From: Arcobacter sp.
GTDB lineage: Bacteria > Campylobacterota > Campylobacteria > Campylobacterales > Arcobacteraceae
NCBI GenBank assembly: GCA_003252105.1
Contig: QKDL01000057.1
Coordinates: 1-64,000 of the forward strand
DNA: 64,000 nucleotides
Direction: 5' to 3'
Shown: piece after piece, positions 1-64,000 of the stretch
Layout of the letters: each line of letters opens with the position of its first letter
How positions within the stretch are numbered: the first letter of the stretch is position 1
The notes under the pieces: model-generated
Seen by the model: only the letters and a program-made list of their open reading frames with translations
Database searches by the model: none
Told to the model about the DNA's origin: nothing
Program-made: the position numbers and the translations under genes

Positions 1-14
1 AAACAATAATGAAA

Positions 15-45
15 ACGGGACAAAATTTGTCCTATTTTTATTTTA
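15..45 (+). terminator. Probable terminator of the gene upstream of the window
   Basis: A 7-bp inverted repeat, GGACAAA-A-TTTGTCC (18-32), is followed by a T-rich run. It reads as an intrinsic terminator for a rightward gene that ends before the window. It would insulate the nifH promoter about 100 bp downstream. Confidence 0.55.
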
Positions 46-137
46 TAAATTTTTTTAATCTTTTTTAGTCCCTATTTTATGGGCTTTATTACAAATTTAC
101 AAATTTTTTTCAAATTTTTTTTGATTTTTTTTCGTTG

Positions 138-153
138 TGGAACACTAAGTGCA
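138..153 (+). promoter_or_regulatory. Sigma54 (RpoN) promoter of the nifH operon
   Basis: TGGAACACTAAGTGCA matches the -24/-12 consensus TGGCACG-N4-TTGCW with exact GG-N10-GC spacing. Transcription would start near 165, giving a leader of about 25 nt before nifH. This is the expected promoter class for NifA-activated genes. No TGT-N10-ACA NifA upstream site is visible in the 137 bp before it. Confidence 0.85.
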
Positions 154-175
154 ATAGTGTATTTCGTAAACATAA

Positions 176-1112
<937 letters not shown>

Positions 1113-1164
1113 ATTAAAAACAAAAATATAAAAAAATATAAAAAGTAAAAACAAGGAGAAGAAA

Positions 1165-1524
1165 ATGTTTATATGTGGATACCACTTCCCAGCTGATATG
1201 GGTAATGATGTAAGTTTTGATAAAGTTGTAGAAAAAATTGAAGATGGTTTAGATGCAGCAGGTAAAACTGTTACTATCACTTCTGAAACTAGAGAAGGTC
1301 AATTATTAGAGACTATCGAAGTAGCTGAAGGTACTTTTGCTCATAAAGCATTAGTTGATTACTTCAATAACACTGAAGTACAAGAAAAAGATGGTTTCAA
1401 AATGATGTACTACACTAACAAATATCAAATCTCAGAAATCTCTAAATCAGTTGATGGTGAGGCAACAAAAGAGTTATGTAAAAAATTAGATGATATGAAT
1501 CTATACAGAGTAAAAGTAGCGTAA
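1165..1524 (+). CDS. Unrecognised 119-aa protein encoded between nifH and nifD
   Basis: I do not recognise this family. It is a small soluble acidic protein with no signal peptide or membrane segment. It begins [15 protein letters not shown] and ends NLYRVKVA, and has only two cysteines (Cys4 and one near residue 105), so no obvious cluster motif. An AAGGAGAAG ribosome site precedes the ATG. It lies in the structural operon, 65 bp after nifH and 31 bp before nifD, and its codon use resembles the highly expressed nif genes. It is not PII-like, so not NifI1/NifI2 of methanogens. It does not resemble the AnfG/VnfG delta subunits as I know them. A role in nitrogenase assembly, protection or regulation is inferred from position only. 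Confidence 0.85.
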
Positions 1525-1555
1525 GCTTCTTTTACTACCCCAAGAAGGAGAAAGA

Positions 1556-3013
1556 ATGGGACCAGAAACATTAGAGAGTCAACAATTAGCAGCTATTGAA
1601 GAAGTATTAAAAGCTTATCCTGCAAAAGCGGCTAAAAACAGAGCTAAACACTTAGGTGTAGATTCACCAGAAGGTGTTAAAGGTGCTTGTGATAAAACAA
1701 GATCAAACAAACAAACTGTACCAGGTGTTATGTCGCAAAGAGGTTGTGCTTATGCGGGATCTAAAGGGGTTGTTTGGGGACCAATTAAAGATATGATTCA
1801 TATCTCTCACGGACCAATTGGATGTGGTCAATACTCAAGAGGTGGTAGAAGAAACTACTACATCGGTACAACTGGTGTTGATACATTTGTTACAATGAAC
1901 TTCTCAACTGACTTCAACGAAAAAGATATCGTATTCGGTGGAGATAAAAAACTTAAAAAAGCTTTAGAAGAAATTGATGAATTATTCCCATTAAACAATG
2001 GTGTTTCAATTCAATCTGAGTGTCCAATTGGTCTTATCGGTGACGATATCCAAGCGGTAGCTAAAGTACACAAAAAAGAAACTGGTAACGTATGTGTTGC
2101 TGTATCATGTGAAGGGTTTAGAGGGGTTTCTCAATCTCTTGGTCACCACATCGCAAACGATATGATTAGAGACCACGTTATGCCAGATGCTAGATTTAGA
2201 AAAGACTGGGATGGTACTGATTATGATGTATCAATCATTGGAGATTATAACATCGGTGGAGATGCATGGTCTACAAGAATTATCCTAGAAGAGATGGGAC
2301 TTAGAGTTGTATCTCAATGGTCAGGTGACGCTACTTATAAAGAGATCGCAAATGGACCAAAAGCTAAATTAAACCTATTACACTGTTATAGATCTATGAA
2401 CTATATCTCAAGACATATGGAACAAGAGTTCGGTATACCTTGGATGGAATATAACTTCTTTGGACCAAGTAAAACTACTGAGTCTATTAGAAAAATTGCT
2501 TCATTCTTTGATGAATCAATCCAAGAAAAAGCAGAAGCAGTTATTGCTAAATATACTAAAATGACTGATGAAGTTATTGCTAAATATAGACCTTTATTAG
2601 AAGGTAAAAAAGTAATGCTTTATGTTGGTGGATTAAGACCAAGACACGTTATTGGAGCATATGAAGATTTAGGAATGGAAGTAATTGGTACTGGTTATGA
2701 GTTCGCTCACGGTGATGATTATAAAAGAACAAAAGAAGATATCAAAAGATCTACATTAATCTATGATGATGTTAGTGAATTTGAATTAGAGCAATTTGTT
2801 AATCAATTAAAACCAGATTTAGTTGCTGCTGGTGTTAAAGAGAAATATGTATTCCAAAAAATGGGTCTTCCATTTAGACAAATGCACTCTTGGGATTACA
2901 GTGGTCCATACCATGGATATGATGCGTTTGCAATTTTTGCAAAAGATATGGATTTAGCTATGAACTCTCCAGTTTGGGCTCATACTACAGCTCCATGGGA
3001 TAAAGAAGCGTAA
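1556..3013 (+). CDS. nifD: Nitrogenase molybdenum-iron protein alpha chain NifD
   Basis: This is the alpha subunit of Mo-dinitrogenase and holds FeMo-co plus half of the P-cluster. The P-cluster cysteines are Cys64 (QRGCAYAG), Cys90 (GPIGCGQY) and Cys156 (SECPIGL). The FeMo-co ligands are Cys277 (LLHCYRS) and His444 (RQMHSWDY). At 485 aa it is of normal length and carries the Mo-type signatures, so this is not a V- or Fe-only nitrogenase. An AAGGAG site lies just upstream of the ATG. The gene is followed closely by nifK (11-bp spacer). Confidence 0.98.
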
Positions 3014-3024
3014 GGAGAAGTAGG

Positions 3025-4572
3025 ATGCAAGACGTAGAAAATATAGTTAACGGACAAAAATTATTTTTAAAACCTGAATATCAAGAAGTTTTAAAAAGTA
3101 AAAAACAATGGGAAGGTGCTTACGGTGCTACTGCTCCTGAGAAAGTTGCAGAGATCGCTGAGTGGACTAAATCTTGGGATTATAGAGAAAAAAACTTAGC
3201 AAGAGAAGCTATCACAGTTAACCCTGCTAAAGCTTGTCAACCTCTAGGTGCTGTTATGGTAGGTTTAGGTTTTGAAAACACTATGCCTTACGTTCATGGT
3301 TCTCATGGATGTGTTGCATACTTCAGAACTTATTTTACTAGACACTTTAAAGAACCAACTCCTTGTGTTTCTGACTCAATGTCTGAATCTGCAGCGGTAT
3401 TTGGTGGATTAGCAAATATGAAAGATGGTTTAAGAAACTGTAATGCTTTATATAAACCAGAAATGATTGCAGTATCTACTACTTGTATGGCAGAAGTTAT
3501 CGGTGATGACTTAAATGCATTCATTACAGGTGCTAGAGAAGATGCTGAAGGTGAATTAGATAATATCGATATCCCTTATGCACATACTCCATCATTCGTT
3601 GGTTCTCATATCACTGGATATGACAACATGATGAAGTCTATTTTAGAGCAATTAAACCCATCTAAATCAGAAGCTGTTTTAGATGAAGAAAGAATTAACA
3701 TAATCCCTGGATTTGAACCATATTTAGGTTCATTAAGAGAGATTAAAAACATTGCTAAAATGTTTGGTGACAAAATCATTATGATTGGTGACCATGAAGA
3801 GCAATGGGATACTGGAGCTGGTGAATATAAATTGTATTCTGGTGGTACAACTTTAGCTGATACTAAAACTGCTATCAATGCTAAAGCTACTATCTCTTTA
3901 CAAAAATATTCTACAATTGCAACTGCTAAAACTATTAAAAACAAATGGAAACAAGAGTATGTTACTCTTAACCCAATTGGTTTAAGTGGAACAGATGCAT
4001 TTGTTATGAAATTAGCAGAATTAACTGGTAAAGAAATTCCAGCTGAGCTTAAAAAACAAAGAGCTAGACTTGTTGATGCTATGCAAGATTCTTATCCATA
4101 TATGCATGGTAAGAAAATCGCAATCTGGGGAGATCCTGATTTCTTATTAGGAATGGTTTCTTTCTTAGTTGAAATGGGAGCAATTCCAACTCATGTTGTA
4201 TGTCACAATGCACCAAGAAAAGGTTGGGAAGATGATATGAAAGCTATCTTAGAGAAATCTAACAGAGCTTCTGAATGTAACATCTGGCCAGGTAAAGATT
4301 TATGGGCATTAAGATCATTATTATTCACAGAACCAGTTGATTTCATGATTGGTAACGTTTATGGTAAAGAACTTTACAGAGATACTAAAACTCCACTTAT
4401 CAGAATTGGTTTCCCAATTTTTGATAGACACCACTTACATAGATACTCTATGAGTGGATATGAGGGTGCACTTAACCTATTAACTTGGATTACTAATGGT
4501 GTATTAGACCAATTAGATGAAGAGACTAAAAACATTGCACAAACAGATTACTTCTTCGATGCAGTAAGATAA
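3025..4572 (+). CDS. nifK: Nitrogenase molybdenum-iron protein beta chain NifK
   Basis: This is the beta subunit of Mo-dinitrogenase, forming the alpha2-beta2 tetramer and sharing the P-cluster. The P-cluster cysteines are Cys71 (KACQPLGA), Cys96 (GSHGCVAY) and Cys154 (TTCMAEVIGDD). The length, 515 aa, is typical of full-length group I NifK. The GGAG just after the nifD stop serves as its ribosome site. It is the last gene of the structural operon: a strong hairpin and T-run follow the stop, and no nifE or nifN is seen in the window. Confidence 0.98.
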   Translation: MQDVENIVNGQKLFLKPEYQEVLKSKKQWEGAYGATAPEKVAEIAEWTKSWDYREKNLAREAITVNPAKACQPLGAVMVGLGFENTMPYVHGSHGCVAYFRTYFTRHFKEPTPCVSDSMSESAAVFGGLANMKDGLRNCNALYKPEMIAVSTTCMAEVIGDDLNAFITGAREDAEGELDNIDIPYAHTPSFVGSHITGYDNMMKSILEQLNPSKSEAVLDEERINIIPGFEPYLGSLREIKNIAKMFGDKIIMIGDHEEQWDTGAGEYKLYSGGTTLADTKTAINAKATISLQKYSTIATAKTIKNKWKQEYVTLNPIGLSGTDAFVMKLAELTGKEIPAELKKQRARLVDAMQDSYPYMHGKKIAIWGDPDFLLGMVSFLVEMGAIPTHVVCHNAPRKGWEDDMKAILEKSNRASECNIWPGKDLWALRSLLFTEPVDFMIGNVYGKELYRDTKTPLIRIGFPIFDRHHLHRYSMSGYEGALNLLTWITNGVLDQLDEETKNIAQTDYFFDAVR

Positions 4573-4577
4573 TCTTT

Positions 4578-4609
4578 AAAACTAGAGGATTTACCTCTAG
4601 TTTTTTTTT
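4578..4609 (+). terminator. Intrinsic terminator of the nifHDK operon
   Basis: The perfect 8-bp stem ACTAGAGG/CCTCTAGT with loop ATTTA (4581-4601) is followed by a run of eight T. It starts 9 bp after the nifK stop and separates the nif structural operon from the molybdate operon. Confidence 0.9.
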
Positions 4610-4614
4610 AATAA

Positions 4615-4642
4615 ATCGCTATATACTATTGTATATAATGTA
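4615..4642 (+). promoter_or_regulatory. ModE-type operator upstream of modE
   Basis: ATCGCTATATA (4615-4625), then CTATTG, then TATATAATGTA (4632-4642) closely matches the E. coli ModE site ATCGNTATATA-N6-TATATAACGAT. It lies about 64 bp upstream of the modE start, on the proposed modE promoter, so molybdate-dependent autorepression of the mod operon is expected. The right half is the weaker match. Confidence 0.75.
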
Positions 4643-4661
4643 TTTATAAGACCCTTTTTTT

Positions 4662-4678
4662 TATAATGCGTTATATAC
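4662..4678 (+). promoter_or_regulatory. Probable -10 element plus a second ModE half-site
   Basis: TATAAT at 4662-4667 is a plausible -10 for modE. It is followed at once by CGTTATATA (4669-4677), which equals one arm of the E. coli ModE palindrome. A second TATAAT lies within the upstream operator (4634-4639), so either could be the start region. Both placements put ModE sites over the promoter. Confidence 0.5.
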
Positions 4679-4705
4679 TTAAGTAAATAATTAAAAAGGA
4701 AGAAA

Positions 4706-5488
4706 GTGGAAATTTCATCAAATCTAACTTTAGAACTTTTTGAGCAACCCTTTTTATTAGAAAAAAGGATTGATTTACTATTTGCCATAAAAAAATGTGG
4801 TTCAATTAGTAAAGCTGCAAAAGAGGTACCAATGAGTTATAAAAAGGCTTGGGAAGCAGTAGATACAATGAATAACCTATCTCCTACACCAATTGTTCAA
4901 ACAGAAACTGGTGGACGAGGTGGTGGTGGTACTGTATTAACTGCCTACGGTGAAAACTTGCTAAAAACCTATTTAGTACTTAAAGATGAACATAAGAAGT
5001 TTTTAGAAGCTTTAAAAAATATGACTGATATTGACTCAGGTACTTTAAAAACAATAGGGAGATTAGCAATGCAAATCAGCGCAAGAAATCAAATCAGAGG
5101 TGTTGTAGAACTCATTCAAGAAGGAAAGGTAAATGCAGAAGTATATGTAAAACTTAGAAGTGGCTATACTTTAGTATCAACTGTTACAAAAACTGCCGTA
5201 CATAATCTAGATCTAAAAATTGATGATGAAGTAACAGCTTTTTTTAAATCAAGTACAGTTTTAATCACTACTGATTTAACACTAAATATTAGTGCTAGAA
5301 ATAAATTTCAAGGAAAAATTGAGAGTATCCATCAAGGGGAAATTAATAGTGAAGTAATTATAGATATAGGTAATCAAGATAGAGTAGCTTCAGTTGTTAC
5401 TTCAAATTCTATAAATAGCCTTAAGTTAAAAGTGGGTGAAAGTGTTAGTGCAATCATAAAAGCAAGTGACATAATGATTGGAAAATAA
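4706..5488 (+). CDS. modE: Molybdate-responsive regulator ModE
   Basis: This transcription factor binds molybdate and controls molybdate uptake. Residues 15-110 form a LysR/ModE-type winged helix (SISKAAKEVPMSYKKAWEAVD). Two Mop/TOBE molybdate-binding domains follow at about 122-187 and 192-257 (ISARNQIRGVVELIQEGKVNAEV and ISARNKFQGKIESI, divided here by the repeat unit). The length of 260 aa matches E. coli ModE. The start is GTG, preceded by AAGGAAGAA; no nearby ATG is in frame. It heads the mod operon, 18 bp before modA, and a matching operator lies upstream. Confidence 0.95.
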   Translation: MEISSNLTLELFEQPFLLEKRIDLLFAIKKCGSISKAAKEVPMSYKKAWEAVDTMNNLSPTPIVQTETGGRGGGGTVLTAYGENLLKTYLVLKDEHKKFLEALKNMTDIDSGTLKTIGRLAMQISARNQIRGVVELIQEGKVNAEVYVKLRSGYTLVSTVTKTAVHNLDLKIDDEVTAFFKSSTVLITTDLTLNISARNKFQGKIESIHQGEINSEVIIDIGNQDRVASVVTSNSINSLKLKVGESVSAIIKASDIMIGK

Positions 5489-5505
5489 ATTTTAGGAGAT
5501 TAAAG

Positions 5506-6255
5506 ATGTTAAAAAAATTAGTATTAGTTTCATTATTATTAGTTGGTAGTATTTATGCTCAAACAATAAATATAGCAGTTGCTGCAAATGTTAGTTATGC
5601 AATCGATGATTTGATAAAAGAGTTTAATAAAACAAATCCAGATACAAAAGTTGCAGTTACGTTAGGAAGTAGTGGTAAACTTACTGCACAAATTAAAAAT
5701 GGTGCACCATATCAATTATTTATGGCTGCAAATATGAAATACCCTAAAGCTTTATATAGTGATAAAATTGCTATTACAGAACCTGTTATTTATGCACAAG
5801 GAAGTCTTGCAATATTAAGTTCTAAAAAACAAGATTTTTCAAAAGGAATAATGCTTGCAAAAGAATCTGGTATAAGTAAAATAGCAGTGGCAAACCCAAA
5901 AACAGCACCATATGGAAAAGCAGCAGTAGAAGCTATGAAAAATGCAAAAATCTATGATGAAGTTGTATCAAAATATGTTTATGCAGAATCAATTTCACAA
6001 ACAGTTTCTTATGCTCTAACAGCAGCAGATATTGGATTTATTGCAAAATCATCTTTATATAGTCCTAAAATGGCTATGTATAAAGAAGGGATTAACTGGA
6101 CAGATGTTGATCCAAAACTATATACACCAATTAACCAAGGAATTGTTATATTGAGTAATGCAAAAGAAAATAGTGAAGTAAAAGCTTTTTATGATTTTAT
6201 CTTAGGTGATAAAGCAAAAAAAATATTTAACGATTTTGGATATTTAGTACCATGA
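5506..6255 (+). CDS. modA: Molybdate ABC transporter periplasmic binding protein ModA
   Basis: This is the periplasmic receptor for molybdate (and probably tungstate). It has a Sec signal peptide of about 19 residues ending IYA-Q. The ModA oxyanion-binding segments are present: AVAANVSYAIDDL near the N-terminus and GSSGKLTAQI about 35 residues on. At 249 aa the size is standard. An AGGAG site precedes the ATG. Its stop overlaps the start of the next gene by 4 bp, so the genes are translationally coupled. Confidence 0.95.
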   Translation: MLKKLVLVSLLLVGSIYAQTINIAVAANVSYAIDDLIKEFNKTNPDTKVAVTLGSSGKLTAQIKNGAPYQLFMAANMKYPKALYSDKIAITEPVIYAQGSLAILSSKKQDFSKGIMLAKESGISKIAVANPKTAPYGKAAVEAMKNAKIYDEVVSKYVYAESISQTVSYALTAADIGFIAKSSLYSPKMAMYKEGINWTDVDPKLYTPINQGIVILSNAKENSEVKAFYDFILGDKAKKIFNDFGYLVP

Positions 6256-6653
6256 ATGAAATAGTTGCAACTATTTCTCAAATCGACAATATTGAAAACC
6301 TCAATATTGTCCAGTTTGAGTTTAATAATCAAATCTTGAAGATGATGAGTTTAGATTTGAGTGACAAAATTGTAAAAAGTCAAAAAGTTATTTTAGCTGT
6401 AAAACCAACACATATTGCAATAGGTAAAGATGTTAGCGGTCAGCTTAGTTACTCAAACCAAATCAAAGCAACTATAAAAGAGATAGAAGAGGGTAAACTT
6501 CTTACGAATATACTTGCAGAAGTAGGAGAGATTACTTTACAAAGTATAATTACAACAAGTTCCTCTCAAAGAATGAATTTGAAGAAAAATGATGAGATTA
6601 TTTTGTATATAAAAGCAAGTGACTTATCTATATTGGATGTGATAAATGATTGA
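6252..6653 (+). CDS. Free-standing double Mop/TOBE domain protein of the mod operon
   Basis: This 133-aa cytoplasmic protein is built of two TOBE/Mop-like units. The second (residues about 68-130) matches the molybdate-binding consensus well ([15 protein letters not shown], then [18 protein letters not shown] and IKASDL). The first is more divergent. A comparable Mop protein sits between modA and modB in Campylobacter jejuni (established). It may act as a molybdate-binding pool or as a detached regulatory domain for ModC. It overlaps modA by 4 bp and modB by 8 bp. Confidence 0.88.
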
Positions 6654-7341
6654 AATATTAAAAGCATTAGAGTTTGAACCATTTTTATTATCATTTAAAT
6701 TAGCAGGGATTACAACTTTGATTTTGTTTGTTATATCTATGCCTCTTGGTTGGTGGCTATCACAAACAAAGTCAAAATTTAAACCTTTTTTTGAAGCCTT
6801 GACAGCTTTACCTATTGTATTACCACCTTCTGTTTTAGGTTTTTATATACTATGGGCATTATCATTTAATTCACCTATTGGACAGTTTTTTGAAGAGATG
6901 TTTGGGATAAAGCTTGTCTTTAATTTTACAGGTTTAGTTGTTGCTAGTTGTTTTTATTCATTACCATTTATGGTGCAACCTTTACAAAGTGGCTTTGAAA
7001 GTATAAATAAAAATATGCTAGAAGCTAGTTATATAGCAGGAAAAGGTAAGATTGAAACTATGTCTAAAGTAGCTCTTCCAAATATAAAACCAGCATTAAT
7101 GACAGCTATAATTGTAACTTTTGCCCATACAGTTGGAGAGTTTGGTGTTGTACTAATGGTTGGAGGAAGTATCCCTGGTGAAACAAAAGTTGCTTCTGTT
7201 GCAATCTATGAGTTTGTAGAAATCATGGATTATAAAGCAGCCCACATCTATAGTGCAATAATGGTTATAATAAGCTTTTTAGTTCTACTTAGTGTATATA
7301 TATTTAATCATAGACAAACAAAAAAATTTGGTAATATGTAG
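6646..7341 (+). CDS. modB: Molybdate ABC transporter permease ModB
   Basis: This is the inner-membrane permease of the molybdate importer. Several hydrophobic helices are visible, starting at residues 15-36. The ABC-coupling EAA loop reads [25 protein letters not shown], split around residue 130. [17 protein letters not shown] near 165-180 is characteristic of ModB. At 231 aa the length is normal. The start overlaps the preceding Mop gene by 8 bp. Confidence 0.95.
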
Positions 7342-7342
7342 G

Positions 7343-8140
7343 ATGTATAAATTAATTAATGCCTTTAGTGCAGGTAGTTTAATTGGTATATTAGGAGGAT
7401 TAGTTGGACTTGGAGGAGCAGAATTTAGACTTCCTATGTTAATATCCATTTTTAATTTTACTGCATTAAGTGCAATAATAATAAATAAGCTAATTAGCCT
7501 TATTGTAGTATCCTCTTCTTTGATATTTAGAATTGATACTTCATCTTTTCCACTTTTATATCAACATGTTTATATTATGTTATTCTTACTTTCTGGAAGT
7601 ATAATTGGAGCATGGTTTGGTGCAAATATTGCATTAACAATAGATAATAAATTACTGCATAAAATTATTGCCTTTTTACTTTTATTTATAGCAATAGTGA
7701 TTATACTTGAACATTTTATTTTACATGATAATTATATGCCTATGTTTAATAACAATATAGTTAATTATATAATTGGTATCTTTACAGGTGCTATAATTGG
7801 AATAATTGCTTCAATACTGGGTGTTGCAGGAGGAGAATTATATATACCTGCAATAATTTTAATCTATGGAATAGATATTAAATTAGCTGGTAGTCTATCT
7901 TTAGCCATATCTTTACCAACAATGTTAGTTGCATTTTTTAGGTATAAAAAGAGTGAACACTTTAAAATAGTATATATAAATAAAATTTTTATATTGATTA
8001 TGGCAATAGGTTCAATTTTAGGAGCATATCTAGGATCAATCTTTCTTGGAATTATTTCTACTAATATTTTAATCCCATTATTAAGTATTATACTTTTTGT
8101 TTCATCTTATAAAATGTATAAAGTTAAGGAAAATAAATGA
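7343..8140 (+). CDS. TSUP (TauE/SafE-type) membrane transporter inside the mod operon
   Basis: This 265-aa membrane protein has the two half-repeats of the TSUP family. The first signature is GGLVGLGGAEFRLPML near the N-terminus, the second GVAGGELYIPAIIL in the middle; about eight helices can be drawn. I chose ATG 7343, just after the modB stop, because a longer upstream reading has no ribosome site and runs into modB. Known family members export sulfite, sulfoacetate or thiosulfate, or move other organic or sulfur anions. Its place between modB and modC, overlapping modC by 4 bp, suggests a link to oxyanion homeostasis; the substrate is unknown. Confidence 0.85.
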   Translation: MYKLINAFSAGSLIGILGGLVGLGGAEFRLPMLISIFNFTALSAIIINKLISLIVVSSSLIFRIDTSSFPLLYQHVYIMLFLLSGSIIGAWFGANIALTIDNKLLHKIIAFLLLFIAIVIILEHFILHDNYMPMFNNNIVNYIIGIFTGAIIGIIASILGVAGGELYIPAIILIYGIDIKLAGSLSLAISLPTMLVAFFRYKKSEHFKIVYINKIFILIMAIGSILGAYLGSIFLGIISTNILIPLLSIILFVSSYKMYKVKENK

Positions 8141-8997
8141 TACATATACAGATAGAAAAACTTCTACATGGTTCAAATGGAAAAATGAATCTAAATGTAA
8201 ATTTAGAGATAAAAAATAAAGATTTTGTTGCCTTAGCAGGAGTTAGTGGTAGTGGTAAAACAACTCTTCTTAGAATACTTGCAGGGCTAGAAAATGCAAA
8301 GGGAAAAATTAAAATTGATGATGAGATATGGCTTGATGAAAAATTTTGTTTATCTCCACAAAAAAGAAAGATAGGTTTTGTATTTCAAGATTATGCACTT
8401 TTCCCAAATATGAGTATCTTGGATAATCTTTTATATGTAAAAAAAGATAAAGAATTAGCCTATCATTTACTTGAGATAACAGAACTAAAAGAGTTAGCAA
8501 AAAGATTACCAAACTCTTTAAGTGGTGGACAAAAACAAAGGGTTAGTTTATGTAGGGCTATGATGAACAGACCCAAACTACTTTTGATGGATGAACCACT
8601 TTCAGCACTTGATCCAAATATGAGAACAAAACTTCAAAATGAGATTTTATCCCTTCATAAAGAGTTTGAAACAACAACAATTATGGTAAGTCACGACCCA
8701 AGTGAAATATATAGATTAAGTAATAGAGTTCTTATATTAAATCAAGGAGAGATAGTAAAAGATGGTCAAGCTAAAGATGTATTATTAAAGACCACTGGTA
8801 GTGCAAAATTCTCTTTCGAAGGTGAGCTTCTTGATATAAAAAAAGTAGATGTAATCTATATTGCTATTGTTGCAATAGGTCAACAGTTAGTTGAAGTAAT
8901 CATCAGCTCAGATGAAGCAAAAACATTAATAATTGGACAAAAAGTAATTGTAAGTACAAAAGCATTTAGTCCAATGATAACTCAAAACAAGGCATAA
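8137..8997 (+). CDS. modC: Molybdate ABC transporter ATPase ModC
   Basis: This ATP-binding subunit powers molybdate import. Walker A is GVSGSGKT (about residues 32-39), the signature is LSGGQKQR, and Walker B is LLLMDEPLSALD followed by a switch His (VSHDPSE). The C-terminal 60 residues resemble one Mop/TOBE unit (FEGELLDIKK onward). It is 286 aa, shorter than E. coli ModC (352 aa). As the only ATPase in the operon it would have to serve both ModB permeases. Its start overlaps the TSUP gene by 4 bp. Confidence 0.94.
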   Translation: MIHIQIEKLLHGSNGKMNLNVNLEIKNKDFVALAGVSGSGKTTLLRILAGLENAKGKIKIDDEIWLDEKFCLSPQKRKIGFVFQDYALFPNMSILDNLLYVKKDKELAYHLLEITELKELAKRLPNSLSGGQKQRVSLCRAMMNRPKLLLMDEPLSALDPNMRTKLQNEILSLHKEFETTTIMVSHDPSEIYRLSNRVLILNQGEIVKDGQAKDVLLKTTGSAKFSFEGELLDIKKVDVIYIAIVAIGQQLVEVIISSDEAKTLIIGQKVIVSTKAFSPMITQNKA

Positions 8998-8999
8998 TC

Positions 9000-9704
9000 A
9001 TGAAAAAAATCTTTATCTTAGTATTATTCACAGTAGTTTCTCTTTTAGCCCAAGATTTAAAAGTAGCAGCTGGTGCTGGATATAAAAAAGTTGTGTTAAA
9101 AGTGATTAATGAGTATGAAAAAAGTGGTAAAAAAATTGATGGTTTTTTTGGCAATATGAGACAAGTAACTACTCAAGCTAATCAAACAGATATTGGTTTA
9201 GTAATAGGTGATAAAAACTTTTTACTTAAAAAAAGTGGTTTAGATATAAAAGAATATATCTCAATTGGTGAGGGGAAAGTTGTAATTGCTTATGGAAAAA
9301 AGAGTGCAAAAATAAATTCTTCGAAAGATTTATTAAGTGAAAATATAAAAAAAATCTCTATGCCTCAACCTAAAAAAGCTATTTATGGAATTGCAGGAAA
9401 ACAATTTTTGGAAAATGAAAACCTTTACAAAAATGTAAAAGATAAACTATATGTAGTAGCAACAGTACCTCAATCTCTTACATATATAATCACAAATGAA
9501 GTAGATGCAGGGATTATAAATCTAACAGCAGCTTTAGAAAACAAAGAAAAACTTGGTGGTTATGTTTTAGTAGATGAAAACAGTTACTCAAAAATAGAGA
9601 TTATTGCTGCTAAACTTCCAACATGTAAACAAGAGTGTGAAGATTTTATAAATTTTTTAAATACAAAAACAGCAAAAGATATATTTAATTCTTACGGTCT
9701 ATAA
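9000..9704 (+). CDS. Second, divergent ModA-like periplasmic binding protein
   Basis: This 234-aa exported protein (signal peptide ending LLA-Q) has the overall ModA fold signature. The oxyanion motif GSSGKLTAQ of the first ModA is replaced by FGNMRQVTTQ, and the N-terminal AAN segment reads AAGAGYKKVV. A C-x3-C pair (LPTCKQECED) near the C-terminus could form a periplasmic disulfide. It begins 2 bp after modC and is followed by its own modB-like gene. A changed ligand (tungstate, another oxyanion, or a chelated form) is plausible but not shown. Confidence 0.8.
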   Translation: MKKIFILVLFTVVSLLAQDLKVAAGAGYKKVVLKVINEYEKSGKKIDGFFGNMRQVTTQANQTDIGLVIGDKNFLLKKSGLDIKEYISIGEGKVVIAYGKKSAKINSSKDLLSENIKKISMPQPKKAIYGIAGKQFLENENLYKNVKDKLYVVATVPQSLTYIITNEVDAGIINLTAALENKEKLGGYVLVDENSYSKIEIIAAKLPTCKQECEDFINFLNTKTAKDIFNSYGL

Positions 9705-9705
9705 A

Positions 9706-10386
9706 ATGGATGCCATAATATTGGAGCAAATAGCCAATCCCTTATGGCTTAGTTTTAAAACTATTGTTGTAACTGCTTTTTTGTTTCTACTTTTAGGCAT
9801 ACCTTTAGCGTATTTACTTTCTAAAAAGGATTTACCCTTTAGGTGGTTGTTAGATACTCTTGTAACTTTACCCTTAGTTTTTCCCCCAATTGCTGTAGGT
9901 TTTTTTCTTTTACTTCTTTTGGGAAAACAAAGTTTTATTGGGCAACAACTATTAAAACTAAATATAGAGATAATTTTTAGTTTTAGTGGAATTATTATTG
10001 CAGCTTTTGTTGCTGGTTTACCTTTGATGATTAAACCATTACAAGCTAGTATTGAACAATTTCCAAATGAGATAAAAGAAGCCTCATATGTGAGTGGAAA
10101 ATCAAAAGTTTACACTTTTTTAACCATTGTTTTACCCACTATAAAAAACTCTTTGATTGTAGCCTTGTTGATTGCAACTGCTAGAGCTTTAGGTGAAGTT
10201 GGTATAACGTTGATGTTAGGTGGAAACATTATAGGAAAAACTGATACAATCTCTTTAGCTATCTATAATGCTGTATTTGATGGAGATTATGATTTGGCAC
10301 TTATCCTAAGTGGCATATTAGTTTTTATCTCCATATTGTTTTTTATAGCATTGAATTTTTACAATAAAAAGGGAAAATATGTTTAA
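9706..10386 (+). CDS. Second ModB-like ABC permease
   Basis: This 226-aa inner-membrane permease has the ModB pattern. The EAA coupling loop is KEASYVSGKSKVYTFLTIVL, and GEVGITLMLGGNIIGKTDT follows near residues 164-182. It sits directly after the divergent ModA-like gene and has no ATPase of its own, so it probably shares ModC. It overlaps modD by 8 bp. Confidence 0.85.
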   Translation: MDAIILEQIANPLWLSFKTIVVTAFLFLLLGIPLAYLLSKKDLPFRWLLDTLVTLPLVFPPIAVGFFLLLLLGKQSFIGQQLLKLNIEIIFSFSGIIIAAFVAGLPLMIKPLQASIEQFPNEIKEASYVSGKSKVYTFLTIVLPTIKNSLIVALLIATARALGEVGITLMLGGNIIGKTDTISLAIYNAVFDGDYDLALILSGILVFISILFFIALNFYNKKGKYV

Positions 10387-11227
10387 TTTAACAGATTTTG
10401 AACTTCAAGAATATATTAAAGGAGACCTTCCTTACGATGATTTGACCACTAGCTTACAAAATTGTAATAATAAAAAAGTAAAACTTGAAGTTTTTACTAG
10501 AGAGGATATTTTAATCTCTTGTACAGAAGAAGCAGCAAGAATTGCACAACTTTTAGGTTGTGAAATTTTATCTTTTATAAAAAGTAAACACAAAGCTTTT
10601 AAAGGGGATACTATTTTAAGCTTTGTTGGAGAGTATGAGAATATTCACAAGGCTTGGAGAGTTTGCCAGATTTTATTAGAATATAGCTGTAAAATCTCAA
10701 CATATGCTTATGAGATGAAAGAAAAAATAGATAAAGTAAATCCTAACTGCGAACTTCTCACTACTAGAAAAACTTTTCCTTTTTCGAAAAGATTTTGTAT
10801 AAAAGCTGCTACATGTGGAGGAGCAATGCCACATAGACTTGGACTATCAGAAACTATTTTATTTTTTGATGGACATAGGATAATATATAAAAACAATGAA
10901 GAGTTTTATGAAGCAATAAAAAATATAAAAAATAAAACAAGTGAAAAAAGTATTGCAGTAGAAAGTGATAGTTATGAAGATAGTATAAAACTTATGGAAA
11001 TAGGAGTTGATACTATCCAATTAGATAAAGTAGATTCAAAAACTATTCAAGAGATAGTATCTTACAAAAATGTAAACTTTCCAGAGTGTAAAATATTAGT
11101 AGCTGGTGGCATAAATATAAAAAATGTAGAAGAGTTTGCAAAACTTAATATTGATGGTGTTGTTACAAGTTCAGTGTATGTAAGTGGTATGGCAAATATA
11201 AGTAGTAAATTATCTTTGTTATACTAG
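10379..11227 (+). CDS. modD: ModD, quinolinate phosphoribosyltransferase-like protein of the mod operon
   Basis: The 282-aa protein belongs to the nicotinate-nucleotide pyrophosphorylase (NadC) superfamily, in the ModD branch found in molybdate operons. The signatures are TTRKTFPFSKRFCIKAA and GGAMPHRLGLSETILFF, with a conserved LVAGGINIKNVEEF near the C-terminus. The true reaction of ModD is not established as far as I know, and it should not be assumed to make NaMN. It is the last full-length gene of the mod operon and overlaps the second permease by 8 bp. Confidence 0.88.
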   Translation: MFNLTDFELQEYIKGDLPYDDLTTSLQNCNNKKVKLEVFTREDILISCTEEAARIAQLLGCEILSFIKSKHKAFKGDTILSFVGEYENIHKAWRVCQILLEYSCKISTYAYEMKEKIDKVNPNCELLTTRKTFPFSKRFCIKAATCGGAMPHRLGLSETILFFDGHRIIYKNNEEFYEAIKNIKNKTSEKSIAVESDSYEDSIKLMEIGVDTIQLDKVDSKTIQEIVSYKNVNFPECKILVAGGINIKNVEEFAKLNIDGVVTSSVYVSGMANISSKLSLLY

Positions 11228-11277
11228 AGGAATGTTTATTGCAGTAAATATATCAAATCCCTAAAATAAGGACTTAA

Positions 11278-11376
11278 ATGGAATTTGAAAAATTTATTTT
11301 GCCAGTAATTCTTATCTCTTACATATTTGCTATAATTATTTATGCAAATTATAAATATAGTAAAAATAAAAAATAG
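11278..11376 (+). CDS. Candidate 32-aa single-span membrane peptide
   Basis: The short reading frame encodes MEFEKFILPVILISYIFAII followed by IYANYKYSKNKK. It has an acidic start, one hydrophobic helix (about residues 6-23) and a basic tail, the layout of a small N-out/C-in membrane peptide. AAGGA lies 6 bp upstream of the ATG. It sits between modD and the next sigma54 promoter, which begins directly after its stop. I know no homologue; it may be a small transporter accessory or a chance frame. Confidence 0.5.
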   Translation: MEFEKFILPVILISYIFAIIIYANYKYSKNKK

Positions 11377-11392
11377 TGGAACATAAATTGCA
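11377..11392 (+). promoter_or_regulatory. Sigma54 promoter upstream of the aldo/keto reductase operon
   Basis: TGGAACATAAATTGCA has the same TGGAAC -24 box as the nifH promoter, a perfect TTGCA -12 box and exact GG-N10-GC spacing. Transcription should start near 11403. It places the three genes down to nifT under NifA/sigma54 control. No TGT-N10-ACA site is visible in the preceding 200 bp. Confidence 0.85.
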
Positions 11393-11422
11393 TATATTTT
11401 GGTACCTTTTGTAAATTAGATT

Positions 11423-11464
11423 TTAAAAGAGTAGGGAAGATGCCTCCTTACTCTTTTAACTTTT
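11423..11464 (+). promoter_or_regulatory. Leader hairpin resembling an intrinsic terminator or attenuator
   Basis: TTAAAAGAGTA (11423-11433) pairs perfectly with TACTCTTTTAA (11449-11459), and inner GGGA/CTCCT extends the stem. CTTTT follows. It lies about 20 nt after the predicted sigma54 start and 30 nt before the reductase ATG. It could end the mod transcript, attenuate the operon, or define a sigma54-dependent RNA of about 60 nt. Confidence 0.6.
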
Positions 11465-11493
11465 AAGAACAAAAAAAAGAGGATAGAGATTAT

Positions 11494-12603
11494 ATGTCAT
11501 ACGCAACAAAAGAAGCAACTTTAAATTATGCTAAAAAATATTCTAACTACAAAGACTTCTATATCAGTCATAACGATTTAATCTTTTCAAAACTAGGACT
11601 TGGAACCTTTAATAAAGAGCCATATAAAGAAGAGAATTATGTTTTTCATTACATCGAAGGTGTAAAAGAGGCTATAAAAAAAGGTATAAACTTAATAGAT
11701 ACAGCAAGTAATTATAGATACGGACAAAGTGAAAAAGAGATTGGTATTGCTTTAAAAGAGTTATTAGACGAGGGTGAAATCACTAGAGAAGAGCTTATCA
11801 TCTGTTCAAAAGGTGGATTTATCCAATTAGATTATCCATTTCCTGAAAACCCATATGCATGGATAGATGAAAATATCATCAAAGCTAAACTAGCTACAAA
11901 AGATGATATTGAACTTGACCAACACTGTTTTTCAGCTGATTTTATTGAATGGTCATGTAAAAAATCATTAGAAAATGTGGGAATAGATTGTTTTGATATC
12001 TATTATCTACACAATCCTGAGATGCAACTTTTAAAACTTGGATACGATAAGTTTTTAAAAAGAGTTGAATCTATATTTAAAAGATTTGAAAAAATGGTTA
12101 CTATGGGACTAATTAAAAACTATGGTGTAGCTGTTTGGAATGGTTTTATAAGTGAGATTAGCGGTGAGAATATCAATTTAGAAGATTTAGTAAATATTGC
12201 TAAAAAAGTTGGTGGAGAAAATCACCACTTTAAATATATTCAAACACCTTTTAATATTGGTAAAACTTCAATTTATACACTTCCTACACAAAAAGTAAAT
12301 GGGGAAGAGTGTACTTTATTGCAAGCCGCTCATAGATTAAAAATAGGTGTTATTTCAAGTTCATCTTTACTTCAAATGAACCTATTTAAAAAATCATTCA
12401 AACCAGAGACTGGTTATTTACTTGATCCAAACATGATACTTAAAAATGATATTCAGTTGGCACTTCAATTTGTAAGGTCAACTCCTGGTATTATAAGTTC
12501 ACTTTTTGCCTCAAAAGCACCTATTCATATACGAGAGAATTTAGAAATTACAAAAATCAAAGTAACTCCTAGAGCAAACTACGATTTAATGTACAGAGTA
12601 TAA
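11494..12603 (+). CDS. Aldo/keto reductase of the nif region
   Basis: This is a 369-aa NAD(P)H-dependent oxidoreductase of the AKR superfamily. The catalytic tetrad is visible: Asp69 and Tyr74 (LIDTASNYRYG), Lys106 (CSKGG) and His173 (YLHNPE). The protein is longer than a standard AKR (about 320 aa), with an extra segment around residues 110-145. GAGGATAGAG precedes the ATG. It is the first gene after a sigma54 promoter and is followed 3 bp later by a flavoprotein and then nifT, so it is probably expressed only when fixing nitrogen. The substrate is unknown; carbonyl metabolism or electron supply are both guesses. Confidence 0.85.
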   Translation: MSYATKEATLNYAKKYSNYKDFYISHNDLIFSKLGLGTFNKEPYKEENYVFHYIEGVKEAIKKGINLIDTASNYRYGQSEKEIGIALKELLDEGEITREELIICSKGGFIQLDYPFPENPYAWIDENIIKAKLATKDDIELDQHCFSADFIEWSCKKSLENVGIDCFDIYYLHNPEMQLLKLGYDKFLKRVESIFKRFEKMVTMGLIKNYGVAVWNGFISEISGENINLEDLVNIAKKVGGENHHFKYIQTPFNIGKTSIYTLPTQKVNGEECTLLQAAHRLKIGVISSSSLLQMNLFKKSFKPETGYLLDPNMILKNDIQLALQFVRSTPGIISSLFASKAPIHIRENLEITKIKVTPRANYDLMYRV

Positions 12604-12606
12604 TTT

Positions 12607-14253
12607 ATGATTTATGATGTTATTGTCGTAGGGGGTGGAATTGCTGGACTTATGGCAGCAATTGAAGCTAAAACAGATACAAATAAAGTAGCTATTATCA
12701 CAAAAGGGAATATTTTTAAATCTAACTCTTCTATGGCTAGTGGTGGAATAAATGCTGTTTTAGATCCTGAAAACAAAGAGGGAGTTGAATCCCACATCGA
12801 AGATACTTTTAAATCAGCTCGTGGTTTAGGGGATAGAAAAACAATAACCTATATGTGTAAAAGAGCCAGTGATATTATCTCAAAACTTATCTCTCATGGT
12901 GTAGAATTTGATAGAGATGAAAAAGGAAATATTGCCCAAAGACCATTTGGAGGAGCAGGTAAAATTAGAACCTGTTATGTGGGAGATAAAACTGGTGGAG
13001 CTATAACTCAAGCACTTATAAAAAAAGCTAGAGATTTAGGAATCAAATTTCTAATAAACAATTATGTTTTAAACCTAACTACTCACGAAAGAAAAATCAG
13101 TGGAGTTATCTGTCTAAGAAGAATCGATTCATCTGTATTAGTTTATCCAGCAAAATCTGTTGTATTAGCAGGTGGGGGATATGCTGGGATATATAGAGGT
13201 AACTCTACAAATGCACAAGATTACACAGGGGATTTAATAGCTGTTTGTTTAAGAACAGGATTAAGTCTAAAAGATATGGAGTTTATCCAATTTCACCCAA
13301 CAGGTATTGCAAAAACTAACTATCTTGTAACAGAAGCTGCAAGAGGAGAGGGTGGCTACCTTATTAATAGTAATGGTGAACGTTTTGTAAATGAACTAGA
13401 TACTAGAGATAAAATTGCAAAAGCTATTTTAGAACAACAAAACAATGGTCAAAAAGTATTTATAGACTTAAGACATCTTGGAGTTGAAAAGATACAAAAG
13501 AAACTTCCATCATTGTACTCAGTTGCTTTCAATCAAACTGGTATCGATATAAGTAATGAACTTTTAGAAATCAAACCTGTAGCCCATTATAGTATGGGTG
13601 GAGTATGTACAAATATGGTTGATACAGAGATAAAGGGATTATATATTTGTGGAGAGATGGCAGCAAATGGTGTACATGGAGCAAATAGACTTGGAGGAAA
13701 CTCTTTATTAGAAGGGTCTGTATTTGGTGAACTAGCAGGTCAAAAAGCACTTGAATACTCTAAAAAAACAGAATTTTTACCAATAGATTATAATATTGTA
13801 ATCAAAGATATTCAAATGGTTGATAAAATATTTGCAGGAGAGACTTCTAAAAACTTCAATGCAATAAGAGTTTCAATGGGTAATGCCATGTATAAACATG
13901 TTGGTATCTTAAGAACTAAAAATAGTTTAGTAAAAGCATTTGATTACATTAAATATCTAAGAGCTCAATCTTACTCTTTACACTGTATTAATAAAGAAAG
14001 AAGAAACAATGTAGAGCTTATCTCTATTTTGGAGTTAAGAAATGCTTTAGAGGTTTCAGAAGCAATTATTTTAGCTGCTAAAAAAAGAAAAGAAAGCAGA
14101 GGTGCTCATTTTAGAACTGATTATCCAGAGATGAAAGAAAAATATGCAAAACATATTTTGATAAAAGAGGTAAAAAAAGGGTTCTTCAAAATTGAACTTG
14201 AAAATAAAGATTTACTATCAAAATTTAGAAATCTAATCTTAAATAGAGAATAA
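12607..14253 (+). CDS. FAD-dependent oxidoreductase, L-aspartate oxidase / fumarate reductase flavoprotein family
   Basis: This 548-aa flavoprotein has an N-terminal Rossmann FAD motif (VVGGGIAGLMAA, residues 7-18), the SNSSMASGGINA segment, the active-site strand FHPTGIAKTN then TEAARGEGGYLIN, and HGANRLGGNSLLEG near residue 360. These features place it with NadB, SdhA and FrdA. The C-terminal part has KERRNNVELISILELRNALEVSE as in the family's helical domain. It has no signal peptide, so it is cytoplasmic and not a periplasmic fumarate reductase. Sharing a sigma54 operon with nifT suggests a nitrogen-fixation role, such as aspartate/fumarate metabolism or redox supply. The true substrate is open. 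Confidence 0.85.
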   Translation: MIYDVIVVGGGIAGLMAAIEAKTDTNKVAIITKGNIFKSNSSMASGGINAVLDPENKEGVESHIEDTFKSARGLGDRKTITYMCKRASDIISKLISHGVEFDRDEKGNIAQRPFGGAGKIRTCYVGDKTGGAITQALIKKARDLGIKFLINNYVLNLTTHERKISGVICLRRIDSSVLVYPAKSVVLAGGGYAGIYRGNSTNAQDYTGDLIAVCLRTGLSLKDMEFIQFHPTGIAKTNYLVTEAARGEGGYLINSNGERFVNELDTRDKIAKAILEQQNNGQKVFIDLRHLGVEKIQKKLPSLYSVAFNQTGIDISNELLEIKPVAHYSMGGVCTNMVDTEIKGLYICGEMAANGVHGANRLGGNSLLEGSVFGELAGQKALEYSKKTEFLPIDYNIVIKDIQMVDKIFAGETSKNFNAIRVSMGNAMYKHVGILRTKNSLVKAFDYIKYLRAQSYSLHCINKERRNNVELISILELRNALEVSEAIILAAKKRKESRGAHFRTDYPEMKEKYAKHILIKEVKKGFFKIELENKDLLSKFRNLILNRE

Positions 14254-14281
14254 AATTTAACTTATAAAAAAGGAGAAGAGT

Positions 14282-14488
14282 ATGGCAAAAGTTATGTTAA
14301 GAGAGAGTGACGGGGTTATTTACTTCTATTTCGCAAAAAAAGATATGGAAGAAACAATCGAGACTATTGAGTTTGATACAGAAGAGAACTGGGGTGGAGA
14401 GTGTGAACTATCAAATGGAGAGACTTGGTGGATTAAACCTGGACCTAAAAAGTTACCTAAAGAGGAAGTATGTAAAAAACTTTCATAG
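14282..14488 (+). CDS. nifT: NifT/FixU family small protein
   Basis: This 68-aa protein has the NifT layout: MAKVMLRESDGVIYFYFAKKDMEE at the N-terminus (two stretches), then ETIEFDTEENWGGECELSNG and a Trp- and Pro-rich end (WWIKPGPKKLP). NifT is dispensable and of unknown function in Klebsiella and Azotobacter, where it follows nifK. Here it has moved to the end of the reductase/flavoprotein operon. AAAAAGGAGAAG precedes the ATG. It ties that operon to nitrogenase. Confidence 0.85.
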   Translation: MAKVMLRESDGVIYFYFAKKDMEETIETIEFDTEENWGGECELSNGETWWIKPGPKKLPKEEVCKKLS

Positions 14489-14502
14489 AAAAGCTTTGGT
14501 TG

Positions 14503-14546
14503 GATACTTTATAAACAAGATTTGTTGTATATAAAGTATCTTTCTT
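14503..14546 (+). terminator. Hairpin after nifT
   Basis: GATACTTTATA (14503-14513) pairs with TATAAAGTATC (14530-14540), with inner AACAA/TTGTT pairing, followed by TTTCTT. It probably ends the nifT operon. The T-run is weak, so read-through into nifA is possible. Confidence 0.55.
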
Positions 14547-14555
14547 GTATATAAT
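14525..14555 (+). promoter_or_regulatory. Probable sigma70-type promoter of nifA
   Basis: TATAAT at 14550-14555 within TTGTATATAATATAAG lies about 25 bp upstream of the nifA start. TTGTAT at 14525-14530 could act as a -35 with 19-bp spacing. Vegetative promoters in Campylobacterota often lack a firm -35. No sigma54 site is seen here, so nifA itself is not obviously autoregulated through RpoN. Confidence 0.45.
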
Positions 14556-14580
14556 ATAAGTTTATTATGAAAGGATTTTA

Positions 14581-16128
14581 ATGACACCATTTGACAGACC
14601 TGAATGTGCAAGCTGCTTAACTGTTAAAGAACTTACTACATTATATGAGATTGCATCAATTATATCAAATCATTATGATTTAGATACATCATTAGAGAAA
14701 TCAATAAAGATATTAAAAAATTCATTACATCTGACAAATTGTACTGTTCACATATTGGAAGATGAAGAATTAAAAGTATTAGCTTCTATTGAGTTAAGTA
14801 AAATTCAAAAAGAATTATCTACATATAAACTTGGTGAAGGAGTTACTGGGCTAGCTGCCCAATCTAAAGAGCCAGTTGTAGTAGAAAATATCCACAACGA
14901 TTCACTATTTTTAAATAAATCAGGGAAAAGAGATTATACAAACCTTTCATATGTTGCTGTACCACTAATAGTAGATAATCAAACAATTGGTGTATTAGGT
15001 GCAACATTAACAAAAACTACAGAGATAGGTTTTGAAGACTGTGTTAGAATATTGACAATTATTAGTTCAATTTTTGCACAAACAATATATTCATATCAAT
15101 TAAACAAAAATGAAAAAGAAAGATTAAAAGAGTTGAAACTTTATTACAAAATGGAATGGGATTCAAAAGTTCACAACTTTGGAGACATCATAGGTGATAG
15201 TCCTAAGATGCAACAAGTTTTTCAAGTAATACAAAGAATAGCTCAATCAGATGTTACAGTTCTTGTAAGAGGAGAAACTGGTACAGGAAAAGAATTAGTA
15301 GCAGCAGCTATTCATAAAAGAAGTAAAAGAAAAGATGAACCATTTATAAAGCTGAATTGTGCAGCTATTACAGATACCTTACTTGAAAGTGAACTTTTTG
15401 GACACGAAAAAGGTGCATTTACAGATGCTAGAGAAACAAGAAAAGGAAGATTTGAACTTGCTGATGGAGGAACACTATTTTTAGATGAGATAGGGGATAT
15501 CTCTGCTTCTGCACAAGTTAAACTTTTAAGAGTTTTACAAGAAAGAGAGTTTGAAAGAGTTGGGGGAAGTAAAACCATAAAAGTAAATGTAAGATTAGTG
15601 GCTGCAACTAACCGAAATCTTGAAAAAATGGTACAAGATGGAGAATTTAGAGAGGATTTATATTATAGATTAAATGTTATCCCTATAGATTTACCACCAC
15701 TTAGAGAAAGGGGAGAAGATATAAGACAACTTGTTGAATTCTTCCTAGAAAAATCTATGAAAAACCATAAAAAAATAGTAAAAATAACTGATGAAGCAAT
15801 GGATGAACTTATGCATTATCCATGGCCAGGGAATGTAAGAGAATTAGAAAATACAATCGAAAGAATTGTGTTAATGGGGAATGAAGATGGTATAAATAAA
15901 TTTGATATGCTTCTTTTATTGCCTGCTTTAAATGATGAAAAATTTAAAAAAGAGTTTAAATCAATCCCTATAGAAAATAAAACCTTAGAAGAGTTAGAAA
16001 AAGAAGCTATTATAAATGCTCTTAATAACAACAATTTTAATCAATCCCATGCAGCAAAAGAGTTAGGAATAACTCTTAGACAAATTGGTTATAAAATAAA
16101 AAAATATGAGATAGAAAATGACTTATAA
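14581..16128 (+). CDS. nifA: Nitrogen fixation activator NifA (sigma54-dependent)
   Basis: This enhancer-binding protein activates nif promoters with RpoN. It has a GAF domain at about residues 20-185, an AAA+ domain with Walker A GETGTGKE (about 232-239) and Walker B GGTLFLDEIGD (about 296-306), and a Fis-type HTH (residues about 470-512, TLRQIGYKIKKYEI). The sigma54-contact loop reads GAFTDA (278-283) in place of GAFTGA. There is no cysteine pair in the linker between AAA+ and HTH, unlike O2-sensitive rhizobial NifA. Instead a Cys9-x2-Cys12 pair precedes the GAF domain. Its 3' end overlaps the next gene by 11 bp. Confidence 0.93.
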   Translation: MTPFDRPECASCLTVKELTTLYEIASIISNHYDLDTSLEKSIKILKNSLHLTNCTVHILEDEELKVLASIELSKIQKELSTYKLGEGVTGLAAQSKEPVVVENIHNDSLFLNKSGKRDYTNLSYVAVPLIVDNQTIGVLGATLTKTTEIGFEDCVRILTIISSIFAQTIYSYQLNKNEKERLKELKLYYKMEWDSKVHNFGDIIGDSPKMQQVFQVIQRIAQSDVTVLVRGETGTGKELVAAAIHKRSKRKDEPFIKLNCAAITDTLLESELFGHEKGAFTDARETRKGRFELADGGTLFLDEIGDISASAQVKLLRVLQEREFERVGGSKTIKVNVRLVAATNRNLEKMVQDGEFREDLYYRLNVIPIDLPPLRERGEDIRQLVEFFLEKSMKNHKKIVKITDEAMDELMHYPWPGNVRELENTIERIVLMGNEDGINKFDMLLLLPALNDEKFKKEFKSIPIENKTLEELEKEAIINALNNNNFNQSHAAKELGITLRQIGYKIKKYEIENDL

Positions 16129-16630
16129 AAATGAAAACTTTGACTTAATAGATGAACTTATTGATGTAGGTTATATGGCAGAAGAGTTTGAGGCGGAAAA
16201 CTTACAAGGTGAAACAATACAAATAAAAAAAGCAAGCCCTAATAGAATGATTCAAATCTTTTTGTCTTTTCCTAATTTCGAAGAGTTTAAAGATGAAATT
16301 ATAGAGTTTGATGAGTTTATGAATGATGCAAAAGTGGAAATATTTACATATATTATTTTTGCTAGAAACACCAATATACCGTATGAGTTTAAAAAACTTA
16401 TTCCAATTTTTGATGTAAATGGAGAGTTTGGAGAGATGTACGGAACGAAAATTGTAAGTGGTAGCCTAGAAGATGAACTGACAAAAGCACTTTTTTTAAT
16501 TGGGAAAGATGGTGCAGTTTATCATATTGATATGCCAGAGAATTTAGAAAATCCTTTAAATATTGAAAGGATTAGAATAGAAGTAAATAAGGTTTATCAA
16601 TCATATACTGGAGTTGGATGCCATGGATAA
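16118..16630 (+). CDS. Peroxiredoxin-like (Tpx-type fold) protein lacking the peroxidatic cysteine
   Basis: The 170-aa protein resembles thiol peroxidase/AhpC-TSA proteins in pattern: an N-terminal 'GETIQI' beta segment, a central thioredoxin-like fold with SFPNFEEFKDEIIEFDEF where the active site should be, and LFLIGKDGAVYHIDMPEN before the C-terminal helix. The normal Pro-x3-Thr-x2-Cys motif is absent. The only cysteine is three residues from the C-terminus (GVGCHG). It therefore probably cannot act as a peroxidase and may be a partner or sensor protein. It overlaps nifA by 11 bp and the next gene by 8 bp. The fold assignment is from pattern only. Confidence 0.6.
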   Translation: MTYKNENFDLIDELIDVGYMAEEFEAENLQGETIQIKKASPNRMIQIFLSFPNFEEFKDEIIEFDEFMNDAKVEIFTYIIFARNTNIPYEFKKLIPIFDVNGEFGEMYGTKIVSGSLEDELTKALFLIGKDGAVYHIDMPENLENPLNIERIRIEVNKVYQSYTGVGCHG

Positions 16631-17447
16631 TATTTTAGAGAAACTAAAAGATGGTACTATCATACCATTTTTAGGAATGGGTATTTTTGAAAATACTACA
16701 GCAACTGATGGAACTAAACTACCATATGATAGTGATTCTATGATTTTAGCATTAAATAATGGAAGAGCTATGAGCCCAAGACTTATGTATGAATACAGTA
16801 GGGCTGCTATGAGTTTAGAACAAAGAAAAGGTAGAGAATTTATTATTCAAATGACTAATCATATCTACTCTTCAAAAGAGTATGACTTACCTGAAACTTA
16901 CAAATGGTTAAAAACATTTATGCCAAAATATGTAGTTGATACTACAATGGATGATTCATTATTAAAAGTTTATGAAGATGTTGACCATTTTTTAATTACT
17001 GGAGTATCTAGAATCACTGCTGATTATGATAGATTTATAATTTATAAATATAGTGCTTCTACAAAAGAGTATATGAGAATTGATGTTTCTCAATTAGATA
17101 CACAATCTCCTATTTTATTTAAACCTATGGGTTCTACAAAACCTGAAATGAATTTCATCGTTTCAGATGCAGATTTTGTAGACTGGTTAACAGAAGCTAT
17201 GGGTGGATATGCAGTACCTCCAATTTTAAAAGATTACAGAAAAGACAAAGAATATCTTTTTATGGGTGTTGACTTTGGAAAAGATACTTTTAGAATGGTA
17301 GCAAATGAGATTACAATTGGTTTAAAGGGTGGTTACACTCTTATAAATAAAGATGAATTAACTAAAAAAGAGGATAAATTTATCAAAACTCATAATTTAG
17401 AAAATATAAATATAAGTATTGATGAATTTATAAAAAATAATGGCTAA
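16623..17447 (+). CDS. SIR2-like domain protein with altered catalytic residues
   Basis: This 274-aa protein resembles the SIR2-like (SIR2_2) NAD-binding domain: GTIIPFLGMG (11-20) at the nucleotide-binding start, VVDTTMDDSLL (104-114) where TTNYDxLLE is usual, and LFKPMGS (165-171) where LHG or PHGS is usual. By this alignment the catalytic Asn and His are both Met. The protein may bind NAD(H) or ADP-ribose without turnover. I chose ATG 16623, with GGAG 9 bp upstream, over a TTG at 16614 that has no ribosome site. It overlaps its upstream neighbour and clpX by 8 bp each. Confidence 0.7.
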   Translation: MDNILEKLKDGTIIPFLGMGIFENTTATDGTKLPYDSDSMILALNNGRAMSPRLMYEYSRAAMSLEQRKGREFIIQMTNHIYSSKEYDLPETYKWLKTFMPKYVVDTTMDDSLLKVYEDVDHFLITGVSRITADYDRFIIYKYSASTKEYMRIDVSQLDTQSPILFKPMGSTKPEMNFIVSDADFVDWLTEAMGGYAVPPILKDYRKDKEYLFMGVDFGKDTFRMVANEITIGLKGGYTLINKDELTKKEDKFIKTHNLENINISIDEFIKNNG

Positions 17448-18687
17448 TACAAATAGATGTGACTTCTGTGGTAAAGAGATAAAAGAAGTAAAAAAAATCT
17501 TTAGTAGTGAACATGCTCATATTTGTGATGAGTGTGTTACTATGTGTTCAAATGTTCTTGAAAAAGAGATAATCCATGAAGCAAAAAAGGATTTTCAAAA
17601 AGGCTTAAATGTTCCTGTAAAAATAAAAGAGCATTTAGATGAATATGTAATTGGACAAAATGATGCTAAAAAAGTTTTAGCAGTTGCATTATATAATCAC
17701 TATAAAAGAATAGATAAACCAACAGTAAAAAATGTTGAGCTTGAGAAATCTAATATCATGTTAGTAGGACCTACTGGTTCTGGTAAAACATTATTAGCTA
17801 AATCACTTGCTAGAATTATGGATGTACCTTTTGCTGTTGCAGATGCTACAGCTTTAACAGAGGCTGGATATGTGGGTGAAGATGTTGAGTCTATCCTTTC
17901 AAGATTACTTGCAGCAGCTGATTTTGACCTTGAAAAAGCAAAAAGAGGTATTGTTTATATAGATGAAATAGACAAAATTGCAAATAAAAGTGAAAGCTCT
18001 ACAAGTGGTAGAGATGTTAGTGGAGAGGGTGTTCAACAAGGTTTATTAAAAATCTTAGAAGGCGCTGAAGTTTACGTACCTGTTAAAGGAAGTAGAAAAA
18101 ACTCTACAGCTGAAACTGTTTTATTTGATACCACTCATGTTTTATTTATCTGTGGTGGAGCCTTTGTAGGACTTAGAAAAGATAAAAACAAAGAAAAAGC
18201 TGCAGTAATGGGGTTTGTTAATGGAAAAGAGAAAGAGGAAGTAAAAAAAGAGATTGAGCCAAAAGAGCTTATCAATTTTGGTCTTATTCCTGAATTTATG
18301 GGAAGAATCCCTGTAATAGCAGAACTTGACAAACTAACACGTGAAGATATGATAAGAATTCTAAAAGAACCTAAAAATGCAATTACAAAACAATACGAGA
18401 TTCTTTTTGAACTTGATGGTGTTGATTTAGAGTTTACTGATGATGCATTAGAAGAGATTGCAGAGATTGCCATAGAAAAAGATGTTGGAGCAAGAGGACT
18501 TAGAGGAATTATTGAAAAAGTGATGTTACCACTTCAATATACTATACCATCAGAAGAAAACCTTGCAAGCTGTGTGATAACAAAATCATATATCAAAAAA
18601 GAGGAAGAGGTAGAGCTTGTTTACCAAAAACCCTCTACAAAAAAGAAAGATACAAAAGAAATCTTATACGATGATATTAAAAACTAA
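17440..18687 (+). CDS. clpX: ClpX paralogue of the nif region (AAA+ unfoldase)
   Basis: This 415-aa protein is a full ClpX. It has an N-terminal zinc finger (CDFC and CDEC pairs, residues 8-38), Walker A GPTGSGKT, pore loop GYVGEDVES, Walker B IVYIDEIDK and a sensor region with GLIPEFMGRIPV. The ClpP-docking IGF tripeptide reads MGF. ClpX unfolds substrates for ClpP. A nif-linked ClpX2 that affects turnover of nitrogenase assembly proteins is known in Azotobacter vinelandii. Its position suggests a nif-dedicated paralogue; whether the genome holds a housekeeping clpX elsewhere cannot be seen. It overlaps its neighbours by 8 and 17 bp. Confidence 0.92.
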   Translation: MANTNRCDFCGKEIKEVKKIFSSEHAHICDECVTMCSNVLEKEIIHEAKKDFQKGLNVPVKIKEHLDEYVIGQNDAKKVLAVALYNHYKRIDKPTVKNVELEKSNIMLVGPTGSGKTLLAKSLARIMDVPFAVADATALTEAGYVGEDVESILSRLLAAADFDLEKAKRGIVYIDEIDKIANKSESSTSGRDVSGEGVQQGLLKILEGAEVYVPVKGSRKNSTAETVLFDTTHVLFICGGAFVGLRKDKNKEKAAVMGFVNGKEKEEVKKEIEPKELINFGLIPEFMGRIPVIAELDKLTREDMIRILKEPKNAITKQYEILFELDGVDLEFTDDALEEIAEIAIEKDVGARGLRGIIEKVMLPLQYTIPSEENLASCVITKSYIKKEEEVELVYQKPSTKKKDTKEILYDDIKN

Positions 18688-19132
18688 TATTCAAATTTGT
18701 GAAGCTTCTAAAGGGGATATAGAGTATTTAATCCCTCTTTTAGAAGCACTTTTTACTATAGAAGTAGATTTTACCTTTGATAAAGCCAAACATAAAAAAG
18801 GTTTAGAACTATTAATCAATGATCCAAAATCATATGTTATTATTGCAAAATTCGAAGATGAAGTAATTGCGATGATAACCATGCAAACAATAATCTCAAC
18901 CGTAACAGGAACAAAAGTGGGACTACTTGAAGATTTTGTGGTTAAAGATGATTATAGAGATTTAGGGGTAGGAACACACTTACTAAACTATATTAAAGAG
19001 TTTGCAAAAAATAATAATTATAAACGTCTTCAACTAGTTTGTGATGAATCAAACGAGCCTGCAAAAGAATTTTATACAAATAAAGCCTTTCAAAAAAGTA
19101 ATTTAGCTGCCTGGTACCACTATATTAAATAG
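18671..19132 (+). CDS. GNAT family N-acetyltransferase of the nifA operon
   Basis: The 153-aa protein has the GNAT fold: an N-terminal helix after IQICEASKGDIEYLIPLLEA, the acetyl-CoA strand LLEDFVVKDDYRDLGVGTHLL (about 84-104) with its R/Q-x-x-G-x-G/A-like pyrophosphate loop, and a C-terminal AKEFYTNKAFQKS. I chose ATG 18671, inside the clpX 3' end, because the family fold starts here; a longer frame extends only into clpX. The 17-bp overlap implies coupled translation. The substrate is unknown; a protein lysine or a small molecule is possible. Confidence 0.8.
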   Translation: MILKTNIQICEASKGDIEYLIPLLEALFTIEVDFTFDKAKHKKGLELLINDPKSYVIIAKFEDEVIAMITMQTIISTVTGTKVGLLEDFVVKDDYRDLGVGTHLLNYIKEFAKNNNYKRLQLVCDESNEPAKEFYTNKAFQKSNLAAWYHYIK

Positions 19133-19135
19133 TTA

Positions 19136-19151
19136 GGGAATGGTTTTTGCA
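19136..19151 (+). promoter_or_regulatory. Candidate sigma54 promoter of the nif ferredoxin
   Basis: GGGAATGGTTTTTGCA has GG-N10-GC spacing and a perfect TTTGCA -12 box; the -24 box is weaker (GGGAAT). A start near 19162 would give a leader of 25 nt before the ferredoxin ATG, as at nifH. Confidence 0.6.
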
Positions 19152-19186
19152 TCTTTATTAGATATATTTTTAATGAAGGATGAATT

Positions 19187-19573
19187 ATGGCAGTTAGAAT
19201 TACTGAAGAATGTATAAGTTGTGAAGCATGTGCTTCTGAATGTCCAGTTGCGGCAATCTTAGAAGATGGGAATGAAAAAAACCCTCAAGATGATATCTTT
19301 TATGTAAAACCAGAGTCATGTGTTGAGTGTGTTGATCATGCAGATGCACCAAGATGTGCTGAAGCCTGTCCAACTGAGGGTGCAATTGTATGGGATATGC
19401 CTTTTACAACAGATTTTAATGACTACTATGCATCAAGAAATGAAGAGGGTATTTATAAAATTAGAGAACATAAGAAAAAAGGTCTTATGTTACCATCTGT
19501 AAAAGAACAAAAATTTATTGCTGATATTGCAATGTCTGCTAGAGAGAATGCAGAAAACGTTCAAAACTTCTAA
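19187..19573 (+). CDS. 2[4Fe-4S] ferredoxin of Allochromatium/FdxN type
   Basis: This 128-aa low-potential ferredoxin is a likely electron donor to NifH. The first cluster motif is Cys9-x2-Cys12-x2-Cys15-x3-Cys19. The second is Cys45-x2-Cys48-x8-Cys57-x3-Cys61, with the eight-residue insertion typical of the Allochromatium vinosum (FdxN-like) group. A C-terminal extension of about 60 residues contains no further cysteine. GAAGGATGA precedes the ATG. A candidate sigma54 promoter and a strong terminator make it a single-gene unit, though the short gap to the acetyltransferase permits read-through. Confidence 0.92.
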   Translation: MAVRITEECISCEACASECPVAAILEDGNEKNPQDDIFYVKPESCVECVDHADAPRCAEACPTEGAIVWDMPFTTDFNDYYASRNEEGIYKIREHKKKGLMLPSVKEQKFIADIAMSARENAENVQNF

Positions 19574-19598
19574 TATCTCTTACAAATCTGTGTAGTTT

Positions 19599-19632
19599 AA
19601 AAGCTTCTCATCATTGGGAAGCTTTTCCCCCT
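19599..19632 (+). terminator. Terminator at the right end of the nif region
   Basis: AAAAGCTTC (19599-19607) pairs with GAAGCTTTT (19618-19626) around a ten-base loop. The T-run forms part of the stem and is followed by CCCC. It marks the boundary of the nitrogen-fixation island. Confidence 0.75.
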
Positions 19633-19731
19633 TTACTTTTATAATTGCGCTTATCAAGATTATTATTTTCTTTAATATCTACCTAAAATAGTTTATTGTA
19701 AAATCTTTTCATTCCTATATTTGGATTTTCC

Positions 19732-22700
19732 ATGATACGATTTTTTTTATTCTTTTTTATTATTATTGAATTTGCATATACATTAGAATTAACACCTAAA
19801 GAGAAACAAAACTTATCTAACATATCACTCAATATTTATGTAACTAATTGGGAACCATTTACGATACACAATCAAAACTCAGTTAGTGGAATATCAGCAG
19901 AGATATGGGAAAAAATGATATTAAACACCAATCTAAATTATACTTATATCAAAGATGAAAACTTTACTAAAGCACTAAATTTTATCAAAAATGATAAAAA
20001 TGGTATGATTATAGCAACCTCATCAACAAAAGCAAGGGAAGAGTATGGAAGTTTTACAAAACCTATTGTCTCTTTTCCTATCTCAATAGCAACAAATATA
20101 AAAGAAAACTTTATAGTTAATCTAAAAGAACTAGAGGGTAAAACTGTAGCTGTTGGAGAGAATTATACTGCCTTTATGCTACTTAAAAAACATTTCCCTA
20201 AAATAAAATTGATCCCTGTAAAAGATACATTAGAAGCTTTAGATTTATTGGCAAAAGAAAAAGTTTATGCAGCAGCAGATATCTTACCAGTTTTAATTTT
20301 CAATATGAATAAATACAACTTTACTAATCTTAAAATATCAGGAACAAGTGAATTTAACTTTGATGTTAAATTTATGCTTAATAAGCATAATGAAGAGTTA
20401 ATCCCAATTTTAAATAAATTAATTGACAGTGTAGATGAGATAAGCAAACAAAATATTTTGAATAAATGGATATATACCAAACAAATTACACAATTTAACT
20501 ATACTTACCTTTATTGGTTAATTGCACTAAGTTTAGTTAGCATAAGTTTTATTTTATTTAGACAAAGAATATTAAACCAAAATAAACAGCTCATTGAACA
20601 AGAAAAAAATAGATATGAAAATTTGATGAATTTATCTTCTGATATGGTATCTATTTTAGATTTCGATGGGAATCTATTAGAATATAGTAAACAAGTTCAA
20701 AAGCATCTAGGTTATTCTGATGAAGAGATGAAAAGATTAACTGTTTTTGACTGGGATAAAAATATTGATAAAAAAAGTTATGATAATATATGTAAACAAC
20801 TAACATCTGAACCTTTTCATTTTCAGACAAAACATACCAAAAAAGACAAAACTGTTTATGATGCAGATATTACAGCAGTTAAAATCAATATAAATGATAA
20901 AACATTTATTTATTCTTCTGCAAGAGATATTACAAATCAAAATAAACTTTTAAAAGAGTTAGAAAACTCTAAAAAAAGATTTGAAAATATGTTTAGAACC
21001 CATGATTCTGTAATGTTACTTATTAATCCAGATAGTGGGAAAATAATAGATGCCAACAATAGTGCTATCAAATTTTATGGTTTTAGTTTAGATGAATTTA
21101 AAAATATGAATATATCAGATATAAATCCTTTATCATTTGAAATTCTACATGAAAAAACAGAAGAGGCAAAAAAATTAAAAACTAATGCTTTTAGATTTAA
21201 TCATCAATTAAAAGATGGTTCTATCAAAATTGTAGAGGTTAATTCATCCCCTATTGAGATGGATAATGAAATAATCCTTTTTTCTATTATAAAAGATATT
21301 ACAAAAGAGATAGAATTAGAAAAAACTATTATAAAAGAGAAAGATTTTATCTCAACTATTATCAATAATGCCAATGCAGCAATTGCGGCCATAGATCATG
21401 AAGGTTATATGTTTATGATAAATGAATATGCTCAAAACTTTCTAGGTTATACACAAAAAGAGATTTCATCTGAACCATTTTTTTGGTCACGATTTTTACC
21501 AGAAGAAAAAAAAGAAAAAGTAATTGATATTATAAAAAAAGCACAAAAAGGTGAGATTGTTAAATCTTTCAAAAATAGTTGGATCTCAAAAAATGCAGAA
21601 GAGAGAGTTTTTGAATGGTCAAATACTCTTGTAAAAAAAGATGATGGAAGTATGAATTATCTAGTTACCATAGGCATAGATGTAACAGATAGGGAAAATA
21701 TTCAAAAACGAATCTTAGAACAAAAGCAAGAGTTTGAAACAATCTTTAAAACAAGTAAAGATGGTATGGCAATTACTGATTTAAAAACAAATTTTTTAGA
21801 GTTTAACCATGCATATGAAGAGATTTCAGGATATACAAAAGAGGAACTACTTAAAAAATCAAGTTTAGAATTATCATCTCATGAGCATAAAAACAAAATG
21901 AAAGAGATGATTAAAACTGCAATTAAAACTGGGCATGTTGGTAATTATGAAAAAGAATCTATAGTAAGAGGAGATAAAAGAATTATTGTAAATATGAGTA
22001 TAACTTTATTGCCTGATAAAAAAAGATTCTTGATTGTTATCAAAGATATTACTATGTTAAAACAAATGGAGAAACAAACAAAACTTATGGCAATGGGGGA
22101 AATGATTGGAAATATTGCTCACCAGTGGAGACAACCTTTAAGTGTTATTACAACTGCAATTAGTGGATTAAGAATTAGAGATGAATTATCTTTATTAGAA
22201 AAAGATGAGATAAAAGAAACCTCAGATATTATCATCAAACAAGCAAAATACTTATCTAATACAATAGAAAACTTCAAAAACTTTATCAAAGAGGATAAAA
22301 GTGTCAACAATATAAGTTTAGTAGAGTCTATAAAAAAAGCGATTAATATAGTTGAGGCCTCTTTACAAAACAATTATATTAAACTTCATCTTGAGATAGA
22401 AGATGACTTAATTATACTAGGAAATTCAAATGAACTTGTAGAAGCTTTAATCAACATAATAACAAATAGCAAAGATATGTTAAAGCTTAGAGATATAAAA
22501 GAAGAGGATAGATTAATACTAATAAACACAAACAAACTAGATGAACATAGTATAGAATTAAAAATTCTTGATAGTGCAGGTGGTGCTGAAGAAAATATCA
22601 TAAATAGAATACTTGAACCTTATTTTACAACTAAACACAAATCCCAAGGGACAGGACTTGGTTTATCAATAGTTGATAAAATAGTAAGAGAAAGACATAA

Positions 22701-22788
22701 TGGTTCTATAAATATATATAATGAAATATTCAACTATAAGAATAAACAATATAAAGGTTTATGTTTTAAAATTATTTTTAATTCTTAA
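19732..22788 (+). CDS. Sensor histidine kinase with periplasmic solute-binding domain and four PAS domains
   Basis: This 1018-aa inner-membrane kinase has a signal peptide or N-terminal helix (1-18). A periplasmic SBP_bac_3-type domain spans about 25-250 and a membrane helix 257-276. Four PAS units start near 295, 415, 545 and 670. A HisKA domain with GEMIGNIAHQWRQPLS lies near 788, and a HATPase ends the protein (GTGLGLSIVDKIV). The sensor probably binds an amino acid or small anion, as SBP_bac_3 domains do. No response regulator is fused. It is transcribed toward the next kinase gene, and the two stop codons overlap by 11 bp, so the pair is convergent. Confidence 0.9.
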   Translation: MIRFFLFFFIIIEFAYTLELTPKEKQNLSNISLNIYVTNWEPFTIHNQNSVSGISAEIWEKMILNTNLNYTYIKDENFTKALNFIKNDKNGMIIATSSTKAREEYGSFTKPIVSFPISIATNIKENFIVNLKELEGKTVAVGENYTAFMLLKKHFPKIKLIPVKDTLEALDLLAKEKVYAAADILPVLIFNMNKYNFTNLKISGTSEFNFDVKFMLNKHNEELIPILNKLIDSVDEISKQNILNKWIYTKQITQFNYTYLYWLIALSLVSISFILFRQRILNQNKQLIEQEKNRYENLMNLSSDMVSILDFDGNLLEYSKQVQKHLGYSDEEMKRLTVFDWDKNIDKKSYDNICKQLTSEPFHFQTKHTKKDKTVYDADITAVKININDKTFIYSSARDITNQNKLLKELENSKKRFENMFRTHDSVMLLINPDSGKIIDANNSAIKFYGFSLDEFKNMNISDINPLSFEILHEKTEEAKKLKTNAFRFNHQLKDGSIKIVEVNSSPIEMDNEIILFSIIKDITKEIELEKTIIKEKDFISTIINNANAAIAAIDHEGYMFMINEYAQNFLGYTQKEISSEPFFWSRFLPEEKKEKVIDIIKKAQKGEIVKSFKNSWISKNAEERVFEWSNTLVKKDDGSMNYLVTIGIDVTDRENIQKRILEQKQEFETIFKTSKDGMAITDLKTNFLEFNHAYEEISGYTKEELLKKSSLELSSHEHKNKMKEMIKTAIKTGHVGNYEKESIVRGDKRIIVNMSITLLPDKKRFLIVIKDITMLKQMEKQTKLMAMGEMIGNIAHQWRQPLSVITTAISGLRIRDELSLLEKDEIKETSDIIIKQAKYLSNTIENFKNFIKEDKSVNNISLVESIKKAINIVEASLQNNYIKLHLEIEDDLIILGNSNELVEALINIITNSKDMLKLRDIKEEDRLILINTNKLDEHSIELKILDSAGGAEENIINRILEPYFTTKHKSQGTGLGLSIVDKIVRERHNGSINIYNEIFNYKNKQYKGLCFKIIFNS

Positions 22789-25468
22789 CGGGTAAACTTA
22801 TTGTAAAACATGCCCCTTTATAATTCTTACCATTGTAGTTAAAAGTTTTATTTTCTACTTTTATCTCACCATTAAGATTTTTGATTATATTGTACGTCAT
22901 ATATAAACCTAAACCAGTACCATTACTTTTATGTTTAGTTGTAAAGTATGGTTCAAAAATAAAACTTATGTTTTCTTCCTGAATCCCTCCAGCATTATCA
23001 AAAATCTCAATTATAACTCTATTATTAAGCTCTTTTACATGGAAAAATATAATAGGTTCTTCTATCTCTTGTAATAATATCGCATCTATTGCATTGTTTA
23101 AAATATTTATTAAAGACTGCAATAATTCATTGGGATTTCCCACAATTTTTTTATCTGTTTCTATTTTTTTATCTAAAACAATTTGATTGACTTTTATTGA
23201 AGGACTTATCAGTCTAAATAGATTACTCTCTATAGAATTTATATCAAACTCTTTTACATGTTTTTCACCTTTGATAAATTGTCTAAAATCATCAATTGTT
23301 TGAGATAGATAGTTTGCATTTGACAAAATGACTGAAGACTCATCCAATACAATTTTTTTATTAAATTTACCATACTCATTATATACACTCCAGCCACTTA
23401 CTATTGTAGTAATTACACTTAAAGGTTGTCTCCACTGGTGAGCAATATTTCCAATCATTTCTCCAACTGCTGCCATTTTTGATTGTTCAATTAAAAGTTT
23501 TTCTTTTTCTTTAATTTCTGAGATATCAATAATAGAAGTTATTCTAAGTGTTCTATTACTCATATAAATATTAGTCCCTTTTATAAGTGCTGGAAATATA
23601 GTACCATCAAATTTAATACAATTTAATTCATAAGGTTCCACTGCATCATAATTAAGTTTTTCTTTTATATGTTCTACTGAATCTTCTGATATATAGTCTA
23701 AAATATATTTGCCAATAGCATCCTCTTTTTTTGCCACTTTAAACATCTTTTGAGCGGAATCATTTAAATCAACACATTTACCTTCATGGGAAAGTATGAT
23801 AGCCTCTAAGGTACTATTTATAATACTTTGAATCTCTTTATTTGTTTCTTTTAACTTCTTATTATATTTTTTCAATAAACTTTGTCTATATGAAAATCCT
23901 AATACAATTATAAGGGTAATAAAAAGGATTGAATATATAATCTTTTTATTATTTCTCTCCTCTACAATTGTAGTTTGAACCCATTTTGAATATATATCTT
24001 TTTTCTCTTGATATGTTATAGAAGCAAAAGTTTTATTTATAATAGAGAGTAAAATTGGATTATCATTTTGAATCAAATAGTGATGTTCAAAATCAAACTG
24101 TGTAGTTCCAGAAATCTTTAAATCTTTTAGATGTAACTCTGCTATATAATATAATGAAGTTGCAATATGTCCAACAAAAGCATCTGCTTTTCCATTTTCT
24201 ACAAGTAATAATGCTTCTTGTATAGTATTTGTAGGTATTAATTTAATCTCAGGAAAATTTTTAACCAAAAAGTTATAACTTGTATAATATTTTGGTACAG
24301 CAATAATATTGTTTTTTAAATCATTTAAACCATCAATATAAGTAAATCTATTAGAGGTAACTATCACCAAAGGATATTTTGCATATCTATTAGAGATTGA
24401 ACCCAAGGCTCTTTCTTGTGGACTTGACCCAACACCAGGAACTAGATCGATTTTTTTATCTTTAAATAGATTTAAAACCTCAATCCACGAAGAGGCTGGT
24501 TTATAGTTAAAAATAAGTCCTGTTCTTTTTGATACAAGATCTAAATAATCTCCCATTATCCCTTTCATTCTATTATCTTCTATAATAGATAAAGGTTTCC
24601 AGTTTATCTCACTATATGTTACAATAGGAGAATTAGATATATAATTTAACTCTTCATCACTTAGATTTATTATTGATTTATTCTCTTGTGAATTTAAAAT
24701 CCATTTATCTGATAAACCTTTTATTTGGCTTGAATTAATCTCATCTAGTGATTTTTTTATAATACTTTGTAATAAAGGTTTATTTATATTTATACCAAAA
24801 CGTAAATCCTCTTTTTTAATCCCTTCTAACATATCAATTGGTTTTAAAGTGGTATAAGCATTATCTGCAATTGTTTTAATTCCACTTGTATATGAAGATA
24901 TAAAATAATCTGCTTTTCCAGTGATTACTGCTTTTGATTTTTCCTCATTTGTGTTAAGTTCTAAGATATGAATACCTTGCTCTTTTAAATATTCAACAAA
25001 GAATAGGTTTTTTGTTGCAGCTACAACTTTGTTTTCTAAACTTTTAAGTCCAGTATAATCTTGATTACTTTTTAATCCAAAGATATATGTTGGAATCTCA
25101 TAATACTCTTGAGTATATAAAGTAAATAATTCTCTCTCTTTTGTAAAAGAGATATCGGCAATAACATCAACTTTACCCTCTTTAAAACTATTTAAAGCTT
25201 CATTCCATCTTGATAACTTATATTCAAATTTCAATCCAGTTATATCTTCTATCTTTTTAGTAACATCAACACTAAACCCTTCATGTTCACCATGATTTAC
25301 AGAAGAAAAAGGGGGAAAGTTGTTTAACATTGCTATTGATACAGTTGGATTATTCTTAATCCAATTTTTTTCCTCTTTTGTAAAAATTGTATTTAAATCT
25401 TTTGAAAATAAAACATTTGTAAATATCGCAAATAAAAAAAGTATATTCAATATTGATAATCTTTTCAT
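22778..25468 (-). CDS. Sensor histidine kinase with tandem periplasmic solute-binding domains
   Basis: This 896-aa kinase resembles BvgS/EvgS-type sensors at the periplasmic side. It has a signal peptide (1-22) and two SBP_bac_3-like domains in tandem (about 30-255 and 275-495). A membrane helix follows near 505-525, then one PAS unit (about 545-650), HisKA with GEMIGNIAHQWRQPLS near 673 and a C-terminal HATPase. Unlike BvgS it has no fused receiver or HPt. The OmpR-type regulator gene 10 bp upstream in the same direction is the likely partner. It is the third gene of a leftward operon. Confidence 0.9.
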   Translation of the reverse strand: MKRLSILNILFLFAIFTNVLFSKDLNTIFTKEEKNWIKNNPTVSIAMLNNFPPFSSVNHGEHEGFSVDVTKKIEDITGLKFEYKLSRWNEALNSFKEGKVDVIADISFTKERELFTLYTQEYYEIPTYIFGLKSNQDYTGLKSLENKVVAATKNLFFVEYLKEQGIHILELNTNEEKSKAVITGKADYFISSYTSGIKTIADNAYTTLKPIDMLEGIKKEDLRFGININKPLLQSIIKKSLDEINSSQIKGLSDKWILNSQENKSIINLSDEELNYISNSPIVTYSEINWKPLSIIEDNRMKGIMGDYLDLVSKRTGLIFNYKPASSWIEVLNLFKDKKIDLVPGVGSSPQERALGSISNRYAKYPLVIVTSNRFTYIDGLNDLKNNIIAVPKYYTSYNFLVKNFPEIKLIPTNTIQEALLLVENGKADAFVGHIATSLYYIAELHLKDLKISGTTQFDFEHHYLIQNDNPILLSIINKTFASITYQEKKDIYSKWVQTTIVEERNNKKIIYSILFITLIIVLGFSYRQSLLKKYNKKLKETNKEIQSIINSTLEAIILSHEGKCVDLNDSAQKMFKVAKKEDAIGKYILDYISEDSVEHIKEKLNYDAVEPYELNCIKFDGTIFPALIKGTNIYMSNRTLRITSIIDISEIKEKEKLLIEQSKMAAVGEMIGNIAHQWRQPLSVITTIVSGWSVYNEYGKFNKKIVLDESSVILSNANYLSQTIDDFRQFIKGEKHVKEFDINSIESNLFRLISPSIKVNQIVLDKKIETDKKIVGNPNELLQSLINILNNAIDAILLQEIEEPIIFFHVKELNNRVIIEIFDNAGGIQEENISFIFEPYFTTKHKSNGTGLGLYMTYNIIKNLNGEIKVENKTFNYNGKNYKGACFTISLPVKN

Positions 25469-25478
25469 CTAAACCCTT

Positions 25479-26156
25479 TCATCTGCATATTTTATTACTA
25501 ATTAGCTTATATCCAACTCCTCTAATATTCACTATCATACCACTTTTTAATTTTTTTTGTAACTTGTGTATCATACTTCTCATACTAACAGATTCCATCT
25601 CTTTATTATCCCAAACATATTCATGTATCATTTCAGAAGTTACAGTTTTATCTAAATTATTTATAAAAAGGGTCAAAAGAAGTTTTTCCTTTGAAGTTAA
25701 AACTATCTCATGTTCATGTTTATAAAGGTTTTGTTCTTTCATATTAAATTTAAAACCATTTCCAAGTTCAACTATATCTTTATCCAAATCATTTTGTAAA
25801 ACTGTTTTTATATGGTATTTAATATGAAGCATAAGCTCTTCTAGCTCAAAAGGTTTTTTAAGATAATCATTACACCCTAAATCATAAGCTTTTGAAATAT
25901 TATCTATATCAAGTTGGGCACTTACTATTATCACAGGCAATTTTTCATGCTCTTTTCTAATTTGTTCTAAAACTTCATGACCGTTAAATCCAGGTACATT
26001 TATATCTAAAATATATAAATCAAATTTACTGTTTAATACTTGGGTCATCGCTTCGTAACCATCTTTTACACTTGTTACAAAAAAACCTCTATCATCTAAG
26101 GCATTTGTTATCAATCTATTTAATGAGAAATCATCTTCTAGTAAAAATATTTTCAT
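25479..26156 (-). CDS. Two-component response regulator, OmpR/PhoB-type
   Basis: The 225-aa regulator has an N-terminal receiver (MKIFLLEDDFSLNRL; phospho-acceptor Asp in LYILDINVPGFNGHE near residue 52; switch Lys in DYLKKPFELEE). A C-terminal winged helix ends with SVSMRSMIHKLQKKL and IVNIRGVGYKLI. It overlaps the upstream REC-kinase gene by 4 bp (ATGA arrangement) and precedes the tandem-SBP kinase, so all three are probably one signalling operon. Confidence 0.93.
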   Translation of the reverse strand: MKIFLLEDDFSLNRLITNALDDRGFFVTSVKDGYEAMTQVLNSKFDLYILDINVPGFNGHEVLEQIRKEHEKLPVIIVSAQLDIDNISKAYDLGCNDYLKKPFELEELMLHIKYHIKTVLQNDLDKDIVELGNGFKFNMKEQNLYKHEHEIVLTSKEKLLLTLFINNLDKTVTSEMIHEYVWDNKEMESVSMRSMIHKLQKKLKSGMIVNIRGVGYKLISNKICR

Positions 26157-27211
26157 AAACTACTCTTTACTATAGAATCTATAAAAAATTTAAAACAAGA
26201 ACCCCTGTTTTTTTCACTATTTACTTCTATTTGTATCTCATATTTATCGCAAATCTCTTTTACTATATTTAAACCCAAACCTAAGCCTAATTTTTTTGAT
26301 GAGTGTTGATAATATGCTTGGAAAATTTTATCCACATCCTCAATCCCTACTCCAAAATCCTCTACAGTCAGGACGGCTTTATTTTTTTCATAACCAAAAA
26401 AGATGATAATCTCGGAGCTTTCTTTACTGTATTTTATTGCATTACTTATTGTATTATCAATTATTCTTTCCAATTCATAAGCATTTATAAAAATCTCCAA
26501 CTCTTTTTCATACTCCAAATGTATTTGAATATCTTTTGTATTTGCTAGTTCATCAAAAAACTGAACTCTAGAACTTATAAAATCTAAAAGGTTTATTTGT
26601 GATATTTTATACTCTCTGTTCTCTTTTTTTATTTTATATGAAAGGTCCCCATAAATAGATGATAAAGTTTTTGTAGATGCTTTTATTGCATTTATCTCCT
26701 TTGACATACCATCTCTTTTTTCTAAAATCTCACTATTTAAAGAGATTATAGTAACAGGAGTATTCATCTCATGCATTATCTTTTTCACAAACAGATCTTG
26801 TTGCTCCAATAGTTTTGCTATCATGATTTTATTTTTATGTATCTCAAGTTGTGTTTTAACTCTAGCTTTTATCTCTTTTGGTTCAAAAGGTTTTGTAATA
26901 TAATCTACACCTCCCTCTTCAAAAGCTTTTACTTTATCCTCTACATTATCTAAAGCTGATATAAAAATAATCGGAATATCTTTTAACTCTTCCTCTTTTT
27001 TTATCATACGGCACAATTCATAGCCATCTATCTCTGGCATTTTTATATCAAGAAGTATAAGGTGTGGTTTATTTATTTTTGCAGCATTTAATGCCATCAT
27101 TGCATTTGGTGTAGCTCTTATATCATACTCGTCACTTTTTAATACTTCACTTAAATATTGTAAGTTTTCAATTTTGTCATCTACTACTAAGATAGTATAT
27201 TTTTTATCCAT
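26153..27211 (-). CDS. Response-regulator/histidine-kinase fusion (REC-HisKA-HATPase)
   Basis: This 352-aa soluble protein begins with a receiver (ILVVDDKIENLQYL; Asp in LILLDIKMPEIDGYE). A HisKA-like segment follows (VKKIMHEMNTPVTIISLNSE, His near 147) and then a HATPase ending KLGLGLGLNIVKEICDKY. There is no membrane segment, so it receives its signal through its own receiver. It is the first gene of the leftward three-gene operon and diverges from the hybrid kinase at 27283. Confidence 0.9.
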   Translation of the reverse strand: MDKKYTILVVDDKIENLQYLSEVLKSDEYDIRATPNAMMALNAAKINKPHLILLDIKMPEIDGYELCRMIKKEEELKDIPIIFISALDNVEDKVKAFEEGGVDYITKPFEPKEIKARVKTQLEIHKNKIMIAKLLEQQDLFVKKIMHEMNTPVTIISLNSEILEKRDGMSKEINAIKASTKTLSSIYGDLSYKIKKENREYKISQINLLDFISSRVQFFDELANTKDIQIHLEYEKELEIFINAYELERIIDNTISNAIKYSKESSEIIIFFGYEKNKAVLTVEDFGVGIEDVDKIFQAYYQHSSKKLGLGLGLNIVKEICDKYEIQIEVNSEKNRGSCFKFFIDSIVKSSL

Positions 27212-27282
27212 ATTTATACTGATTTAACCTCAAATTTTGGTTATTATAACTTAATTTAATAGGAAAAAAAATATATAGCTGT

Positions 27283-29913
27283 ATGAAACTTAAACAACTT
27301 TTCATCCTCTTACTAATCGCAAACTCTATCGCTCTATTTAGTGTAGTATTTATATTAAGTGCTTATCAAGATGCCATAAAAGAGCTGGAAAATGCCTATA
27401 AAATGCAACATAGATCTCTAATATTAGCAGATGAATTAAGACAAAGTAGTGATGATTTAACAAGAATGGCAAGAACCCATGTAATCACAGGAAATGATAT
27501 GTTTAAAGAACAATTTCATACTGTGCTTGATATAAGAAATGGTGTTAAACCAAGACCAAAATATTACAACAGAATATATTGGGATTTTTATACCCTAGAT
27601 GATGCAAAACCTATATTGGATGGAAAAACTGTTGCCCTAAGAACACTTATGAAAGAAGCTGGCTTCCCTGATGAAGAGTTAGAGCTTTTATATAAATCCC
27701 AACAAGAATCAGATGATTTAACCTATCTTGAAACAAAAGCCATGAATGCAATAAAAGGTATTTTTCAAGATAAAGATGGAAACTATACTATAAAAAGAGA
27801 ACCAGATTTTGCACTTGCTAGACAAATTATGCACGGAGAACAATACCATAAAGCTAAAATCGCCATAATGAAACCTCTAAATGAGTTTTATAAAGCCTTT
27901 GAAACAAGAACCCAAAAGAAAGTAAATGAAGCCCATGAAACAGTAAAAAGAATGGAATCTTACCTTAGTATTTCAGTTTTATTTTTAATTTTACTATTTA
28001 TCTTCTCTTTTATTTTTGTGATTTTATATAGGATTATCCACCCTATACAAACCCTAAACAAAGGGATGTTAAGTTTAGCAAAAAACAATATGGATATAAC
28101 CTTGCCACCAAAAGTTTTTATGGATGAGGTTAGTGATATGATTGGAGCTGTTGAGGTCTTTAAACAAAATGCTATAGAACTTATGGCTTCACAACAACAA
28201 AATAAAAGGCTTCTTGATTTGGCTGGGGAAGGAATTTTTGGTTTAGATGCAAAAGGGAAATTTATTTTTGTGAATCCAACTGCTTCAAAGCTTTTGGGAT
28301 ATAGTTCAAATGAACTTATTGGCAAATCAATCAACACTACAATTGGTAAACACCTTTTTCAAAAAGGCTCTCAACAAAAACAAAGATTGATGTTAGAAAC
28401 AAAAGAGGAACAAACTTTTATCTCTAAAGATGGTAGAAAATTTCCAATAGATTATGTAAGTACACCTATTTATAACAATGAGACTTCACTTTTAGAGGGT
28501 TCTGTTGTGGTATTTAGTGATATTACAAAAAGAAAACAATATGAAGATAGATTAAAAAAAGCCACAATTGAAGCGCAAAATGCAAATAGATCAAAATCTT
28601 TATTTCTAACAAATATGTCCCATGAATTAAGAACTCCATTAAATGCCATTTTAGGTTTCGCAAGCCTTTTAAAAAAATCAAAAAATATACATGAGGGTGA
28701 AAAACAAAATATAAATACAATCTACAGTAGTGGTCAACACCTGTTATCTTTAATAAATGAGATTTTAGAGTTTGCAAAAATAGAAGCAGGAAAAATAACA
28801 ATAAATCCAAATGATTTTAACCTATTTATATTTTTAAAAGAGATAGAGTCAATGTTTACTTCAAGATGTGATTCTAAAGGATTAAATTTTAGTCTAAATA
28901 TTGATAAAAGCGTACCTAAATATATAAAATGTGATGAAAAAAGATTAAGACAAATTTTAATTAATATTCTTGGAAACTCTTTAAAGTTTACAAATGAAGG
29001 GTATATAAAAGTAGATGTAGAGTCTAAAAATTCAAAATTATTAATCGTTATTAGAGATACAGGGATTGGTATGTCCAATGAAGCCCTAAAAATTGTATTT
29101 AAACCCTTTGAACAAATAGAAGAGAAAACACACAAACATGAGGGTACTGGATTAGGACTTGCTATAACAAAAGAGCTTATAGAAAAAATGGGTGGTAAAA
29201 TTGAAGCCCAAAGTGAACTTGAAAAAGGTAGTACTTTTAGTTTTGAACTTAAAATAGAAAAAATTGATTTTGTACTAGAAGAAGAAAATACAAAAAACAA
29301 TATCATAAAAGTAAAATCTACAGAGAATATAAATATACTAGTTGCAGATGATACAAAAGCAAACAGAGATTTATTGATTCAACTTCTAAATACTTATAAT
29401 ATAAATACAATAGAAGCCCATGATGGACAAGAGGTACTAAAACATATAGAAAACTCTAGTTTTGACTTAATATTTATGGATATTCTTATGCCAAATTTAG
29501 ATGGCTTAGAAACAATAAAAATATTAAAAAACAAAGAAAAAACTAAAAATATACCTATTATTGCAATATCTGCTAATGTATTTGAAGATGACAAACAAAA
29601 AGCTTTAAATAATGGTGCTGACTTTTTTGTACCTAAACCTTTTGAAGAAAAAGATATAGCAACAGCTTTACAAAAATTCTTAAAAGTAGACTTTGAATAT
29701 GAAAACGAAAAAACAATAGAAAAAACTATTATTTTAGAGAAAGAGTTAGCAAGAAAAATTGCTGATTTTGCAACAAGTCTTGATGGAAACTCAATACTTG
29801 AACTTCTTGAAAAGAACAACGTAGATAACTATACAAAAGAGAAAATAACCATCTTTATACAGCAATTTCAATTTAATGAAATCTCAAAATTATGTTCAAA
29901 TTCTAAAAACTGA
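27283..29913 (+). CDS. Hybrid sensor histidine kinase with HAMP, PAS and receiver domains
   Basis: This 876-aa membrane kinase has a first helix at about 6-28, a periplasmic region to 225 (coiled, unlike the SBP-type sensors next door), a second helix 226-248, and HAMP (250-302). PAS (about 305-420) and HisKA with NMSHELRTPLNAILGF (His near 447) follow. Then come HATPase (ending GTGLGLAITKELIEK) and a receiver (688-805, Asp in LIFMDILMPNLDGLE). A 70-residue tail follows. Its H-box differs from the HQWRQPL group of the neighbouring kinases, so it belongs to another kinase family. Confidence 0.9.
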   Translation: MKLKQLFILLLIANSIALFSVVFILSAYQDAIKELENAYKMQHRSLILADELRQSSDDLTRMARTHVITGNDMFKEQFHTVLDIRNGVKPRPKYYNRIYWDFYTLDDAKPILDGKTVALRTLMKEAGFPDEELELLYKSQQESDDLTYLETKAMNAIKGIFQDKDGNYTIKREPDFALARQIMHGEQYHKAKIAIMKPLNEFYKAFETRTQKKVNEAHETVKRMESYLSISVLFLILLFIFSFIFVILYRIIHPIQTLNKGMLSLAKNNMDITLPPKVFMDEVSDMIGAVEVFKQNAIELMASQQQNKRLLDLAGEGIFGLDAKGKFIFVNPTASKLLGYSSNELIGKSINTTIGKHLFQKGSQQKQRLMLETKEEQTFISKDGRKFPIDYVSTPIYNNETSLLEGSVVVFSDITKRKQYEDRLKKATIEAQNANRSKSLFLTNMSHELRTPLNAILGFASLLKKSKNIHEGEKQNINTIYSSGQHLLSLINEILEFAKIEAGKITINPNDFNLFIFLKEIESMFTSRCDSKGLNFSLNIDKSVPKYIKCDEKRLRQILINILGNSLKFTNEGYIKVDVESKNSKLLIVIRDTGIGMSNEALKIVFKPFEQIEEKTHKHEGTGLGLAITKELIEKMGGKIEAQSELEKGSTFSFELKIEKIDFVLEEENTKNNIIKVKSTENINILVADDTKANRDLLIQLLNTYNINTIEAHDGQEVLKHIENSSFDLIFMDILMPNLDGLETIKILKNKEKTKNIPIIAISANVFEDDKQKALNNGADFFVPKPFEEKDIATALQKFLKVDFEYENEKTIEKTIILEKELARKIADFATSLDGNSILELLEKNNVDNYTKEKITIFIQQFQFNEISKLCSNSKN

Positions 29914-29918
29914 TAATT

Positions 29919-30446
29919 TTAATTTATAAATTTTACATAACCTTCAACTGGCACACCGTGATTTATAAAGTCAATATTTGTAAACCTTTTAAAACCAAAT
30001 TGCTTATAAATTTTACTCGCTTCTTTCATTGAACTAAGAGTATGTAAGACAATTTTTTTATTTTTATCTTTTTGGGCTTGAAATACACATTGTGAGATAA
30101 GAGCTTTTCCAATACTCATACCTCTATATTGTTCATCCACAGCCAAAAACCTAATTGCACTAGTTTTATAGCTTTTTAATTGAAGTTTTAATCCATAATT
30201 ATTTGTATTTGAACAATAAAAAACTCCACCTAAGACTTTATTATTACTTGATAATGCAACATAAATATTGCAATATTTTTTATTTATATATTTTTTTAAA
30301 TCTCTTAAATCTAATAGATACTTATCTCTTACACTATAAGGAATTATAAAACTATTTCCTGTATAGCTTTCAAAATATACTTTTACTAAAACTCTTGATA
30401 GTTGATTGATTTTAGAAGCTTTTATTTTTTCTATTTTATATTTCAT
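29919..30446 (-). CDS. GNAT family N-acetyltransferase
   Basis: The 175-aa protein has the GNAT core: AIRFLAVDEQYRGMSIGKAL (about 100-119) with the Q/R-x-x-G-x-G/A-type acetyl-CoA loop, preceded by NNKVLGGVFYC and followed by KIYKQFGFKRF. I chose ATG 30446, with AAGGA 6 bp upstream, over a TTG two codons earlier. It lies 9 bp downstream of the AraC-type gene and is probably cotranscribed. The substrate is unknown. Confidence 0.8.
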   Translation of the reverse strand: MKYKIEKIKASKINQLSRVLVKVYFESYTGNSFIIPYSVRDKYLLDLRDLKKYINKKYCNIYVALSSNNKVLGGVFYCSNTNNYGLKLQLKSYKTSAIRFLAVDEQYRGMSIGKALISQCVFQAQKDKNKKIVLHTLSSMKEASKIYKQFGFKRFTNIDFINHGVPVEGYVKFIN

Positions 30447-30455
30447 TTCCAATCC

Positions 30456-31340
30456 TTAGGAGTATTGTATTGGTAAATAAAAAGTTGCTTCAAACTCTTT
30501 TTTCTCATCAAAAATTGGATTTTTGTGAAATATTGCAAAGGAAGGTTTAGTATTAGTCTCAAAGCCACTTTTAGGTAACCATTCATGATATGCCCAACGC
30601 ATTAAAGGTAAAACTTCACCAAATTTTCCACTAATATCAAAGGTGGCATACAATCCTTCATCAATAGTTATTGTTAGAAGATTAGATTCTATTTGTTTAT
30701 CTAAATTCTTAGGTACTATAGCAGCTGTATAAAAACAATCATCTATAGGAGTTATAATAGGATTATCATGAAAAATACCTATTTGAGTACACTCTTTAAT
30801 ATCATGGGTGTATGCCCAAGCTTGGATTTTTTTCCAATTATTAATACCTTCATTGTACCCATAACCTTTTTGTAAAATATAATAAGCTTTTTGTTCTTTT
30901 GTTTTTACTATTTTTACCTCTAATTTTGAATAATCATACTTTTCACTTAAGTCTAAAGAACTATTTTGAAGTATCTTATCTGAGTATATTTTATACCCTC
31001 CTTGTCTCCATTGTTTTGGTGTTTGATTAAACTTTTTTTTAAAAGCAGTTATAAATGAAGTTTGTGAACTATATCCACACAGATTTGCAATCTCTGTTAT
31101 AGTTGAGTGAATATTTGTAAGGAGTAGATTAGAAGCTTTTTGAAGTCTAATTGATTTTATAGTTTCATAAATATTTGAGTTAAATTGCTCTTTAAATATT
31201 TTTTGCAAATGAAACCTATCAACTTTTAATTCAGAAGCAAGATAGTCAATATTTATATCTGTATCAATATATTTGTTAATATGTTCTAGCACTTTAAAAG
31301 CTAATTTTTGATGTCTATTTAGAGTATTGTTTTTTCTCAT
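30456..31340 (-). CDS. AraC-family regulator with C-terminal GyrI-like effector domain
   Basis: The 294-aa protein has an N-terminal double HTH of AraC type (DINIDYLASELKVDRFHLQKIF and TITEIANLCGYSSQTSFITAFKK, with QTPKQWRQ). A GyrI/SbmC-like effector domain follows (about residues 130-294), including YATFDISGKFGEVLPLMRWAYHEWLP, split here around residue 240. This is the Rob/SoxS-like layout that binds hydrophobic small molecules and often controls efflux or detoxification. It is divergent from metY with a 116-bp gap. Confidence 0.9.
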   Translation of the reverse strand: MRKNNTLNRHQKLAFKVLEHINKYIDTDINIDYLASELKVDRFHLQKIFKEQFNSNIYETIKSIRLQKASNLLLTNIHSTITEIANLCGYSSQTSFITAFKKKFNQTPKQWRQGGYKIYSDKILQNSSLDLSEKYDYSKLEVKIVKTKEQKAYYILQKGYGYNEGINNWKKIQAWAYTHDIKECTQIGIFHDNPIITPIDDCFYTAAIVPKNLDKQIESNLLTITIDEGLYATFDISGKFGEVLPLMRWAYHEWLPKSGFETNTKPSFAIFHKNPIFDEKKEFEATFYLPIQYS

Positions 31341-31456
31341 AATCTAATTATACCAATTTTAATATATATTTTGCACAAAAATAAATAACTTTTTGACCAT
31401 TTATTATAAAGAAAATTTTTCTTTAAACCAATATAATTCCATAAAAAAGGAAATAT

Positions 31457-32737
31457 ATGCAACAAGATACATTAGCTATACACTCAGAATATCAAAAAGA
31501 ATCTCAAACAACTATGAATATTCCAATTTTAATGAGTACTGCATATAATTTTGGAACTACAGATTTTGCTGCAAGTAGTTTTAATCTAGAACAAGGAACT
31601 GATAATGTTTATACAAGAGTAGGAAATCCTACAAATGCAATGTTAGAAAAAAGAATTGCAGCACTAGAAGGTGGTAGTGGAGCACTTGCCACCTCAAGTG
31701 GGATGAGTTCAATATTTTACTCAATACTAAATATTGCCCAAGCAGGTGATAATATAATCTCTTCAAATCAATTATATGGTGGGACAATAACTTTATTTAC
31801 TCAAACATTAAAAAAGCTTGGAATTAAAGTTAAGTTTTTTGATGTTGAAAAACCTGAAGAGATTGAAAGCTTAGTTGATGAAGATACAAAATGTGTATTT
31901 TTTGAAACTATTTCAAATCCAAGTATTGACTTACCAGACTTTGAAAAAATAGTACAAGTAGCTAATAAGTTTAATCTTTTGACAATTGTAGATAATACAG
32001 TTGCTTCTCCTACCCTATGTCAACCTTTACTTTTAGGTGTAGATATTGTAGTTCACAGTGCTAGTAAATATATCAATGGTCAAGGTTCAGCTATTGGTGG
32101 TTTAATTGTTGAACGGGAAAATTTAGTGGAAAAAATAAAAGGAAATTTTCGTTATAACTTTTTTAATGAACCAGAACCAAGTTATAAGGGTTTAATTTTT
32201 TCAGATTGTCCTGCAACACCTATTCTTTTTACTTTTAGAGCAAGAATGGTTCTACTTAGAGATACAGGAGGATGTTTAAGTCCTTTTAACTCATGGATAT
32301 TTATTCAAGGATTGGAAACTCTTTCAATTAGGATGAAAAAACACTCAGACAATGCCCTAAAAATTGCTTTATGGTTAGAAGAACAAGAGATTGTAAAAAA
32401 AGTAAATTATCCATTTTTAAAATCTAGTAAAAGTTATGATTTAGCAAAAAAATATTTTAAAGATGGTGCTAGTGGTTTGATTAGTTTTGAGGTTGAGAAT
32501 TTAGAAACAGCAAAAACAATTTTAGATAATGTAAAAGTTTTTTCAATTGTTGCAAACATAGGAGATAGCAAATCTATCATAAACCATTCTGCTTCTACAA
32601 CACATAACCAACTATCTTTAGAAGAGTTAGAAAAAGCAGGGATATCAGAAGGTCTTATAAGATTAAGTATTGGTATAGAAAATTGTAATGATTTAATATC
32701 TGACTTACAACAAGCTTTTCAACTGGCAAAAAAATAA
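31457..32737 (+). CDS. metY: O-acetylhomoserine sulfhydrylase (MetY), Cys/Met metabolism PLP enzyme
   Basis: The 426-aa PLP enzyme converts O-acetylhomoserine and sulfide to homocysteine in methionine synthesis. The PLP lysine is in VVHSASKYINGQGSAIGG (about residue 206). The ALATSSGMSSI and GNPTNAMLEKRIAALEGG segments are typical of the family. The insertion FRYNFFNEPEPSYKGLIFS is typical of MetY-type rather than MetB-type enzymes. AAAAAGGAAAT precedes the ATG. An exporter gene starts 9 bp after its stop. Confidence 0.88.
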   Translation: MQQDTLAIHSEYQKESQTTMNIPILMSTAYNFGTTDFAASSFNLEQGTDNVYTRVGNPTNAMLEKRIAALEGGSGALATSSGMSSIFYSILNIAQAGDNIISSNQLYGGTITLFTQTLKKLGIKVKFFDVEKPEEIESLVDEDTKCVFFETISNPSIDLPDFEKIVQVANKFNLLTIVDNTVASPTLCQPLLLGVDIVVHSASKYINGQGSAIGGLIVERENLVEKIKGNFRYNFFNEPEPSYKGLIFSDCPATPILFTFRARMVLLRDTGGCLSPFNSWIFIQGLETLSIRMKKHSDNALKIALWLEEQEIVKKVNYPFLKSSKSYDLAKKYFKDGASGLISFEVENLETAKTILDNVKVFSIVANIGDSKSIINHSASTTHNQLSLEELEKAGISEGLIRLSIGIENCNDLISDLQQAFQLAKK

Positions 32738-32746
32738 GGATATAAA

Positions 32747-33364
32747 ATCACACATCTTAGTGAATTTTTAATTCTTGCACTTACTGTTCAAATAGCTTTA
32801 ATGTCACCAGGTCCTGATTTTATGGTGACATTAAAGCAAACAATAAACCATGGAAAAAGATATGCCTATTATTCAAGTTTTGGAATAGGTTTAGGGATTG
32901 CTGTACATGTTGGATATACACTTTTAGGTATGGGTTTAATATTCAAAAACTTACCATATTTTTTAGATGTTATAAGAGTATTAGGTGCACTATATCTTAT
33001 CTATCTTGGGATACAAAGTTTAAAAAGCAGTAATAATTCCATATTAATTACACATGAAAATGGTATAAACTTTAACTTATATAAATCGTTTATTATAGGT
33101 TTTTTTACAAATTTGCTTAATCCTAAAGCAACACTATTTTTTTTATCAATTTTTACTGCAATTGTAAGTATTGATACACCAATATATATGCAAAGCTTAT
33201 ATGGATTGTATTGCATTTTAGCAAATATTTTTTGGTACATATTAATAGCCAAACTATTATCAAAAGAAAATAGTCTAAATCTATTTAATAAATATCAAAA
33301 TGAGATTCAAAAAACAATAGGAGTTGTTTTGATTCTTTTAGGAATTAAATTAATTCTATTGTAA
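32747..33364 (+). CDS. LysE/RhtB-type amino acid exporter with apparent ATC start
   Basis: The frame encodes a LysE-family permease with MSPGPDF (family motif PGPD), LGALYLIYLGIQSLK and FFTNLLNPKATLFF. The family N-terminus THLSEFLILALTVQIAL lies upstream of the only early ATG (32801) and is in frame, open since the metY stop. It is preceded by AAGGAT and begins at ATC 32747. No ATG, GTG or TTG occurs in that stretch. Either translation starts at ATC, or the ATG is mutated and the gene is crippled, or it starts at 32801 with half a helix missing. The expected full length is 205 aa. The substrate is probably an amino acid or homoserine-like compound, given metY upstream. Confidence 0.75.
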   Translation: MTHLSEFLILALTVQIALMSPGPDFMVTLKQTINHGKRYAYYSSFGIGLGIAVHVGYTLLGMGLIFKNLPYFLDVIRVLGALYLIYLGIQSLKSSNNSILITHENGINFNLYKSFIIGFFTNLLNPKATLFFLSIFTAIVSIDTPIYMQSLYGLYCILANIFWYILIAKLLSKENSLNLFNKYQNEIQKTIGVVLILLGIKLILL

Positions 33365-33387
33365 TTAAGAAATAAAAAGAGAAAAAA

Positions 33388-33669
33388 ATGAATAGATACA
33401 AAATAAAAAAAATATCACAAATCAAATCAAAGACCAATATTGTAAAATATAGATTATTAACTGATAATAAGGAGATTGAGCTAAGTATTTCAAAAGAAAA
33501 TATCGAAAAATCTTTTATGTTAGATTATATAAAGTGTCCTTTTTTTATATTAAGCTATAAAGATATTGACAATGAAATCACAATCGAGGACAGCTTTGAA
33601 ATCTCTACAGAAGAAGCTACTTTAGATTTAGAATGTCAGGCAACTTGTGGATTAAATTTAAATTCTTAA
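33388..33669 (+). CDS. Small hypothetical protein, 93 aa
   Basis: I do not recognise this protein. It is Lys- and Ile-rich with no membrane segment or signal. It has an acidic run (IEDSFEISTEEATLDLE) and ends with a C-x3-C pair (ECQATCGLNLNS). AAGAGAAAAA precedes the ATG 24 bp after the LysE-type gene, so it may be cotranscribed with metY. Coding status rests on an uninterrupted frame and this spacing. Confidence 0.6.
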   Translation: MNRYKIKKISQIKSKTNIVKYRLLTDNKEIELSISKENIEKSFMLDYIKCPFFILSYKDIDNEITIEDSFEISTEEATLDLECQATCGLNLNS

Positions 33670-33798
33670 AATAAACAATATTCTAAAAGCCTTGTATAAA
33701 TAATATACTGCATTTTTAAAATCTTTTCCAAAAAGCAACACTAAGACAACACTTCTTTTTTATACTTCTTCTAGTCTTAAATCTTACAAGGAGAAACA

Positions 33799-35076
33799 AT
33801 GAAGAAATTGTTAACAAAAGCGGTTATCACTTCTGCTTTACTTGGTGGTATGTTATTAAATGCTGCTGATACGATTAAAGTTGGTGTATTACACTCACTA
33901 TCTGGAACTATGGCAATTAGTGAAACAACACTAAAAGATACTGTTCTTATGCTTATTGATGAGCAAAATAAAAAAGGTGGAGTTTTAGGTAAAAAACTAG
34001 AACCTGTTGTAGTAGACCCAGCTTCAAACTGGCCACTATTTGCTGAAAAAATGAGAGGTTTATTAACACAAGATAAAGTTGATGTAACTTTTGGTTGTTG
34101 GACTTCTGTATCTAGAAAATCTGTTCTTCCAGTTGTTGAGGAATTAAATGGTTTATTATTCTACCCAGTACAATATGAAGGTGAAGAATCTTCTAAAAAT
34201 GTATTCTATACTGGTGCGTCTCCAAACCAACAAGCTATTCCAGCAGTTGATTACCTAATGAACGAAATCGGTGTAAAAAGATGGGTTTTAGCAGGTACTG
34301 ACTATGTATATCCAAGAACTACAAACAAAATTTTAGAGTCTTATTTAAAAGCTAAAGGTGTAAAATCAGAAGATATTATGATTAACTATACTCCTTTTGG
34401 TCACTCTGATTGGCAATCAATTGTAAGTGATATTAAAAAATTCGGTTCAGCAGGAGCTAAAACAGCTGTTGTTTCTACAATCAATGGTGATGCAAATGTT
34501 CCTTTTTATAAAGAGTTAGGAAACCAAGGTATCTCAGCTGAAGATATTCCTGTTGTTGCTTTCTCAGTTGGAGAAGAAGAGTTATCAGGTATTGATACAA
34601 AACCTCTTGTTGGTCACTTAGCTGCGTGGAACTACTTCCAAAGTGCAGAGTCTGATGTAAATGAAAAATTTATCTCAGCATGGAAAAAATTCATCAAAAA
34701 TGATAAAAGAGTTACTAATGACCCTATGGAAGCTACATATATTGGATTTAACCTTTGGGTAAAAGCTGTTGAAAAAGCTGGTACTACTGATGTAGATGCT
34801 GTATCTAAAGCTATCATTGGTCTTTCTGTTCCTAACCTTACAGGTGGAACTGCAACTATGCTTAAAAACCACCATATTACAAAACCAGTTTTAATTGGAG
34901 AGATTCAAGAAGATGGTCAATTTGAAACTGTATGGCAAACTAAAGGTGAAGTTGCTGGAGATGCTTGGTCAGATTTCTTACCATCATCAAAAGATGTAAT
35001 CTCTGATTGGACAGCACCAGTTAATTGTGGTAACTACAATACTGTAACTAAAAAATGTTCAGGACAAAACTACTAA
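33799..35076 (+). CDS. urtA: Urea ABC transporter substrate-binding protein UrtA
   Basis: This periplasmic receptor for urea has a signal peptide of about 22 residues (LLNAADTI). The UrtA signature runs through IKVGVLHSLSGTMAISE, FGCWTSVSRKSVLPVVEE, NGLLFYPVQYEGEE and YTGASPNQQAIPAVDYL. At 425 aa it is of standard length. ACAAGGAGAAAC precedes the ATG. It heads the urt-ure island; its codon use and a separate 3' stem-loop suggest that it is made in excess over the membrane parts. Confidence 0.96.
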   Translation: MKKLLTKAVITSALLGGMLLNAADTIKVGVLHSLSGTMAISETTLKDTVLMLIDEQNKKGGVLGKKLEPVVVDPASNWPLFAEKMRGLLTQDKVDVTFGCWTSVSRKSVLPVVEELNGLLFYPVQYEGEESSKNVFYTGASPNQQAIPAVDYLMNEIGVKRWVLAGTDYVYPRTTNKILESYLKAKGVKSEDIMINYTPFGHSDWQSIVSDIKKFGSAGAKTAVVSTINGDANVPFYKELGNQGISAEDIPVVAFSVGEEELSGIDTKPLVGHLAAWNYFQSAESDVNEKFISAWKKFIKNDKRVTNDPMEATYIGFNLWVKAVEKAGTTDVDAVSKAIIGLSVPNLTGGTATMLKNHHITKPVLIGEIQEDGQFETVWQTKGEVAGDAWSDFLPSSKDVISDWTAPVNCGNYNTVTKKCSGQNY

Positions 35077-35084
35077 TATAAGTT

Positions 35085-35119
35085 AAGAGAGGGTTTTTCT
35101 ACTAAATTTCCCCTCTCTT
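35085..35119 (+). promoter_or_regulatory. Stem-loop between urtA and urtB
   Basis: AAGAGAGGG (35085-35093) pairs perfectly with CCCTCTCTT (35111-35119). No clean T-run follows (CTCTACC). It is better read as an mRNA-stabilising or partial-termination element that raises UrtA above UrtBC than as a full terminator. Confidence 0.55.
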
Positions 35120-35137
35120 CTCTACCAAAGGCATCAA

Positions 35138-36736
35138 ATGAAACTTAATATACTAAAAATAATATTTCTTAATTTACTGCTTATAAGTTCACTTTTTTCT
35201 AATAGCTTTGAAGAAGATATCAATAATCTAAAAACTAATAGTCTTAAACAAAAAGGTGAAGTAATAAAAAGTTTATATGAAAACTACAGTGAAGATGAAA
35301 GGTTAATTCCACTTTTATCAAAAATGGCAGATGGGGATCTTTACTTTAAACAGAGTGATGGAACTTTTGTGATTCTTACAAAAAAAGAGGGTAAAAACTA
35401 CCATGTGAATTCACTTTTATCAAATAAAGATGAAATCATTGATAAAAAAGAGTTAGAAAAAGTAAAAACAAACAATAAATTAAGAAGTATTATCAAAGGT
35501 ATTTTAGCAGAACTAAATCTATTTTCTAAAAACTATGAGATTAGACTAGAATCAGCTAAAAATATCTTATCAAATGTAACAAAAGAGGATGAACAACTAC
35601 TAATAAAAGCTCTAAAATTTGAAACAAATTCAAAAGTAAAAAACGTTTTACTTGAGGCAAAAACAATTTTAGATGCAAGATTAAAAGATGGTTTTGAACA
35701 AATCAAAGCTGTAAGCAATTTAGGAGAGTTTATCTCAACTGAATCTTTAGCAACTTTAAAAAAGATTGAAAGTACAACTGAACACAAAGAATTAAAAGAG
35801 GCTGCAATAAAATCTATAAACTCAATTGAGAGTTCAAGATCGTTCTATTCTGTAATTGAAACAGCATTTTTTGGACTTAGTCAAGGTTCTGTTTTATTAT
35901 TAGCTGCTATTGGACTTGCTATTACTTTTGGTGTTATGAAAGTTATCAATATGGCCCATGGTGAGATGATGATGATTGGAGCATACACAACATATACAAT
36001 ACAACAAATCATGCCAAATCTAATAGAGTATTCAATCTTTATAGCAATTCCTGCTGCATTTATTGTAAGTGGTATTGTTGGTATTATTATTGAAAGATTA
36101 GTTATAAGACACCTATATGGAAGACCACTTGAAACACTTCTTGCTACATTTGGGATTAGTTTAATCTTACAACAATTAGTAAGAACAATCTACTCTCCTC
36201 TAAACCAAGAGGTTAAAACTCCATCATGGATGAGTGGAGCGTGGGAGATAAACTCAGCTTTATCATTAACATACAACAGGCTTTATATCATCATCTTTGC
36301 TTTACTTGTATTTATTGCAATCTTAGCAGTTCTAAACAAAACCTCTTTAGGACTAAAAGTAAGAGCTGTAACACAAAACAGACAAATGGCACAAGCTATG
36401 GGGATAAAAACTTCATGGATAGATGCAATGACTTTTGGTATTGGTTCAGGTATTGCTGGTATTGCAGGTGTTGCTTTATCTCAACTTACAAATGTTGGAC
36501 CAAATCTTGGACAAGCTTATATTGTTGATTCGTTTATGGTCGTTGTATTTGGTGGAGTTGGTAACCTTTGGGGAACACTAATTGGTGCAGTTACACTTGG
36601 TGAAATCAATAAATTCATGGAACCAGTTGCTGGGGCAGTTCTTGCAAAAGTTATTATATTGATATTTATAATTTTATTTATTCAAAAAAGACCTAGAGGC
36701 TTATTCCCTCAAAAAGGTCGAGATGCACAGGATTAA
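35138..36736 (+). CDS. urtB: Urea ABC transporter permease UrtB
   Basis: This is one of two inner-membrane permeases of the urea importer, a LivH homologue. Residues 1-22 form a signal-like helix. About 23-235 is a helical, HEAT-like periplasmic extension common in UrtB. The permease core (about 240-532) contains GLAITFGVMKVINMAHGEMMM, split around residue 270, and VVVFGGVGNLWGTLIGAV. It follows urtA after 61 bp and precedes urtC by 3 bp. Confidence 0.95.
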   Translation: MKLNILKIIFLNLLLISSLFSNSFEEDINNLKTNSLKQKGEVIKSLYENYSEDERLIPLLSKMADGDLYFKQSDGTFVILTKKEGKNYHVNSLLSNKDEIIDKKELEKVKTNNKLRSIIKGILAELNLFSKNYEIRLESAKNILSNVTKEDEQLLIKALKFETNSKVKNVLLEAKTILDARLKDGFEQIKAVSNLGEFISTESLATLKKIESTTEHKELKEAAIKSINSIESSRSFYSVIETAFFGLSQGSVLLLAAIGLAITFGVMKVINMAHGEMMMIGAYTTYTIQQIMPNLIEYSIFIAIPAAFIVSGIVGIIIERLVIRHLYGRPLETLLATFGISLILQQLVRTIYSPLNQEVKTPSWMSGAWEINSALSLTYNRLYIIIFALLVFIAILAVLNKTSLGLKVRAVTQNRQMAQAMGIKTSWIDAMTFGIGSGIAGIAGVALSQLTNVGPNLGQAYIVDSFMVVVFGGVGNLWGTLIGAVTLGEINKFMEPVAGAVLAKVIILIFIILFIQKRPRGLFPQKGRDAQD

Positions 36737-36739
36737 AAG

Positions 36740-37888
36740 ATGGAAAATGAAAATAATATGAAGAGAAAACCTATAATTTTAAAAATACTTGAAAATGATC
36801 GTGGTGGTAAAATAGTTTTATCAATCCTTTTTGCAGTGGTTTTATATGTATCTATTGCAAACTTATTTTTCCCTCCTGATTCTGCACTATATGTTTCTAC
36901 ATATACTGTAACACTTTTAGGGAAGTATTTAGCATTTGCTTTACTTGCCCTTGCATTGGATTTAGTTTGGGGGTATATTGGGATACTTAGTCTTGGTCAT
37001 GGTGCTTTTTTTGCTCTTGGAGGATACGCTTTTGCAATGTATTTGATGAGACAAATAGGTGATAGAGGAGTTTATGGAAACCCTGAATTACCAGATTTTA
37101 TGGTATTTATGAACCTAAAAGAGTTACCATGGTTTTGGTATGGTTTTGATAATCCATTTTTTGCACTATTTATGGTTGCTTTAGTTCCAGCACTTTTAGC
37201 GTTTGTTTTTGGATACTTAGCATTTAGATCTAGAGTTACAGGTGTTTATTTATCAATCATAACTCAAGCTTTAACTTATGCACTTATGCTTGCATTTTTT
37301 AGAAACGATATGGGATTTGGTGGAAACAACGGATTAACAGATTTTAAAGATGTTCTTGGATTTGATTTACAAGCTGATTCTACAAGAATAGCTTTACTTA
37401 TCATCTCATTTATTGCACTTTTTATTGGTTATTTAATCTGTAGATTTATAATAAACTCAAGACTTGGTCGAGTTTGTATAGCAATTAGAGATGCAGAGAG
37501 TAGAACTAGATTTATAGGGTATAGAGTTGAACAATACAAACTTTTCATTTTTGTAGTATCTGCTATTTTAGCTGGAGTTGCAGGAGCACTTTATGTGCCA
37601 CAAGTAGGAATCATCAATCCAAATGTATTCTCTCCACTATTTTCTATTGAGCTTGTTATTTGGGTTGCAATAGGTGGAAGAGGAACCTTATATGGAGCAA
37701 TTGTTGGAGCTTTTGTAGTAAATTATGCAAGTACATATTTTACCTCAGCACTTCCAGAAGTTTGGTTATATGCTCTTGGTGGTTTATTTGTTGTAGTAAC
37801 ACTATTTTTACCACGTGGTATAGTTGGACTAATCTCTAAAATAAAACTTTCAAAACAAAAAGAGGAGGTGAACCATGCAGCTGCTTAA
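36740..37888 (+). CDS. urtC: Urea ABC transporter permease UrtC
   Basis: This is the second membrane permease, a LivM homologue of 382 aa. Diagnostic segments are LALDLVWGYIGILSLGHGAFFALGG (split near residue 80), ITQALTYALMLAFF and VIWVAIGGRGTLYGAIVGA. About nine hydrophobic helices are visible. Its 3' end overlaps urtD by 14 bp. Confidence 0.95.
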   Translation: MENENNMKRKPIILKILENDRGGKIVLSILFAVVLYVSIANLFFPPDSALYVSTYTVTLLGKYLAFALLALALDLVWGYIGILSLGHGAFFALGGYAFAMYLMRQIGDRGVYGNPELPDFMVFMNLKELPWFWYGFDNPFFALFMVALVPALLAFVFGYLAFRSRVTGVYLSIITQALTYALMLAFFRNDMGFGGNNGLTDFKDVLGFDLQADSTRIALLIISFIALFIGYLICRFIINSRLGRVCIAIRDAESRTRFIGYRVEQYKLFIFVVSAILAGVAGALYVPQVGIINPNVFSPLFSIELVIWVAIGGRGTLYGAIVGAFVVNYASTYFTSALPEVWLYALGGLFVVVTLFLPRGIVGLISKIKLSKQKEEVNHAAA

Positions 37889-38663
37889 ACATGATAATGA
37901 GCAAAATGTAGGGGATTTAAAAAAAGGTGACAGAATTCTATATTTGGATGATGTTACTGTAAGCTTTGATGGATTTAAAGCTCTAAATTCACTTTCACTT
38001 ACTATAGAATATGAAGAGTTAAGATGTATCATTGGGGCAAATGGAGCTGGAAAATCTACAATGATGGATGTAATCACAGGGAAAACAAAACCAGATACTG
38101 GCCATGTACTTTTTGGACAAGCTGTTGATTTACTTCAAATGGATGAACCAAGTATTGCTGAAGTTGGTATTGGAAGAAAATTTCAAAAACCAACAGTCTT
38201 TGAAGGTCATAGTGTATTTGAAAACCTAGAATTAGCTATGAAAGATGATAAAAGATTTTTCAAAACCTTATTTGCAAATTTACGTGCAGAACAAAAAGAT
38301 AAGATAGAACAAACTATGGAACTAATTGGTTTAAAAGACAACTATCATACCCATGCAGGTATCTTATCACATGGACAAAAACAGTGGTTAGAAATAGGGA
38401 TGCTACTTATGCAATCTCCAAAACTCCTACTTGTAGATGAGCCCGTTGCAGGGATGACACCAGGAGAGGTTGAAAAAACTGCACAGATTTTAACAGACCT
38501 TTCAAAATCACATAGTGTAGTTGTGGTTGAACACGATATGGAATTTATTAGAAGTATTGCTAAAAAAGTTACTGTACTTCATGAGGGTTCTGTTTTGGCA
38601 GAGGGTTCTATGAAAGATGTTCAGAATAATGAAAAAGTTAGACGTGTGTATTTAGGAGAATAG
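37875..38663 (+). CDS. urtD: Urea ABC transporter ATP-binding protein UrtD
   Basis: This 262-aa LivG-type ATPase has Walker A GANGAGKST (about residues 53-61), signature LSHGQKQWLEIG, Walker B LLLVDEPVAGMTPGE and a switch His in VVVEHDMEFI. GRKFQKPTVFEGHSVFENLELA is typical of UrtD. AGAGGAGG precedes the ATG within the end of urtC. Confidence 0.95.
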   Translation: MQLLKHDNEQNVGDLKKGDRILYLDDVTVSFDGFKALNSLSLTIEYEELRCIIGANGAGKSTMMDVITGKTKPDTGHVLFGQAVDLLQMDEPSIAEVGIGRKFQKPTVFEGHSVFENLELAMKDDKRFFKTLFANLRAEQKDKIEQTMELIGLKDNYHTHAGILSHGQKQWLEIGMLLMQSPKLLLVDEPVAGMTPGEVEKTAQILTDLSKSHSVVVVEHDMEFIRSIAKKVTVLHEGSVLAEGSMKDVQNNEKVRRVYLGE

Positions 38664-38664
38664 T

Positions 38665-39360
38665 ATGATAAATATTAAAAATTTAAATCAATTTTATGGA
38701 CAAAGTCATACTCTATGGGATTTAAACCTTGAGATTAAACAAGGAAGATGTACTTGTCTTATGGGAAGAAATGGAGTTGGAAAAACAACTTTAGCAAAAG
38801 CTATTATGGGTTTACTTCCTATAAAAGATGGGGAAATTCTTTTTGAAGAAACAAACATAGCTAAACTTGGAAGTGAAAAAAGAGCAGGTTTAGGTATAGG
38901 TTATGTTCCACAAGGAAGAGAGATATTCTCACAACTAACTGTTAAAGAGAATTTAGAGATAGGATTACTTGGAAATAGAAATGGTTTAAAGCAAGTTCCC
39001 GATAAAATATATGAACTATTTCCAGTTTTAAAAGATATGCTAAAAAGAAAAGGTGGTGACCTCTCAGGTGGTCAACAACAACAATTAGCTATTGGAAGAG
39101 CTTTATGTTTAGAACCAAAGGTTCTAATCCTTGATGAACCAAGTGAGGGAATTCAACCAAATATCGTTCAACAAATTGGAGGAGTAATTGATTATCTTAC
39201 TAAAGAGGAGAAAATCACTGTTATACTAGTTGAACAAAAACTACCATTTGCCAGACGTCATGGAGATGACTTCTTTTTACTTGATAGAGGAAGTGTAGTG
39301 GCAAACGGGGAGATAAAAGAGTTAAATGAACAAATAGTAGAGCAGTATTTATCAGTATAA
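38665..39360 (+). CDS. urtE: Urea ABC transporter ATP-binding protein UrtE
   Basis: This 231-aa LivF-type ATPase has Walker A GRNGVGKTT, signature LSGGQQQQLAIGRAL, Walker B VLILDEPSEGIQPNIV and VEQKLPFARR after it. It begins 1 bp after the urtD stop and abuts ureD directly, linking urea uptake to urease in one transcript. Confidence 0.95.
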   Translation: MINIKNLNQFYGQSHTLWDLNLEIKQGRCTCLMGRNGVGKTTLAKAIMGLLPIKDGEILFEETNIAKLGSEKRAGLGIGYVPQGREIFSQLTVKENLEIGLLGNRNGLKQVPDKIYELFPVLKDMLKRKGGDLSGGQQQQLAIGRALCLEPKVLILDEPSEGIQPNIVQQIGGVIDYLTKEEKITVILVEQKLPFARRHGDDFFLLDRGSVVANGEIKELNEQIVEQYLSV

Positions 39361-40110
39361 ATGAGTATATCTTTTGAACTAAAAAACGATACATTTTCTT
39401 TAAAAAAATTAAATCTACCCTCTAGGTATTTTTATTTTCAAGAAAAAGAAAACTATATAAAACTTCTTAGCATTGGGGAAGGGATTTTTCCAAAAGATAG
39501 AATAAAAACAAAAATAGTTCTTGAAAACTCAAATTTAGTTTTGACAACTGAATCAGCAACAAAAGTTTATGCTTCTAAAAAAGAGTTTGGGATAAATAGT
39601 GTAAATATCTCTTTAAAAAACTCTAACTTAGAGGTTTTAAATGATGAATTGATTTTATTTAAAGACTCAAAACTTTTACAGTTTTTAAATATAAAAACTG
39701 ATGAAAGCTCAACGTTTTTTTATAGTGATATTCTTACCCAAGGAAGAAGCTACGAACACTTTGATTTCCAAAATTTAGTGGTAAGAAATAAATTCTATAC
39801 CCAAAACACTCTTGAATACTTTGAAAACTTCGAAGTAAACGGTGATGAGCTAAAGAACTATATAAAAAGACATGAAGATGCAAACTATATCTATCTAAAG
39901 TGTTATATTAAATTAGATAAAAATGTTGAGTTTTTAGACAAACTTTATAAAAAAGGGTTTGCTTCATTTGGATATACTAAAACAAAAAAGATTATAATTG
40001 GAACAATTAGTTCTAAAAATATGGACGAGATTAAAAAAATACAAAAAGAGATTTGGACTTTATATAGAAGTGAATTAAACAAAGAAAAATTTGATTTAGG
40101 GAAACAATAG
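39361..40110 (+). CDS. ureD: Urease accessory protein UreD (UreH in Helicobacter)
   Basis: This 249-aa protein is the scaffold that binds apo-urease and passes nickel from UreG/UreF. It shows the UreD pattern in divergent form: [29 protein letters not shown] (the conserved T-x-x-A-T/S-K-V-Y segment) and [18 protein letters not shown]. It starts immediately after urtE without a spacer and shares its ribosome-site region with the urtE 3' end. ureAB follows after 8 bp. Confidence 0.88.
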
Positions 40111-40118
40111 GAGGGGCA

Positions 40119-40799
40119 ATGTTTTTAACTAACCGTGAACAAGAAAAGTTGATGATATATACTGCATCAAAGTTAGCTTGGGAGAGAAAAGAGAGAGGAC
40201 TTAAACTTAACTATCCCGAAGCTGTTGCCATTATCAGCTCTTTTATCCTTGAAGGTGCAAGAGATGGTAAAAGTGTTGCCCAACTAATGGTTGATGCTAC
40301 AAAAGTATTAGGTGAAGATGATGTTATGCCAGGAGTTGCTTCAATGATGCATATGGTACAAACAGAAGCTACTTTTGATGATGGAACAAAACTAGTAACA
40401 GTGCACAATCCAATCCCTGTAAAACAATCTAAGGTTACTCCTGGCGAATATTTTATAGACGAGGGTGAGATTGAATTAAATGAGGAGAAAGAGGAAACTG
40501 AAATAGAAGTTGAAAATATTGGTGATAGGCCTATACAAGTTGGTTCACACTACCACTTCTTTGAGGTAAATGCTTCGCTTGATTTTAATAGAAAAAAAGC
40601 TTATGGGAAAAGATTAAATATCCCTTCTGGAACCTCTGTTAGATTTGAGCCTGGTTCTTCTAAAAAAGTAAGTTTAGTTGACTTTGCAGGTGAGAGATAT
40701 ATTAGTGGATTTAATGGTTTAGTTGAAGGTTTCTTAGATAAGAAAAAAACTAAAGAGAAAGCTATGAAAAAATTAGACAAATTTTTAGGAAATAAATAA
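40119..40799 (+). CDS. ureA: Urease gamma-beta fusion subunit
   Basis: The 226-aa polypeptide joins urease gamma (about 1-100: [26 protein letters not shown] in two parts, [15 protein letters not shown]) to beta (about 106-226: [32 protein letters not shown]). Such fusion is known in Helicobacter UreA, whereas most bacteria encode UreA and UreB apart. GGAGGGGCA precedes the ATG. Its stop overlaps the start of ureC by 1 bp. Confidence 0.95.
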
Positions 40800-42505
40800 T
40801 GAAGATATCAAAAGAAAAATATGCATCAATGTATGGACCAACAACTGGCGATAGATTTAGATTAGCTGATACAAGTTTAATTGCAAAAATTGAAAAAGAT
40901 TTTACAACTTATGGAGAAGAATCAAAATTTGGTGGTGGTAAAACTATCAGAGATGGGATGAGCCAATCTCCAACAGCAGGAAAAGAGGTAGCTGATTTAA
41001 TCATCACAAATGCTATTATCATAGATTATACAGGTATTGTAAAAGGGGATATAGGTATCAAAGAGGGGAAAATCTCAGCTATTGGTAAATCTGGAAATCC
41101 AAACAACTGTGATAATATCACAAAAGGTTTAGAGATAGGTGCAAACACAGAGATTCTTTCAGCGGAAGGGAAAATCATCACTGCTGGTGGGATTGATTCA
41201 CATATTCACTTTATAAGCCCAGGACAAATAGATGAAGCTTTAAGTTCAGGGGTAACCACTATGATTGGTGGAGGAACAGGACCAAATACTGGAACAAACG
41301 CTACAACTTGTACTCCAGGTGAATGGAATATCACAAAAATGATTGAAGCTGTTGATGACTTGCCACTAAATTTTGGTTTTATGGGTAAAGGAAATAGTTC
41401 AAACTATGATGCCCTAAAAGCTCAAATTGAAGGTGGAGCTATGGGGCTTAAACTTCATGAGGATTGGGGAACTACTCCAAAAGCAATTGATACTTGTCTA
41501 AAGGTTGCGGATGATTATGATGTACAAGTTGCTATTCACACTGACACTTTAAATGAATCAGGATTTGTAGACAATACCGTTGATGCTTTTGGTGGAAGAA
41601 CTATTCACACTTTTCATAGTGAGGGTGCAGGTGGTGGTCATGCACCTGATATATTGAGCGTTGCAGGGCTTGCTAATATCTTGCCATCAAGTACAAACCC
41701 AACACTTCCTTATACAAAAAATACAATTGAAGAGCACCTTGATATGCTTATGGTTTGTCACCATTTGAGCCCAAAGATTCCAGAAGATGTAAGTTTTGCA
41801 GAGAGTAGAATTAGAGGTAAAACTATAGCAGCGGAGGATGTATTACACGATATTGGAGCTATTTCAATTACAAGTTCTGACTCACAAGCTATGGGTAGAG
41901 TTGGTGAAGTTGTTATAAGAACTTGGCAAGTAGCTGATTCTATGAAAAAACAAAGGGGCGCACTAGATAGTGATGATGAACTTTGTGATAATGAAAGAAT
42001 CAAAAGATATATTGCAAAATATACTATAAACCCAGCTATTGCTTGTGGAATTGATACTCATGTAGGAAGTGTAGAGGTTGGCAAAATGGCTGACTTAGTT
42101 CTATGGACACCTGCATTTTTTGGAGTTAAGCCAGAGATTATCTTAAAAGGTGGATTTATAGCTTTAGCTATGATGGGTGATTCAAATGCATCTATTCCAA
42201 CACCTGAACCAAATATGTATAGACCAATGTTTGGAAGTTTAGGAAAAGCTGCTGCTAATACCAGTGCAATTTTTGTTTCACATAAATCTATCGATAAAGG
42301 GATTGAAGAGAAGCTAAATGTAAACAAAGTATTCTTACCAGTTAAAAACACAAGAAATATTGGTAAAAAAAATATGAAACTAAATGACTTCATAGGGAAG
42401 ATTGAAATAGATCCTGAGACATATGATGTAAAAGTTGATGGTAAATTAATAGAGTCAAATTATCAATCTAATTTACCAATGGCAAAAAGATATTTCTTAT
42501 TTTAG
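40799..42505 (+). CDS. ureC: Urease alpha (catalytic) subunit
   Basis: The 568-aa catalytic subunit hydrolyses urea to ammonia and carbamate at a di-nickel site. Nickel ligands are visible in [12 protein letters not shown], in GLKLHEDWG (the carbamylated Lys, near residue 219), in [13 protein letters not shown] and in [16 protein letters not shown]. The flap Cys/His pair is in [14 protein letters not shown]. The length is standard. In Helicobacter naming it would be UreB. Confidence 0.97.
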
Positions 42506-42517
42506 GAGACAAAAACT

Positions 42518-42952
42518 ATGATAAAAAAAGTAATTGAGATAAAAAGAGATATCCAAGCAAATGATGAAGTAAGATTAGATTGGTTTGATATGCAAAAACC
42601 AAATCTTTGTGCTATTTCAAACAAAGAGGTAGAGTTTATTGTAAAAGCAAAATATACACATCTTCATGAGGGAGATATTTTAGTTTGTGAAGATGGTTAT
42701 GCAATAAGTGTGCAAAAAAGTGAAGATGAAATTGTTATATTAAACTTTAGTGACCATATTACCTTTGCAAAGATTGCTTATGAGATTGGAAATCGTCACC
42801 AACCAATATGTATAGAGGATTTTAAAATTACCGTTTTAAATGATATCTCGTTACAAGATATTATAAAAGCTTGTGAATCCATAGATAAAGTTGAGGTTAC
42901 AAAAACTAAAACTATTTTTAAACCAAATGGAAATGCCCACCACTCACACTAA
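42518..42952 (+). CDS. ureE: Urease accessory nickel chaperone UreE
   Basis: This 144-aa nickel-binding protein delivers Ni to the urease activation complex. It has the family segment ANDEVRLDWFDMQKPNL, the conserved metal-site region YEIGNRHQPICIED (His near residue 96), and a short His-ending tail (NGNAHHSH) in place of the long His-rich tail of Klebsiella UreE. GGAGACAAAAACT precedes the ATG. The stop overlaps ureF by 1 bp. Confidence 0.93.
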   Translation: MIKKVIEIKRDIQANDEVRLDWFDMQKPNLCAISNKEVEFIVKAKYTHLHEGDILVCEDGYAISVQKSEDEIVILNFSDHITFAKIAYEIGNRHQPICIEDFKITVLNDISLQDIIKACESIDKVEVTKTKTIFKPNGNAHHSH

Positions 42953-43622
42953 TGAAAAATATTAAAGCCCTAAGTAGATTTATTCAAATATTAGACTCAG
43001 TGTTCCCTTCGGGGGCATTTGTACACTCTTTTGGGCTTGAGCCCCATATTGTTTTACAAAAGGTTCAAAACAAAGAGGAATTAAAACTTTTTTTAGAGAA
43101 TTTAATTATTGACCAATACCAAAAAATGGAGTTTTGTGCTGTAAAAAAAGTTTATAAGGCTTTGAAAAGCAATGCTCTAAAAACTCTTGTAAAAGAGGAT
43201 GAAAAATACTCTTGTATGTTAAGTTTTGAGTATGCAAAAGCTTCTAAAGATTTAGGACAAAACTATCTAAAACAGTTAAATTTTGATATAAAAGACTCCA
43301 CTGTAAAAGAATATTTTGATTTAGTAAAAACTAATAAAACCTACGGCAATGAGATATTTGTTTTAAGTGCCTATGCCTAGGGCTTGATAAAAAAACTTTT
43401 TTACTTTTATGGACAAAAAAGAGTTTAATAAATATTGCAAGTTGTAGTTTAAAAATCTCTAGAATTAAACCTTCAGATATTCAACAACTATTATTTGAAT
43501 TTGATGGGAAAATTGAAAATCTGATAAAAAATAAAAATAAAAGATTTAGTAACTTCAATCCACTTTTTGAGGAAGTTATACTTTCTCATTTAAATTTAGA
43601 GCCAAAGATGTTTACAACATAA
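42952..43622 (+). pseudogene. ureF: Urease accessory protein UreF, interrupted by a one-base frameshift
   Basis: The first frame (42952-43380) encodes the UreF N-terminal 142 aa (IQILDSVFPSGAFVHSFGLE, YGNEIFVLSAYA) and ends at TAG. The -1 frame from 43377 to 43622 continues the family without a gap: LGLDKKTFLLLWTKKS, then IASCSLKISRIKPSDIQQLL and FNPLFEEVILSHLNLEPKMF. Together they make about 223 aa, the normal UreF length. Restoring one base near GCCTAG (43375-43380), for example GCCC, would mend the gene. No classical slippery heptamer is present. UreF is needed to activate urease, so this is a real lesion, a phase-variable state or a sequence error. Confidence 0.85.
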
Positions 43623-43637
43623 AAAGGAAAATATATT

Positions 43638-44225
43638 ATGTCAATAAAAATTGGAATAGCTGGACCTGTTGGAAGTGGAAAAACTTCTATTATTGAAACC
43701 CTTACAAATTTGTTAAAAGATAAATACACTTTAGGGATTGTTACAAACGATATATATACAACAGAAGATGCAAACTATTTAAAAAGTAAACTTGATATAA
43801 ATAATGAACAAATTATTGGTGTAGAAACTGGTGGTTGCCCACATACAGCGATAAGAGATGATATTTCTATGAATCAAAAAGCAGTTGAAGAGTTAGAAGA
43901 AAAATTTAACCCTGATATTATCTTTGTTGAAAGTGGAGGAGATAATTTAAGTGCTACTTTTTCTTATGAATTGATTGATTATTATCTTTATGTAATTGAT
44001 GTGGCACAGGGTGCAGATATCCCTAGAAAAAAAGGAGCTGGACTACTTTTTTGTGATTTATTAGTTGCCAATAAAATAGACCTATGTCCTTATGTAAATG
44101 TTGACTTAAAAAGTTTCAAAGAGGATGTTAAAACAAATAGAAAAAATAAACCATCTGTTTTTATTTCTAGAAATGAGCCACAAACTATTCAGAAATTAGT
44201 TGATTGGATTGAAGCATTAAAATAG
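43638..44225 (+). CDS. ureG: Urease accessory GTPase UreG
   Basis: The 195-aa SIMIBI GTPase drives nickel insertion into urease. The P-loop is GPVGSGKTS (8-16); TNDIYTTEDA, VETGGCPHTAIRDD (the Cys-Pro-His nickel motif) and FVESGGDNLSATFS follow. AAAAAGGAAAAT precedes the ATG, 15 bp after the end of ureF. It is the last gene of the urea operon, and its end overlaps the convergent marR-type gene by 9 bp. Confidence 0.96.
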   Translation: MSIKIGIAGPVGSGKTSIIETLTNLLKDKYTLGIVTNDIYTTEDANYLKSKLDINNEQIIGVETGGCPHTAIRDDISMNQKAVEELEEKFNPDIIFVESGGDNLSATFSYELIDYYLYVIDVAQGADIPRKKGAGLLFCDLLVANKIDLCPYVNVDLKSFKEDVKTNRKNKPSVFISRNEPQTIQKLVDWIEALK

Positions 44226-44693
44226 ATTCAAAGATATCTTTTTTAATACATTTTTTAAATCTTCCTTCTCTTTTGTAGAGAGGAAGTCAAACATTTTTGC
44301 TCTTAAAATTGCAATTTCATCTAAACAAGCTAACAAAATTTTTTCACCCTCATTTTCGAGTTTTACTAAAGTACTTCTTTTATCACTTTCACAAGCAACT
44401 CTTGAGATATAGTTTAAAGCTTGTAGTTTTTTTAAAACCTTTGTCATCCCACCTGAAGAAAATACTATAGAATCGTACAAATCAGTAGGGGATAAAATCT
44501 TACCGTTAAAATATAATGCAGCTAAAACATCTAACTCAGAATGTATCAAACCATATTTCTCTTTCAATAACTGTTCATTTAAACTAAATAGTTTTTTATG
44601 AATCAAAGTTATAGGCAAAGTAATATTAAAAATATCATACCTTTCGATTTTACCGGCATTGTCAAAAAAATGTTCAATATGCTTTTTTTCCAT
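44217..44693 (-). CDS. MarR-family regulator divergent to the efflux operon
   Basis: The 158-aa protein has the MarR winged-helix layout: LLKEKYGLIHSELDVLAAL, then LSPTDLYDSIVFSSGGMTKVLKKL (recognition helix, in two parts) and the wing with VACESDKRSTLVKLENEG. Its gene diverges from the tolC-type gene, and two palindromes lie in the 102-bp space between them. It is the likely repressor of that operon. The effector is unknown. Confidence 0.9.
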   Translation of the reverse strand: MEKKHIEHFFDNAGKIERYDIFNITLPITLIHKKLFSLNEQLLKEKYGLIHSELDVLAALYFNGKILSPTDLYDSIVFSSGGMTKVLKKLQALNYISRVACESDKRSTLVKLENEGEKILLACLDEIAILRAKMFDFLSTKEKEDLKNVLKKISLNLF

Positions 44694-44728
44694 AATCGAA
44701 TCTTAACATAAAATAAATAAAAAGAAAA

Positions 44729-44781
44729 TATCTTTCTAGTAAGATATATTTAAGTTCCTCTATGTTATCTTTCTAGAAAGA
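44729..44781. promoter_or_regulatory. Two palindromic operators between marR and the efflux operon
   Basis: TATCTT-TCTAGT-AAGATA (44729-44746) and the perfect 14-bp palindrome TCTTTCTAGAAAGA (44768-44781) share the core TCTTTCTAG(T/A)AAGA. The centres are 37 bp apart. The second ends 3 bp before the AAGGAG ribosome site, so binding there would also block initiation. They are likely MarR-type binding sites controlling both genes. Confidence 0.7.
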
Positions 44782-44795
44782 CACAAGGAGTAAAA

Positions 44796-46022
44796 TTGAA
44801 AAATTTTCTATTGTTATTTACCTTACCGATTTTTTTATGGAGTCAAAACTTAAATGAATTAATAGACTTAGCACAAAAAAATAGACTAGTCAATTCATAC
44901 AATTATGGACTAGATTCACTAAAAGATGAATACAAAAGTGTAAAACAAGGGTATCTGCCAAGTGTAGATATTGGTGCAAACTATTCACAAGCAAAAAATG
45001 AGATCTCAAGTGTTGCTGATAAAACTACAACAGCTCATGCTTCCGTAAGTTATACTTTGTATGATGGAGGAAAAAGAGAAGACACATATAAAAGTTATGA
45101 AAGTAATATAAAAAGTTCTGAAGAAAATATTGTAGCTATAAAAAATCAAATTGCTTTAGATGTAGTAAATTATTATTACAACTATTTCTCTTTACTTGCA
45201 CAAAAAGAAGCAAAGATAAAAGAGATAGAACAATTAAATGCACAATATGAAAGATTAAAAAAATTTTATGATGTGGGTACAACAACAGAAGATGAATTAC
45301 AAAAAATCATCTCAAATGTTGAAAGTGCAAATGTAAACTTACATGAAATAGAGTTAAATATCCAAACTATCTTACACAATCTTGAGTACGTAGTAGGGCA
45401 AAGAGTTGATTTAACAACTGGTTCAACAATAAAAGAATCAATAGAGTCAAAAGAGAGTTTAAGAGCTGATATCAAAGCTTTAGAGTATAATTTAGATACA
45501 AAACTAAATCAAGCTAATATTGAAAAAAGTGCAAATTTACCTACAGTTAGTTTAGACAATACATATACTTACTATGATATGGATTTTAAAAATAATGCCT
45601 ACTCTTACCCAATAGATGACCAAAATATTTTTTCTGTTAATCTTCAATGGAATATCTTCTCATTTGGAGAAACAAAAAGTAAGTATGAATCAAAATACAA
45701 AGAGTTTTTAAGTGCAAAATCTCAATATGAATATGAAAAAAACAAAGCCAATGTAGATTTACAATTAGCTAAAAAAGCATATGAGATTGCAAAACTAAAA
45801 ATTAAATCAGCAGAGGCTAGTTTAAAAGCTGCACAATCTGCTTATGAGGTTATAAAATCAAAATATCAAAATGGTTTAATCGACAATGTTGCATATCTAC
45901 AAAGTCTAAGTGAAAAATTTGATGCAATTAGTACACTTAAAGCTGCGACTTTTGATTTAGAAGTTAAAAAAGCAAATATTATCTACCATACTGGGGAAAA
46001 TTTAAAGGATTATATTCAATGA
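44796..46022 (+). CDS. TolC-family outer-membrane efflux protein
   Basis: This 408-aa exported protein has a signal peptide (residues 1-16, FLWSQ) and two repeated coiled-coil halves rich in Ala, Lys and Glu (for example YYNYFSLLAQKEAKIKEIEQ and AEASLKAAQSAYEVIKSKYQ). It would form the outer-membrane channel for the RND pump. The start is TTG 44796, 5 bp after AAGGAG; no ATG is suitably placed. It overlaps the adaptor gene by 4 bp. Confidence 0.9.
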   Translation: MKNFLLLFTLPIFLWSQNLNELIDLAQKNRLVNSYNYGLDSLKDEYKSVKQGYLPSVDIGANYSQAKNEISSVADKTTTAHASVSYTLYDGGKREDTYKSYESNIKSSEENIVAIKNQIALDVVNYYYNYFSLLAQKEAKIKEIEQLNAQYERLKKFYDVGTTTEDELQKIISNVESANVNLHEIELNIQTILHNLEYVVGQRVDLTTGSTIKESIESKESLRADIKALEYNLDTKLNQANIEKSANLPTVSLDNTYTYYDMDFKNNAYSYPIDDQNIFSVNLQWNIFSFGETKSKYESKYKEFLSAKSQYEYEKNKANVDLQLAKKAYEIAKLKIKSAEASLKAAQSAYEVIKSKYQNGLIDNVAYLQSLSEKFDAISTLKAATFDLEVKKANIIYHTGENLKDYIQ

Positions 46023-47086
46023 AAAATTTATTAGTAGTATTAACGGCTATATCTCTAACATTTAGTGCTTGTAGTCAAAATGAAGAGAAAAAACCTGCAG
46101 CTGCTTCACAAGAGAGGCCTGCACTACCTGTAAAAACTTATGAAACAAAAAAGCAGACAAGTACAATTTCAAAATCTTATTCTGCAATCATAAAACCATA
46201 TGAAGAGGTTGAGATTACTGCAAGAGTAAGTGGTATTTTAGAAAAAATGCATTTCAAAGAGGGTGACTTTATTAAAAAAGGTCAAGGTTTATATACAATA
46301 GAACAAGATATTTATAAAGCAAACTTAGCACAAGCTAAGGCTAATTTCAATAAAGCAAGTAAAGATTATACAAGAGCACAATCTTTAAAAGAGAGCAAAG
46401 CTATAAGTATCCAAAGTTATGATGATTATGTGTTTGCATATGAAGATGCAAAGGCAAAATTAGACCAAGCGCAAATTGAGTTTAATTATACAAATATTAC
46501 TTCCCCAATAGATGGAATTGCTGGTAAGAAAAAATTTGATGTTGGTGATTATGTTGGAAGTTCAGATTCAAATAGTGACCTTATAACTATCACAGCAATT
46601 GATCCTGTACATGTTGAGTTTGAATTAACAAAAGAGGATATAGAGCAGTTTTTAACTCAGATTAAACAAAACAAAGCAACTATAAGCTTATTAAGCAAAG
46701 GTAAAACATATACTAATGGTGTAATTGATTATGTTTCTCCAAAATTGAATTCTCAAACAGATACTTTACTTTTAAGAGCAAAATTTGATAATAAAAATCA
46801 AGAACTTTTAGTTGGAGAATTCACTAAAATAGAAATATCTGGGCTTATCTTACCTGACAGTTTTATTGTGCCAGAAAATGCAGTATTAAAAACTGCTAAA
46901 GCAAGTATTGTTTATATAATAGATGAGAACAGTGTTGCTCAAGTAAGACCAGTTGTTACAGGTGATTTAGTTAAAGATGGAGTTGTTATTAGAGATGGTC
47001 TAAAACCAAATGAACAAATTGTTATCAGTAACCTTGCTAAATTAAGACCTAATACAAAAGTTCAAATAGTAAATAAAGAGAAATAA
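46019..47086 (+). CDS. RND efflux periplasmic adaptor (membrane fusion lipoprotein)
   Basis: The 355-aa protein has a lipobox (LTFSAC, Cys18) and the HlyD/AcrA pattern: EITARVSGILEKMHFKEGDF with its lipoyl half-motif, an alpha-hairpin (NLAQAKANFNKASKDYTRAQ), the second lipoyl half FNYTNITSPIDGIAGKKKFD, and a beta-barrel segment VHVEFELTKEDIEQF. It links the inner-membrane pump to the TolC channel. The operon order is channel, adaptor, pump. Confidence 0.93.
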   Translation: MKNLLVVLTAISLTFSACSQNEEKKPAAASQERPALPVKTYETKKQTSTISKSYSAIIKPYEEVEITARVSGILEKMHFKEGDFIKKGQGLYTIEQDIYKANLAQAKANFNKASKDYTRAQSLKESKAISIQSYDDYVFAYEDAKAKLDQAQIEFNYTNITSPIDGIAGKKKFDVGDYVGSSDSNSDLITITAIDPVHVEFELTKEDIEQFLTQIKQNKATISLLSKGKTYTNGVIDYVSPKLNSQTDTLLLRAKFDNKNQELLVGEFTKIEISGLILPDSFIVPENAVLKTAKASIVYIIDENSVAQVRPVVTGDLVKDGVVIRDGLKPNEQIVISNLAKLRPNTKVQIVNKEK

Positions 47087-47088
47087 TT

Positions 47089-50000
47089 ATGATCTCATCA
47101 TTTTTTATAAAAAGGCCGGTTTTTGCCGGTGTGTTATCAATTATAATATTTTTAACTGGTTTAATCTCTATGTTCAATCTTCCAATTGAACAATATCCTA
47201 GAGTTTTACCACCACAAATTATTGTAAGTACTTCGTATCCTGGTGCTAGTGCCGATACGATTGCAAAAACTGTTGCCGCACCACTTGAAGAACAAATCAA
47301 TGGTGCAAAAAATATGTTATATATGAACTCTGTTGCAGAAGATAGTGGTAGGTTAAATATTAATGTATTTTTTGAGGTTGGTACTGACCCTGATTCTGCA
47401 AAGATTGATGTAAACAATAGGGTACAAGCAGCCTTAGCTAAAATGCCAGACCAAGTACAAAGACAAGGTGTAGTTGTAGGGGAAAGAAGTCCAAGTATTT
47501 TAATGTTTATTATGCTTCAATCTCCAAATAAAACTTATGACAATATCTATTTATCAAACTATGCTCTTCTTAACTTGGTTGAATCTCTAAAAAGAGTTAA
47601 TGGAGTTGGTGATGCTAGAATCTTTGGTGCAAAAGATTATTCTATTAGAATCTGGATGGATCCACTTAAACTTTCTAAATATTCACTTGCAACTACAGAT
47701 GTAATTGCCGCAATTAGAGAACAAAACAATCAATATGCAGCAGGTAAAATTGCAGCTGAACCAATTGCAAATAAACAGATGTATACATATACTATTCAAA
47801 CTCCAAAAAGGTTTGAAGACCCTGAACAGTTTGGAAATATTGTTATTAGAACAAATGAAAATGGAAGTAGTTTAAAACTTAAAGATGTAGCAAAAATTGA
47901 GCTTGGAGCTAGTGATTATAGTGTTGAAACAAGGTTAAATAACTCACCATCTATTCCTATTGGTATTTTCTTACAAAGTGGGGCAAATGCACTAGAAACT
48001 TCTGATGCAATCTCAAAAGCTTTAACAGAAGCTAGTAAAAACTTCCCAGAAGATATGACATATAGTGTACCATATGATAGTACTAAGTTTATTTCTGCTT
48101 CTATTAAAGAGGTTGTTAAAACTTTCGTTGAAGCCTTACTATTGGTTATTATGATTATTTTCCTATTCTTACAAAGCTGGAGAGCAACAATTATCCCATT
48201 TATTGCCGTTCCTGTATCAATTGTTGGAGCATTTGCAGGGATGTATGCTTTAGGATTTAGTATCAACTTACTAACTTTGTTTGGTCTTGTTCTTGCTATT
48301 GGTATTGTTGTTGATGATGCCATTATTGTTATTGAAAATATTGAAAGACATATGGATGAGGGTAAAACTCCAAAAGAAGCTGCTTTTATTGCTATGAGAG
48401 AAGTAACAGGAGCATTAATCGCTATTATCTTAGTTCTTGGTGCTATTTTCATCCCAGTTGCCTTTATGCCTGGACTTAGTGGGGAGATGTATAGACAATT
48501 TGCTATTACAATTGTAATCTCAGTTTTAATCTCTGGTTTTGTTGCTTTAACATTAACACCTGCTTTATGTGTAAAGATATTAAAAAATAAAAAGCATGAA
48601 CCAAAAGGTTTTTTCAGATGGTTTAATATGATGTTTGAAAAAGCAACACAAGGGTATTCATATTTAGTTAAAAAAACTATTAGATTTTCACTAATCTCTA
48701 TATTGTTATATGGTGGATTATTATTTGTATCTTATGATATGTTCAAATCTATGAAAACGGGTCTTGTACCAGATGAAGATCAAGGTACTATTTTTGTATT
48801 TGGATTTAACCCTCCTGGGTATTCATTGTCAAAATCTTTAGAATTATCGGAAGAGATTAATGCAATTGTGTCAGCAGACCCAAATGTAGAAAATATTATC
48901 ACATTAGCTGGATATGACTTTACAACTTCGGCTCAAAGAACACATACAGTTGCAACAATTATTAAACTAAAAGACTGGGATGAAAGACCAAATGCAGAAC
49001 AAGAAGCAAAAGCACTTTTAGGTAAATTTAGTAAACAACTAATGGGTACTAGTGAAGGTTTTTCATTTGCCGTTGTTCCACCTCCAATTATGGGGATGAG
49101 TGTTACGGGTGGATTTGATATGTATGTTCAAGATAGAACAGGTGGTACAATTGAAGATTTAGGGAATGTTGTAAATAAGGTTTTAGAAAAAGCTAGAACT
49201 AGACCTGAACTTGTTGGGGTAAGAACGTCATTATCTGCAACTATTCCTCAATATAAAGTTGATATCGACACTGAAAAAGCTAAAGCAAAAGGTGTAAATA
49301 TAGATGATATCTATAGCACTATAAATGCAACATTTGGAAGCTTCTATGTAAATGACTTCTCTTTATATGGTAGAACTTATAGAGTTAATTTACAAGCAGA
49401 TGGAGAGTACAGAAACAATATTGATGACTTCCAACAAATTTTTGTAAGATCAAATGATGGAGAACTTCTTCCAATAAATTCATTTATCACCTTTAAAAAA
49501 GTAGTTGGAGCAGATATTGTTGAAAGATTTAACCTTTTCCAATCTGCAAAAGTATCAGGTCAACCTGCTCCTGGATACAGTTCAGGTGATGCACTTAATG
49601 CAATTGAAGAGGTGGCAAATGAAGTATTACCTGAAGGGTATACAATCAGCTGGACAGGAACAGCCTTCCAAGAGAAACAAATCGGTGGAAGCTCTGCTAT
49701 GGCATTTATTTTTGGTATAGTATTCTTATTCTTAATCCTTTGTGCCTTATATGAAAGATGGTTATTACCTATTTCAGTTGTATTAGCTGTACCATTTGCA
49801 GTTTTTGGAGCTATTTTAGCTACAAATCTAAGACATCTAGATAATAATATATATTTCCAAATTGGTCTATTGGTACTTGCTGGACTTGCTGCTAAAAATG
49901 CAATTTTAATTGTAGAGTTTGCTTTACAAAAAAGAAAAGAGGGTTATAACTTGGTTGATTCTGCTTTGGAAGCAGCAAAAGTAAGACTAAGACCAATTAT

Positions 50001-50211
50001 TATGACTTCTCTTGCCTTTACAGTTGGGGTTATGCCTTTAGCAATTAGTAGTGGTGCAGGTGCTGCTAGTAAACACTCAATTGGTACAGGTGTAATTGGA
50101 GGGATGTTAACAGCAACATTTATTGCAATTTTATTTATCCCATTATTTTATATTTTGATTACTAAACTAAGTAGAGAAAAAAACAAAACAGATAATGGCA
50201 ACGATAATTGA
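47089..50211 (+). CDS. RND multidrug efflux permease (HAE1/AcrB type)
   Basis: The 1040-aa proton-driven inner-membrane pump begins FFIKRPVFAGVLSIII. It has the porter-domain segment GVGDARIFGAKDYSIRIWMD, helix 4 with the proton-relay Asp pair (GIVVDDAIIVIENIE), and a C-terminal repeat (AAKNAILIVEFALQ). The length is standard for AcrB/MexB/CmeB. The substrate may be antibiotics, detergents or other hydrophobic compounds. It overlaps the tetR-type gene by 17 bp. Confidence 0.95.
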   Translation: MISSFFIKRPVFAGVLSIIIFLTGLISMFNLPIEQYPRVLPPQIIVSTSYPGASADTIAKTVAAPLEEQINGAKNMLYMNSVAEDSGRLNINVFFEVGTDPDSAKIDVNNRVQAALAKMPDQVQRQGVVVGERSPSILMFIMLQSPNKTYDNIYLSNYALLNLVESLKRVNGVGDARIFGAKDYSIRIWMDPLKLSKYSLATTDVIAAIREQNNQYAAGKIAAEPIANKQMYTYTIQTPKRFEDPEQFGNIVIRTNENGSSLKLKDVAKIELGASDYSVETRLNNSPSIPIGIFLQSGANALETSDAISKALTEASKNFPEDMTYSVPYDSTKFISASIKEVVKTFVEALLLVIMIIFLFLQSWRATIIPFIAVPVSIVGAFAGMYALGFSINLLTLFGLVLAIGIVVDDAIIVIENIERHMDEGKTPKEAAFIAMREVTGALIAIILVLGAIFIPVAFMPGLSGEMYRQFAITIVISVLISGFVALTLTPALCVKILKNKKHEPKGFFRWFNMMFEKATQGYSYLVKKTIRFSLISILLYGGLLFVSYDMFKSMKTGLVPDEDQGTIFVFGFNPPGYSLSKSLELSEEINAIVSADPNVENIITLAGYDFTTSAQRTHTVATIIKLKDWDERPNAEQEAKALLGKFSKQLMGTSEGFSFAVVPPPIMGMSVTGGFDMYVQDRTGGTIEDLGNVVNKVLEKARTRPELVGVRTSLSATIPQYKVDIDTEKAKAKGVNIDDIYSTINATFGSFYVNDFSLYGRTYRVNLQADGEYRNNIDDFQQIFVRSNDGELLPINSFITFKKVVGADIVERFNLFQSAKVSGQPAPGYSSGDALNAIEEVANEVLPEGYTISWTGTAFQEKQIGGSSAMAFIFGIVFLFLILCALYERWLLPISVVLAVPFAVFGAILATNLRHLDNNIYFQIGLLVLAGLAAKNAILIVEFALQKRKEGYNLVDSALEAAKVRLRPIIMTSLAFTVGVMPLAISSGAGAASKHSIGTGVIGGMLTATFIAILFIPLFYILITKLSREKNKTDNGNDN

Positions 50212-50773
50212 TAAAAAACAGAAACGACGGTGCATAGCACTGTCGTGTATGAAACTTATTACTAGCTGTTGTATAAAAGATTTAACCATATCTCAGCTTG
50301 CAAAAGAAGCAAATGTTGGTAAAGGGACAATATATGAATATTTTATGGATAAAGAAGATATTGTTTTGGAACTAACCCAAGCTTTATATGAAGAATACAA
50401 ACAAATTACAAATAAAAAAATGAGTTGTTTGCAAAATGCAAAAGAAAAAATCTATTATAGTTTTAACTCACTTTATGAATCAGAGTTTTCAATGCATAGA
50501 AAAATTTTAAATATTTTTATGGGTATTTGTCATTATAGAGATAATATCTCATACAAAAGATTTAAAAAAAGATTATATAAAGAAAGACTTATATTATTTA
50601 CTTCTTTAGTAGAAAAAGGGGTGGAAGAAAAAATACTAAAAGAGGATACAAAAAATTTAGCAAAAATTTTACTAAACTCTTTTTCTAGTTTTTTTGTAAT
50701 TTTTTTATTTTATAACAACACTAAAAAAATCACAAAAGAGATTAATCGTTTTTTAGACTATGTTGTTAGATAA
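50195..50773 (+). CDS. TetR-family regulator at the end of the efflux operon
   Basis: The 192-aa protein has an N-terminal TetR HTH (LTISQLAKEANVGKGTIYEYF, about residues 29-50) and a hydrophobic ligand-binding domain. It is cotranscribed with the pump (17-bp overlap), an unusual place for the repressor given the separate divergent MarR gene. It may act on this operon as a second layer or on distant targets. Its end overlaps the convergent membrane-protein gene by 8 bp. Confidence 0.9.
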   Translation: MATIIDKKQKRRCIALSCMKLITSCCIKDLTISQLAKEANVGKGTIYEYFMDKEDIVLELTQALYEEYKQITNKKMSCLQNAKEKIYYSFNSLYESEFSMHRKILNIFMGICHYRDNISYKRFKKRLYKERLILFTSLVEKGVEEKILKEDTKNLAKILLNSFSSFFVIFLFYNNTKKITKEINRFLDYVVR

Positions 50774-51185
50774 AATACAAAACTGTCAAAGTTAAAAAAA
50801 GATATCTTCCAAACTTTGCCAAAACTACCAAAACTAAAAACTTTTTAAAGTCATATTTTAAAATACCTGCAATAAATGTTATAGGATCGCCAATTATTGG
50901 CATCCATGACAAAAGTAAAGCAAAACCTCCAAACCTATCAAAAAAGTTTTTATATTGTAAAATCTTTTTCTCTTTTAAAAAGCCTTTTTTCACAATATAC
51001 TCTTCACCTTTTAAACCTAAAAAATAGTTAACCGTCGAACCTAAACTATTCCCAAGTGTTGCAAAAAATAGAAGTAAATATATATTGTGACCTTCATTGA
51101 TATCAAAAATCAACAAAGCCTCACTTCCCATAGGGAAAAGTGTAGCCGAAATAAAACTTGTAAAAAATAGTATTAAGTAAACCAT
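50766..51185 (-). CDS. YqaA/DedA-like small membrane protein
   Basis: This 139-aa protein has four to five hydrophobic helices. The SNARE-associated/DedA-type segments are FPMGSEALLIF, LFFATLGNSLGSTVNYFLG and FALLLSWMPIIGDPITFIAG, where the last includes the conserved W-x-P-x-x-G-D-P pattern. Relatives of the DedA superfamily are lipid transporters or scramblases; the function of the YqaA branch is not established. Confidence 0.85.
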   Translation of the reverse strand: MVYLILFFTSFISATLFPMGSEALLIFDINEGHNIYLLLFFATLGNSLGSTVNYFLGLKGEEYIVKKGFLKEKKILQYKNFFDRFGGFALLLSWMPIIGDPITFIAGILKYDFKKFLVLVVLAKFGRYLFLTLTVLYFI

Positions 51186-51274
51186 ATGTTCCTATTTATT
51201 TTAAATTTATTGTTTATAAATATTTTAAGCTTCTAAAAGATATAATAACACCCCTAAAAGAGAAGCACAAAGAG

Positions 51275-51392
51275 TATCTAGATACTTTTTATGCTCTTCT
51301 TTAGACCCTTACAATCATTTTTAGAGACAACGCCCCAGGATGGGAACATAGCAAGGCACCTCTTCTTTTGGTGTGTTTGGGTATCTGGAGAA
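51275..51392 (+). ncRNA. ffs: Signal recognition particle RNA (small bacterial type)
   Basis: The conserved domain IV is visible: GCCCCAGG-AUG-GGAA-CAU-AGCAAGGC, with a GGAA tetraloop and the CAGG/AGCA symmetrical loop that binds Ffh M domain. Outer strands pair, including AGATAC (51280-51285) with GTATCT (51381-51386). The ends are approximate. A terminator hairpin follows at once. Confidence 0.88.
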
Positions 51393-51393
51393 G

Positions 51394-51412
51394 AGTGCTA
51401 TTAGCACTTTTC
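51394..51412 (+). terminator. Terminator of the SRP RNA gene
   Basis: AGTGCT-ATT-AGCACT (51394-51408) followed by TTT. It reaches the stop codon of the convergent HTH gene, so on the opposite strand it may also serve that gene. Confidence 0.8.
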
Positions 51413-52025
51413 ACAGTAAATCTGAAAAATCTTCATTTAAAATCAAAAGCTTTTTTTCTTTTTTATTATAAATAAACCTTGAATCTCTATCTTTTATCGC
51501 TTTTAATATTATCAGTTTTATATCTTTATCACTTTTATGATTTCTTTTAAAATACAAAGTTAATTCTTGAATAGGTATAAATCTATCTTTTTCATCAATA
51601 TTATAATTATTGTTTGATTGTTCTTTTTTTAATTCTAACTGGGGTTTATATACTGATCTCATTTCATTAAAAGCACTTTGTAGAAGCTCTATTTCTCTGT
51701 TAAAAACTCCGATTATTCTTTTTTGATTTTTTTCTAATCTTTTTATCTCTGAGATATATTGTCTTTTCATCCATTTTATCGATGATTTTAGTAGTTCTAT
51801 TTGTTCATCTTTTGCTTTTATAAGCTCTTTATTCCCATTTTGAACTTCAGTTACTTCTACTTTTACATCTGAGGATTTATCTTCTACATGTTCACTAATA
51901 TAAACATATGTCTTACCAGATTTTTTGATAGATTTTAATTGATTGTTTTTTATTCTATAGTGTACGCCTTGTAGGGATAGCCCCAATATCTGAGCTGCTT
52001 GAGTAGTGGTAACTAATCTCTCCAA
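51411..52025 (-). CDS. HTH DNA-binding protein with coiled-coil middle
   Basis: This 204-aa protein begins with an excisionase/MerR-like helix-turn-helix (TTTQAAQILGLSLQGVHYRI, residues 6-25). A long charged coiled coil follows (about 65-125, KELIKAKDEQIELLKSSIKW), then a C-terminal basic domain. The start is TTG 52025, 10 bp after the queF stop; no earlier ATG fits the HTH. Similar proteins of unknown role occur in Campylobacterota. The partner DNA is unknown. Confidence 0.78.
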   Translation of the reverse strand: MERLVTTTQAAQILGLSLQGVHYRIKNNQLKSIKKSGKTYVYISEHVEDKSSDVKVEVTEVQNGNKELIKAKDEQIELLKSSIKWMKRQYISEIKRLEKNQKRIIGVFNREIELLQSAFNEMRSVYKPQLELKKEQSNNNYNIDEKDRFIPIQELTLYFKRNHKSDKDIKLIILKAIKDRDSRFIYNKKEKKLLILNEDFSDLL

Positions 52026-52035
52026 GGGGTTCTCT

Positions 52036-52413
52036 TTACATCTTCGAACTGTCTATTTCTATTACAGTATGAACATTTCCACGAGGTTTGAAGTCAGCAA
52101 TAACTTTCATATATCTTGGTTTTAGTTTTTCGTACAATGTATCAAAAATCTCATTTGCTGAGTTTTCATGTGATATCTCTCTAAACATAAATGAATTTAT
52201 ATATATTTTAAGTGCTTTAAGCTCTATTACAAGCTCATTTGGAACATACTCTAATTTTATCGTTGCAAAATCAGGATATCCACTTCTTGGACATTTTGCC
52301 ATAAATTCTGGTAATTCAATATTTATTGTGTAATTTTTTTCATGTTTATTTGGCCAAAAATTCTCTTCATTATTTATATCAAAATCAACTATCTCTTTTT
52401 CACCATATTTCAT
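52036..52413 (-). CDS. queF: NADPH-dependent 7-cyano-7-deazaguanine reductase QueF
   Basis: The 125-aa enzyme reduces preQ0 to preQ1 in queuosine tRNA modification. The nucleophilic Cys lies in EFMAKCPRSGYPDFA (Cys41), with the substrate Glu in the SHENSANEIF region and the C-terminal PRGNVHTVIE. The short length is that of the unimodular, Bacillus-type QueF. It is the first gene of a leftward pair with the HTH protein. Confidence 0.94.
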   Translation of the reverse strand: MKYGEKEIVDFDINNEENFWPNKHEKNYTINIELPEFMAKCPRSGYPDFATIKLEYVPNELVIELKALKIYINSFMFREISHENSANEIFDTLYEKLKPRYMKVIADFKPRGNVHTVIEIDSSKM

Positions 52414-52553
52414 ACTTATTAAACCTTTTTGTTTTTGTCATAAAGTGCCTATTTTACCAAATTTTTACTAAAAAGATTAATAATCTCACTCAAGCTACTT
52501 ATAAGAGTCGATTATAGTATAATAGATTTATAATTTTTTATTATGGAGTGAAA

Positions 52554-53582
52554 ATGACAACTATTTATGATATAGCCATCATTGGTGGTGGTCCTGGTGG
52601 AATTGGGACAGCAATCGAAGCAGCAGTACATGGAGTGGAAAATATCCTACTGATTGAAAAGGCTGATAACCACTCCAGTACCATAAGAAAATTTTATAAA
52701 GATAATAAACGAGTTGATAAAGATTGGAAAGGTCAAACAGTAGATATTGAAGGTAATATTCCTTTTATGGATGGAACAAAAGAGACCACCTTAGATTTCT
52801 TTGACCAATTATTAGATGAAGAAAAAATTGATACTGCATTTAATACAGAAGTTGAAAATATAGTAAAAAATCCAGAAGATGGACTTTTTTTAATCACAAC
52901 AGCAACACAAAGTTTTAAATCAAAAGCAGTAGTTATAACTATTGGAAAAATGGGAAAACCAAATAAACCTAGTTATAAAATACCACCTTCAATCAAAGAG
53001 TATGCAAATTTCAATCTTGACAAATGTTCTGAGGGTGAAAAAATACTTGTAGTAGGAGGTGGAAATAGTGCAGCTGAATATGCCTATGAATTAGCCGATG
53101 AAAACAACACTGTAACCTTAGTTTATAGGAAAGAGAAATTTTCAAGACTTAACCCTGAAAATGAAGAGATTCTAAAATCATATGATGGACAAGAAAGATT
53201 ACGTCTTCGTATGAATACAGATATTATCTCTTTGGAAAATGAACATGGTAAAGTAAAAGTAAATTTTAATGATGGCTATTACACTATTTATGATAGAATA
53301 ATTTTCGCAATTGGAGGAACTGCCCCAATTGATTTTCTTAAAAAAGTTGGTATTGAAGTGGATAATGAAGGTAAACCTATTTATGATGAACATTATAAAA
53401 CAAATATAGACTGTATGTATGTAGCAGGGGATATTGCTTTTAATACAGGCGGTTCAATAGCAGCTGCACTTAATCATGGTTACCATATAGTAAACTCTTT
53501 TTTAAGACGAAGTGGAAAAATATATGCTCATACTGATAAAGTTGAAGAATTTTTAAAAAATAATCCAAGTTTTAGGCACTAA
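52554..53582 (+). CDS. FAD/NAD(P)-dependent oxidoreductase, thioredoxin-reductase fold without CxxC
   Basis: The 342-aa protein has an FAD Rossmann motif (IIGGGPGGIGTAIEAA, residues about 8-23), an NAD(P) motif (ILVVGGGNSAAEYAYEL) and a C-terminal GD motif (CMYVAGDIAFNTGGSIAAAL). The redox-active CxxC of thioredoxin reductase is missing, so it resembles ferredoxin/flavodoxin reductases or YpdA-type enzymes. I chose ATG 52554, 5 bp after GGAG, over GTG 52548, which overlaps that site. The acceptor is unknown. Confidence 0.85.
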   Translation: MTTIYDIAIIGGGPGGIGTAIEAAVHGVENILLIEKADNHSSTIRKFYKDNKRVDKDWKGQTVDIEGNIPFMDGTKETTLDFFDQLLDEEKIDTAFNTEVENIVKNPEDGLFLITTATQSFKSKAVVITIGKMGKPNKPSYKIPPSIKEYANFNLDKCSEGEKILVVGGGNSAAEYAYELADENNTVTLVYRKEKFSRLNPENEEILKSYDGQERLRLRMNTDIISLENEHGKVKVNFNDGYYTIYDRIIFAIGGTAPIDFLKKVGIEVDNEGKPIYDEHYKTNIDCMYVAGDIAFNTGGSIAAALNHGYHIVNSFLRRSGKIYAHTDKVEEFLKNNPSFRH

Positions 53583-53588
53583 AAATCA

Positions 53589-54455
53589 ATGTTAGAGAAA
53601 AAAGCAAACCCTTTAAATCTTTTTTTTCTAACAGTTATATCTTTGATATTTTTATCTGCAAACTCTATTTTTTGTAGAGCAGCTTTAGTTGACTATAATA
53701 TAGATGCTTACACCTTTACCTTTTTTAGACTATTTTTTGGTTCAATCACTTTAGTTTTAATTTTATTATATACAAAAAAAAAGTTTAGATTAGATATAAA
53801 ACTAAAAGGGAACTGGATAAGTTCTCTTATGCTTTTTTTATATGCCATATGTTTTTCATATTCATATTTAAATATGGAAGCAGGGATTGGGACACTTATA
53901 TTATTTGCAGTTGTTCAACTAAGTATGATATTAGTAGCTATTTTAAAAAAAGAGAAAATTAATTTAAAAAAATCTCTTGGTATTATTATAGCTTTTATAG
54001 GACTTATATATCTTTTATATCCTAGCAAAGAGTTTTCACTCTCAATGTTTCATGTTTTGCTTATGGTAATATCTGGTATTGCTTGGGCTTTTTATACTAT
54101 CATTGGAAAATCATCTACAGATGCCTTAAAAGATACCACTATAAATTTTGTAAAAACTATACCTTATTTGATAGTTTTTTTTATAATATTTGCACAAGAT
54201 TTGAAATATTCTAGTGGTGGAATTTTTTTAGCCTTTTTATCAGGAAGCATAACCTCTGCAATTGGGTATGTACTTTGGTATTTAGTTTTAAAAAATATAC
54301 AAATAATCACGGCAAGTGTAATTCAACTTATTGTTCCTGTTCTTGCTATAATCTTAAGCATAATTCTTTTAGATGAAAAACTTACTCTAACACTAATTAT
54401 CTCTACAGCTATGATTTTAGGAGGTATTTTTATCTCTATTTATAAAAAGAATTAA
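53589..54455 (+). CDS. EamA/DMT-family membrane transporter
   Basis: The 288-aa protein has ten hydrophobic helices in two EamA repeats. Segments are FLSANSIFCRAALVDY near the start, ISGIAWAFYTIIGKSS at the second-repeat start, and IQLIVPVLAIILSIILLDEKLT near the end. Members export amino acids or other metabolites. It starts 6 bp after the flavin oxidoreductase and is probably cotranscribed. Confidence 0.88.
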   Translation: MLEKKANPLNLFFLTVISLIFLSANSIFCRAALVDYNIDAYTFTFFRLFFGSITLVLILLYTKKKFRLDIKLKGNWISSLMLFLYAICFSYSYLNMEAGIGTLILFAVVQLSMILVAILKKEKINLKKSLGIIIAFIGLIYLLYPSKEFSLSMFHVLLMVISGIAWAFYTIIGKSSTDALKDTTINFVKTIPYLIVFFIIFAQDLKYSSGGIFLAFLSGSITSAIGYVLWYLVLKNIQIITASVIQLIVPVLAIILSIILLDEKLTLTLIISTAMILGGIFISIYKKN

Positions 54456-54521
54456 TTTTTTTACTAAATCATCTTTAATTTTAAACACCTTATAATATAA
54501 AAATTTTCAAAAGGATATCAA

Positions 54522-54914
54522 ATGCCTCACTTACAATTTGAAGTAAATAAAAAGCTAGATAATAATACAAAAGATAAATTTGTTAATAGTATTAGAGAAA
54601 CTTTTTCACAAGTTATGGATACAGGTACTGATCATATTGCAATTTCTATAAGAGAATATGATAAATATAACCTTACAATTGGTAGGGCAAATCCTACAGA
54701 TGATATTTGTTTGATGAATCTTGATATTAGAGAAGGCAGAACCATCGAGAAAAGACGAGAATTAGCTTTAAGATATATGGCAATTGTAAATGAACTACTT
54801 CAAATAGATAATAGAAATCAATATATTACATTTACTCAACATACAGGGGAAGATTTTCATTTAATAGAAAGATATTTAGCCTCTTGGGAAGCTGGAGAAG
54901 ACCCACTCGCTTAG
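54522..54914 (+). CDS. Tautomerase-superfamily protein
   Basis: The 130-aa protein starts MPHLQFEV, with the catalytic Pro2 of the tautomerase/MIF superfamily exposed after Met removal. The pattern NTKDKFVNSIRETFSQVM and HIAISIREYDKYN resembles the fused 4-oxalocrotonate tautomerase-like or cis-CaaD-like group. The substrate is unknown. AAAAGGATATCA precedes the ATG. Confidence 0.75.
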   Translation: MPHLQFEVNKKLDNNTKDKFVNSIRETFSQVMDTGTDHIAISIREYDKYNLTIGRANPTDDICLMNLDIREGRTIEKRRELALRYMAIVNELLQIDNRNQYITFTQHTGEDFHLIERYLASWEAGEDPLA

Positions 54915-55073
54915 TATTAGAAAAATATAAAATAAATATTTATTGATTTTTTAAGATATATTATATTAGAAAAGATTATTAAACTTAATAAAATTCTTAG
55001 TTATAATATAATATTATAATTAACTTTAATTAGAATCATAATATTTTAATAACAGTCAAATTAAAGGAAAGAA
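54915..55073. other. AT-rich intergenic segment with a near-perfect palindrome
   Basis: The 159-bp spacer is almost all A and T. It contains a near-palindrome at about 55000-55024, built on TTATAATATAATATTATAA. That holds several possible -10 elements for the gene at 55074 and could be a regulator site. No Fur-type repeat or RNA gene is evident. Confidence 0.4.
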
Positions 55074-56435
55074 GTGAAGAATAAAGAATCAAATGATCTT
55101 TTTGATAGTTTTGAAAAAAAAATAAAAAAATTTAAAAAACAACCTACTAAATATCACTTTAGAATTGAAGACCGAATAATTAGACAAGCTTATAACTCTG
55201 CCCAATCTTTTTTTATATATTTGCTAATTACCTTATTTTTAAATGGTGTTGGATATTTATTTTTTAATTTATCTCAAAATAAAGCAGATTTTGCTGCCTT
55301 GTTAGCTATATTTTCATTATTTATAACTATTGGAACAAGAAGCTATAGCGTAAATTATTTTCTATTTTATACTATAGGTAATTTATTTAAAAACTATCTT
55401 TTAGACCAATTAGCAAATAAAATAGGTTTTTTACACCGTTTTATGGCTTTATCAACACTTTTTTGGGCTATTGTTCATTTTAAATTAGTTGAAATAAATA
55501 CTTATATGAATAATATATTTTTTATTATTTTAACTTTCCTAACAATTGTTATCTTAACTGCACTTGCAATTTTTAGAAGAAAACATCATAATATTTTTGA
55601 AAATATTCACAGATATTTAGGTTATACAACTATACTTTTATTGATATTTTATTACTTTAAGATAAACACTATTTTAGGGCTAAATATAATTGAAATTATT
55701 TCAAAACCACATTTTTTCTTACTTGTTTTTATTGTAGCCATGCTAATTGCCCCTTGGATAGGAGTCAAAAAAATATATCCCAAACTTATCCTTGTAAATG
55801 AAAATGTAATAGGGATACAACTTAGAGGAGAACCAACTTTTGGTACTTATTCAAAAATAACATTAGCAAATGCAGAGTTCCATCCCTTTGGTGACTCAAT
55901 GTATGATTTTGATGATATAAGAAATAGAACATTATATATAACTCCTGCGGGGGATAGAACAACTAAAATCATAAATGAAGCAAATAAGGATAATTTTTTA
56001 TTAAAAGAGTGTACTATCAAAAAAGATAGATTTTATGGTTTTATGTATCAACACTCAAGATACAACAATATCTTAATTATTGTTACAGGAGGGGGTATTG
56101 CTCCAATAATCCCTTGTTTAGTTTTAAATAAATATACAAAAATGAACCTGCTTTGGATTGGGAAATCTCAGATAGATGTTTTTGGAAAAAAATTGATTAA
56201 AAATCTTAAAAAGAAAATTGATGATCAAGAGATAGGATTACATATACTAGATACAACCGATGAAGATTTGAAAAAATTTACAAATAAAAACTATGTTGCT
56301 TTGGCAATGAAAGCTTATAAACACTACAATCCAGAAGCTGTATTTATTATGTCAAATCAAAACCTTACAATAGATATGATTCATGCCTTTAATGAAAAAG
56401 GTGTTAGAACATATGGAGCAACATTTGATTCATAA
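55074..56435 (+). CDS. Membrane protein with ferric-reductase-like and ferredoxin-reductase-like halves
   Basis: The 453-aa protein has a cytoplasmic N-terminus, then about six helices (residues 40-240) with His residues in FLHRFMAL, FWAIVHF and NIHRYLGY that suit heme binding. A C-terminal FAD/NAD-like domain (about 245-453) contains LIIVTGGGIAPIIPCLVLN and ends GVRTYGATFDS. The layout resembles the membrane domains of fungal NRPS-like adenylate-forming proteins and ferric reductase relatives. The usual RPYS FAD motif is not evident. The start is GTG 55074, just after AAAGGAAAG. The function is unknown. Confidence 0.65.
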   Translation: MKNKESNDLFDSFEKKIKKFKKQPTKYHFRIEDRIIRQAYNSAQSFFIYLLITLFLNGVGYLFFNLSQNKADFAALLAIFSLFITIGTRSYSVNYFLFYTIGNLFKNYLLDQLANKIGFLHRFMALSTLFWAIVHFKLVEINTYMNNIFFIILTFLTIVILTALAIFRRKHHNIFENIHRYLGYTTILLLIFYYFKINTILGLNIIEIISKPHFFLLVFIVAMLIAPWIGVKKIYPKLILVNENVIGIQLRGEPTFGTYSKITLANAEFHPFGDSMYDFDDIRNRTLYITPAGDRTTKIINEANKDNFLLKECTIKKDRFYGFMYQHSRYNNILIIVTGGGIAPIIPCLVLNKYTKMNLLWIGKSQIDVFGKKLIKNLKKKIDDQEIGLHILDTTDEDLKKFTNKNYVALAMKAYKHYNPEAVFIMSNQNLTIDMIHAFNEKGVRTYGATFDS

Positions 56436-56496
56436 AAATTTGGAATGATTTAATAAGTTTACTATATAATAAAAATTATATGTATTAAGGTTATTG

Positions 56497-58749
56497 ATGT
56501 ATTTCAGATTTTTCTTATTATTTATCTCTTCTTTTTGTTTTGCAGATACTATTTCATTTACAAAAGATATAAAACCTATTTTAGATAATCGTTGTGTAGT
56601 ATGTCACTCTTGTTATAATTCACCTTGTCAAACAAAATTTAGTTCATATGAAGGAATTGATAGAGGTGGTAGTAAAACAACTATTTATGAAAATAGAATA
56701 AAACCTATAACTCCTGCAAGGATGTTTATAGATGCAACAACTACTTCCCAATGGAGAGAAAAAGGTTTTTATTCAATAATTGAACCTTTAAATAAAAACA
56801 ACGATAGTATCATGAGTTTACTTCTCGAACAAAAACAAGAGTTCCCTAACAGTAAAGGAAGCTATGAACCAGAAAAAGATAAATTAACTTGTAGTAAAAA
56901 TTTTGAAGAGATAAAAGATTTTATATCTAAAAAACCTTATCATGGTATGCCTTATGGTTTTCCTGCATTAAGTGAAACTGAACATAAGATTTTAATAAAA
57001 TGGCTAAAATCAGGGGCTAAAAATGATGAAATAAAAGATTTAGAAAAATCAAATGAGATGAAGCTTTTTGAAGAGTTTTTAAACAACAAAGATATCAAAC
57101 ATCAAATTACAGCAAGATATATATATGAACACCTTTTTTTAGCTCATATAAAATTTGAAGATAATGATGGATTTTATGAACTAATCCGTTCTTATGATAA
57201 ACAAGGTTTAGATCCAGTAGATACTAGACTTCCTTATGGAAAACCCTTAAAAGAGTTTTATTATGTATTTAGAAAAATAGATGCTACTATAGTTCATAAA
57301 ACTCATATGGTTTATAAAGTAAACAAAGATACATTAAAAAGATATAAAGAACTTTTTATAAAACCAAAATGGCCTAAAACTCCAACTAACATAAGTTATG
57401 AACCCTTAGTCTCAGCTAATCCTCTAACAGCATTTGAGCAAATCCCTTTAGAATCAAGATATAATTTTTTATTAGATGATATAAAATATTTTATTATGAC
57501 CTTTATTAGAGGTCCTGTTTGTAAAGGACAAATTGCTTTAAATGTGATAAATGACCATTTTTGGATTGCTTTTAAAGATCCAAAATATGATGAAACCATT
57601 TTAAACAAAGAGTTTATAAAACAAAATCAAAAAAATCTATCTTTGCCAAATGAATATGGTTCTGATACCTCTATTTTAGATAGTTTTGATTTTGTAAAAT
57701 ATGATAAAGTTACAGTTGATTATTATAAAAATAAAAATATTTTATATAAAAACAAACACCACAAATTAAACCTAAAAACCATATGGAAAGGTAATAATCC
57801 AAATAGTAAAAACAATGATGCAATACTAACTATATACAGACACTTTGATTCTGCTTCTGTTCATAATGGAGCTTTAGGTAATATTCCTAAAACCATGTGG
57901 ATTATTGATTATCCATTGCTTGAAAGGTTATATTATTCTTTAGTTGCAGGGTTTGATGTATTTGGAAATACTCAACATAAAATCTTAGTTAGAAAATACA
58001 TGGATAGACTCAGAATTGAAGGGGAGAGTAACTTCTTAGAATACCTTCCAAAACAAAAAAGACAAAAGATATTTAATAGTTGGTATCAAGGTTTATTAGT
58101 AAAATATTTTGTCACATATACTCCATCAGATAATTTTACAAATATACACTACAAAACAAAAAATTACAAAAATGAACTAATTGAAAACATTCTTGAATAT
58201 ACAAATACAAAAAAAGATGGAATAAACTATATAAAAGAAAATCATAAAAAAACTGCCCTTTTAGATAAATACAATAAAAAAGAACAAATAGAAAAAAGTT
58301 TAAAAGATTTAACTCTAATTGATAGTTTAAAAACCTATAAAGAGTTTTCAAGTTCAAATTTTAATTTAATCTACGTAAGATTTAAACTAAAAAATGAAGA
58401 TTTAGTTTACAGTATTGTTATAAATAGATGGCATGACAATGTTGCATTTTTATTTGATGAAGATGAAAGACTCGATAAAAATAAAGATACTATCAATATA
58501 ATAGAGGGGTTTATTGGTTCATATCCAAACTATTTTGTAGTAGTAGAGGAAGAAGATATCAGTGAATTCTTCAATATCTTAAAAAACTATACAAACAATG
58601 AAAATGAACTTAACAAGTTTTTCATAAGAAGAGATGAAAAAAGATTTTGGGAAACCTACGACTGGTTTCAAAAAATATTTAATAAGTCCAACCCCATTGA
58701 AGCTGGACTTTTCGATTTAAATAGATATTATCATAAAACTTTTAATTAA
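56497..58749 (+). CDS. cti: Periplasmic fatty acid cis-trans isomerase (Cti)
   Basis: The 750-aa heme protein isomerises cis to trans double bonds in membrane phospholipids, a fast response to solvents and heat in Pseudomonas and Vibrio. It has a signal peptide (residues 1-17, CFADT). A c-type heme site follows in DNRCVVCHSCYNSPCQ (CVVCH near 33-37), then YEGIDRGGSKTTIYENRIKP and ARMFIDATTTSQWREKGF. I chose ATG 56497, 6 bp after AAGG, over TTG one codon upstream. It is a single gene with its own upstream space. Confidence 0.9.
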   Translation: MYFRFFLLFISSFCFADTISFTKDIKPILDNRCVVCHSCYNSPCQTKFSSYEGIDRGGSKTTIYENRIKPITPARMFIDATTTSQWREKGFYSIIEPLNKNNDSIMSLLLEQKQEFPNSKGSYEPEKDKLTCSKNFEEIKDFISKKPYHGMPYGFPALSETEHKILIKWLKSGAKNDEIKDLEKSNEMKLFEEFLNNKDIKHQITARYIYEHLFLAHIKFEDNDGFYELIRSYDKQGLDPVDTRLPYGKPLKEFYYVFRKIDATIVHKTHMVYKVNKDTLKRYKELFIKPKWPKTPTNISYEPLVSANPLTAFEQIPLESRYNFLLDDIKYFIMTFIRGPVCKGQIALNVINDHFWIAFKDPKYDETILNKEFIKQNQKNLSLPNEYGSDTSILDSFDFVKYDKVTVDYYKNKNILYKNKHHKLNLKTIWKGNNPNSKNNDAILTIYRHFDSASVHNGALGNIPKTMWIIDYPLLERLYYSLVAGFDVFGNTQHKILVRKYMDRLRIEGESNFLEYLPKQKRQKIFNSWYQGLLVKYFVTYTPSDNFTNIHYKTKNYKNELIENILEYTNTKKDGINYIKENHKKTALLDKYNKKEQIEKSLKDLTLIDSLKTYKEFSSSNFNLIYVRFKLKNEDLVYSIVINRWHDNVAFLFDEDERLDKNKDTINIIEGFIGSYPNYFVVVEEEDISEFFNILKNYTNNENELNKFFIRRDEKRFWETYDWFQKIFNKSNPIEAGLFDLNRYYHKTFN

Positions 58750-58798
58750 TTTATATGTTTTTGATATAATTTTTTAAAATAAATAAAAAGGATTAGAT

Positions 58799-59647
58799 AT
58801 GGCTATAGGTTTTATAGGATTAGGAAATTTAGGTACAGCAATAGCAAAAAGACTTACTGACATGGGTGAAGAACTAGCAGTTTACAATAGAACAAAATCA
58901 AAAATAGAAAACCTTGGTTATAAAATAAAAAACTCTCCAAAAGAGTTAATTGATAAATGTGATATTGTATTTATTTGTTTATTTGAGTCAAGTGCAGTTG
59001 AAAATATATTTGAGATGGAAAATGGGATTTTAAGTGCTGATTTACAAGGTAAAACTATAATAGATTTAACAACAAATCATTATGAAAAAGTTTTATCTTT
59101 TCATACTAAAATATATGAAAAAGGTGGTGAATATTTAGAGTCACCCATTTTTGGAAGTGTTGCACCAGCTTTACAAGGACTTGTTACAATAGTAACTTCA
59201 GGTAAAAAAGAGACTTTTGATTCTTGTAAACCCTTACTTGAAAAAATTGGTAAAGAGATTTTTTATTTAAAAGAGCCTGGGAAAGCTTCAAAAATGAAAC
59301 TTATCAATAACCTTTGTTTGGGGTCATTTATGGCAACAATTGCAGAGTGTACAGCACTTGGAGAAGCTTGTGATATTGAAAAAAGCTCTTTACTAGAAAT
59401 TTTAGGTGTTGGTGGTGGACAATCACTAGTTTTAAAAGCAAAAACACAAAAACTACTTGAAGAGGATTTTTCAGCACACTTTTCAAACAATGCTATTTAC
59501 AAAGATTTACATACCTTACAAGATTTAGCTTATAGTTTAAATCAGCCTTTATATACTGCTTCGGTTCCAAAAGAATTATTTGGACAAATGAAAAAAGATG
59601 GAAAAGGAGAAGAGGATTTTTGTTCAATTTATCAACTATTTAAATAG
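58799..59647 (+). CDS. Beta-hydroxyacid dehydrogenase family protein (NAD(P)-dependent)
   Basis: The 282-aa enzyme belongs to the 3-hydroxyisobutyrate dehydrogenase/6-phosphogluconate dehydrogenase superfamily. It starts with the Rossmann motif IGFIGLGNLGTAIAKRL. A substrate-loop relative of the DAPVSG motif follows (ESPIFGSVAPALQG), with the catalytic Lys in ASKMKLINNLCLG (about residue 165). It may be a succinic-semialdehyde or glyoxylate reductase-like enzyme; the substrate cannot be told from sequence. Confidence 0.85.
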   Translation: MAIGFIGLGNLGTAIAKRLTDMGEELAVYNRTKSKIENLGYKIKNSPKELIDKCDIVFICLFESSAVENIFEMENGILSADLQGKTIIDLTTNHYEKVLSFHTKIYEKGGEYLESPIFGSVAPALQGLVTIVTSGKKETFDSCKPLLEKIGKEIFYLKEPGKASKMKLINNLCLGSFMATIAECTALGEACDIEKSSLLEILGVGGGQSLVLKAKTQKLLEEDFSAHFSNNAIYKDLHTLQDLAYSLNQPLYTASVPKELFGQMKKDGKGEEDFCSIYQLFK

Positions 59648-59668
59648 CATACTTTTTTAAGTATGCTA
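59645..59668. terminator. Convergent hairpin terminator embracing both stop codons
   Basis: TAGCATACTT-TTTT-AAGTATGCTA (59645-59668) is a perfect 10-bp stem. Its left arm begins with the TAG stop of the rightward dehydrogenase gene. Its right arm ends with the TAG stop of the leftward VOC gene. It is probably a bidirectional terminator. Confidence 0.75.
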
Positions 59669-60058
59669 AATACTATAAATATAGTTTGATACCTCTATTA
59701 GATTTCCATCTGGGTCTCTTAAATAAATAGAATTGATTTCACCATTTGCACCAGTTCTTTTCACTGGACCTTCTATTATTTCTAAATTTAAAGATTCAAT
59801 ATACTTTTTATACTCCTCAACACTAGTTTCAGTAATAAAACACAAATCTGCACTTCCCTCTTTTACATTTTGTGCCTTGGGTTCAAACTCATTTCCCAAT
59901 AGGTGTAAATTAATCTTTTGATGACCAAATTTTAATGCAACTCTAGTCTCTTTAAAAATCTCTTTTTCCATACCTAAAACTTTTGTATAAAACTCTACAG
60001 TTTTATCAATATCTTTTACTGTTAATACTAGATGATCTATCGATTTAACTTTAAACAT
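59666..60058 (-). CDS. VOC-family (glyoxalase/dioxygenase fold) protein
   Basis: This 130-aa metal-binding protein has the vicinal oxygen chelate pattern: SIDHLVLTVKDIDKTVEFYTKVLGM (ligand His in DHLVL), KINLHLLGNEFEPKAQ and NSIYLRDPDGNLIEVSNY (Glu ligand). It is close to the small glyoxalase-like or fosfomycin-resistance-like members. The substrate is unknown. It is the terminal gene of a leftward run. Confidence 0.88.
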   Translation of the reverse strand: MFKVKSIDHLVLTVKDIDKTVEFYTKVLGMEKEIFKETRVALKFGHQKINLHLLGNEFEPKAQNVKEGSADLCFITETSVEEYKKYIESLNLEIIEGPVKRTGANGEINSIYLRDPDGNLIEVSNYIYSI

Positions 60059-60085
60059 ACTAAACCTTTTTTCTAATTATAACAA

Positions 60086-60481
60086 TTATAAAAAAGAAAG
60101 TAGAGTTAAATAAGCTTGTTCTTGATATTTTTTTAAGTTAGTTGGATATTCAATCAAATTTTTCTTTTCATAAGCACTTATAGTTTGACTTGATAATAAA
60201 TCTACACTACATAAAGGGTTTAATTGAATCAGTCCTTCAATTTTAAAAGTAACTGCACCCCCTGCAAAATTACCTTTTTTTGCTCTTTTTTTTATCACTA
60301 TTTTTTCTATTTTTTCTTGCTCTAAAAAAACTAAAAACTGATTACAAAACTCTCTAATACTATTTTGATTTTCATCATCTTCTAAAACTATTTTTTTTGT
60401 TTTTAAATCTATATATTTATTCTCTTTAAAGACTACTATTACTGCATAATTACTTTTTAATTCTATTGCACAAATATTCAT
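60086..60481 (-). CDS. DUF3010 family protein
   Basis: The 131-aa protein matches DUF3010: MNICAIELKSNYAVIVVF at the start, EKIVIKKRAKKGNFAGGAVTFK in the middle and LKKYQEQAYLTLLSF at the end. An RNase H-like or Ruvc-like nucleotide-binding fold is plausible from the strand pattern, but no function is known. I chose ATG 60481, 8 bp after GAGG, over a TTG one codon earlier. Confidence 0.8.
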   Translation of the reverse strand: MNICAIELKSNYAVIVVFKENKYIDLKTKKIVLEDDENQNSIREFCNQFLVFLEQEKIEKIVIKKRAKKGNFAGGAVTFKIEGLIQLNPLCSVDLLSSQTISAYEKKNLIEYPTNLKKYQEQAYLTLLSFL

Positions 60482-60559
60482 CAAATTAACCTCATTTAAT
60501 ATTTGTGCTAGTATATGATAATTCTATTATTTTAATTGATTTTATTACAAATTGTAAGC

Positions 60560-62365
60560 TTATTGTCTAGTTGGTATCTCTATGGTAAATTGTGCACCTT
60601 TATATTTTTTCCCCTCATATGCAAAATATTCATTTGTTACACTTATTTTACCTTTTATATGTTTTTCAATCATCTCTTTTGACATATGAAGTCCAATACC
60701 AGTACCATCTTGTTCCCCTTTAGTAGTAAAATAAGGATCAAAGATTCTATTTATAATAGCTGATGGTATACCTCCACCATTGTCTTTTATAACTAAATAT
60801 GCTTTTTGATTTTCTCTATAAACATGTACAAAAATAAACTTCTCACCAGGCATATCTTCTAAAGCATCCCTTGAATTATTTAATATGTTTATAATTACTT
60901 GTTTTAGTTCATTTTCCAAGGCAACTATATTTACATCATCTAAATCTTCAATAATTTGTATATTTAATGATAAAAATTTAAGATTTACAAGATTTGCAAC
61001 TTTTTTATAACACTCTTTTAAATTAAACTTCTCTTTCTTTTTATTTGGTTTAAAAAACTCTCTAAAATCATCAATAGTATGTGCTAAGAATTGTACTGTA
61101 TCTGTAATAGTCGATAACTGTTTAACCTCTTCATCTTTATCCAATGGTAAATCTAATTCTTTTTTCAAAACTAAACCAGAAGTTGTAGTTGAGATTATTG
61201 ATAAAGGTTGTTTCCATTGATGGGCGATATTTTCCAACATCTCTCCCATAGCTGCCATTTTTGATTGCTGAATCAATAAATTTTCTTTTTCTCTTAATTC
61301 ACTTTCCATATCTTTTTGTAAAGTAATATCTAAAAATGAACCTACATAATATAACACTTCACCATCATCATCTAAAACAACTTGAATTGTTAAGTGTTCA
61401 TTTACAATACTTCCATCTTTATGTTTATTATTGATTTCGCCCATCCAAAAATGATGTTCTTTTAAATATTTTCTCATATCATCATAAAACTCTTTTGTAT
61501 GAACTCCTGATTGTAATATTCTTGGAGTTTGGCCTATAGCTTCTTGGGCTGTATATCCTGTGATAGTTGTAAATGCTTTATTTACATGTAATATTTTTTG
61601 ATCTTTATCTGTAATTGTAATACCATTTTGTGTATCAAAAGTAACTGCTGCAAGTTTTAATATTTTGTGTGAAGATTCAAGCCTTTCAAGCATAGTGTTA
61701 ACACCATCGTAAAGTTTTCCATATTCATTATTCTCTTCAGTTTGAATTCTACTTTTTAATGATTCTGCTAAATCAATTTTATCTAAGAAAGTTACTAAAT
61801 CTAAAATAGGCGAAGTAAATCTTCTTGCAAAATAAGTTGCTAGTATATATGAAATGATAAACATAATAAATAAAATAAGTAAAAGCATATAAATATTTTC
61901 TTCAATTACATCATAAATTGTACTAATATGAATTTGTAATTGGGCAAATCCCAAGTTTGTTTCTTTGTAATTAGCATCTATATACAACTTTAAAACATCA
62001 TCTTCAACTACCGCATCCATTTTATCTTTTGATGGTAAAGGTTCAACTTTAAAACTGTTATTATCAATGCTATATTGTAAAATAGGCTTTTTTTCAAGAT
62101 TGTATAATACCATTGAGTCTATATTTGAAAAAGATTTCAAAGAAGAAGTAATATCAGCGGCAGCTGATACATCATTAAGCAAAATCAATTTTGCAAAATC
62201 TTGACCCAATACTAGGCTCATAGTTTTAGACAGATTTATAGCTCTTTTATATTGGTCATCCATATACCAATAAACAAAAGTCAAATAACCAATAAGTGCT
62301 GTAACCAATGTTACTGACATGATTATCAGTATAAGTTTTTTTCTAATAGAACCTTCGTATATCAA
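60560..62365 (-). CDS. Membrane sensor histidine kinase with HAMP and PAS
   Basis: This 601-aa kinase has helix 1 (about 10-30), a periplasmic domain (31-158, with DQYKRAINLSKTMSLVLGQD, CHASE8-like), helix 2 (159-179), HAMP, PAS (about 240-350, GYTAQEAIGQTPRILQSG), HisKA with GEMLENIAHQWKQPLSI near residue 380 and a HATPase ending GTGIGLHMSKEM. The start is TTG 62365; the first internal ATG would cut into helix 1. It follows the rhodanese gene by 21 bp and is probably cotranscribed. No regulator gene is adjacent. Confidence 0.88.
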   Translation of the reverse strand: MIYEGSIRKKLILIIMSVTLVTALIGYLTFVYWYMDDQYKRAINLSKTMSLVLGQDFAKLILLNDVSAAADITSSLKSFSNIDSMVLYNLEKKPILQYSIDNNSFKVEPLPSKDKMDAVVEDDVLKLYIDANYKETNLGFAQLQIHISTIYDVIEENIYMLLLILFIMFIISYILATYFARRFTSPILDLVTFLDKIDLAESLKSRIQTEENNEYGKLYDGVNTMLERLESSHKILKLAAVTFDTQNGITITDKDQKILHVNKAFTTITGYTAQEAIGQTPRILQSGVHTKEFYDDMRKYLKEHHFWMGEINNKHKDGSIVNEHLTIQVVLDDDGEVLYYVGSFLDITLQKDMESELREKENLLIQQSKMAAMGEMLENIAHQWKQPLSIISTTTSGLVLKKELDLPLDKDEEVKQLSTITDTVQFLAHTIDDFREFFKPNKKKEKFNLKECYKKVANLVNLKFLSLNIQIIEDLDDVNIVALENELKQVIINILNNSRDALEDMPGEKFIFVHVYRENQKAYLVIKDNGGGIPSAIINRIFDPYFTTKGEQDGTGIGLHMSKEMIEKHIKGKISVTNEYFAYEGKKYKGAQFTIEIPTRQ

Positions 62366-62386
62366 AATTTTTATCCACTATTATAT

Positions 62387-63271
62387 TTATTCCCCTTCTA
62401 ACGAAGGGTTATCAATAGGTACTGCGTTGTCATTTCCCCATTCAATCCACGAACCATCATAAACAGCTGCGTTATATCCTAGCTCTTTTAGAACAATATA
62501 ATTCAAAGCTGCTTCTGCCCCACCATCACAATAAAGTATAATATCTTTCTTTTTAGGTATATTTTTATAAATTTTTTGTAATTCATCAAAATCTTTCATT
62601 ATACTGCCATCATCGGTAACTTGAAAGTTTTGTGTACATGCATAGTTTAATGCTGTTGGAATATGTCCATACCTTTTTGCTATAGACTCTTTACCTTCAT
62701 AATGAGATTCTTTTCTCCCATCAATTATAGTTTTTTTACCAATTGATAAAAGTGTACTTAGTTTTGTTTCAATTTTTTCATTATCAATTCTTGGAATAAA
62801 CTCTTTTCTAGCAACTTTATGAACACCACTAGAAACAGAAAATTCTTTTTTTAAGATATTTCCATAACTTACTTTTAAAATACCAACATTTTTATGTCCC
62901 AAAATTTCTAGTATCCAATACAATCTTGCAGCCCAAATAAAATCTCCATTATCATAAGCTACAACCAAACTTTCACTGTCAATTCCAGCATTACTAAATA
63001 ACTCTTTTAAAAAACTTAATTTAGGCATAACAAAATTTTTATCAAATAGTGATTTTAAACCCGCTATATTAACTGCATTTTTAATATGCTCTTTTTGAAA
63101 CTCTTCCTCTTGCCTTAAATCAATTAATACTAATTTTGGATTATTCAAATTCTGCTTTAACCATGAAATAGGAACAACTGCTGGTACTATTTTTTTATTG
63201 TCATTTGATGAGCTGAAAAGTAAATTGGAAAAGAAAATAGTTATAAGTAAGATAATTTTTAATAATTTCAT
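62387..63271 (-). CDS. Exported tandem-rhodanese sulfurtransferase
   Basis: The 294-aa protein has a signal peptide (1-21) and two rhodanese domains. The first (about 35-145) lacks the active-site Cys (VVAYDNGDFIWAARLYW). The second (about 165-285) has it in IILYCDGGAEAALNYIVL. That is the TST/3-mercaptopyruvate sulfurtransferase layout, placed in the periplasm. Substrates could be thiosulfate or mercaptopyruvate. Operon linkage to a membrane kinase suggests that it could help process a sulfur signal. Confidence 0.88.
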   Translation of the reverse strand: MKLLKIILLITIFFSNLLFSSSNDNKKIVPAVVPISWLKQNLNNPKLVLIDLRQEEEFQKEHIKNAVNIAGLKSLFDKNFVMPKLSFLKELFSNAGIDSESLVVAYDNGDFIWAARLYWILEILGHKNVGILKVSYGNILKKEFSVSSGVHKVARKEFIPRIDNEKIETKLSTLLSIGKKTIIDGRKESHYEGKESIAKRYGHIPTALNYACTQNFQVTDDGSIMKDFDELQKIYKNIPKKKDIILYCDGGAEAALNYIVLKELGYNAAVYDGSWIEWGNDNAVPIDNPSLEGE

Positions 63272-63414
63272 TTTCTACTCTTTTATAAAAAGTTAAACTA
63301 GATTGTACTAAAACTGTTTTTATATATTAATTAAAAGTTAAATAATTATTTCTTATAATAATTTAAGATAATATTAAGATATGATATCAAATAAAAAAAT
63401 TTTGTTATATTATA

Positions 63415-63918
63415 CTAATAAAGTTTTCCGAATTTATCGATATATGTTAGATAAACTCTTAAATCAAACTCATACTGATGATAATTTGGTTCTATGAAGG
63501 TGCAAAGATTATAAAAAGCTTTATCGTGTTGTTTCTCTTTAATATGAGCTAATTCATGAACAACAATCATACGTAAAAACTCTTCTGGTACATTTTTAAA
63601 GATTGAAGCTATTTTTATCTCATTTTTACTTTTTAGTTTTCCACCTTGAACCCTTGATATAAAAGTGTGTATCCCTAAAGCATCGTTTATAACGTTGATT
63701 TTCCCGTCATAAACAACTTTGCTAAGAGGTAAAGATTTTTTTAAAAACTGATTTTTTATATCTATTGTATACTCATATAAAGCTTTGTCACTTTTATATT
63801 CATGAGTAGTTTTATATTTACTCAAAAGATATTTATCTAGTTTTTTATCATCTATTAGTTTTTGTACTTGAGAGATAAACTCTTTTGGGTAATGCTCTAG
63901 ATATTTTAGTTTTTTCAT
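63415..63918 (-). CDS. YgjP-like (DUF45) zinc metallopeptidase
   Basis: The 167-aa protein has a gluzincin-type zinc site: VVHELAHIKEKQHDKAFY, with His, His and a downstream His and Glu (HExxH near residue 122). It is like YgjP/M48-type or SprT-like small peptidases. It has no signal peptide. Typical members are about 150-240 aa. Biological substrates are unknown. Confidence 0.85.
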   Translation of the reverse strand: MKKLKYLEHYPKEFISQVQKLIDDKKLDKYLLSKYKTTHEYKSDKALYEYTIDIKNQFLKKSLPLSKVVYDGKINVINDALGIHTFISRVQGGKLKSKNEIKIASIFKNVPEEFLRMIVVHELAHIKEKQHDKAFYNLCTFIEPNYHQYEFDLRVYLTYIDKFGKLY

Positions 63919-63933
63919 AATATATAAAAAGTT

Positions 63934-64000
63934 TTAAATCTCATCTAACTTTTTTTGAAACTCAACATTTAATTTTTCAAGTTTTGTTTGTAATTCACTT
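63934..64000 (-). CDS. 3' end of a gene running off the right edge
   Basis: The leftward frame reads SELQTKLEKLNVEFQKKLDE then I and a stop. Twenty-two codons are visible, a charged amphipathic helix or coiled coil. It stops 16 bp before the metallopeptidase start. The family cannot be named from this fragment. Confidence 0.6.
   Translation of the reverse strand, partial: SELQTKLEKLNVEFQKKLDEI

Follow-up and report, generated by a model that had tools for sequence, protein, structure and literature searches.

A 119-residue protein encoded between nifH and nifD in Arcobacter sp. probably serves the Mo-nitrogenase as a dedicated partner that has gone unnoticed. Descriptions of nitrogenase usually name only NifH and NifDK, the set that engineering efforts take for granted. 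The Campylobacterota, as a whole phylum, seemingly always encode a fourth, unnamed protein within the nitrogenase structural operon, implying that a subunit, assembly factor or control device of a well-studied enzyme may have been missed so far; its role is directly testable in culturable species. (Among open papers, no mention of the gene was found.)

The four-gene nitrogenase operon

In the window (the whole 64,000-nucleotide stretch of DNA that was analysed), the ORF occupies positions 1165-1524 of the + strand and starts with ATG. It is preceded by nifH, encoding the Fe protein (191..1099, +; HMMER match to solved Fe proteins, E 4e-134), and followed by nifD (1556..3013, +; TIGR01282, 818 bits) and nifK (3025..4572, +). 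Its ribosome-binding site, AAGGAG at 1153..1158 (+), is strong, as is the identical Shine-Dalgarno sequence of nifD at 1545-1550, so that the original prediction of a gene with good ribosome sites between nifH and nifD was accurate as to coordinates, start codon and ribosome sites. Upstream of nifH, a pattern search finds a sigma-54 type -24/-12 promoter-like site (TGGAACACTAAGTGCA; 138..153, +), one of two matches located just upstream of a nif-type operon (7 in the window, vs 1.5 expected), which may function as a promoter. On the distal side, 3' of nifK, lies a strong intrinsic terminator (4578..4604, +; 11-pair stem and T run). Judged by these sequence signals, nifH, the ORF, nifD and nifK would form a four-gene operon closed by the terminator, with the ORF as its sole non-structural gene. 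(Farther along, at 11377-14253, another sigma-54-like site is followed by genes for an aldo/keto reductase and an L-aspartate-oxidase-like flavoprotein, after which come NifT-like and NifA-like genes. A similar reductase-flavoprotein pair lies near nif at another locus, L122.)

The ORF is a real and strongly selected gene, far beyond chance. Its codon adaptation to nifHDK is 0.766, the nifHDK genes themselves scoring 0.77-0.785, and each of the window's 37 remaining long ORFs falls below it (0.52 +/- 0.07, maximum 0.728). The nif-like codon use that had been claimed for it is thus borne out, and points to expression at the level of nitrogenase. Purifying selection acts on the protein: dN/dS over 16 pairs is mostly 0.02-0.25, the single pair at 0.36 having a dS of just 0.06.

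Distribution and inheritance in the Campylobacterota

A scan of the genome collection with patterns taken from the window protein, by which only close relatives are detectable, placed the ORF inside a nif operon on 41/41 contigs bearing a relative. The gene order nifH-orf-nifD-nifK holds at every locus for which the contig is long enough. Among 298 Campylobacterota genomes the ORF is present in 45 and a NifD above the TIGR01282 cut-off (the definition of NifD-bearing used throughout) in 44, all of which carry the ORF. The 45th ORF genome (G224) has a decaying nif cluster in which nifH, nifD and later genes are broken and an ORF-like remnant reads on from the nifH frame. When the draw is enlarged to 397 genomes, NifD-bearing genomes number 73, and 72 have the whole ORF; of the 29 added, 28 have it, the exception (G390) being cut by a contig end. 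That genome was considered as an ORF-lacking case and rejected: its contig breaks off inside the gene, 50 bases upstream of nifD, and the final codons (DSMEQFRIEVA-stop) can still be read. The conservation of nifH-orf-nifDK in relatives, on which the original prediction turned, therefore holds in every NifD-bearing genome in which it can be read. There is one copy per genome, at the Mo operon. No relatives were found in viral contigs, and none in plasmids, through which alone phyla beyond the Campylobacterota were covered, though 239 plasmid records encode NifD (60-80% identity; mostly rhizobia).

Second nitrogenases of these organisms appear to do without the ORF. Several Sulfurospirillum-type genomes and G117 encode a second, Fe-nitrogenase-like NifD (with AnfG and AnfO confirmed in G117), and no copy of the ORF is found at the Fe-nitrogenase operons examined in ORF-bearing genomes. 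Fe-nitrogenase-type anfD, anfG and anfK are seen at two Campylobacterota loci, L120 and L121, the latter with anfO; at neither was an intact anfH seen beside the anf genes. Elsewhere, in a second nif cluster (L124), a 129-residue protein of unknown type and a redoxin-like protein are encoded directly 3' of nifN (14081-14990).

Inheritance of the ORF follows that of its neighbours, with a tree-distance correlation to NifD (r = 0.92) similar to that of NifH to NifD (0.90). Two types of the protein, MF-x-C-G-Y-HFP and MF-x-L-G-F-HFP, occur together in one genus (g16), each paired with the corresponding NifD clade; the cassette has therefore moved as a unit. Co-inheritance within an operon is no proof of contact between ORF protein and nitrogenase. 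One pair of Sulfurospirillum loci (L021 and L031) departs from the pattern: over the first two thirds of the ORF their DNA identity is 62-80% (20-38% different), against 99% protein identity for NifH and NifD on either side. Sequence comparison marks this as a local allele replacement, and its occurrence beside near-constant NifH and NifD argues against a close fit between most of the ORF protein surface and its partners.

One nitrogenase genome of the order (G007) lacks the ORF, and its NifD is different, scoring just below the cut-off. Here two PII-type genes, NifI1 and NifI2, fill the exact nifH-nifD slot, in a cluster (nifH-nifI1-nifI2-nifD-nifK-nifE-nifN) whose layout is familiar from methanogens. 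Transfer may account for this cluster, as may misbinning, since the contig is a 15-kb piece of a draft genome. The occupied slot invites the reading that the ORF protein acts as a post-translational switch which, though unrelated to NifI1/NifI2 or DraT/DraG, would do a similar job, shutting nitrogenase down according to ammonium or energy state. DraT was indeed not found in 44 ORF-bearing genomes, in a search for which no positive control rang. The protein has no PII match, however, and a regulator would ordinarily be missing from some lineages, while the ORF is lost in 0/73 genomes; we consider a switch unlikely. Universal retention, fixed position, nitrogenase-level codon use and absence elsewhere in the genome together make a dedicated partner of the Mo-nitrogenase the most likely explanation. 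That the partner is specific to the Campylobacterota enzyme and roughly stoichiometric with it we rate at slightly better than even.

The NifH insertion and possible modes of action

When Campylobacterota NifH, NifD and NifK are compared with their homologues from Cupriavidus, Bradyrhizobium, Pantoea, Mesorhizobium and Sinorhizobium (for NifH, those of them in which one was available), NifH alone shows a multi-residue lineage-specific insertion. In the window protein this consists of 12 residues (84-95, before Cys100; positions 440..475, +), as placed by alignment with solved Fe proteins, in none of which it is seen, and it lies just N-terminal of the Cys of the CxESGGP motif. An insertion of 9-12 residues is present in 51/51 distinct ORF-linked NifH variants, the segment being 19, 21 or 22 residues long; it is present in 0/5 of the others, the segment being 10 residues in G007 and in the non-Campylobacterota NifH compared (Cupriavidus, Pantoea, Mesorhizobium and Sinorhizobium). 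This insertion beside every ORF, to all appearances a new observation, may mark the docking site of the ORF protein. Insertion and ORF share ancestry, so that the link between them may be phylogenetic only.

It had been proposed that a protein made at nitrogenase levels would touch the enzyme. That the gene holds a fixed position, has nif-level codon use, is missing from those Fe-nitrogenase operons that were examined and co-occurs with the NifH insertion makes direct binding to nitrogenase more credible. Contact with the Fe protein at its insertion region is a reasonable conjecture, if short of an even chance; contact with NifDK is conceivable and the former somewhat more likely. The protein would stabilise or assemble the active nitrogenase complex, or gate its activity. 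In its strongest form, the proposal would make the Campylobacterota Mo-nitrogenase a four-protein system in which an obligatory ORF product docks on the lineage-specific insertion in NifH and either gates the cycle of the Fe protein with NifDK or is required for it; this is speculative, and we give it about one chance in four.

The ORF protein might instead be a specific chaperone or maturation factor, serving the Fe protein or apo-NifDK in assembly only and having no place in the working enzyme. In favour of this, it is small, obligatory and always encoded beside nifH, and among the structural proteins NifH alone carries a multi-residue insertion peculiar to the lineage. (This reading overlaps the assembly branch of the partner proposal.) Maturation already seems to be served, however, since true PF02579 members occur in 20/20 genomes tested, with NifX homologues abundant and NifZ-like and NifT-like genes also present; nif-level codon usage also exceeds what a catalytic chaperone would need. 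A purely maturational role is accordingly doubtful, if deserving of attention.

FeSII and CowN bind nitrogenase under stress (oxygen or CO) in other organisms, and the ORF protein might protect the enzyme in the same way. Nif-level codon usage would suit such a stoichiometric binder, and isolates of Campylobacterota are still able to fix 15N2 under 4% and 20% O2 (PMC11474244). There is, on the other hand, no invariant Cys or His among 74 distinct members of the family (one Cys position is near-invariant), and the conserved cysteines of an FeSII-type [2Fe-2S] cluster are not found among them, which argues against an FeSII-type cluster and makes a metal or redox protein improbable. CowN, like the ORF product a small accessory protein of Mo-nitrogenase, is encoded elsewhere in 30/44 ORF-bearing genomes (29 over cut-off); the ORF does not match it (NF033689), and a role as substitute for CowN was rejected because CowN itself is present. 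An optional stress factor would be expected to be patchy, as CowN is in these genomes. The complete retention of the ORF suggests instead a role close to essential rather than that of an optional protective add-on, and protection is the least probable of these alternatives. A dedicated partner of the Mo-nitrogenase remains the preferred reading.

Predicted fold and relation to known systems

Profile and sequence searches of Pfam, NCBIfam, PHROGs and PDB sequences returned chance-level matches to the ORF and nothing convincing, so that the gene stays unrecognised, as first described. Since the same methods recognise NifI, AnfG, AnfO, NifX and CowN in the same organisms, these negatives are informative. 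The best single Pfam scores, to Mso1_Sec1_bdg, were taken as chance (7/46 members, best E 1e-4; in the window protein the match covers residues 57-71 and is far below the family cut-off). Homology to NifX was entertained on the basis of a similar strand order; the ORF has no PF02579 (Nitro_FeMo-Co; NifX/NafY) match, the probability by profile comparison being under 1%, and the Foldseek list, which could not exclude such homology, lends it no support. The positions invariant in the family are M1, F2, G5, F8, P9, G13, V21, N85, Y87, Q88, D97 and M111.

AlphaFold2 predicts a small alpha/beta domain resembling the non-catalytic distal subdomain of the DapD N-terminal region (THDPS_N, PF14790). Models were built from 32 sequences (pLDDT 81) and from 45, with a divergent member from G167 as query (pLDDT 90, pTM 0.85), and for both the best match in the PDB is this region of DapD. 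The better model aligns to Campylobacter jejuni DapD (2rij) with Foldseek probability 1.00 and a Z of 7.3 over 109 residues, which falls below the value of 8 regarded as safe, and to Pseudomonas aeruginosa DapD (3r5 entries) with Z 6.0-6.2, the next unrelated row scoring 2.5. It also orders the conserved N-terminus, for which reason the idea of a disordered interface there was dropped. In the P. aeruginosa enzyme the distal subdomain consists of four antiparallel strands in a sheet flanked by helices, and the N-terminal domain does not contribute directly to the active site (PMC3281039). Homology to DapD by sequence was not supported: profile search finds no PF14790 match and hhalign gives a probability under 1%. 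The ORF moreover has no catalytic beta-helix domain and a different gene context. A predicted DapD-like fold lacking sequence homology points to an architecture but not to a chemistry.

Families of unknown genes coupled to nitrogen-cycling genes have been catalogued as FESNov, one figure of which names nifH, nifI1, nifI2, nifD and nifK; the families near nitrogen-cycling genes are of 52, 144, 48, 80 and 165 residues, none of them close to 119 (PMC10849945). Two further known systems bear comparison with the ORF, and the original prediction that it fits neither NifI nor the AnfG/VnfG subunits stands. None of 46 members matches PF00543 (NifI/PII), to which NifI1 and NifI2 of G007 do match, and there is no match to PF03139 (AnfG/VnfG), to which the AnfG of L121 matches at 9e-45. 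Like the AnfG/VnfG delta subunit, the ORF product is a small extra protein within a nitrogenase structural operon, although AnfG of the same phylum is encoded between anfD and anfK. In nifHI1I2DK operons, NifI1 and NifI2, with which the ORF shares no sequence match, have its position between nifH and nifD, its similar size and its place in the structural-gene operon.
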